A DNA stretch of 30,584 nucleotides. Origin: a virus. Location: positions 1-30,584 of IMG/VR virus record IMGVR_UViG_3300033145_000224; one strand, 5' to 3'. Positions 1 through 30,584 of this stretch are shown here, in pieces; positions within the stretch are counted from its first letter, which is position 1, and the number at the start of each line of letters is the position of its first letter. A program made the translations under genes and the position numbers. The notes under the pieces were generated by a model, which worked only from the letters and a program-made list of their open reading frames with translations, had not been told where the DNA came from and ran no database searches.

Positions 1-317
1 TAGGAACCTACAGTCCAGCTAAATTACGCTCAAAAGAAAACTTTAGCATCGTAGAAGATGTTCTGCGGGCCTTAGACAAGAAGTTTTTTGAGAGAGCGAA
101 TAAACTTAAGGGGAAATCGAAAATTCCACTTCGATTAGGAATCGACTACAAGATACAATTACCATCATCCTGCGAACCAGTTTTTGATGAATCCCTTAAG
201 CCCATTGAATTTGAAAACTACTATAACATTTCATTAAAAAATGAATTACTAGTGTCAATCTTAGAATCGTGCTCGATTATTTTGAACGACTATCATCAGT
301 TAAAACATAGCGAATAA
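1..317 (+). CDS. C-terminal part of an unrecognised protein (truncated by the window edge)
   Basis: An open frame runs from the window edge (first complete codon at base 3) to a TAA at 315-317, giving about 104 residues with no start inside the window. It contains the segment IPLRLGIDYKIQLP and ends LKHSE. The composition is ordinary, mixed charged and hydrophobic, with no membrane segment. It lies 31 bases before the next plus-strand gene and reads the same way as the ERF gene, so it is probably the preceding member of the same early operon. I do not recognise a family. The continuous open frame and operon position support it being real, but the function is unknown. Confidence 0.6.
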   Translation, partial: GTYSPAKLRSKENFSIVEDVLRALDKKFFERANKLKGKSKIPLRLGIDYKIQLPSSCEPVFDESLKPIEFENYYNISLKNELLVSILESCSIILNDYHQLKHSE

Positions 318-348
318 TACACAAGGAACTAAAAGGAGAGTGACCAAT

Positions 349-624
349 ATGAAAAAATCTAACAAATTACTAAGAAAATTATTGCTGGAACTAGCTGAAG
401 AATATGGATGCATGGACTCAAGCAACAAAGAAGAGCAAAAAGAAGCAATAACTAAATTTAAAGAGTTCGTGATTAGACTTATAGAAGATGTTTTTAATGG
501 AATTGCAGAAACCGAAGAGCCCTTTGTCGTTAATGTAGGATGTGGTCCTCTTGATGACAGTTTTTTGAAAGACGACTATGAAAGCCTTGTAATAGAGGTT
601 ACGAATAATAAGATCAATGATTGA
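349..624 (+). CDS. Small acidic protein, function unknown
   Basis: This gene encodes about 91 residues. It begins with a short lysine-rich stretch (MKKSNKLLRKLL), continues in a strongly acidic body, and has no obvious catalytic motif or membrane segment. The frame also opens at a GTG at 340, but that codon directly abuts the AAAAGGAGA ribosome binding site. The ATG at 349 is better spaced, so I chose it. The gene lies between the truncated upstream gene and the ERF-type recombination gene, 32 bases from the latter, and is probably co-transcribed with both. Its position suggests a small early protein; no function can be assigned. Confidence 0.6.
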   Translation: MKKSNKLLRKLLLELAEEYGCMDSSNKEEQKEAITKFKEFVIRLIEDVFNGIAETEEPFVVNVGCGPLDDSFLKDDYESLVIEVTNNKIND

Positions 625-656
625 AGGTAGAAGAAAATGAATAAAAAAGGAGAGAG

Positions 657-1448
657 ATGGAAGAACAAAGAGAAAGCACAGCTTTCCGAGAAAGAGAGAG
701 CTTTGCGGAGCAGCTAAACAACTTTGAAATACTTGAAGCACTCATAGAAAAAAAGTTAGATAAATATCTAAAGAGTAGAGCACCTGAGCCTTACGAGTCT
801 GAGAAGACCGAACTTCTAGCAACAGCACTATCTAAAGCTCAAGGTGAATTCCCCAGAATAACCACCAACAGAGCCAACAACTACCTATTCAACCAGTACT
901 CTGATCTAGACATGATCATGAGAAGCGTACGCAAGGCACTCGCTGACAACGGCCTGTCAGTAACACAACACACCAGGCTAGATAACGACAAAGTTGCGCT
1001 CGTAACCAGACTGAGACACAAGTCATCACAGTTCATAGAAACTAGATCAAGAATCATACCCTCAAGAAATGACCTGCAAACATATATCTCTGCCCTTAAA
1101 GCCATGAAACGTCACGACATCATGTGCCTACTAAATATAACCATCCTAGATGACCTAGACGATGACGATGGCGAACACGATATGTCCAAAGTTAGAGAAG
1201 AACGAAACAAGGGCACAGGGCTAAACGTTCGTTACAAAGCAAGAGAGGAGTCTATAGAGACTATCTCACAGGACCAAGTAAACGAAATCGAAAGAGTCAT
1301 AGGTGATTACATAGACCTCCATGAAGAAGTTCTAGAGAAACTTAAAATACATACACTTGCCGATATGCCTAAGTCAAAATACTGGGGCGTAAAAGATCAA
1401 CTATCACTTAACGTTGCCGCTAGAGACGGTAAAATAAAAAACGTCTAG
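657..1448 (+). CDS. erf: ERF-family single-strand DNA annealing protein
   Basis: Proteins of the Essential Recombination Function family (type member P22 Erf) bind and anneal single-stranded DNA during phage recombination and genome circularisation. Residues about 55-165 match the family pattern: an ALSKAQGEFPRI start, a YSDLDMIMRSVRKAL helix, NGLSVTQHT, a beta strand with VTRLRHKSSQFIETRS, and an LQTYISALKAMKRHDIM stretch in the place of the usual TYARRYAL segment. This is followed by the acidic DDLDDDDGEHD run typical of the family. The 263-residue length is usual. The C-terminal 80 residues are charged and probably variable. An AAGGAGAG site precedes the ATG. This is the last plus-strand gene before converging late genes. 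The family call is firm; the biochemical role is taken from the family. Confidence 0.85.
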   Translation: MEEQRESTAFRERESFAEQLNNFEILEALIEKKLDKYLKSRAPEPYESEKTELLATALSKAQGEFPRITTNRANNYLFNQYSDLDMIMRSVRKALADNGLSVTQHTRLDNDKVALVTRLRHKSSQFIETRSRIIPSRNDLQTYISALKAMKRHDIMCLLNITILDDLDDDDGEHDMSKVREERNKGTGLNVRYKAREESIETISQDQVNEIERVIGDYIDLHEEVLEKLKIHTLADMPKSKYWGVKDQLSLNVAARDGKIKNV

Positions 1449-1509
1449 ATACAAAGCACCCCGGATGGTAGAGTCCAGGGCACTTATCAAGAGAGATATA
1501 AAGAAGATT
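1449..1509. other. Convergent intergenic gap between early and late genes
   Basis: This 61-base gap separates the 3' end of the ERF gene from the 3' end of the first minus-strand structural gene. It contains only a weak imperfect hairpin (CCC-c-GGA ... TCC-a-GGG, about 1458-1481) without a T-run on either strand. A bidirectional termination role is possible but not well supported. Confidence 0.3.
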
Positions 1510-3258
1510 TTAAAATTGCGTTATATATTCAGTATCATTGTTACTAACTACAAGAAGAGTGGAATCCTCAGCATGAAGTTCCCTTGCTAGAAGTCCTAAC
1601 TTAGAACTACTCCACCAATTTATTCCATCTTTAGAAAATCCCATTTCGTTTGTGCTTATTGCTACAAAAATTGCCTCTGTAGCATCCCAGCTAACAGTAT
1701 GAATACCAACAATATCAAAAGAATTTACCCTCTGGGTCCAAGTAATGCCATCTGGAGACGTTGCTATTTTACCAGCATCACCCACTGCACAAAATATTCC
1801 TAACGACGCCGAATAATCCACAGAGTTAATACCTGTACCACTAAAACTTGATGTTCTACCTGTCCATGGAGCAGTAGGATCTACCGCCGTATAAAGACCA
1901 CCAAAAGCTGCAACACCAACCCACAAACCTGCACCGTAAGCTAAGCCATTAATAATATTAGTTATACCAGCCGCATTAAATGTCCATCCTGCACCTACAG
2001 TCGGATCAGGCGCGGTCCATACACCATCAACAACCCCATCTGATAAAACCCAATACGTAGGTCCGCGTCTAGCTACTGTTGGTGCCTGAGGAGGAGGAGC
2101 CCCAATTACATTGATAGCAGACCAGGCTGCAGTAGGATCATTAGATGTATATATAGTACCAATTTGCGCTGTCCAACAAACGCATTTACCATCAGCACCA
2201 CAACTAACATTGGTCATCTCTATACCACCAATGGTTTCATCTCTTATTGTCCAATTTATTCTATCTGGAGAAGTGTAAATTCTAGACTTATTAATTCCCG
2301 CTGTTTCTCTCGCAGCAATAATCCATACTCCATAGATAGAACTATATGTTGTACCAAAGTGTAAATAACCATCTGCTGTAGATGCTGCAACCGTAGACTT
2401 TTCAATAAGATATGGCGTTGGTTCAGGTAGTGACTCTAAATTTATAGAGTTAGCACCTTCAGTTATCGCCACAGTTCCACCAGCAGACGCCAAATTAGCC
2501 CAAATAGGCGACGCTCCAGTAGCACCTATAACTAATTGACCATTCGTTCCAGCAGCACTAGAAAAAACCCCAGCGGCACTAGAAAATACAACACCATCAC
2601 CCAAGTTAGAGGCCGTAATATCATCTACAACAATCGCAGTATCAAGGTTAATCGTTACCGTTCCACCTGCACCTGACGTGTTTATATTTGTTCCACCAGC
2701 TATTTCAATTGCATTACCAACTATATTAGCTGCACCGACATCAGTATTAAACACCTGTGCTCCAAGGTACCCACCAACTATATCCACATTCAATGTGTTA
2801 GGACCACCAGTTACAGTTATCGTTCCACCTGTAGACGTCAAAGTTGCCCACTCAGGCTCCAAACCTGTCGAAGCAACAATAATCGAACCATCTGCAGCCG
2901 CAGTCATACCCAATGTAACCGTGTCCGTAGCACCAGCCGTAGTTAAAACACCACTACCCACCAAGTTAACATTGTCATCAACCGACGTTACCGTTCCTGC
3001 ATCAGTCGTAACCGTAAACTCCGGTGAATTAATAGGCGTCCATACCGCACTTCTACTCTCAATATTAGTTAAGATCCATACATCGGCAGTCTCGAAATTT
3101 ATCCAAATAGTTCCGACGTCAAAGTTATTATTCGCAGCCGTAGGATCATTGCCAATAACTATAACCTCAGGCGGCTGAGTAGCTTCTACCCCCATGTACG
3201 ATAAAGGCTCCTGACCCGTTACTCTACGAGGATTTCTTCTACCTCTAGTTCTTCCCAT
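1510..3258 (-). CDS. Virion fibre/adhesin with C-terminal beta-propeller
   Basis: This is a putative surface or receptor-binding protein of about 582 residues. Residues 1-15 are basic. Residues ~35-75 carry the segment DVGTIWINFETADVWILT, which recurs at the start of the large fibre encoded at 8388-10733 and may be a common docking element. Residues ~80-285 are glycine/threonine/valine-rich beta modules of the form WATLTSTGGTITVTGGPNTL. From ~290 to the end are about six propeller-like blades, each ending in phrases such as TSPDRINW, TSNDPTAAW or TSPDGITW. The ATG at 3258 is preferred over a GTG at 3261 because AAGGAG then lies at normal spacing. The gene follows a second propeller gene by 17 bases and closes the late operon. 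The architecture is seen directly; the receptor-binding role is inferred. Confidence 0.7.
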   Translation of the reverse strand: MGRTRGRRNPRRVTGQEPLSYMGVEATQPPEVIVIGNDPTAANNNFDVGTIWINFETADVWILTNIESRSAVWTPINSPEFTVTTDAGTVTSVDDNVNLVGSGVLTTAGATDTVTLGMTAAADGSIIVASTGLEPEWATLTSTGGTITVTGGPNTLNVDIVGGYLGAQVFNTDVGAANIVGNAIEIAGGTNINTSGAGGTVTINLDTAIVVDDITASNLGDGVVFSSAAGVFSSAAGTNGQLVIGATGASPIWANLASAGGTVAITEGANSINLESLPEPTPYLIEKSTVAASTADGYLHFGTTYSSIYGVWIIAARETAGINKSRIYTSPDRINWTIRDETIGGIEMTNVSCGADGKCVCWTAQIGTIYTSNDPTAAWSAINVIGAPPPQAPTVARRGPTYWVLSDGVVDGVWTAPDPTVGAGWTFNAAGITNIINGLAYGAGLWVGVAAFGGLYTAVDPTAPWTGRTSSFSGTGINSVDYSASLGIFCAVGDAGKIATSPDGITWTQRVNSFDIVGIHTVSWDATEAIFVAISTNEMGFSKDGINWWSSSKLGLLARELHAEDSTLLVVSNNDTEYITQF

Positions 3259-3275
3259 CACGTCTCCTTATTTTA

Positions 3276-4205
3276 TCAACCCGGTGAAGTAAACAATTTG
3301 CCAGCAGCACCTGTTATTACCCAATAATCATCAGACCCATAGCCAACACCAAGGCCACTACTTCCTCCAAATGGAGATGTATTAGTCTCCCACCTAGTCT
3401 GAGGAGCAAACGATGTTGTAACTATTCCACCAAGACCAACTGCACAAAATCTACTATTGCCATAATTTAACTTTCTAAAGTCATCAGCTGCACCATATCC
3501 AGTGCCAGTTGTAAGCGTCCAAGTACCAGTAGGATCTGTAGCAGTCGCTATCTCGCCATCATAAGCCACGGCACACCATATTCCATTTCCATATGCAACG
3601 TCTCTTACATTAATAGCTGAAAACGGATTAACCCTCTGGGTCCACGCTCCTGTAGGATCAGTTGCCGTTGCTATCTTTCCAGCATTTCCAACCGCAACCC
3701 ATACGCCATTTCCATAAGCTACACCGTAGATATTGTCAGCAGTAAAAGAAGATGTTCTAGCCGTCCATACACCGGTAGGATCTGTAGCAGTCGCCATCTC
3801 AGCTCCTGAGCCAACCGCACACCAATATGTTCCATCATAAAAAACAGCTGTGATAAAGTCCCCACCACCTCCAGAGAACGGATTAGCCCTAAGAGTCCAA
3901 AGACCGGTAGGATCTGTAGCCGTCGCTATCTCTCCAGTAAAACCGCATGCAACCCAATAAGTTCCATCGTGATTAACATCCAGAATAAGATTGCCAAATG
4001 GATTAGCCTGCTGCGTCCATACACCAGTAGGATCTGGAGCCGTAGCTATCTTCGAATTAGCACCAACCGCAACCCAAGAAGACGACCCATCATAATACAC
4101 ATTACTAATCTCATCTGCTCCAAACGAACTAGTCTCAGTCGTCCATGTCATCTTCGACGTAATATTCCTACCCGCTGATAAAACCCCCGGCTGAGAAACT
4201 ATCAT
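3276..4205 (-). CDS. Seven-bladed beta-propeller protein, probable tail/fibre component
   Basis: This 309-residue protein is almost entirely seven consecutive repeats of about 40-44 residues. Each has the pattern VAYGNGVWVAVGNAGKIA, then TATDPTG.WT and an NPF or SSF turn. Seven such units fit a closed seven-bladed propeller, a fold often used for carbohydrate or protein binding. The frame opens at 4229, but an ATG at 4205 forms an ATGA overlap with the stop of the upstream gene and has GGAGA at good spacing, so that start was chosen. The tight overlap with the long fibre gene suggests translational coupling and assembly of the two products together. The repeat structure is clear; a sugar-binding or receptor role is inference. 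Confidence 0.7.
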   Translation of the reverse strand: MIVSQPGVLSAGRNITSKMTWTTETSSFGADEISNVYYDGSSSWVAVGANSKIATAPDPTGVWTQQANPFGNLILDVNHDGTYWVACGFTGEIATATDPTGLWTLRANPFSGGGGDFITAVFYDGTYWCAVGSGAEMATATDPTGVWTARTSSFTADNIYGVAYGNGVWVAVGNAGKIATATDPTGAWTQRVNPFSAINVRDVAYGNGIWCAVAYDGEIATATDPTGTWTLTTGTGYGAADDFRKLNYGNSRFCAVGLGGIVTTSFAPQTRWETNTSPFGGSSGLGVGYGSDDYWVITGAAGKLFTSPG

Positions 4206-6859
4206 GCCAAGTCTCCACCACAAATCCAAACATTTGTATCTATCTTAGTAACCGAGACAATCGCATACTGTCCCGCAGTGTCTAGCAACGCACCCCTAGA
4301 ACTCAACGTCACCCCACCTTCTGGTACAAGAGTCACAATCCCCGCACCATTCTGTGAGATGAGAACGTTTGTACCAATTGCCAACGCAACATCAGCATTA
4401 ACAGGAATCGTAACGTCAATTGCTCCTGCATTAGTGCACGTTACTATCTTTCCTCTGTCTGCAAGAACCAACTCATAAGCAGTTCCAACCTGATTGTTTA
4501 CACCGATCGTACCTGTCGAAGAAAGATCTATTGTTCCCGCACCACCTGTAACTTCTATCGAACCATCTGCCGATGCTACAGTCGCAAAGACTGGATCAGC
4601 TCCAGTACTGCCAACAAGCACTTGCCCATTTGTTCCAACTGCCAATGCCGTGATAGCCGAAACTCCTGAACCAACCAGCACCCCATGATCAGTAAGCGTA
4701 GACGCACCCGTTCCTCCATTATCAACAATCAAATCATTAGTGAGCGTTAAATCATCAATGATTACGTGACCTGTTCCTTTTGCAGTTATATTTATATCTA
4801 TATTTGCATCAGTACCATCTGCGATAAGAGACGTGCCAGCTAACGTTACAGCTGCTGCCGCCACATTAGTATCAAACGTTGTAGCATTAACAGTAGTTGC
4901 ATTAAGAGTTGTTAGTGCACCAGTTACACTCCATGTTGGATCTGCTCCAGTGTTACCTATGAGCATTTCTCCAGTTGCTCCAACTCCAAGCGCTGTAACA
5001 GCCGCAGCCGTGCCAGAGCCAACAAGCAGGCCATGATCTGTCTGAGTTCCTAGTTTTGCTTTAAGCGATGTAGGGACTATCGCACGAACAGCGTCTGTAC
5101 CATCAACCGCTTCTGCATCCGTGGCTAATTCAACTACACCATCCTGCGTTTCAGTTGCATCTGTTCCCTCAATAACTAATGTTCCAGCACCTCCAGTAAC
5201 TGTAAGAGATCCATCTGTAGAAGTTATACTTCCAACTGTAGGATCAGCCCCTGCAGAACCTATAATTAATTCTCCATTACCTGCAACAGCAAGTGAAATG
5301 ATTGGCGTGCCAGTACCCTGTCCAATCAGAACCGCATGATCCGTTGTTGTCTTACCCCACTCATCAATAGTATCTAGTGCTACCTGAACTGTTGTATCTG
5401 TAACACTTAGAATTCCATCAAAGTTAGCCGTATTAGTAATGATAAGCGCAGCATCACTAGATCCAGCACCACCAGAAGTAGCGTTTATTACAGTAGCCTT
5501 CTCAATAATTACATCAACTATAGTGTTAATTGACTGCTGGTAGATTATGAATCCAAGCTGAGCTAACTCTAACCTTGCCAACTCTGCTGTTGCAACTTGA
5601 GTTGCATTACCAGCAACTACTAACTGAGCCGACGCCAAGTTATTATATTCTGCATCATCAAGTACTGCCCAGTACGTTGGCGTAGCGACAGTTAAATTAT
5701 CTTTAGATACATAAAGAGTATAAATAACAAACTTGTTTCCAGCTGGAGCAGTAGGCGTTCCAGCACTGTTCCAGAAACCATTAAACGTATCCGACGACTG
5801 GTACGTAGCCCACTTGCCAGCACCATTTGTATACATCTGCTTCCACACCTCTGGCACACCACCACCATCAGGAATGTCTGTGTAAAGACCGTGATCCGAC
5901 AGATCGTCAGCACCAACCATCTCTACTTTCTGAGTTCCATTAAGAGTAATGTTGGCACCCTGGTTATGGTTTTCTATTACAGTGCCTATTGTTTCATGCA
6001 AATAGTAAGAAATAGCCTGCAGGAAATCGTATGGATGGTTTTCTTTAACCGTGTACTGAATATTAGTACCCGTAGAATCACGTAAGCACTCAAAGAGAAC
6101 TATGTAATCATCAAATGTTGCCTGTGAGTAAGTTGTTGTTTTTCCTATAGTACCGGTATCATCAATGTAAATCAGATAAGTATTTCCAGCAGTCATGCCA
6201 GTTACTGTTTGAGAAGCTGTCCATGCAACTAGAACACTTTTTATATACCCCGTTCCAGGACGTAGTAACTCAAAGTCACCAAGAACAGTGTCATCAAAAT
6301 AGTTCCCAGCACCTCCCCATGTAGCAAACCCAGAAAAGGTTGTTAACGCTGCAGTTGCAGTAACCATACCACTCGCATCTGATATTAAGCCACCGTCTGT
6401 TATAGTCGTAAATTCAACCGTTCCACCAACATCTAAGTTAGTACCAGCACTTACTGTAGTAGCAAAGTCACCTGCTCCTAGAAGAGAAACAATGTCACCA
6501 GTATCACTTCGTATATCATCATTAGCTGTAAGAAAACCCGCAAGAGTTACATCATCATCCAATACAACGGTAAGCGTATTAACAGCACCCGTTGTATTTA
6601 TATTTGTACCACCCAAAACATTTAGATCACCCGCTGCGTCTGGAACCGCCGTCCCCGCATCTGTAATATATGAATCTGTAAGCACACTGTCATGAGAAAT
6701 AGTCAGAGTACTTGTACCTGGGTTGCCAGTAACCGTTATGCCACCACCACCAAGTATATCTATATTATTAGTTGTAGGTCCTACCGCACCCCCTGCATCA
6801 CCAGTCAATGTCTGAAGCACACAAAGTAGATTAGGTATAAATTGTCCTGATTGACTCAT
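4202..6859 (-). CDS. Long modular tail fibre protein
   Basis: This 885-residue protein is rich in Gly, Thr, Ala, Val and Asp and built from beta-type modules. Residues 15-175 are repeats such as INTTGAVNTLTVVL. Residues ~180-460 form a non-repetitive domain with GYIKSVLVAWTASQTVTG and YTLYVSKDNLTV. Residues 480-500 carry TTVQVALDTIDEW. Residues ~505-780 hold three modules opening DHGVLVGSG and continuing into GSTGADP and TVTGGAGT. Between them, residues ~565-600 carry TQDGVVELATDAEAVDGTDA, a repeat style known from many phage side-tail fibres. The last ~95 residues resemble a common fibre C-terminal domain ending VWICGGDLA. AAGGAGA lies five bases before the ATG. There is no signal peptide. 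A fibre identity is well supported; the receptor is unknown. Confidence 0.8.
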   Translation of the reverse strand: MSQSGQFIPNLLCVLQTLTGDAGGAVGPTTNNIDILGGGGITVTGNPGTSTLTISHDSVLTDSYITDAGTAVPDAAGDLNVLGGTNINTTGAVNTLTVVLDDDVTLAGFLTANDDIRSDTGDIVSLLGAGDFATTVSAGTNLDVGGTVEFTTITDGGLISDASGMVTATAALTTFSGFATWGGAGNYFDDTVLGDFELLRPGTGYIKSVLVAWTASQTVTGMTAGNTYLIYIDDTGTIGKTTTYSQATFDDYIVLFECLRDSTGTNIQYTVKENHPYDFLQAISYYLHETIGTVIENHNQGANITLNGTQKVEMVGADDLSDHGLYTDIPDGGGVPEVWKQMYTNGAGKWATYQSSDTFNGFWNSAGTPTAPAGNKFVIYTLYVSKDNLTVATPTYWAVLDDAEYNNLASAQLVVAGNATQVATAELARLELAQLGFIIYQQSINTIVDVIIEKATVINATSGGAGSSDAALIITNTANFDGILSVTDTTVQVALDTIDEWGKTTTDHAVLIGQGTGTPIISLAVAGNGELIIGSAGADPTVGSITSTDGSLTVTGGAGTLVIEGTDATETQDGVVELATDAEAVDGTDAVRAIVPTSLKAKLGTQTDHGLLVGSGTAAAVTALGVGATGEMLIGNTGADPTWSVTGALTTLNATTVNATTFDTNVAAAAVTLAGTSLIADGTDANIDINITAKGTGHVIIDDLTLTNDLIVDNGGTGASTLTDHGVLVGSGVSAITALAVGTNGQVLVGSTGADPVFATVASADGSIEVTGGAGTIDLSSTGTIGVNNQVGTAYELVLADRGKIVTCTNAGAIDVTIPVNADVALAIGTNVLISQNGAGIVTLVPEGGVTLSSRGALLDTAGQYAIVSVTKIDTNVWICGGDLA

Positions 6860-6868
6860 AGTATCTCC

Positions 6869-7213
6869 TTATTCAGTTGAACCGTAATAAACAGTTACAT
6901 ATACAGAGCCAGTCGTTGGAACCCCAACCCGCTTCACGTATATCCTAGTTCCATCGGCCAAATAATAACCCTGTTCACGTGCCTTGTTAGTAGTAATATC
7001 AAGCAACAAGAACGAATTCATAGCCATAGGGAAGTGATCATAAACACCGTCATAAGAAAACATTAGAGTTACATCAGTTAAATTTTGTATGTGAAGAATT
7101 CTTGCTGGACTAGATATGGCTGTTCCAACTCCTGTATATCCAGCGTCTATACTTCCAAACGCTAAAGACCTCACAGATTCAACAGCTAACTTGATTGCCT
7201 GAGTCTGAGACAT
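6869..7213 (-). CDS. Small virion-type protein, paralogue A of a three-gene family
   Basis: This 114-residue beta-rich protein has a core of ILHIQNLTDVTLMFSYDGV followed by YDHFPM and, near the end, RIYVKRVG and GSVYVTVYYG. The same order of elements (local N.T or NS, then SYDGV/SYNGV, D-H-hydrophobic, VYV and G-IYV-GYY) occurs in the products of 7589-7915 and 7912-8256, so these are three diverged copies. It sits 9 bases before the long fibre gene with an AAAGGAG site in front. The location suggests a small structural partner, adaptor or decoration for the fibres. No enzymatic motif is present. Paralogy is seen directly; the structural role is inferred from context. Confidence 0.65.
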   Translation of the reverse strand: MSQTQAIKLAVESVRSLAFGSIDAGYTGVGTAISSPARILHIQNLTDVTLMFSYDGVYDHFPMAMNSFLLLDITTNKAREQGYYLADGTRIYVKRVGVPTTGSVYVTVYYGSTE

Positions 7214-7237
7214 TCTATCTCCTTTTTTTAATGCCTC

Positions 7238-7295
7238 GGCGGCGAAAACATGGAGGACGTAGACGCCGCCAGGACAATAAGAGTAGTCTACTCTT
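7238..7295. other. GC-rich inverted repeat and adjacent palindrome
   Basis: In the 74-base gap between two minus-strand genes, GGCGGCG (7238-7244) pairs perfectly with CGCCGCC (7264-7270). A near-perfect 17-base palindrome (AAGAGTAG-T-CTACTCTT, 7279-7295) overlaps the stop codon of the upstream gene. Neither is followed by a T-run on the minus strand, so an RNA stem or processing site is more likely than an intrinsic terminator. Confidence 0.4.
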
Positions 7296-7572
7296 GTTCT
7301 TTTTTATCTTCTTGCTGTTTCTTCTGCTTCTCTACAGCCTCCTTAAATATTGCTGCTATTTTATTAGCAACATTAACAGCGGCATTGTAACACTCTGGAA
7401 GTGGGGTACGGAACGGCATCATAAATGTAAACACCCTTCCTTCTGAACCATCTATCCTAATATTCATGGTTTCTTCTACCTTGGTTTCCATAACCTTAAA
7501 CTTATTTGCTTCTTCTTTTTCAGAAGGCACAGCCTCACCGAGGCCAGCGGCCTTCTTCGTCTCTTCGATCAT
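7288..7572 (-). CDS. Small charged protein, function unknown
   Basis: This encodes about 94 residues with a highly charged, probably helical C-terminus (KEAVEKQKKQQEDKKEQE). A central segment, FTFMMPFRTPLPECYNAAVN, looks like a short folded region. Two ATG codons lie in tandem at 7575 and 7572. The second has normal spacing to AGGAG, whereas the first is only one base from it. The gene sits between paralogues A and B of the small virion family in the fibre operon, so it may be a structural or chaperone-like accessory, but no family is recognised. There is no signal peptide or membrane helix. Confidence 0.55.
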   Translation of the reverse strand: MIEETKKAAGLGEAVPSEKEEANKFKVMETKVEETMNIRIDGSEGRVFTFMMPFRTPLPECYNAAVNVANKIAAIFKEAVEKQKKQQEDKKEQE

Positions 7573-7588
7573 CATTCTCCTAGAATTA

Positions 7589-7915
7589 TTATACTTTCCT
7601 GAAATAACCGGCTACATAAATGAAACCAGCGCTCCTTGTGCCACGCACATAAACTTTTGTTAATTTTCTGAAATTAGATTTGTCGATCATCATAGGTGGT
7701 TCTATCTGAATATATGTGTCATGTGGAATGTAGTCATGATCTATAACCCCATCGTAACTAACAAAAACATCGTCCTTTGTTCTATTAGTTATACGAATCA
7801 TATAGCACGCTTCGTCAAATCCATCTTCATTTACAATGCGGTATTCACCAATATCAATATCGTTAGAATCTATAGAGGTCATGACAATTGGTGCTATTGA
7901 ATTCTTCCTGCTCAT
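7589..7915 (-). CDS. Small virion-type protein, paralogue B
   Basis: This 108-residue protein belongs to the same family as the products of 6869-7213 and 7912-8256. It contains YMIRITNRTKDDVFVSYDGV followed by IDHDYI, then KVYVRGTR and GFIYVAGYFRK at the end. It is closest to paralogue C: both start with a short polar stretch and have the pattern NSxxxIxMxSI in the first 15 residues. It starts with an ATGA overlap on the stop of paralogue C and has only a weak AGG site of its own, so translation is probably coupled. A fibre-associated structural role is inferred from location only. Confidence 0.65.
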   Translation of the reverse strand: MSRKNSIAPIVMTSIDSNDIDIGEYRIVNEDGFDEACYMIRITNRTKDDVFVSYDGVIDHDYIPHDTYIQIEPPMMIDKSNFRKLTKVYVRGTRSAGFIYVAGYFRKV

Positions 7916-8256
7916 AAAGTGCCTGTCTGGTCTCTATAATAGCCAACTAAATATATACGCCCTGTACCCTGAGGTAATCCGGCTAGGTATACAGGCGCTC
8001 CTTTTTGAAAGTTAGCCCTATCGACCTGAGAATTAGGAACAGTTATCTGAATAACTTCTTCACCCATAGAATAATCATGAGCATCCACTCCGTTATAACT
8101 AACGAACGCATCAGTGTCAGAGCTGTTTATTAGGCGTAAAATGAAACAAGGATGAGGTAGACCTGCAGTTAACTCTATATAATCATCTACACCCGTAAAA
8201 TCTGCGACGTTAATGGATACCATTTCTATCGCATGGACTGAATTTTTCGCTTTCAT
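7912..8256 (-). CDS. Small virion-type protein, paralogue C
   Basis: This 114-residue protein is the first of the three-copy family in transcription order. It carries FILRLINSSDTDAFVSYNGV, then DAHDYSM, PVYLAGLP and GRIYLVGYYRD. A strong AAAGGAGG ribosome binding site lies six bases before the ATG. Downstream it overlaps paralogue B by ATGA. Upstream is a 131-base gap with strong inverted repeats that separate it from the large repetitive fibre gene. The family appears to be an all-beta structural module without catalytic residues. Its exact place in the virion cannot be read from the sequence. Confidence 0.65.
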   Translation of the reverse strand: MKAKNSVHAIEMVSINVADFTGVDDYIELTAGLPHPCFILRLINSSDTDAFVSYNGVDAHDYSMGEEVIQITVPNSQVDRANFQKGAPVYLAGLPQGTGRIYLVGYYRDQTGTL

Positions 8257-8317
8257 TCTCCCTCCTTTAAGGGTAAAAACCTCTCTCCATTTTATTGTAA
8301 CATTTTACTTGTTCAAC

Positions 8318-8333
8318 TTGGAAGATCTTCCAA
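8318..8333. repeat. Perfect 16-bp palindrome
   Basis: TTGGAAGATCTTCCAA is a perfect self-complementary sequence in the gap between paralogue C and the large fibre gene. It directly abuts a longer hairpin at 8334-8372. It could be a protein-binding operator or part of a compound RNA structure. Confidence 0.6.
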
Positions 8334-8372
8334 CATGCTTCCACGTTCTTCCAGTTTTAACGTGGAAGCATG
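8334..8372 (-). terminator. Strong hairpin downstream of the large fibre gene (possible terminator or RNA-stabilising stem)
   Basis: CATGCTTCCACGTT (8334-8347) is perfectly complementary to AACGTGGAAGCATG (8359-8372), giving a 14-bp stem with an 11-base loop, 16 bases past the stop of the minus-strand fibre gene. No T-run follows on the minus strand, so classical intrinsic termination is uncertain. The stem could equally protect the upstream mRNA or limit read-through. The stem itself is certain; the role is inferred. Confidence 0.5.
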
Positions 8373-8387
8373 TATGTTACGTCAGCC

Positions 8388-10733
8388 TCAGGCTGCCAAT
8401 ATCCAGAAGGTTATCAAGACATCTCCATTCAAAGCTGCCGCTCCGCTGTTAGTCAGCGTTACCGTGAATGAGCCTGCGCCAGGAGTAACCCTAGTCACCG
8501 TCATCTGTGCATCATTCGCTCCAAGATTACTTGCAGATACAAGAATTCCAGAACCGACTGTGCATACAGAGTTAGTTATTGTAAATACCTGGGCTGCTGC
8601 CGATGCAGTTGTTAGGCCAGTAAATGTACTTACGCCAACATTGGCATCGACTGTTGAAGTAGCTGCTGCTTGAGAGTCAACGGCCGGAACAACATCAACA
8701 ATACCTGCAGCTTCTAGAGATATACCACCTGTTCCTGATTGAATTGTTGTTGCAGATGTCGTGTTTGTAGACCCTACAGTGACAGGACGAGCTGCTGCAC
8801 CTGTCCCGATGTTTACAGCAAATGCATCTCCATCGTCACCAATGTTAAGTACGCCACCATCTGAATTTAATGAAAGCGATCCTGCTGAATCTAAAGAAAT
8901 AACTCCAAGTGAATCAATTGATAGTCCACCTGTTCCAGCAAGAATGTTCGTGATAGCTGCGCCAGTATCAGAACCAACATTTGTTGTATGAGCTATTGCG
9001 TTTGTTCCTATTTCAACATTACCTGTACCAGCATCAATAACGACCGATGTTGCACCAGTTGCATTACCCAATGTGATTGTTCTTGCGGCTGCACCTGTAC
9101 CGATGTTTATTGCGAACGCGTCAGCATCATCACCAATGTTTATAGCTGCACCGTCTGAGTTGATGCTTAAGGCATCTGCGGCATCTATGTCTATAATTCC
9201 TAGACCATCGATCGTTAAAGCACCCGTTCCTGCGTATAAGTTTGTGTCTGCAGCAGCTGTGACTGAACCCACAGTTGTTGTATGTGCAGTTGCATTAGCA
9301 CCGATATCGACTGCGCCTGTACCTGCATTAAGAATAAGCGATGTTGCTCCAGTAGCATTACCCATTGTGATCACACGAGCTGCTGCTCCAGTACCAATGT
9401 TGATATTATGAGCTGCTACATCAGCACCAATTCCTATTGTGCTTCCAGAAGACTCAATCGTTACAGCGCCAACTGCGTCAATTGCATACGCTCCACCACT
9501 AGTAACCTGTACTCCGCCTGTTCCTGATTGAATTATTACATTAGAAGTTGTATTGGTAGAGCCGACTGTGACTGAGTGAGCTGTTGCGTTGGTTCCAACT
9601 GTTACGTCACCTGTTCCGCAGTTTAGATCTATTGCTGTAGCTGCTGTTCCATTACCGATTGTGATTGTTCTGGCTGCTGCGCCTGTACCTATGTTGATGT
9701 TTTGTGCTACTGCATCATTACCTATGCCTATAACACCAGCTGAAGAGTTGAGTTCGAGTACGCCTGCTGAGTCAACAGTTACTGCATCTGTAGATGTAAG
9801 AACTAGGTCGCCTGTTCCTGACTGGATAATTGTTTGAGCTGTTGCTGTTACCGAACCGATAGTGACTATGCGAGCGGCTGCATCAGTTCCAACATCAATA
9901 GCTGCCGTACCAGAAGCAAATTCGATCGCTCCGTTAACAGCTTGAAAGTGCATTCCGCCGGTTCCACAATCAAAATCTATACCACCAGCCGCATCTGTAG
10001 CGTCTATATTAATAGCATCAGCTGAAGCCAGACCGGCTATAATTGTTATACCACCATCATCTGATTCAAGATGAATGGAATCGGTACCTGTTCCCTGATC
10101 AGCATAAAGATGTATTGTATCCGCAGCTCCGCCATTGGCATGAAGATAAATATCATCTCCGGCACCATCGGTAGCTGTAATTACGCATGTTCCAGCCGCC
10201 ATGGTGAAATCAATAGCACACGTAAGAGAACCAGCAACAGACGGACTGTTATCAAGGTTAACCGTCAAATTTTGACCAGCGCCAACAGTACCTATATTTA
10301 ATCCACCGACAATATTAATAACACCTGCGATAGGGGTAGCTGTACCAGCATCTCCATCAAGAGAAGTGAGGGCCGCAACACCAGCTGCCTCAAGGTTTAT
10401 AGAGTTTGCACCTTCAACAATATCTACTGAACCACCTGTAGAAGTTAGGGTTGCCCATGCGGCTGCAGCCCCTGTTGCTGCAATCCACAACTGTCCATCT
10501 GTCCCTACAGCTGTTACTTCATCAGTAAAGTTTTCCCAGTTAGCAACATTAGCTGTGATGCTTGTAAGAATATATGCCGTATCCGTACTCTTATTGATCC
10601 ACACCGTACCAATGTCTGCCCTGTCCCCAGTTCCAGGAGCTCTTGACTTAGAAACAATTGGATCCTTATAGATACCACCTGTCTGATCAGGACTAAAAGT
10701 ATCTAATTTGATATTTCTTCGGTTAACTGCCAT
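8388..10733 (-). CDS. Giant repetitive beta-helix-like fibre protein
   Basis: This 781-residue, Gly/Ala/Thr/Ile/Asp-rich protein contains almost no lysine or arginine after residue 50. Residues ~26-70 share DIGTVWIN and an ILTS segment with the propeller fibre encoded at 1510-3258. Residues ~75-115 hold the WATLTSTGGSVDIVEGANSI module. Residues ~250-700 are about four tandem 98-residue repeats, each starting NIGTGAAARTITIGN and continuing through GTG, NATAHTTTVGS, AGTGALTID and INIGDDADAF. Such periodic beta strands suggest a long beta-helical or beta-solenoid shaft. The last ~100 residues form a different domain (QVFTITNSVCTVGSG, ending ITFWILAA). AAGGAG precedes the ATG by eight bases. A fibre shaft identity is well supported; the receptor is unknown. 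Confidence 0.78.
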   Translation of the reverse strand: MAVNRRNIKLDTFSPDQTGGIYKDPIVSKSRAPGTGDRADIGTVWINKSTDTAYILTSITANVANWENFTDEVTAVGTDGQLWIAATGAAAAWATLTSTGGSVDIVEGANSINLEAAGVAALTSLDGDAGTATPIAGVINIVGGLNIGTVGAGQNLTVNLDNSPSVAGSLTCAIDFTMAAGTCVITATDGAGDDIYLHANGGAADTIHLYADQGTGTDSIHLESDDGGITIIAGLASADAINIDATDAAGGIDFDCGTGGMHFQAVNGAIEFASGTAAIDVGTDAAARIVTIGSVTATAQTIIQSGTGDLVLTSTDAVTVDSAGVLELNSSAGVIGIGNDAVAQNINIGTGAAARTITIGNGTAATAIDLNCGTGDVTVGTNATAHSVTVGSTNTTSNVIIQSGTGGVQVTSGGAYAIDAVGAVTIESSGSTIGIGADVAAHNINIGTGAAARVITMGNATGATSLILNAGTGAVDIGANATAHTTTVGSVTAAADTNLYAGTGALTIDGLGIIDIDAADALSINSDGAAINIGDDADAFAINIGTGAAARTITLGNATGATSVVIDAGTGNVEIGTNAIAHTTNVGSDTGAAITNILAGTGGLSIDSLGVISLDSAGSLSLNSDGGVLNIGDDGDAFAVNIGTGAAARPVTVGSTNTTSATTIQSGTGGISLEAAGIVDVVPAVDSQAAATSTVDANVGVSTFTGLTTASAAAQVFTITNSVCTVGSGILVSASNLGANDAQMTVTRVTPGAGSFTVTLTNSGAAALNGDVLITFWILAA
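8700..9970 (-). repeat. 294-bp coding tandem repeat in the fibre gene
   Basis: Anchor segments encoding NIGTGAAAR begin near 8797, 9091, 9385 and 9679 on the plus coordinate, exactly 294 bases (98 codons) apart. The copies have diverged at the DNA level, so this is an old protein repeat rather than a recent duplication. Partial copies continue at both ends, so the boundaries given are approximate. Confidence 0.7.
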
Positions 10734-10765
10734 TACAACACTCCTTTTTAAAAGTGAAAGTTTTT

Positions 10766-10797
10766 GTCACCACAACTGTATCAAAGTGACACAGTTG
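10766..10797. repeat. Inverted repeat in the divergent intergenic region
   Basis: CAACTGT and ACAGTTG form a 7-bp inverted repeat separated by 11 bases, inside the 175-base gap between the minus-strand fibre gene and the plus-strand HNH cassette. It could be an operator or stem affecting transcription of the fibre gene. No convincing minus-strand promoter could be assigned here. Confidence 0.4.
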
Positions 10798-10821
10798 AAG
10801 GCCAATTGTTTAGTAGGTTTG

Positions 10822-10850
10822 TTGACAAGGAAGATGAACGATGATACGAT
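10822..10850 (+). promoter_or_regulatory. Sigma70-type promoter P1 for the HNH cassette
   Basis: A perfect TTGACA -35 box (10822-10827) is followed by a 17-base spacer and a TACGAT -10 box (10845-10850). The spacer contains the direct repeat GATGA-AC-GATGA. An almost identical promoter lies at 11816-11844. Transcription would start near 10857, about 52 bases before the HNH gene. The two matches to consensus and exact spacing make this a strong call. Confidence 0.8.
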
Positions 10851-10864
10851 ATTTACATGTAGAA

Positions 10865-10912
10865 ATGGGCGTTTGGTCGATTATTTGGGATAACTTTTTA
10901 AGGCAAAGATGA
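10865..10912 (+). CDS. Possible 15-codon leader peptide before the HNH gene
   Basis: An ATG at 10865 opens a short frame (MGVWSIIWDNFLRQR) whose TGA overlaps the HNH start codon as ATGA. It would begin only about 8 bases after the predicted transcription start and has no clear ribosome binding site, so it may be untranslated or weakly translated. If used, it would couple translation of the nuclease to its own. The exact overlap is what makes it worth recording. Confidence 0.3.
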   Translation: MGVWSIIWDNFLRQR

Positions 10913-11370
10913 ATATTACTGAAAAGATACGTAGAAAGATCATTAAAACACTTGCTAAGTACAGGTCGTTTTCCAGCACAAGCAAATGCTTTGGGTGGAC
11001 AGGCACAGTTCGAGAAAAGAGGAATCCTTCTATATACATTAATGGAAGCGGTATAGGTGCCCACAGGGCTGCGTGGATACTAAGCCACGGTAAAATACCT
11101 GAAAATAAATTCGTAAGACACTCGTGCGACAATCCAATATGCACCAATCCAGACCATCTTTACCTATCTGATAAACGACGAAACGTTAGATCTACATATA
11201 AAAGAGTAGGCAGAGAAAGACTTTCCGTTGACCTGCCGATTGAATTAGTAACAAATATTAAGAAGATGGCTGACAAATATAACCAGACTGTAACGAAATA
11301 CGTGCTAAAGAGACTAAGTGAGGCCATAGAATACGAAAAGAATATAGACAAAGAGAACCCTTTAAAATAA
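10909..11370 (+). CDS. HNH endonuclease with C-terminal ribbon-helix-helix-like segment
   Basis: This 153-residue protein is a probable free-standing phage nuclease. Residues ~25-95 follow the HNH_3-type pattern: SKCFGWTGT, then AHRAAWILSHGKIPENK, VRHSCDNPICTNPDHL and a later KRRNVRS. Likely metal and catalytic residues are H71, N80, H83 and N92. C73 and C78 are the usual cysteines of the CDNPxC motif. Residues ~103-142 (RLSVDLPIEL followed by two predicted helices, with QTVTKYVLKRLSEAI) look like an Arc/CopG-type ribbon-helix-helix segment, which could add specific DNA binding or autoregulation. An AAGG site precedes the ATG. It runs against the late genes under promoter P1. The HNH call is firm; the RHH call is moderate. 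Confidence 0.82.
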   Translation: MNITEKIRRKIIKTLAKYRSFSSTSKCFGWTGTVREKRNPSIYINGSGIGAHRAAWILSHGKIPENKFVRHSCDNPICTNPDHLYLSDKRRNVRSTYKRVGRERLSVDLPIELVTNIKKMADKYNQTVTKYVLKRLSEAIEYEKNIDKENPLK

Positions 11371-11383
11371 AAAAGCGCACAGA

Positions 11384-11803
11384 ATGAACACAAAAACAAT
11401 CAAGATGTCTAGAAAAGAGATTATTCAGGCCCAGAAAGAATACAAAAAGTGGACTGAAAACATGGATGACGAGATTCCAAACTTAGTAAATAAGCACATC
11501 GAGGACTTAGTATTAGTTATTCATGGTTATGAAAGTCAAATTGAAAAATATGGAAGGGAAGCATGCCTCAAATGGGATATGAATGCGTGGATTACATACT
11601 CATTATGCAACTTCTTGGCTCTTAAGTTCAGAAAATGCTTAATTAAAATGTGGGACAAAGAATACCCAGTTCACCTTGAAGAAAGCTTGAAAGGATCAAA
11701 TAAACTTTTACTTTATAAGTATAAATATGACTTTGGTAAAAGAGCAAAAATCTTCGATGATCCAAATTATAAAAGTGAGGACTACCACGCTTTTAGCAAG
11801 TAA
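11384..11803 (+). CDS. Unknown charged protein in the HNH cassette
   Basis: This encodes 139 residues, rich in lysine, glutamate and aromatic residues (KEYKKWTENMDDEIPN, KWDMNAWITYSLCN, LLLYKYKYDFGKRAK). It is predicted mainly helical and soluble. No motif or family is recognised. It starts 13 bases after the HNH gene and has no clear Shine-Dalgarno sequence; a second in-frame ATG at 11405 is no better. It probably relies on the upstream transcript from P1. Promoter P2 begins 12 bases after its stop. It may be an accessory gene carried with the nuclease; function unknown. Confidence 0.55.
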   Translation: MNTKTIKMSRKEIIQAQKEYKKWTENMDDEIPNLVNKHIEDLVLVIHGYESQIEKYGREACLKWDMNAWITYSLCNFLALKFRKCLIKMWDKEYPVHLEESLKGSNKLLLYKYKYDFGKRAKIFDDPNYKSEDYHAFSK

Positions 11804-11815
11804 TTTTGCCCCTTG

Positions 11816-11844
11816 TTGACAAGGACGATGAACGATGATATGAT
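11816..11844 (+). promoter_or_regulatory. Sigma70-type promoter P2, near-identical to P1
   Basis: TTGACA (11816-11821), a 17-base spacer and TATGAT (11839-11844) form a near-consensus promoter. The region from TTGTTGACAAGG through the -10 box differs from P1 at only two positions and keeps the GATGA-AC-GATGA element in the spacer. Transcription would start near 11851, before the exported protein gene. Confidence 0.82.
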
Positions 11845-11904
11845 AGTATAGTTAGGTTATATTTTAAAACGCGCCCGGGGGGGTGCCAAAGAAAGGGACA
11901 TACT

Positions 11905-12384
11905 ATGAATGTCTTAAAGAAACATATATTGCTTGTTGCGCTGCTAACCACTTTATCAGGACATAGAGTAGTTGCATCACAGGTAGGCAACTCATGGCTA
12001 ACTGGTGCTATGGATACAGCTACATCTCTTGGAGAGAAAGCTCTTCCTGCACTTGGAACCATAGGCGCTATCGCCGCATCAACCGTGATTCCTTATGGCC
12101 TAGGACCAATTGCAACAGTTGCCGCACCATATCTCATTGCAGCAGGCGCCAACTACATAACAAAGAAGGTGTCTGGTGTTGATATAGCTGAAGTAAAATA
12201 CAGAGAAGATCTCAAAGAGGAAGTTAAACAATTAACTGAGACGATGAGACGTAACGACAAAAGATATTTACGAACAATGAAAAAAATGAGAAAACTTCAC
12301 AAAGCAAGAAGACTTCGAAAAATGAAACATCTAGAAGATGAAGAAAACGAAACCGAAGAAGACGATTTTAATTTTATAATCTAA
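11905..12384 (+). CDS. Exported or membrane-associated basic protein, function unknown
   Basis: This 159-residue protein begins with a good signal peptide: basic NVLKKH, hydrophobic ILLVALLTTLSG and a likely cleavage near VVAS/Q. Residues ~45-85 form a small-residue-rich hydrophobic region (LGTIGAIAASTVIPYGLGPI then ATVAAPYLIAAGA) that could insert in or associate with a membrane. Residues ~95-140 are a long basic helix or coiled coil (MKKMRKLHKARRLRKMK), and the last 20 residues are strongly acidic. It has its own promoter and terminator. An AGGGA site precedes the ATG behind a GC-rich leader (11871-11886). A superinfection, cell-envelope or lysis role is conceivable, but none is demonstrated. 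Confidence 0.65.
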   Translation: MNVLKKHILLVALLTTLSGHRVVASQVGNSWLTGAMDTATSLGEKALPALGTIGAIAASTVIPYGLGPIATVAAPYLIAAGANYITKKVSGVDIAEVKYREDLKEEVKQLTETMRRNDKRYLRTMKKMRKLHKARRLRKMKHLEDEENETEEDDFNFII

Positions 12385-12404
12385 CAAAACACCTTGGGTA
12401 TATT

Positions 12405-12435
12405 AGGGAGGCGTGCATGTTCGTCTCCCTTTTTT
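12405..12435 (+). terminator. Intrinsic terminator of the plus-strand cassette
   Basis: AGGGAGGCG (12405-12413) pairs with CGTCTCCCT (12422-12430) around an 8-base loop, with one G-U pair, and is followed by TTTTTT on the plus strand. It lies 21 bases after the stop of the exported protein gene. On the minus strand the stem lacks a following T-run, so it should act mainly on the plus-strand cassette. Confidence 0.85.
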
Positions 12436-12500
12436 CACGAAGGTAAAAACATTCGCAATATATAAGCTATAACTGGTGCAATGTCTTCAAAAAAGAACAT

Positions 12501-15500
12501 TTAATTTCCTTTTCTCCTGGATTCTACTATTTCTTTTTTAGTCTCTCTCTTTGCAGCGTTTACTACTGATCTTATTTGTTTATATTTAAATCCATTTTCC
12601 TTAAGTGCTTTTCTTATTCTATTAACCATCTTTACATCTTTTTTTCTAAATGCTTTTTCTAATTCAGGCTTTGCTTTTGTCAACGTTGTTCCAACTGAGA
12701 TTGGTATAGCACCAAGGCCTGTGGCAATGAATGGACCCGCACCTCGAGCAGCAGCAGTACCAATAGAGAAAGGCATCAATCCTTCTGCCGCAGCCAACGC
12801 TCTTGATGCTACTCTTTTAGGAGTTCCTGGACGTGTTGCGTCAAATGGTACAAACTCTCCGCCCTTCCTTTTACCCCTAACGGTATAGTCTGTATCTTTG
12901 CCAGGAGTTCTACCAGTAAGTTGCTTGTAGGCTTCTTGTATTAATGGATTAGCCTTACCAAAATATGTAGTGAATGGATGATAAACCCAGTCTTTAATTT
13001 CTAAAGCCTGCTTTCCTAAATGAGAATGTAATCTTCTCCCTCTTTCGTCTCTTCCTGGATTAAAGTTATAGCCACCAATCTTAATATCAATGTCTGGTAG
13101 CGGAAACTTGTACCACGAGAGTGGGTCCGGACTCATGATTTCTTTTAATCCACGGGCAGGATCGATGGACCATCCGTTCTTATCTTTCTTTATTGTTCCA
13201 GATAAAAACTTTAATAATCCGTGTGTAGCAAGATAATTAATTCCAAACCTCATCCAGTACTTTCTAGACGCCTCTCCCTTTAAGCCTGGAGCAAACGCAT
13301 TGGCAGCCTGCTTAATTGCAGATGTAGTCCAGTCAGGATACGCGATAAGATCCCTTAGCCACGCCTGTCCCTTTTGTGAGTTAAATACCCTCTGCATATT
13401 CCAATTCTGACCTCCATACATATTGTTAACAACGTCTGCCATTCCTGTTTTTAATTTGTATATTTCGCCTTTGCTAAGACTCTTCCCTTCTTTAGTTGCT
13501 TTCTCAAGTGCACGAGCCACAAAGTCAGAATAAGTTACGGCCTTCAAGTTTGGGTGGTAGTGCTTAAACATATAATCCTGCGATCTCGCAAATGCGCTGA
13601 TTGCTCTAGCATGTAGATTGTACTTACTACGAGCACCCTTAGTAAATGTTGGCATATACTTCTCTGAGAGACTAACTAACTTGTCAGTAGTCTTCATAGC
13701 ACTTTGAAATCTTTCTACCGGTTCAGATATCTTTAGTCCATGCCTTGCAGCATCTTCCATAAAGACTTCGCTTCCCCTTAGCTGCGATCCCTTTTTTGCT
13801 ATATCTCTAAAACCAAATGCTTTCTTTACTCCTAATGCCCCAGAAGAACTTTCTGTTAATGGAACATAGTGAAAGTATGAAAGCCTAACTCTTCCAAGTC
13901 TATATACATCAGACAGGTTTCTTAATGCTTTTACGATTTTATTGGTAGGCTTATATGCTTCTTTGCTAAATATTCCTTGTATTGCACCAGCTACTTCAGG
14001 TGCCACTAATGCAGGTTTAACCGTTGGCCTTACAAGTTTTCCTTCAGGAGTATATCCCCGAAGAGTCATATCCTCGAATGGAACATACCCTTGTGCCTTT
14101 GCTTGATGATAATCTATCGGGTCCCTGCTTGTAACAATTAGCCTGTCACCACTAGATTTTTCAGATTTAGATATTTCAGTAAGAAGATTAGAACCAGCTA
14201 TGTTCTTAGCGTTCACCTGGTCAAAAGAATCAACAAGCTCAAAGATGTTCTTAAACCGTGGTTTCAATCCAGCCTTTATCCACGCTTCGTTATAATCTAG
14301 AAATGTTTTTGGATCAGCAAATGGGTTCTTGAACTTCATTTGCTTAGAAACTTTTTGTTCTATCGATGGAAACTTTTCAGAATTCTCATACATGCCAGGC
14401 ATGTACTTTTCAGCTAATCCCTCCCTAGGATTTATCTTCTTTGTATACAGCTGCTTGTTTACTTCCTTTAATGTACCTTCCATATGAGGCCGTATCTGCT
14501 TGTCTACTATGCGCCTTAACGGTTCTCCAACTCGCCCTGATAGCTTTTCAAAGGTATCGCCCTCAAGGAAGGGGTTTTTTGTTTTCTGAGCATAATATAT
14601 AGCATCTTCAAGCTGAGTCTTAGTTATATCTTTTGCGCCAGGAGTTTTCTCAACTGCCTTTCTCCATTTCATCTGATTCTTAATTATCCGTGCATCTTTC
14701 TCGCCAAGGTTCTTTCTCACCATGTCGTAAAACGGCTTAGACTTATTAAACTTTTCAACAATTTTTTCAATAGGCTTAACCACGTGTTTTTTAACAGGTT
14801 CTAACTCCATGATAGACTTTTTCATGCGGCTAGATATTTCTTTAACCCCTAACTTCTTTGCCCCAAACTTAGCCAACGGAGCAACTCCCTTCATGGCTCC
14901 TAGTAGCAACGCATTTTCTGCAAGATCTCTCATGCCAGGCATCTCACCTTCCATTGCTGATTGCGCTCCGGTCATTCCTAGTAACTCTGCCCCTGATGAA
15001 ACGGCACCACGACCAACCTTAGACTGCATCAACTTGGACGTTGCCGGTATAATCTTTCCTGCGCCTGCAAGACCACCTAATAACCCAGCAACCTTTCCTA
15101 CTACTGCCTGCTTTCCAGTTTCATATGGTATTTGAATTAAGTCAGACAACCCTCCCAGCACCGTCCCAGAAGAAGGCTTTTTTATATACCCGGCTATTTG
15201 CTTTATTAATTCTGGAGCTGCAAACTGACCGCCCATACCACCAGTAACCAGACCACCTATAGCCATGGCAGGAATATCTCCAACTAGTCCACCAGCCTTA
15301 AATGCCAATCTATCAAATAGGGATGCGTCTTCACTAAGCTCTTCAGGTTCACCGCCAAATATCTGTCCGGAAGAAGACCCCTTGATTCCAGACCAAAAGC
15401 CTGGTTGTTGTTTAGACTTTCTCTGAGATGTTACATCTGGACTTGCTTCTTTATATTTTGCCGCGGCGTCGGAGAACATCTTTCTACTTTTATATTTTGC

Positions 15501-15533
15501 CGCAGCATTCGCAAACATATCTGGCATAGTCAT
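12501..15533 (-). CDS. Large internal virion (ejection-type) protein
   Basis: This 1010-residue protein is the longest in the window. Residues 6-27 carry two copies of an MFxxAAAKYK motif (MFANAAAKYK, MFSDAAAKYK). Residues ~84-165 and ~900-960 are Gly/Ala-rich hydrophobic segments of the kind that can enter membranes. The centre (~240-750) is basic and mostly helical, with SYFHYVPLTESSSGALG and a long QNWNMQRVF region. The C-terminus is very basic (KETKKEIVESRRKGN-like). It starts with an ATGA overlap on the preceding gene. Length, basic helical composition, membrane-prone ends and position after the tail genes fit ejection proteins such as P22 gp16/gp20 or T7 gp15/gp16, but I see no direct sequence match, so the role is inferred. 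Confidence 0.6.
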   Translation of the reverse strand: MTMPDMFANAAAKYKSRKMFSDAAAKYKEASPDVTSQRKSKQQPGFWSGIKGSSSGQIFGGEPEELSEDASLFDRLAFKAGGLVGDIPAMAIGGLVTGGMGGQFAAPELIKQIAGYIKKPSSGTVLGGLSDLIQIPYETGKQAVVGKVAGLLGGLAGAGKIIPATSKLMQSKVGRGAVSSGAELLGMTGAQSAMEGEMPGMRDLAENALLLGAMKGVAPLAKFGAKKLGVKEISSRMKKSIMELEPVKKHVVKPIEKIVEKFNKSKPFYDMVRKNLGEKDARIIKNQMKWRKAVEKTPGAKDITKTQLEDAIYYAQKTKNPFLEGDTFEKLSGRVGEPLRRIVDKQIRPHMEGTLKEVNKQLYTKKINPREGLAEKYMPGMYENSEKFPSIEQKVSKQMKFKNPFADPKTFLDYNEAWIKAGLKPRFKNIFELVDSFDQVNAKNIAGSNLLTEISKSEKSSGDRLIVTSRDPIDYHQAKAQGYVPFEDMTLRGYTPEGKLVRPTVKPALVAPEVAGAIQGIFSKEAYKPTNKIVKALRNLSDVYRLGRVRLSYFHYVPLTESSSGALGVKKAFGFRDIAKKGSQLRGSEVFMEDAARHGLKISEPVERFQSAMKTTDKLVSLSEKYMPTFTKGARSKYNLHARAISAFARSQDYMFKHYHPNLKAVTYSDFVARALEKATKEGKSLSKGEIYKLKTGMADVVNNMYGGQNWNMQRVFNSQKGQAWLRDLIAYPDWTTSAIKQAANAFAPGLKGEASRKYWMRFGINYLATHGLLKFLSGTIKKDKNGWSIDPARGLKEIMSPDPLSWYKFPLPDIDIKIGGYNFNPGRDERGRRLHSHLGKQALEIKDWVYHPFTTYFGKANPLIQEAYKQLTGRTPGKDTDYTVRGKRKGGEFVPFDATRPGTPKRVASRALAAAEGLMPFSIGTAAARGAGPFIATGLGAIPISVGTTLTKAKPELEKAFRKKDVKMVNRIRKALKENGFKYKQIRSVVNAAKRETKKEIVESRRKGN

Positions 15534-16432
15534 TCCCTATATTGATCTACAAATTCCGACACTTCGCTTTCTTCAAATTCATCATATGGAACTTTAAATC
15601 CAAACTTTCTAGCAATTACCTTTGCTTTGTCAGGATCACCAGACGATAACTTAATAAAATACTCCGCTAAATTGGGCGTAAGTTTTGAACCTGACATGAT
15701 TGCTTTTATATCTTCACCAGTAAAACCAAGCTTCTTAATCTGTTTCTTTAGATTAGGAGGAAGCTTTTTGCGTTGCGACAAATATTCTTTAATCTTCCTA
15801 CTCATTTTTGCAGGAGACTTGCTAGCCATAATGCGATTCATCTGCTTATCAGTCTTTGGATCACCCGTTAAACCCTTAGACTCCATCTTCGCAGCTGCTC
15901 TTTTATCTGCAGCAGTAGGTAATTTCTTTCTAAGTCTCTTTCTAATCTTTCTACGAGGAGTTGAAGCTTTAGATATTTCAGCCTTGAGAGCCTGCTTGTC
16001 TTCAGGAGAAAGCCCCGAAACCATTTCCTGTATTTTTCCAGTCAGCTCAGAGTAATCTGCACCCTCTTCCCCGCTAATATCTTGACCAAACTGTTCTGAT
16101 ATTCTATCAAGAACTCCTTCTTGAGGCTGTTGTTGTTCTTCTTCTTCAGATCCAAGTAGTTGTTTAACAAACATTTGCTGCTGTGCTGCTGGCAACATTG
16201 ATATCTCGTTTGCATCTTCTTCGCTAATACCAAGTAAGCCCTGAAGCCCTGTCGATACTCTTGATGCCTGCTGTTGCCTTTGCTGCTCTTTCACTTGCAT
16301 TGCCTGTTGTTGATTCTGCTGTTGCATTTTATTCTTTATAAGCATATCAAGCGTACTAGAAATGCTTTCATTAATTCCCTGCGCTACTCCAGCTGATCCA
16401 GAAAGGTTTCGAGGTAATATTGACATTGCCAT
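15530..16432 (-). CDS. Glutamine-rich probable ejection protein
   Basis: This 300-residue helical protein has a glutamine-rich N-terminal segment (residues ~36-60, MQQQNQQQAMQVKEQQRQQQ), an acidic stretch with EEEEQQQPQEG, and a basic middle (RRKIRKRLRKKLPTAADKR). The C-terminus again alternates helix and acidic turns. AAGGAG precedes the ATG by five bases, and the stop overlaps the start of the 1010-residue protein. Q-rich coiled-coil proteins in this genomic position commonly belong to the internal virion proteins delivered with the DNA. No specific homologue is recognised. Confidence 0.55.
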   Translation of the reverse strand: MAMSILPRNLSGSAGVAQGINESISSTLDMLIKNKMQQQNQQQAMQVKEQQRQQQASRVSTGLQGLLGISEEDANEISMLPAAQQQMFVKQLLGSEEEEQQQPQEGVLDRISEQFGQDISGEEGADYSELTGKIQEMVSGLSPEDKQALKAEISKASTPRRKIRKRLRKKLPTAADKRAAAKMESKGLTGDPKTDKQMNRIMASKSPAKMSRKIKEYLSQRKKLPPNLKKQIKKLGFTGEDIKAIMSGSKLTPNLAEYFIKLSSGDPDKAKVIARKFGFKVPYDEFEESEVSEFVDQYRE

Positions 16433-16441
16433 GTTTGCTCC

Positions 16442-17029
16442 TTATAGCTGAATTCCCTGCATTATTTTTAACAGAATAGGATTAATGCCTTTTCGCATTC
16501 CTTTAGGCTGACCAGGCATATAGCTTCCCTGCGCTGCCTGAGCTGCTCTTCCTGCTCCCTGACCAAACAATCCTCCACCAGTTCCTAGTCCCATCATTCC
16601 ACCTAATTTTAATAGCCCAAGCTTACCTGCTCCTCCTATAAGCCCTCCTAATATTCCTGGTTCTCCAGGATCCATAAAGTTTTCAAACTGAGGAGTTAGG
16701 CCCATGTTTAATGCCTGCATGCCTGATTGTTGTCTCAAACCTGCTAGTTGCTCTCCCATCTCTAAACCACCTCTTCTTAAAGACTCCTCAAATGCACTCG
16801 ACCTCTGACCACCTCCCATAGAAGTAAACCTTTCCGCAAGTCCAGGCACAGTATCTCTGTTAAATATATTCTGCTGACGCTGTTCCATAGCTGCTGGATC
16901 TGTATCAGCCATGCCTCTTGAAAGAAGCTGATTAAGAGCTGACTCTTGTCCTGGGGTGAACCTTTTTGCCTGTTGCACGCTGGGCTTACGACCACCGAAC
17001 AGCCTTCCTAATGATTTAAAAAATCCCAT
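16442..17029 (-). CDS. Probable internal virion/ejection protein, short
   Basis: This 195-residue protein starts with an amphipathic MGFFKSLGRLFGGRKPS. It then has a Q/R-rich helical part (GGGQRSSAFEESLRRGG, LAGLRQQSGMQALNMG) followed by a very glycine-rich segment at ~125-165 (GGLIGGAGKLGLLKLGG, GLGTGGGLFGQGAGRA). The combination of an amphipathic start, helical body and Gly-rich membrane-prone region is typical of small podovirus ejection proteins such as the P22 gp7 type. AGGAG lies five bases before the ATG. It precedes two other ejection candidates in the same operon. The role is inferred from composition and position. Confidence 0.55.
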   Translation of the reverse strand: MGFFKSLGRLFGGRKPSVQQAKRFTPGQESALNQLLSRGMADTDPAAMEQRQQNIFNRDTVPGLAERFTSMGGGQRSSAFEESLRRGGLEMGEQLAGLRQQSGMQALNMGLTPQFENFMDPGEPGILGGLIGGAGKLGLLKLGGMMGLGTGGGLFGQGAGRAAQAAQGSYMPGQPKGMRKGINPILLKIMQGIQL

Positions 17030-17037
17030 ACTATCTC

Positions 17038-17565
17038 CTACTGTTTTAAGTACTCTAATATCACGTATGTAGTATCATATGCAGAATAGTTTGCAGACGT
17101 AGTTATAACAACATTGGTCGCAGTTAATGTGACGCGTATATCACTATTTGCATTAGGAATAGGGGTATACAAAAGATTAGTCGTATCAGAAGCACATCCA
17201 TAAATTCTCGTAAATGAATATCCAGATGTTATATCAATATTATGAGCCACATTAGTAGTTCCAGTATTAGGGAGCGCACCAAAATCAACCATCTTCCTAA
17301 AGACCTGACGCCTATTAATAGCCTCAGTACTAGACGAACTCGCACCTGGAGATGCTGGAAATACCTGACCATTAACAAACTCATTAGTATCGTAATAAGC
17401 AGAATCTTTTATGTTTAGATTCAACTGCATCAGGTTGAGATTTTGATATAGACGAACCAATATCTCTTTAAATCTATCGCTTTTAACATCAACTTCCTGC
17501 AATTCTGCCGCATCCCATACAAACGTTGTTGGTACAAATGCACCTGTATCTGTTCCCTGTGCCAT
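17038..17565 (-). CDS. Virion protein of unknown function
   Basis: This 175-residue protein has an N-terminal part with a helical segment LVRLYQNLNLMQLNLNIKDS and a beta-rich C-terminal part with FRKMVDFGALPNTGTTNVAH and FTRIYGCASDTTNLLYTPIP. This layout is familiar to me from conserved hypothetical proteins beside the tail-nozzle gene of podovirus-like phages, but no function is known to me. Its start shares one base with the stop of the 761-residue tail gene (TAATG), so translation is probably coupled and the products probably work in the same structure. There is no signal peptide or catalytic motif. Confidence 0.6.
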   Translation of the reverse strand: MAQGTDTGAFVPTTFVWDAAELQEVDVKSDRFKEILVRLYQNLNLMQLNLNIKDSAYYDTNEFVNGQVFPASPGASSSSTEAINRRQVFRKMVDFGALPNTGTTNVAHNIDITSGYSFTRIYGCASDTTNLLYTPIPNANSDIRVTLTATNVVITTSANYSAYDTTYVILEYLKQ

Positions 17566-19850
17566 TACTCTAACCTTTCAGAAGTCTGTCGTGCATGAAT
17601 AACCATACCCTCAAGCTGAAAGTCAGAAGCCGATATACTTTCATCAAGCATCTGCTCATCACTTAGGAATATTCTTATCTGTACACACTCACCATCGGTT
17701 TGAAAGTAAACAGGATGCCATAGCCTGCTCTGCACTTGCTCTAACGGATAAAGATCAAATGGATACGTTTGTAGAGTGTTGTCACCCATAATGCAGTCAT
17801 TGATCTGAGCATTTTCTATCATTGATAACGATGTAGCAGATGGAAAGTAGTCTACTGTTAACTCACCTGAATCTGTTCTCTGAACCGCAAAGTCTATCTT
17901 AGCTAGATAGAAGTTCTTACCCTTGTCGATATAGAAGTTCCACTGCTTAGAAAGTATGTCGATCTTAGAAACCCTAGCTGCTCGTCCACCACCTGTATAA
18001 GTTCCTGTCATGGCAACCTCTAGCAACTTCAGAGTGTTCGAATCAACAATAGCGATCCTATATATACCAGTTCCAGTTAGACTTACTCCAATAGGATCTA
18101 TCAATCTTATGAAATCATTATCATTGAGCGTGTGATTGATGATAGTGCAATGAAGATCTGCACCTGCGTACTCAAGATTAGTTATCTGAAGATTACCCTC
18201 ATTGGTAGAAACACCTGCATCACAGATAAATACAAAGCCTTGCTGGTTGCCTGCTATTATTTGTCGATACTTTGTTTGATTAGTCGCACTATCCCATGTG
18301 AAGTTTGCCTGCTCCCATGTAAACGGAGAGTCTTCCCAGGTTAGACCGCCCTGCTCTTCATAATATCCAAATGCAGTAATCGTATCATCTGCTATACCCC
18401 AGGCGTCTCCTATATAGTTATATATAAGAACCTTGTCAGGAAATATATTTGAACGTTCATCTGCATTGATAGATGTAAACGACCAGTAAACAACCTCTGT
18501 AAAATAATCTCTTATTCCACAAATCCTTGCTAAGCCTTCATTGCTATTTCTAAACTCAAATATCTGATCCGATATCTCTTCGTTAATCTTTGTAACATTA
18601 GTTCCTGAACACCCATGTATAGCTGTTCTTCCTACAGTAAATATAGCCTTATCAAACGGAACTGGTGCCTTTAAAGACTTACTCCCTAGCTCTGTATTAA
18701 TCTTCTGCCAGAGAAACGGCTGAACCTGATTGCCTGTATATGCTAATTCCCAAGTACTTCTTTCGAAATAGACTATGAGCCTGTCTTTAATAAACTCAGC
18801 TGATTCTATTTCTTCTTCTGTTGGAGCATCTATGAAACCTGCGCCATCCGACCTACGCGTTGTTCCACCTATAGTCCAAGTCTGACTTCCCTCTAGCCAC
18901 GCATTAGATACTGCACTCGCAACATTGTCAGGAACATCTGCAGGAAACGGAGTACCGTTATGAGAGAACCTACATCTGTTAACATGCTCTGCATTAGTGC
19001 CTGCCGTAACATCTCTCTCTATTGTGTTCAGCAAGATCAACCTATCTTTAAATGGAAGGATTATCTTTGCCGTTTGCACGTATTTATCTACAACGTTTGC
19101 AGCCACTTCGAACACAGGTCTGAATTGTGTCCACGTACTGTTTCTATAACAATATAATGGATCGTCATCACCCCCAGGTGTTCCAACAGTTGAATTAAAG
19201 TTTGTAATAAAAAGGGCAGTTTCATCTAAAGTTCTTCCAGTCCAGTTGGCTGTCCAAAAGAACTCCGAATTACTGCCCGTGAGAGTAACGCTTCCATCCC
19301 TATCCCAAGAGGTACCATCGAATCTGTATATAAACTGAGTATCAAATCCATATGTAGGATTGCTGGCTACTTTATTTTCTTCGAAGTGTGACAATCCCAT
19401 AACTGGTTGTGCAGGATAGAAATATATATCAGTTGCCGCGGCTACTCCAGAAAAAGAATAGTCACCATTAGTTGTATTATATGAACCAACACTAACTCCT
19501 GTACCAGACGAGATCATTACACCAGGAGTTCCTGTTTCTACTACATTGAATATCTCTGTTCCTATAGAAAACATCTGACCTATTTCAAATATAGCCCCAG
19601 GTACAGTATCTACTTTTACCCCACCGCCAGATGTAGCTCCGAGATTTACTCTAAACCTAGAGTTTAATTGATCTAACATCGAAGAGGTACTAGATGCTCC
19701 CATCAAAGTGGACCCAAACCGCTTTCTCACTATTCCTTTGTGAACATAGGCATTGTTCAGGCGAGCAAATGCGTCTTCTGGTATCTGCCACGCCTTAACA
19801 TCTGTTACAAGTCCAGTCTTTATTGGAGCGATTAGAAAGCGATCGTACAT
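17565..19850 (-). CDS. Tail nozzle/stabilisation-type protein (P22 gp10-like candidate)
   Basis: This 761-residue beta-rich protein opens with IAPIKTGLVTDVKAWQIPED, then AFARLNNAYVHKGIVRKRFG. That pattern introduces a family of podovirus tail proteins sitting between adaptor and needle or fibres. Residues ~565-635 hold a small beta domain (IINHTLNDNDFIRLIDPIG followed by GIYRIAIVDSNTLKLLEV) resembling domains in the 338-residue protein encoded at 22187-23203. Tryptophan-rich segments such as WEDSPFTWEQANFTWDS lie near ~505. AGGAG lies six bases before the ATG. Length (P22 gp10 is shorter, T7 gp12 about 790) and position after the adaptor gene support a nozzle or tail-tube role. The exact homologue remains uncertain. 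Confidence 0.62.
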   Translation of the reverse strand: MYDRFLIAPIKTGLVTDVKAWQIPEDAFARLNNAYVHKGIVRKRFGSTLMGASSTSSMLDQLNSRFRVNLGATSGGGVKVDTVPGAIFEIGQMFSIGTEIFNVVETGTPGVMISSGTGVSVGSYNTTNGDYSFSGVAAATDIYFYPAQPVMGLSHFEENKVASNPTYGFDTQFIYRFDGTSWDRDGSVTLTGSNSEFFWTANWTGRTLDETALFITNFNSTVGTPGGDDDPLYCYRNSTWTQFRPVFEVAANVVDKYVQTAKIILPFKDRLILLNTIERDVTAGTNAEHVNRCRFSHNGTPFPADVPDNVASAVSNAWLEGSQTWTIGGTTRRSDGAGFIDAPTEEEIESAEFIKDRLIVYFERSTWELAYTGNQVQPFLWQKINTELGSKSLKAPVPFDKAIFTVGRTAIHGCSGTNVTKINEEISDQIFEFRNSNEGLARICGIRDYFTEVVYWSFTSINADERSNIFPDKVLIYNYIGDAWGIADDTITAFGYYEEQGGLTWEDSPFTWEQANFTWDSATNQTKYRQIIAGNQQGFVFICDAGVSTNEGNLQITNLEYAGADLHCTIINHTLNDNDFIRLIDPIGVSLTGTGIYRIAIVDSNTLKLLEVAMTGTYTGGGRAARVSKIDILSKQWNFYIDKGKNFYLAKIDFAVQRTDSGELTVDYFPSATSLSMIENAQINDCIMGDNTLQTYPFDLYPLEQVQSRLWHPVYFQTDGECVQIRIFLSDEQMLDESISASDFQLEGMVIHARQTSERLE

Positions 19851-19851
19851 A

Positions 19852-20418
19852 CTAGACTCCTATTATCGAATAGTAGAACTTTTTAGCAGTGTCAGCTGTA
19901 TTAAATACTGTTATATCAGCAATCGTAAAACTTTCGCAATAAAGAACACCTGTATCTCCAGTTGTTCCCTCTCTTGTAACCTGAACATTATATATAGTTG
20001 TAAATGCTTCAATACCTGCACCAGCAGCAAATGTAGCTACAGCTGTTGTATTTGCATTAACTGTTCCTGAACCCCATTTCATTATAATAGCCGATGGTAA
20101 AATGGCGTATCCCTGCTCATTTCTTTTTGCACCAGTAAATTCTGCTATATATGTTGATCCCTCATTAGAAATAACTAACTCAGGGTTACCCGTAAGTAGA
20201 GACGTTTGTGCATATATCCCCATCTCGCCACCACCCGTAACAGGCACCGGAGACTGGACAGGGAACTGAACAAAGAAATGCTTCCCTACTCCAATTGTGT
20301 CAAACGTTATGTGGTTAATGTCTATGAGGTCTTTTAAAGCAACAAAGTTATTCTTAATATCATCCTGTGATTGTGATTGAAGATCTGTTGCTAAAGGTAT
20401 AGTTGCTTGATATGCCAT
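19852..20418 (-). CDS. Small tail fibre/tip-type protein
   Basis: This 188-residue protein has an N-terminal segment PLATDLQSQSQDDIKNNFVA followed by INHITFD, a signature of small phage tail-associated proteins. Its C-terminal half (MKWGSGTVNANTTAVATFAA, ending KKFYYSIIGV) resembles the tip domain of many fibre proteins, with the KWG motif and terminal aromatic-IG ending. A GGAAGGGGG site precedes the ATG, which shares one base with the stop of an 18-codon micro-ORF. It lies between adaptor and nozzle genes. A fibre tip or appendage role is likely; the receptor is unknown. Confidence 0.6.
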   Translation of the reverse strand: MAYQATIPLATDLQSQSQDDIKNNFVALKDLIDINHITFDTIGVGKHFFVQFPVQSPVPVTGGGEMGIYAQTSLLTGNPELVISNEGSTYIAEFTGAKRNEQGYAILPSAIIMKWGSGTVNANTTAVATFAAGAGIEAFTTIYNVQVTREGTTGDTGVLYCESFTIADITVFNTADTAKKFYYSIIGV

Positions 20419-20474
20419 TAGACCCCCTTCCGAATCAATTTATTGATTAGTTGGTAAGTATCTTTTTTAGTCAT
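20418..20474 (-). CDS. 18-codon micro-ORF coupling two tail-region genes
   Basis: This frame encodes MTKKDTYQLINKLIRKGV. It begins with an ATGA overlap on the stop of the 38-codon membrane micro-ORF and ends with a TAATG overlap on the start of the 188-residue gene. Its 3' end also forms the GGAAGGGGG ribosome binding site of that gene. The junctions on both sides are exact, which is unusual for chance. It may be a genuine basic micropeptide, or a translated link that keeps ribosomes on the transcript. There is no family to compare it with. Confidence 0.4.
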   Translation of the reverse strand: MTKKDTYQLINKLIRKGV

Positions 20475-20587
20475 CTCTTTTTCTTCCAATCTTTCCATAA
20501 TTTATAAGTTACCCAGGCTATTAATAAAACACCTAGTAATATTGGTATGCCGCATTCTGGAATATTAGAAAGTATCTTTGTTGACAT
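20471..20587 (-). CDS. 38-residue single-span membrane protein
   Basis: This small frame starts at an ATG inside the end of the 361-residue adaptor gene, in another reading frame, and has a strong GAGGAG site nine bases upstream. The product begins MSTKILSNIPECG, has one membrane helix (IPILLGVLLIAWVTYKLW) and a basic tail (KDWKKKR), implying the C-terminus faces the cytoplasm. Its stop overlaps the next micro-ORF as ATGA. It could be a small holin-like, pore or membrane regulator protein, but its position among tail genes does not identify it. The binding site, topology and coupling support expression. Confidence 0.6.
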   Translation of the reverse strand: MSTKILSNIPECGIPILLGVLLIAWVTYKLWKDWKKKR

Positions 20588-21650
20588 CGAATCCCGCTCC
20601 TCTATTTGCATATATTGTTGCTGTTCTTTCACTCGATTGTTGAACAACTAATTTTCTTAAAACCATAGATCTTTGATTCATAAACTCCGGCAGTATAGCC
20701 TGCACACTCTCGACATCCATCCTATCTTCAAACACCTTCTTCGCTGCGCCGTATGCTATGTATTGCCACCATTGAGCCAGATCTGGAACATCGTTAGTTG
20801 TTAGCAACGACGTAGGTCTTCTGAATGCGTCTATTTCAACCTTGTATGTCTTGTCTGGAACTGGTCTAAAAGTAAACTGCCTGTTCTCATAAAGAACCGA
20901 AGTAGGTCTACCAGCTGCATAACGATAAGATGACGCAATAATATCATTTCCCGACCCAGGTGGTTCAGTGAAAGTAAAAGTATATCCACCACTTAAATAA
21001 CTAATGGCTCCTCGTGTCGTAGGATCATTAGGATCAACCAATGTTCCGAACTGAGCTTGGTTTCCAGTTGTACTCTCAATGTCATTAATATCACGTAAAA
21101 TAATAGGATCTCCGTCAACGTTAGTAGAACTAAACGTTACTGAGTTAGCAAGAATTGGAGTTGCATCTAATGTTCCTGAATACGTTGTTAAGACTCCGTT
21201 TCCAGTTCCTATTGATTCTTCAGTCTCATACTTTGAATACTGCAGATAGAACTCATCACGTGATTGATAGAATCCAACCTGTTGACCAGCAACATAGACA
21301 GGAGCTTGGACACTTAAAATATTGTTCTTGAAGTTGTAAAGTGGGTCGTTATCGTTTACAACATTTGTTCCATATGTATCGACATTTGGAAATGTATAAA
21401 AAACAAGCTTTGCATCTACCGTAAACTCAGGGAAGTCATACAGAATAAACGTATTAACATAGTCATCTATCTGAGCGTTTGTTAACTGAGATGAAGATGG
21501 ACTTCTAGTTAGCCTGCGTATCTTACTTCTTATAAACGATAGGCTAGAAAGCTCTTCGTCTTTAGCGGCACTGCCAGTAAGATTTGCCTGAGCCGCAAGC
21601 GGAAGTATATCCGGCTCATATGGACCAGGACCAATTGGGAATGGAGACAT
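20565..21650 (-). CDS. Adaptor / head-tail connector-type protein
   Basis: This 361-residue protein has, at residues ~53-80, SQLTNAQIDDYVNTFILYDF followed by PEFTVDAKLVFYTFPNVDTY. The pattern is familiar from podovirus-like adaptor or tail-tubular A-type proteins. A beta insert follows at ~150-235 (IGTGNGVLTTYSGTLDATPI, GGYTFTFTEPPGSGND). The C-terminal ~80 residues return to a helical region (WWQYIAYGAAKKVFEDRMD). GGAG precedes the ATG by six bases. It lies between the capsid-side genes and the nozzle gene, as expected for a connector joining portal to tail. The assignment rests on pattern and position and is moderate. Its 3' end overlaps the membrane micro-ORF. Confidence 0.6.
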   Translation of the reverse strand: MSPFPIGPGPYEPDILPLAAQANLTGSAAKDEELSSLSFIRSKIRRLTRSPSSSQLTNAQIDDYVNTFILYDFPEFTVDAKLVFYTFPNVDTYGTNVVNDNDPLYNFKNNILSVQAPVYVAGQQVGFYQSRDEFYLQYSKYETEESIGTGNGVLTTYSGTLDATPILANSVTFSSTNVDGDPIILRDINDIESTTGNQAQFGTLVDPNDPTTRGAISYLSGGYTFTFTEPPGSGNDIIASSYRYAAGRPTSVLYENRQFTFRPVPDKTYKVEIDAFRRPTSLLTTNDVPDLAQWWQYIAYGAAKKVFEDRMDVESVQAILPEFMNQRSMVLRKLVVQQSSERTATIYANRGAGFDVNKDTF

Positions 21651-21704
21651 AAGAAACTCCTAGTTTTTATGGCACAGCCATGTTTAAAAATACGCAGGCA
21701 ATAC

Positions 21705-22139
21705 TCAAACGTTTGTTGCAGTAACAATAGTGTTATCAGTCACAGCAAAGTCGGCTGGATCAATAAACTCTAAACTCTGAAACCCATAGCGCTGCTTCTT
21801 CTGGTTGACCTTATAAATGTTCTTACCATTTGCATCTACAACATGAGCATGTATTGGATACCACCCACTGCTATTTAAATGCTTAGCAACACCAAGAGGC
21901 ACCGAGCATACTTCACCATCTACAAGCTTGTATCTCCTAGCATGATCACCCTTGTATAGCCTTAACGCAAACTTCATCGTTCCACCTGGAACCTCATAAA
22001 ATCTAAAGATTCCCTTAACTGGCTGCCTGTCTCTGTCGCGTTCATAATTTAAATTCTTTTTAGGCCTTTTACCCATCGCAGATGGCCGTGCCATCGCAGA
22101 TGGCTTTGCCGTCTCGGATGTCTTCTTAACTTCTTCCAT
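21705..22139 (-). CDS. Conserved capsid-adjacent virion protein, function unknown
   Basis: This 144-residue protein has a disordered basic N-terminus with a short repeat (KPSAMARPSAMGKRPKK), then a compact domain with DRQPVKGIFRFYEVPGGTMK, FALRLYKGDHARRYKLVDGE, PLGVAKHLN and QRYGFQSLEFID. This domain is familiar to me as a conserved protein near the capsid gene of phages with N4-gp56-type capsids; its role is not known to me. An AAGGAG site lies five bases before the ATG, directly after a GC-rich hairpin at 22155-22174. A structural or minor capsid role is inferred from context. Confidence 0.6.
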   Translation of the reverse strand: MEEVKKTSETAKPSAMARPSAMGKRPKKNLNYERDRDRQPVKGIFRFYEVPGGTMKFALRLYKGDHARRYKLVDGEVCSVPLGVAKHLNSSGWYPIHAHVVDANGKNIYKVNQKKQRYGFQSLEFIDPADFAVTDNTIVTATNV

Positions 22140-22154
22140 ATTATCTCCTTAGAG

Positions 22155-22174
22155 GGGGAGAGGCGGCTCTCCCC
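22155..22174 (-). other. GC-rich hairpin just upstream of a ribosome binding site
   Basis: GGGGAGAG (22155-22162) pairs perfectly with CTCTCCCC (22167-22174) around a GCGG tetraloop, in the short gap between two minus-strand virion genes. On the minus strand it is followed by CTCTAAGGAG, not a T-run, so it is not a standard terminator. It may stabilise the capsid-proximal mRNA or modulate translation of the 144-residue protein. Confidence 0.5.
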
Positions 22175-22186
22175 ACACATTGATTA

Positions 22187-23203
22187 TTAAGCTATATGCG
22201 TTGCAAAGGATTTACCTGCAACCCATTTAATTACGTCTCCGTTTGTTCCGCCAGCACTACCTAAAGCAACTGCTGCAGCTGCACTTGTACCAAGAACTAT
22301 ACCGATAAACGCGGTATTCAACGTGGCATCGTCAAGTAGGTTTGCATAAGTTGCATTAGCCGTTTCACCAATAGGCGTGACTTCCGCAGGTGTAAACGGT
22401 GCAATAGCAGGAAGAGGATAATTAAACGCTGTGTAGCCTGTAGTAGCAACATTAATAGAGAACGTTGCTGCTGTAAGGTAAGTAACAGTAACAAGCTGAC
22501 CATTAAGTTCAGTCATTCCATTTGTTGGTGGAATTTTCATTCTTACTGTTTGGCCAGTTGTGTATCCATGATCAACAAGTGTCGTAACAACACCGGCTGC
22601 TGCTTGCGTGATATTTGCTATAACACGTTTCTTTGGATACCACATATCGTAAACTGTTCTGTTAGGAGCAATCAATCGATATGTACCTGCACCCGCAATA
22701 ACTCCAGGAGCTGTTGCAAGTGTATTAGCAAGTCTGAAACTCGTATCAGCTGTAACTGTATCAACGGTGAAATCTAAACCGTCAATTGTGTCATGTGCTG
22801 TGTTTTGAATACGAACAATCGAACCATCAATCATAGTTCCTGTATCAGCCGTGGCGTAAACAGGTTGTGTTGCATTTGTTCCAGCTGTCGTAGCCACTGC
22901 ACCACCAGGTGTTTTATCCGAAGAATCTATAAGCGAAACAGCTCTATAGGTTGCTCCGTTATAACCAATTGCTGTTGTTGATGTATATGTTGCTTGAGAC
23001 GCTGCACCATGGAATTCGGTTACTGCATCATCTTCTGCCATTTCTCTCTGCCAGTGCCAAGTTAGACCTGCCCACTGAGTAGAACCAGCTATGTTGGTAA
23101 GATTATAAACCTTAACCCAATCCACGTCTGATCTGAGAGCTATAATCTTGTCTGTACCGTCGGAAGTAAAATGGCCTTGTTGAATAATTGTATTATCTGA
23201 CAT
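22187..23203 (-). CDS. Virion protein beside the capsid gene, possible capsid decoration or accessory protein
   Basis: This 338-residue beta-rich protein begins IIQQGHFTSDGTDKIIALRS and continues DVDWVKVYNLTN, a pattern I associate with proteins encoded next to the capsid gene in podovirus-like phages. Residues ~118-185 and ~195-262 appear to hold two related small beta domains. The first has GSIVRIQNTAHDTIDGLDFT; the second has LVDHGYTTGQTVRMKIPP and NGQLVTVTYLTAATFSINV. A similar domain occurs in the nozzle protein. AAAGGAG precedes the ATG by six bases. A decoration or capsid-stabilising role is possible; no direct evidence distinguishes it from other structural roles. Confidence 0.55.
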   Translation of the reverse strand: MSDNTIIQQGHFTSDGTDKIIALRSDVDWVKVYNLTNIAGSTQWAGLTWHWQREMAEDDAVTEFHGAASQATYTSTTAIGYNGATYRAVSLIDSSDKTPGGAVATTAGTNATQPVYATADTGTMIDGSIVRIQNTAHDTIDGLDFTVDTVTADTSFRLANTLATAPGVIAGAGTYRLIAPNRTVYDMWYPKKRVIANITQAAAGVVTTLVDHGYTTGQTVRMKIPPTNGMTELNGQLVTVTYLTAATFSINVATTGYTAFNYPLPAIAPFTPAEVTPIGETANATYANLLDDATLNTAFIGIVLGTSAAAAVALGSAGGTNGDVIKWVAGKSFATHIA

Positions 23204-23217
23204 TATTTACTCCTTTC

Positions 23218-24165
23218 TTAAGACAGTGTTGTTTGTAGGTTGATGATCCACTCATCATTCAAGATGCGAGGAACTTCAGCAAACTTATAACCAACAGAAG
23301 CATTAAGAGCCAACGGTCCATCATAAATTGGTGGACGGTAAATGAACTGAGCAGAATATTTATCCTGTTCAATACAAGCATATGCTTCCATACCAACACA
23401 GAAGATATTATAAACATCCTGACCTAGGTTGGAGGCTGCCTCAGAAACCGATCCGATAGACGATATCAAGAATCTAAGGTTTCCAATTGCTCCCCACTCA
23501 GATCGAATGGCATTCATAGGAGATGGGTACTGATTCTTATGAGTAAATCCAGAAACAGCATCTAATTCGCCTGTGAGTTTTGTACTACAAAGTGCGAAAA
23601 AAGCGTCTCTTGTTGGTGCTGTACCGAACTTATCTTCACCCTCGATGTTATCAAGGACTGTATAAGCATCTGCATCAAGAAGGGTTCTAACAACTTCATC
23701 AACATCGGAACGAGTGATCTCAGTTGGATTATCTCCATTGACACCACCTGTGCAATTAATTGCTGAAGCTGTTGCTGCCAACATATCTCTTGTGAGTTGG
23801 TCTTCTGTTTGTCTCAGAGAAACACCAAGTCTTTTAGCTGCTTCATTCAAAACAGGATCTTGGTTTTGCAATGTGACTTGTTCGTTTATTTGAATATATT
23901 TTCCATAGAAACTTATTTCAGCGTCTATGTTTACTGCTGTGAGCTGCTCCGCCGGAGGTGTTACACCTGTATTGCCAAGCGGGACCATAGCAGTAGATAA
24001 AGGATTGTATCTGCGCATTCTAAGAGTTGTTCCACCATTCGCAGGCATAGTTTTCATGACTGCAGGAATTTTGTGGATCATAGAAGGAACCGGTACAGAT
24101 AGAAGTTTCATGGAGAAACTTTGCTGCACTGGAGCTGGCAAGACACTTGTTGTTGTAATAGCCAT
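23218..24165 (-). CDS. Major capsid protein, N4-gp56 family
   Basis: This 315-residue protein forms the head shell. Residues 45-115 carry the family pattern: TTLRMRRYNPLSTAMVPLGN, then VNIDAEISFYGKYIQINEQV and TLQNQDPVLNEAAKRLG. The helical LRQTEDQLTRDMLAATASA follows at ~117-135. The middle includes RDAFFALCSTKLTGEL, and the C-terminal part ends with IIYDGPLALN-like and EWIINLQTTLS segments. The fold of this family is of the HK97 type. The length is somewhat short but compatible. An AGGA site lies six bases before the ATG, and the gene has a 284-base structured leader with a candidate promoter, as expected for a highly expressed protein. It follows the scaffold gene. Confidence 0.8.
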   Translation of the reverse strand: MAITTTSVLPAPVQQSFSMKLLSVPVPSMIHKIPAVMKTMPANGGTTLRMRRYNPLSTAMVPLGNTGVTPPAEQLTAVNIDAEISFYGKYIQINEQVTLQNQDPVLNEAAKRLGVSLRQTEDQLTRDMLAATASAINCTGGVNGDNPTEITRSDVDEVVRTLLDADAYTVLDNIEGEDKFGTAPTRDAFFALCSTKLTGELDAVSGFTHKNQYPSPMNAIRSEWGAIGNLRFLISSIGSVSEAASNLGQDVYNIFCVGMEAYACIEQDKYSAQFIYRPPIYDGPLALNASVGYKFAEVPRILNDEWIINLQTTLS

Positions 24166-24233
24166 AGGTAATCCTAATGATTAAAACTAACGTGGGTTTG
24201 CATCATCGTTGATACAAAAACAACTACAAGTGA

Positions 24234-24278
24234 GTTGACGAATCTCTTACGTCTTGGGTTGACGAATCCCTTACGTCT
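24234..24278 (-). repeat. Two 21-bp direct repeats in the capsid leader
   Basis: GTTGACGAATCTCTTACGTCT (24234-24254, one T/C difference from the second copy) is repeated at 24258-24278 with a 24-base period. On the transcript each copy has complementary GACG and CGTC ends, so each can form a small stem. They lie about 70-115 bases upstream of the capsid start codon and could bind a regulator or a small RNA-binding protein. Confidence 0.6.
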
Positions 24279-24286
24279 ATGAAATC

Positions 24287-24319
24287 GAGGAAGAACTCCT
24301 CTTTAGGTTTGCGAAACCT
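24287..24319 (-). other. Two adjacent hairpins in the capsid leader
   Basis: GAGGA/TCCTC (24287-24301, 5-base loop) and AGGTTT/AAACCT (24305-24319, GCG loop) are perfect small inverted repeats next to each other in the capsid mRNA leader. On the minus-strand transcript they would be the first structures after the predicted start site and could protect the mRNA 5' end. Confidence 0.5.
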
Positions 24320-24332
24320 TGTACGCATAATA

Positions 24333-24362
24333 AGTATAACTACGCGTAGAAACTAAGTGCAA
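24333..24362 (-). promoter_or_regulatory. Candidate capsid promoter with internal palindrome
   Basis: On the minus strand TTGCAC (24362-24357), an 18-base spacer and TATACT (24338-24333) resemble a sigma70 promoter. The spacer contains the perfect palindrome CTACGCGTAG (24340-24349). The -10 box is good and the -35 box modest. Placement at the head of the long leader before a highly expressed gene supports the call, but experimental evidence is lacking. Confidence 0.4.
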
Positions 24363-24369
24363 TTTTTTC

Positions 24370-24419
24370 ATAAGAAAATCGCACGGAACAACAAGGAGAG
24401 ACCTCGAAATCCCGTGCGA
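24370..24419 (-). terminator. Possible terminator/attenuator between scaffold and capsid genes
   Basis: On the minus strand TCGCACGG (24419-24412) pairs with CCGTGCGA (24386-24379) across a 25-base loop and is followed by TTTTC. A second stem can form with the AT-rich sequence just after it (GCGATTTT with AAAATTGC-like bases). It may partly end scaffold transcription before the capsid promoter. The long loop and short T-run make the strength uncertain. Confidence 0.4.
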
Positions 24420-24449
24420 ACCTATAGAAAGAGAGGTTAGTAGCCTATA

Positions 24450-25139
24450 TTAAAGTCTATTAGCTGCTTGCTGCGTTTCTTTCCATAGCCGAGCCTTTTC
24501 GTCAGATGTTAATGATCCATCAGAAAAAGCATTGGCCATCGATAACGGACCATCTCCTGCCTGAGGCGATACACTGTTAGACGGTCTTGGCTTAGTTATA
24601 TTAGATTCTGCACGTTCCTTGTCCTGAACATGATTATCAATAATGTTTAATTCTTTTATTCGTTTATAAGCAGCCGCTCCAATAGCGTAAGGTGAAGCCT
24701 TTGAGTTTGTAAGAACCTCAACTGTTTCAGGATCTAACTCTTTAAGCTTTTCTATAGTCTCAGTGTTAACAATAGTATCGAAGTCGCTGTACTTGCTCTT
24801 TAATCTATTTTCGTCTGCAAGAACCTTCTGCTCAGACTGGAACTTCTGCTGCTCTTTTCTGAGCGACTCTAGCTCTTTCTTTAACTGCCTACCTTCAACA
24901 AAGTCATCATCAGAATAAGTTTCTTCAACAGGCTTATTCTTCTCTGCCTCTAGCTCTGCAACACGGGCTTCCATCGCTGAACGTTCTTTCTCAGCCCTTT
25001 CCTTAGCCACTCTTAACTTTGCCATATTAATACTTGCCGAATTATCAGCATGCGCAACGGGCTCCTTGCTAACATCATCCAAGACAACGTCTTGTGTAGG
25101 TTCGTTAGCCCCTACAGTCTCTACATTTTCTTCATTCAT
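24450..25139 (-). CDS. Probable scaffold protein
   Basis: This 229-residue, highly charged protein has a long coiled coil at ~40-120 (LRVAKERAEKERSAMEARVA, ELEAEKNK, KKELESLRKEQQKFQSEQK) and a helical C-terminal region (SSDGSLTSDEKARLWKETQQ-like). It sits directly upstream of the major capsid gene and after the portal group, the classical scaffold position. Phage scaffolds are acidic or charged coiled coils that organise capsid subunits and leave the mature head. No protease domain is visible. Identification rests on coiled coil, composition and gene order. The ribosome binding site is weak (AAGGC at longer spacing). Confidence 0.7.
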   Translation of the reverse strand: MNEENVETVGANEPTQDVVLDDVSKEPVAHADNSASINMAKLRVAKERAEKERSAMEARVAELEAEKNKPVEETYSDDDFVEGRQLKKELESLRKEQQKFQSEQKVLADENRLKSKYSDFDTIVNTETIEKLKELDPETVEVLTNSKASPYAIGAAAYKRIKELNIIDNHVQDKERAESNITKPRPSNSVSPQAGDGPLSMANAFSDGSLTSDEKARLWKETQQAANRL

Positions 25140-25151
25140 ACTCTGTGCCTT

Positions 25152-25634
25152 TTATTTTTCTATTATATTCGAATCTCTCTTTTCACCATTAATCTTCTTC
25201 GAAAGTCTTAATAGAGTTCCATCGGTAAATTCCATTACACATTTTAACAAAGAACGCTTATCTGACTCCACATGCAACGGATTATTACTCATGTAATTAA
25301 CTGCAGCTGGATCTGGAATAACCCACATGAACGACAGGTTCTCTTCTGTCTTGTTGTACTTGTAGACTGTCTGATCAAAGTCAGGTGTTGGGCATGTCTT
25401 GCGTGCAAAGAAATAATGCCTGTAAACATTCTGCATAAGACGTTCTTTTTTAACAAGAACAACGATATAAAAATCTGTAAAGTAGTTGTTCTTGTTTGTC
25501 TTTATGCACTTATACATCTCACTCTCATACTTTTTTAGCTGCTCCCTCATCTGCTCATCGGCCGAGTGTTTCACAGGGCCTTTACGCTGCAGATCTAAAG
25601 AATGCGCTCCAACCGTCTTCTCTCCCTTTACCAT
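25152..25634 (-). CDS. Conserved head-module protein, function unknown
   Basis: This 160-residue basic protein has a helical N-terminus, then a recognisable core FTDFYIVVLVKKERLMQNVY, RHYFFARKTCPTPDFDQTVY, and FMWVIPDPAAVNYM. It ends with LLRLSKKINGEK. I recall this core from conserved hypothetical proteins between portal and scaffold in podovirus-like phages; no function is known to me. An AGGAGAG site lies four bases before the ATG. It has no catalytic motif, and the single cysteine-proline element is unlikely to be a metal site. It may assist head assembly. Confidence 0.6.
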   Translation of the reverse strand: MVKGEKTVGAHSLDLQRKGPVKHSADEQMREQLKKYESEMYKCIKTNKNNYFTDFYIVVLVKKERLMQNVYRHYFFARKTCPTPDFDQTVYKYNKTEENLSFMWVIPDPAAVNYMSNNPLHVESDKRSLLKCVMEFTDGTLLRLSKKINGEKRDSNIIEK

Positions 25635-25658
25635 CTCTCTCCTATTTTATGTCGTATT

Positions 25659-26003
25659 CTACTTGTTATCCATCATCTCAGACAACCTTCTCTCTCGTGC
25701 TGCCTTGACGCGGTTCTCAAAAAATCTAATAATTGCTGAAAAAATACGAACGATCATCATAAGAGCCCTTTCTCTCTTGCCAGGCTTAGAATCAACTACA
25801 GGATTCTTCTGCCTCTCAGGGGCCTGCGGCTTCCGCGAAGCCTGATCCTTCACGGAAGACTGTGGCTTCTCAGGGGCCCGTGGCTTCACGGAGGCCTGTG
25901 GCTTCACGGAAGGCTGCGGCTTCGCGGAAGGTTGCGCCTTTGGTTCTATATTTTGATTACCTTCTTTGTCTTTTTTATACTCTACTTTTCTGTTTTTCCC
26001 CAT
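25659..26003 (-). CDS. Low-complexity hexapeptide-repeat protein with helical C-terminus
   Basis: This 114-residue protein has a basic start (MGKNRKVEYKKDKEG), then about seven 6-residue repeats of the KPQASV/KPRAPE type (residues ~22-65), and a helical basic C-terminus (ALMMIVRIFSAIIRFFENRV) that is amphipathic and may bind membrane or another protein. The repeats come from an 18-nt DNA unit that also occurs elsewhere in the window in a different reading frame. The ribosome binding site is weak (AGAGAAAG). Such an insertion-like repeat suggests the linker expanded recently. Function unknown; the position between scaffold and portal suggests a head accessory. Confidence 0.5.
   Translation of the reverse strand: MGKNRKVEYKKDKEGNQNIEPKAQPSAKPQPSVKPQASVKPRAPEKPQSSVKDQASRKPQAPERQKNPVVDSKPGKRERALMMIVRIFSAIIRFFENRVKAARERRLSEMMDNK
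25804..25947 (-). repeat. Tandem 18-nt palindromic-core repeats (about eight units)
   Basis: Units such as GGCTGCGGCTTCGCGGAA and GCCTGTGGCTTCACGGAA repeat with an exact 18-base period inside the 114-residue gene. The core GGCTGCGCC/GGCTGCGGC is self-complementary in part (GGC-TGC-GCC). The array is much more GC-rich than the surrounding phage DNA. The same unit is present at 29468-29503. Confidence 0.75.
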
Positions 26004-26040
26004 ATTACTTTCTCTTTCTCTTAGGATTTGATTCTGGATT

Positions 26041-26250
26041 CTACCTGTACCCGATATCTTCGAAGCGATTGTTGATTTCTTGCGGATCTAGCCTTTCTTG
26101 GTAGAGTTCTTCGGCATCTTTTTTACCATTCTTACTCTTAACGAATCTCTTCTTGTTTCCAAAAGAATCTGCAAGACCATTAGCGGGTGGACCAAGAATA
26201 TTAAGTGCTACTCTTCTTGCCGCATCGTCTTTTCTCACGTTTCCAGGCAT
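26041..26250 (-). CDS. Small basic protein, function unknown
   Basis: This 69-residue protein reads MPGNVRKDDAARRVALNILG, then PPANGLADSF and a lysine-rich stretch, and ends INNRFEDIGYR. The open frame extends to a TTG at 26280, but the ATG at 26250 has AAGGA five bases upstream and is the better start. It is hydrophilic with no membrane segment and lies in the row of small genes between portal and scaffold. No family is recognised. Confidence 0.5.
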   Translation of the reverse strand: MPGNVRKDDAARRVALNILGPPANGLADSFGNKKRFVKSKNGKKDAEELYQERLDPQEINNRFEDIGYR

Positions 26251-26313
26251 ATCATTCCTTAATTTAAAGGGTGCACGCAAACCAGACGTACACCCAACTG
26301 AAGAGTAGTTAGC

Positions 26314-26541
26314 TTAATATTTTGTCTTGGAGAGATGTTTCTTTGTGTCGCTTACTGATGCACTCGAGTCGCTATCTATCCCACTAAGGCCATCATTGAG
26401 TCCTTCGCTAAGATAAGAAGCTCCACTAGGATAAAACTTCAAGATCACATCCTGAGGCATGTTAGCAATACCTAGAGTTCCTCCTATCATCCCGCCTTCC
26501 ATCTTCGACATCTTCTTATCGTAATATCTTTTCTTTGGCAT
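26314..26541 (-). CDS. Small conserved portal-adjacent protein
   Basis: This 75-residue protein begins MPKKRYYDKKMSKMEGGMIG, has ANMPQDVILKFYPSGASYLS in the middle and then EGLNDGLSGIDSD. The pattern of basic start, NMPQ.V element, YP and EGLxDxxxGID is familiar to me from small conserved proteins close to the portal gene in podovirus-like phages. Function is unknown. The ribosome binding site is AAAGGG at about six bases. It is probably a head-module accessory. Confidence 0.55.
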   Translation of the reverse strand: MPKKRYYDKKMSKMEGGMIGGTLGIANMPQDVILKFYPSGASYLSEGLNDGLSGIDSDSSASVSDTKKHLSKTKY

Positions 26542-26586
26542 ATTATGCCCTTTCTTGGTAACTGACGCCTGTTATGGCATCAAGGT

Positions 26587-26606
26587 AAAAAACCACCACT
26601 AGGTGG
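26587..26606 (-). terminator. Short intrinsic terminator after the portal-linked gene
   Basis: On the minus strand CCACC pairs with GGTGG around TAGT (26606-26593) and is followed by TTTTTT (26592-26587). The stem is only five base pairs but GC-rich and sits at the stop codon of the 116-residue gene. It probably gives partial termination, reducing transcription from the portal into the small head genes. Confidence 0.5.
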
Positions 26607-26949
26607 AACCTCTAACCTGACCGGATTGTTTTTTCGACAATTCTCCTGCATCATAATAATTGTCCTGCGCAGATTCATATGTCATACAAAAAACAATATT
26701 AATGAACTCTATAATTTCCCGGTCTGTTTTATGATCAGATTCAGCACGTTTATTTATCATATTAAGTATCTTTCTCAACTCCCCTACCATTTGAGAGTAA
26801 ATTTGAATTGTGTCTAAGCAAACCTCTAACGTTTCTCTTACGTCTGCCTCTGACTCCAATCCTGTTAAAGTGCAACTGATTAAATTAAGCTCATCGAGGT
26901 AATACCTGTTTAAGCTTTTTATTATCTCGCCTTTAGCACTGTGCGCCAT
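26599..26949 (-). CDS. Helical protein following the portal gene, function unknown
   Basis: This 116-residue protein is mostly helical (DVRETLEVCLDTIQIYSQMV, GELRKILNMINKRAES, EIIEFINIVFCMTYESAQDN). It starts one base after the portal stop (TAG-A-ATG), so translation is probably coupled to the portal. An AAGG lies nine bases upstream. No family is recognised. Location and helical nature could suit a portal-associated or small chaperone role, but this is only inferred. Confidence 0.5.
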   Translation of the reverse strand: MAHSAKGEIIKSLNRYYLDELNLISCTLTGLESEADVRETLEVCLDTIQIYSQMVGELRKILNMINKRAESDHKTDREIIEFINIVFCMTYESAQDNYYDAGELSKKQSGQVRGST

Positions 26950-26950
26950 T

Positions 26951-29020
26951 CTATATAGCCTTTGTAGTTGTACTTTGTTGTTGTTTAATAGCGCCTTGAA
27001 CAGCTGCAGTCTTCATAGAAGATTGATCGGCTTGATCTTCGTCCACTCTGTTCTGCTCATTAAGAAGCTTCGACAGGGCCGCTAACTGCTGTAACTGCGC
27101 TATGTCTATTCCCTCTATCTCTTTAAGAGCTTTAACCATGTTGAGCATTCCTGCGGCACTATCTTTACGTGCCTCTGCTCTTCTCTCTATAGCCAGTGCT
27201 TCATTCTCTTGTACTCTACTGTAACGTTCAACTCCAAGGCCTTCATCTGCAATTGCTCTTGCTTTAGCAAGTTCGATATTGGCTTTTGTTTCTTCCATCT
27301 GTATTTGTAACTGCATCTGCTCAAGCTCTTGTTGATGTTGATTCTGAGCTTTAACTGATTCAACAAGATCCTTCTTGTTCTGCAATGTTGTTGCTTCAAG
27401 GATTACATCATCAGGTATGTTGAGACCAGCTTCACGAAGTTGCATGAGCTGTGTGAACTGCATCTGCCTTTGAGTCGTCGTATTTACTCCTTCTTCCACC
27501 GCTGCGTCGTATTTACCGAACGCTTTATTGTAAAACTGCGCTGTAGGTTCCTGTTCTATGATCTTCTTAACCTTGCCTGGAGTGAAGTTAGATTGAACTA
27601 TGTCTATCATGAGACCGCCAAGTAACTTCTGCGATCTATCTAACTGATCAAATAGTACCTGTAAGGTAGTTAGTCCTGCACCCTGGCGTAGCATAGAAAG
27701 AATTCCTGCCTTATCATCAGTTGCCGAACCAAGAAGCTCTTCATTAACACCCGAGATCTCTTGTATTTCCTTACCAAGTATTTCAGAGAGCTGGATCATT
27801 GAAGGTGGGATCGCTGGAGGTAGTATCTGTTCGACATCAGTCATTTGCGCTTCTTGCTTGAGAGCTAATCCCCTGCCCTGACCTGAAAGAAATATATCTT
27901 TAGGATTAACTAGCGAATCTATCTTGTACTTGAACCCCGAGTTTATCTGACTTTCCAGAATATCTAGTTCAATAACCTTTCTTCTATTGTATAGATACTG
28001 GGCATCTCTTAGACCCCTCACGACACCCTGTACCCTCCACGCATAATCTGTCATTTGTGGATTATAGTATCCAAAAACAGGAACAAATGGATACTTGTCT
28101 ATGCCCATAGGGTTAGGGCCGTCGTACATTACTTTACCCTGTACAACAATAGCCATCTTAACCGTTGGGATATCACAGTTAGAGACCGTTACCTGAGGAT
28201 AGAACCTTAGATACTCTTTGAGCTTGTCTTTGTCGCCCTTCCATTCCATTGTCTCGCCTGTTACCGAATCAATGAGCATCTCTTGCTTACGATAGTCTTT
28301 GTAATAGAACTCATCGTACATAAGAAGACCCTTAGGTCCTGCATTGTAACTCTCAGGCATGTAGTTAAATTTACCGTCTCGATCATCTTTAGCTGGAAGC
28401 GCCATTACGGTGTCATATTGGTCGGGGAGTAGTGAAATGACCTCTTGACGAGTTAAATAAGAGCGCTTCCAGATGGAATTGCAGTCAGACAGATCCTTCT
28501 TCCTAAAATATGGATCAATAAGAAAAGTGTTGTGTGCACAGTTGTCGACCTTGATCGAACCTGATACGGGATCGGAGCGGTAATCTACCCATACCTGCAA
28601 CAAGTTCAACCCTGTAACCAGAGATCCCTGAAAGGCCTCAGAGACGGTTTCTAACGCGCCTTCCCTTTGGTTGATCCACATAAGTATTTTAGTGAACTGA
28701 TCCGACGTCTCTGCATCCCCATTTTCAACTGGTGTAACAATCGTAGACTTTCTGTTTCTACGCTGCCACCCAGAAATCATGTTAACTACACGACGTATAC
28801 GATTGAAATTAAACTGTCTTCTGCGGTTCTGAGGTATCAACCCATACATGTCAGTCCACAGATTCTGATCGCCTGCTTCAAACCTAGTGTCTATCTCAGC
28901 CTCTTCCCAGAAAGACTGATTAATCGTAATGCTATCTTTGTAGAAGGTAGACATCTTAGCTAGAAGTGAATTGTCGTTTTCCTCATAGAATTGAGGACCT
29001 AGTTCCGGAAAGAGCATCAT
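26951..29020 (-). CDS. Portal protein, P22-like
   Basis: This 689-residue protein forms the dodecameric ring at one head vertex through which DNA is packaged and ejected. Residues ~55-95 include DMYGLIPQNRRRQFNFNRIR followed by RVVNMISGWQRRNRKSTIV, a start typical of P22-type portals. The middle has DPYFRKKDLSDCNSIWKRSY and YPFVPVFGYYNPQMTDYAWR. Residues ~375-480 contain ISGVNEELLGSATDDKAGIL and an SMLRQGAGLTTLQVLFDQLD helix, usual for the family. The last ~150 residues are Q-rich coiled coil (QHQQELEQMQLQIQMEETKA), like a P22 barrel. The length is close to P22 gp1 (725). ATG codons at 29020 and 29017 are both possible; the second has better spacing to AGAGGG. Confidence 0.85.
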   Translation of the reverse strand: MMLFPELGPQFYEENDNSLLAKMSTFYKDSITINQSFWEEAEIDTRFEAGDQNLWTDMYGLIPQNRRRQFNFNRIRRVVNMISGWQRRNRKSTIVTPVENGDAETSDQFTKILMWINQREGALETVSEAFQGSLVTGLNLLQVWVDYRSDPVSGSIKVDNCAHNTFLIDPYFRKKDLSDCNSIWKRSYLTRQEVISLLPDQYDTVMALPAKDDRDGKFNYMPESYNAGPKGLLMYDEFYYKDYRKQEMLIDSVTGETMEWKGDKDKLKEYLRFYPQVTVSNCDIPTVKMAIVVQGKVMYDGPNPMGIDKYPFVPVFGYYNPQMTDYAWRVQGVVRGLRDAQYLYNRRKVIELDILESQINSGFKYKIDSLVNPKDIFLSGQGRGLALKQEAQMTDVEQILPPAIPPSMIQLSEILGKEIQEISGVNEELLGSATDDKAGILSMLRQGAGLTTLQVLFDQLDRSQKLLGGLMIDIVQSNFTPGKVKKIIEQEPTAQFYNKAFGKYDAAVEEGVNTTTQRQMQFTQLMQLREAGLNIPDDVILEATTLQNKKDLVESVKAQNQHQQELEQMQLQIQMEETKANIELAKARAIADEGLGVERYSRVQENEALAIERRAEARKDSAAGMLNMVKALKEIEGIDIAQLQQLAALSKLLNEQNRVDEDQADQSSMKTAAVQGAIKQQQSTTTKAI

Positions 29021-29105
29021 ACCCTCTTTTGGTATTATGATTCAAATACTACATCGCCTTTTTTTTCATAATACACAACCCAGACCTGTTTTGTACATTC
29101 TTTGA

Positions 29106-29378
29106 CTACTCCATTATAATATCGTCCATATCAAAGACTTCCTCAGGTCGAAACTCAACCACTTCGCAACCCTCAAAGATGCATCTTTCTGTCTGAAAAT
29201 AGTATGGCTCACAGCCACCACGCCTATCCCATGCAAACTTTAAAAGACGGTCAAACTCCTTGCATAGTATCGTTACTGTACTCCTGATGACCTTCTCATC
29301 TTCTGTAGTCAACATAAAACACAGACATGCTAAAAAGAAAAGCCAAATGAAGAACACTTGCTTAGCATTGAGCTTCAT
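29106..29378 (-). CDS. Small membrane-anchored or exported protein, function unknown
   Basis: This 90-residue protein has a hydrophobic N-terminal segment (VFFIWLFFLACLCFML after MKLNAKQ) that is probably a membrane anchor or signal, followed by a charged domain with CKEFDRLLKFAWDRRGGCEP and four cysteines (three after the anchor region within ~40 residues). The last residues are strongly acidic. It starts with an ATGA overlap on the preceding signal-sequence gene. An open, protein-like frame continues past its stop in another phase (see findings). Spanin-like pairing with its neighbour was considered but not established. Confidence 0.55.
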   Translation of the reverse strand: MKLNAKQVFFIWLFFLACLCFMLTTEDEKVIRSTVTILCKEFDRLLKFAWDRRGGCEPYYFQTERCIFEGCEVVEFRPEEVFDMDDIIME

Positions 29379-29809
29379 AAGCCGATGTAGTCATCCTCTT
29401 CTTTTTTCATTTCAGCAGGTATGTCCAACTTGCCTGGGAACTTCTTCTTGTTTGCTTTCTTCTCAAAGGCTGCGTCTTCACGGAAGGCTGCGCCTTCTTC
29501 ACTCTGCAACAAATCTATCTCTCCACCAATCTTAATCGAACCTTTTCTTCTACCAACGACACTGTTAAATACCTTGCTTACACCGTCGATGAAACCGCCT
29601 GCAACTCCTGCCACACAACCTGCAACACACTTTGTTACACCTACGGTTCCCTTCTTAATGCACTTACCACACTTAACAACAGGCCATGCCGTAGCTGATA
29701 TCACTGTTGATACACCCGTGCGTGTAGCCTTTCTTACACATGAAGTTGTAACCATTACCCCAAGCAAACACATAAACAACAAAACACCACCATTACCCCA
29801 AGCAAACAC
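29375..29809 (-). CDS. Signal-sequence (possibly lipoprotein) protein with a disrupted natural start
   Basis: The 144-residue frame reads from a GTG at 29809. It has a hydrophobic segment GVLLFMCLLGVMVTTSC, then a cysteine-rich, small-residue-rich region (VVKCGKCIKKGTVGVTKCVA, GCVAGVAGGFIDGVSKVFN) and a charged C-terminus containing an 18-nt repeat insertion (EEGAAFREDAAFEKK). The ATG that has a good AAGGAG site (29838) is out of frame: a 38-bp tandem duplication shifts the reading so that it stops after 27 residues. Without one copy, the same ATG would give MERRGVLLFMCLLGVMVTTS, a normal signal peptide ending in a possible but non-ideal lipobox. Translation now needs internal GTG or re-initiation. 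Function unknown. Confidence 0.6.
   Translation of the reverse strand: MFAWGNGGVLLFMCLLGVMVTTSCVRKATRTGVSTVISATAWPVVKCGKCIKKGTVGVTKCVAGCVAGVAGGFIDGVSKVFNSVVGRRKGSIKIGGEIDLLQSEEGAAFREDAAFEKKANKKKFPGKLDIPAEMKKEEDDYIGL
29468..29503 (-). repeat. Two 18-nt repeat units inside a second gene
   Basis: GGCTGCGTCTTCACGGAA and GGCTGCGCCTTCTTCACT match the unit that is tandemly repeated at 25804-25947. The centre forms the 15-base palindrome GAAGGCTGCGCCTTC (29483-29497). Here the unit is translated as FREDAA-type sequence, a different reading frame from that used in the 114-residue gene. Confidence 0.7.
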
Positions 29810-29826
29810 ATAAACAACAAAACACC
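29751..29826 (-). repeat. Perfect 38-bp tandem duplication
   Basis: Bases 29751-29788 and 29789-29826 are identical over 38 bases, beginning ACCATTACCCCAAGC and ending AACAAAACACC. Because 38 is not a multiple of three, the duplication shifts the reading frame by two at the start of the signal-sequence gene. Identity of the copies indicates a recent event, a slippage hotspot, or an assembly artefact. Confidence 0.9.
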
Positions 29827-29838
29827 GCGTCTTTCCAT
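29755..29838 (-). pseudogene. Truncated 27-codon reading from the natural start of the signal-sequence gene
   Basis: From the ATG at 29838, six bases after AAGGAG, the frame reads MERRGVLLFMCLLGVMV and then, because of the 38-bp duplication, switches to VFCCLCVCLG and stops at TAA (29755-29757). This is the product expected in the present duplicated state. Its stop overlaps an ATG of the main frame as TAATG, which could allow re-initiation. Confidence 0.5.
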
Positions 29839-29876
29839 TACAATCTCCTTTTAATGTTAGATTAAAATACCTCTGT

Positions 29877-30353
29877 TCAGTCTTTCCTCGATGCTAATAA
29901 ACTAAACTTCAAATTACACCAGCATTCGACCAAAAATATATCAACTCTTTCCATCAACTCTTTTACACTATGGCTTTTATCAGGAGTTCTAAATATATCC
30001 TCTACCATTCGGCTTTCACCCTTAGCCTCAACCCTTACACACAGATCTTTTGACCTGTCACGGAGGGCCTTTACCACCATCCTTGCTATAGGATGCGCCG
30101 AAACAATTCTGGAGCTGCCATTTGCATCCTTTAAAATCCTAAAGAATGAGTCCAGACTTATACTCACATTACCGTCATCGTCTTTTTTAACGTGGTAGTT
30201 TGTTCTAGGATTAAAACCAAGCAACTCTACTCCGTTTGAAATATCCTCTTCAGTAGTCCAATGATAAGTATCATAAACCTTATACACGTCTTCTTTTATC
30301 TCTTCACGCAACAAAACCTCGTGCGTAAACAATACTTTCTCTTTACCGTGCAT
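29877..30353 (-). CDS. Unknown protein between terminase and signal-sequence gene
   Basis: This 158-residue soluble protein has an acidic N-terminal half (EEIKEDVYKVYDTYHWTTEE), an element with NPRTNYHVKKDDDGNVSISL, and a helical C-terminal half (RMVVKALRDRSKDLCVRVEA, KELMERVDIFLVECWCN). No motif is recognised. A GGAGGG site lies six bases before the ATG. It follows the terminase gene after a 39-base gap with palindromic repeats. The position suggests a packaging or head accessory, but this is only context. Confidence 0.5.
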   Translation of the reverse strand: MHGKEKVLFTHEVLLREEIKEDVYKVYDTYHWTTEEDISNGVELLGFNPRTNYHVKKDDDGNVSISLDSFFRILKDANGSSRIVSAHPIARMVVKALRDRSKDLCVRVEAKGESRMVEDIFRTPDKSHSVKELMERVDIFLVECWCNLKFSLLASRKD

Positions 30354-30366
30354 AATATCCCTCCAC

Positions 30367-30394
30367 GGCTGCGCCTTTCCAAGGCTGCGCCTTT
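30367..30394 (-). repeat. Two palindromic-core repeat copies beside the terminase stop
   Basis: GGCTGCGCCTTT occurs at 30367-30378 and again at 30383-30394, with a 16-base period. The second lies in the palindrome AAGGC-TGC-GCCTT (30381-30393) and overlaps the terminase stop codon. The core matches the 18-nt repeats at 25804-25947 and 29468-29503, but the flanks differ. Confidence 0.65.
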
Positions 30395-30584
30395 AAAACT
30401 TATTCTCATCCCTGAAAAATGCTGGCAACGTCGACTGACTTCCATAAATAGCCTCGTTCCGCATATGTTCAAGCTCTTCTGCCGATAAACCATCTCTCGT
30501 CTTAGGCAATGTTATACACATATACCTCATTGCATCTGCTGCGTGACTGTACTTATCATGCAGCGGATTATCCTTGTACACCTG
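30393..30584 (-). CDS. Terminase large subunit, C-terminal end (gene continues past the window)
   Basis: The minus-strand frame is open to the window edge and encodes the last 63 residues. The stretch NPLHDKYSHAADAMRYM matches the end of the nuclease domain of phage large terminases, where the HDxYSHxADAxRY element includes a conserved aspartate of the nuclease. The protein cuts concatemeric DNA and pumps it into the head through the portal. The GTG that could start a short ORF at 30581 is internal, not a real start. It lies in the expected position upstream of portal and capsid. The family call is good; the ATPase part is not in the window. Confidence 0.78.
   Translation of the reverse strand, partial: QVYKDNPLHDKYSHAADAMRYMCITLPKTRDGLSAEELEHMRNEAIYGSQSTLPAFFRDENKF

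Follow-up and report, generated by a model that had tools for sequence, protein, structure and literature searches.

The gene cassette at positions 10822-12430 of the window, which is the whole 30,584-base viral contig analyzed here, is best explained as a small, separately controlled block set in reverse within the structural gene region of a podovirus-like phage, with a probability of about 0.7 for this reading as a whole. The product of its first gene joins an HNH nuclease domain to a ribbon-helix-helix (RHH) tail. With the same probability, this tail, judged from the sequences compared, would bind 7-bp repeats (heptads) in tandem within two promoters, P1 and P2, and repress both. The fusion protein probably switches off its own gene together with the gene for a secreted protein.

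Layout of the cassette and its promoter pair

The minus strand of the window carries the genes for a P22-like portal, a major head protein and the tail. In the opposite orientation, flanked by a repeat-rich gene of 781 aa and a gene of 1010 aa, lies the cassette, which has all of the following features on the plus strand. P1 (10822-10850; TTGACA-N17-TACGAT with an extended -10 TG) drives the HNH-RHH fusion gene (P0001, 10909-11370, 153 aa) and P0002 (11384-11803, 139 aa), a second open reading frame of the P1 operon without known family. P2 (11816-11844; TTGACA-N17-TATGAT, also with an extended -10 TG) drives the predicted exported-protein gene (P0003, 11905-12384, 159 aa). The cassette ends in an intrinsic-terminator-like hairpin with a T run (12405-12430), detected by a terminator scan whose overall count was not above that of shuffles. 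Between P1 and the divergent gene on the minus strand is an inverted repeat (CAACTGT..ACAGTTG, 10771-10797). A nucleotide search with the whole cassette gave no match among 50,697 phage records, and an Rfam search of the cassette gave no family above its gathering score.

Among sigma-70-type matches in the region, P1 and P2 rank as the best two, each with a 17-bp spacer. The extended tracts at 10819-10850 (TTGTTGACAAGGAAGATGAACGATGATACGAT) and 11813-11844 (TTGTTGACAAGGACGATGAACGATGATATGAT) agree at 30 of 32 positions and differ by an A/C in the spacer and a C/T in the -10 box, which confirms the near-identical pair of strong promoters reported in a preliminary description of this DNA. The element is the longest direct repeat of the cassette, and shuffles gave an expectation of 0 for a repeat of this type. 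A search through the full 30.6-kb contig returned P1 and P2 and no third copy, and the 32-nt element was absent from every other IMG/VR viral contig searched.

Searches with the HNH-RHH protein, its RHH tail and P0003 converged on five more viral contigs (L007, L008, L012, L091 and L093). In all five, the block adjoins a repeat-rich gene and contains an HNH-RHH gene and a P0003 relative, and the six contigs share the reverse-oriented order P1, HNH-RHH gene, P2, exported-protein gene. One promoter precedes the first cassette gene of each contig and another precedes the P0003 relative. All 12 promoters consist of TTGACA, a 17-bp spacer and TANNNT, and nearly all have an extended -10. The pattern TTGACA-N13-RTGNTANNNT occurs genome-wide in exactly two copies (P1 and P2) in five contigs; L093 has one exact copy and a single-mismatch copy at P1. 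A general phage promoter family, the reading that the preliminary description had set against a shared operator, was rejected: the element comes twice per contig in the six related phages, and heptad pairs are found essentially only at P1 and P2. L012 also has an inverted repeat (CTAGGACTTT..AAAGTCCTAG, 5350-5385) between the divergent minus-strand gene and P1. L012 and L114 (3300024432_000059 and _000546) come from one metagenome, overlap in coding sequence and look like pieces of one phage.

Transcript leaders show no same-genome likeness between P1 and P2 (15.0 against 14.9) and are orthologous by promoter across genomes, scoring 26.5 for P1-P1, 53.5 for P2-P2 and about 15 for P1-P2. This orthology indicates that the two promoters are old. 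The P2 leader of the window contains a short hairpin with a G run (GCGCCC GGGG GGGUGC, 11871-11886), and such a hairpin is predicted just 5' of the exported-gene start in all six contigs. By visual comparison its pairs change compensatorily, with A-U in place of G-U in L007 and another stem in L008, and the shuffle z-scores for its folding are weak.

P0003 has, by our reading of its sequence, a signal-like N-terminal segment, a Gly/Ala-rich hydrophobic segment and a charged tail, and looks exported. No relatives of P0003 were found in the 50,697 phage records. P0003 and HNH-RHH occur in exactly the same six contigs, and scans with P0003 found no genome that has it without HNH-RHH. The position of P0002 is taken in the relatives by other genes or none. 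The companions of HNH-RHH in the P1 operons are exported small proteins (four contigs), a gene of 80 aa (two contigs), an HTH_3 protein (one contig) and, in the window, P0002. No gene but HNH-RHH is found in all six P1 operons, and since the other genes vary by genome it is the only common candidate regulator. No tyrosine integrase was found in nine contigs examined, which may be incomplete, so the reading of a conversion gene expressed from a prophage is without support.

The HNH-RHH protein and its relatives

The nuclease half matches the HNH_3 profile at residues 50-94 with 45.2 bits against a cut-off of 24.8, and H71 and N80 are the catalytic residues in the window protein. The catalytic His and Asn and the zinc ligands are conserved in five of the six proteins. 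In the sixth (L091:4750-5232), a Lys is aligned with the catalytic His (IHKSC versus VRHSC), which suggests that this HNH active site was lost or shifted. Foldseek matched the nuclease half to I-PpoI and I-HmuI with the weak E-values of a short domain. Relatives of the HNH on genome contigs gave matches in the HNH part only.

The tail (11209-11340, about residues 101-149) matches the Arc-like repressor family phrog_582 in a profile search. Its predicted structure is a strand (RERLSVDLP, annotated with the preceding G) followed by helices at 111-123 and 128-149, a strand-helix-helix unit of about 45 residues with an alternating polar strand. Foldseek superimposed the tail on Arc, AmrZ and CopG at 0.7-2.1 Å over 35-40 residues with probabilities of 0.5-0.9; the E-values of about 2-5 are poor because the RHH domain is short, but the tail fits these folds closely in geometry. 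The profile and fold matches support the RHH-like tail that had been proposed for this gene. A Pfam search of the tail gave no RHH family at its cut-off, a PDB sequence profile search gave no RHH chain except for a weak antitoxin match, and tblastn with the tail alone gave no match in phage records. Arc of P22 and CopG are small repressors that bind inside promoters. The window protein resembles them in the fold of its tail; their operator layouts differ, and neither is fused to a nuclease.

Conservation over the six proteins is 65% in the RHH region and 46% in the HNH region, and the RHH strand is 90% identical. This presumed base-contacting strand is near-identical although the operators differ, so the protein would have to tolerate several heptads.

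A plain free-standing homing endonuclease that uses its RHH tail to choose the cut target, next to promoters that are ordinary strong ones, is an unlikely alternative. HNH genes are common in phages, and the HNH_3 match, the I-PpoI/I-HmuI-like domain and the catalytic residues kept in 5/6 proteins are all consistent with it. The core and the zinc-type Cys/His pattern are shared with free-standing phage HNH endonucleases (phrog_1872, HNH_3, I-HmuI and I-PpoI-like), but the well-matching proteins of cultured phages that were inspected end in HTH-like tails, not RHH. L091 lost the aligned catalytic His, conservation is higher in the RHH half of the protein, and the cassette promoters are essentially the only places with operator pairs, all of which speak against this alternative.

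Three distant contigs have a stand-alone Arc-like RHH gene of 53-61 aa, with a phrog_582 match, as the first gene of a block at the same site (L096:4117-4302; L116:12779-12949, minus strand; L117:10820-11005, minus strand). These genes head blocks of small exported or membrane genes. TACTAG repeats lie within the presumed promoter spacer of L117. A regulator that was already resident probably acquired an HNH domain. A more tentative extension, possible but doubtful, is that the local RHH repressor captured an HNH nuclease, that the fusion is now chiefly a dedicated autoregulator of the exported-protein block with two-heptad operators drifting along in both promoters, and that at least one lineage (L091) lost the nuclease site and kept the regulator.

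Tandem heptads in the promoter spacers

The putative operators of the window lie in the spacers of P1 (O1, 10830-10843, GAAGATG AACGATG) and P2 (O2, 11824-11837, GACGATG AACGATG), and they are the only two such sites in the contig. O2 can also be read in another register as ACGATGA twice. The GATGA-AC-GATGA element of the preliminary description is present, though a division into two direct repeats of 7 bp, GAMGATG AACGATG, describes it better. Across the 12 spacers from the six contigs, self-similarity appears at a lag of 7 and at no other (0.575 against 0.293, p = 0.0002), as measured with columns permuted jointly so that relatedness was kept. The heptads fall in a single register at spacer positions 3-9 and 10-16 with a consensus of about RRYAATR, and the second heptad ends in the extended -10 TG. 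Heptad symmetry is weak (2-3 of 7 matches) in L091 P2, L012 P1 and L093 P1. Matches to a contig's own operator 14-mers with at most 2 mismatches number 2-4 per contig and include P1 and P2 every time.

Spacer identity between P1 and P2 is 13.5/17 within a genome. Between genomes it falls to 8.8 for P1 with P2, 8.1 for P1-P1 and 9.7 for P2-P2 pairs. Relabeling the genomes gave 2 of 720 permutations as good as the true pairing. The excess comes mainly from three genomes at 16/17 each; the other three score 12, 11 and 10 against 7-11 across genomes, and the signal is unclear from these alone. A spacer that is genome-specific, repeated at both promoters and periodic at 7 bp over the six-phage set supports, at the level of sequence, the shared operator suggested earlier.

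Recent duplication of P1 and P2, or gene conversion that keeps them alike without a shared binding protein, is rather improbable as the source of this likeness. Near-identical tracts of 25-33 nt in three genomes speak for it, as does L007, where part of the -35 region is found a second time next to P1, but the orthologous leaders mark the promoters as old. Likeness within a genome spans the base before the -35 to spacer position 16 and stops there, leaving out the variable -10 bases. Even in genomes whose P1 and P2 have drifted apart, the 7-bp period is retained; L012 P2 and L093 P2 are the clearest cases. Old promoters with only the spacer matched within each genome fit sites read by one protein.

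The omega (ParB) repressor of plasmid pSM19035 is an RHH protein whose binding sites, 7-bp direct repeats, overlap several promoters, that of its own gene among them, and it has high affinity for two adjacent direct repeats (PMC9499535). The cassette shares with omega an RHH protein, whose binding is here predicted, and adjacent 7-bp repeats over promoters. It differs in having two repeats of about RRYAATR instead of 7-10 repeats of WATCACW per site, and omega, which acts in plasmid partition, lacks a nuclease domain. By analogy, the heptad operator may work like that of omega without being a member of the omega type.

Binding of the spacer repeats by a host regulator or another phage regulator, with each phage matching its own host and so carrying genome-specific shared spacers, has a low probability. 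Such a regulator would explain why the operators differ among genomes when the RHH strand hardly does, and the P1 operon of L008 includes an extra HTH_3 protein, but this HTH gene is confined to one genome. It encodes 160 aa with a coiled-coil-like C-terminal part (L008:7264-7746). HNH-RHH lies between P1 and P2 in 6/6 contigs, stand-alone RHH genes occupy the same place in distant relatives, and a known RHH protein uses 7-bp tandem sites, which together speak against such a regulator.

Proposed control of the cassette

In the mechanism proposed for HNH-RHH, RHH dimers would sit side by side on the two 7-bp direct repeats in the 17-bp spacer, at both P1 and P2, each placing its two-stranded sheet in the major groove as expected of this domain. 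Protein bound there would exclude RNA polymerase at both promoters, since the second repeat reaches into the extended -10 TG. The HNH-RHH protein would thereby limit its own synthesis and, in parallel, that of the exported-protein operon behind P2. We infer repression because the putative site lies inside the promoter. Activation of P1 and P2 by the RHH protein has little in its favor: the sites are well positioned to contact polymerase and the sign of regulation is read from their position, but the -35 of both promoters is already perfect and their -10 extended, with the site between the two, and a site between -35 and -10 usually means occlusion.

The HNH half would make the protein a nuclease and autorepressor similar to I-TevI of phage T4, which represses its own transcription through an operator overlapping its promoter (PMC2988022). 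The likeness lies in a nuclease doubling as autorepressor, which the position of the site suggests here. I-TevI is a GIY-YIG enzyme in an intron with other DNA-binding parts; the window protein is free-standing, combines HNH with RHH and would have a second promoter under the same putative operator. The cassette thus appears, by analogy, to combine the omega and I-TevI ways of working and belongs to neither family.

If this reading is true, an HNH-type nuclease also acts in repression, as I-TevI from a different nuclease family is known to do, and an RHH tail is combined with omega-like tandem heptads within the promoter spacer. The six natural operator pairs and the near-constant protein strand form a ready set for studying how RHH proteins tolerate operator drift. 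The databases searched contained no known relatives of the exported proteins predicted to be co-regulated. If a nuclease-derived repressor does control them, this suggests that they must stay low during part of the infection.
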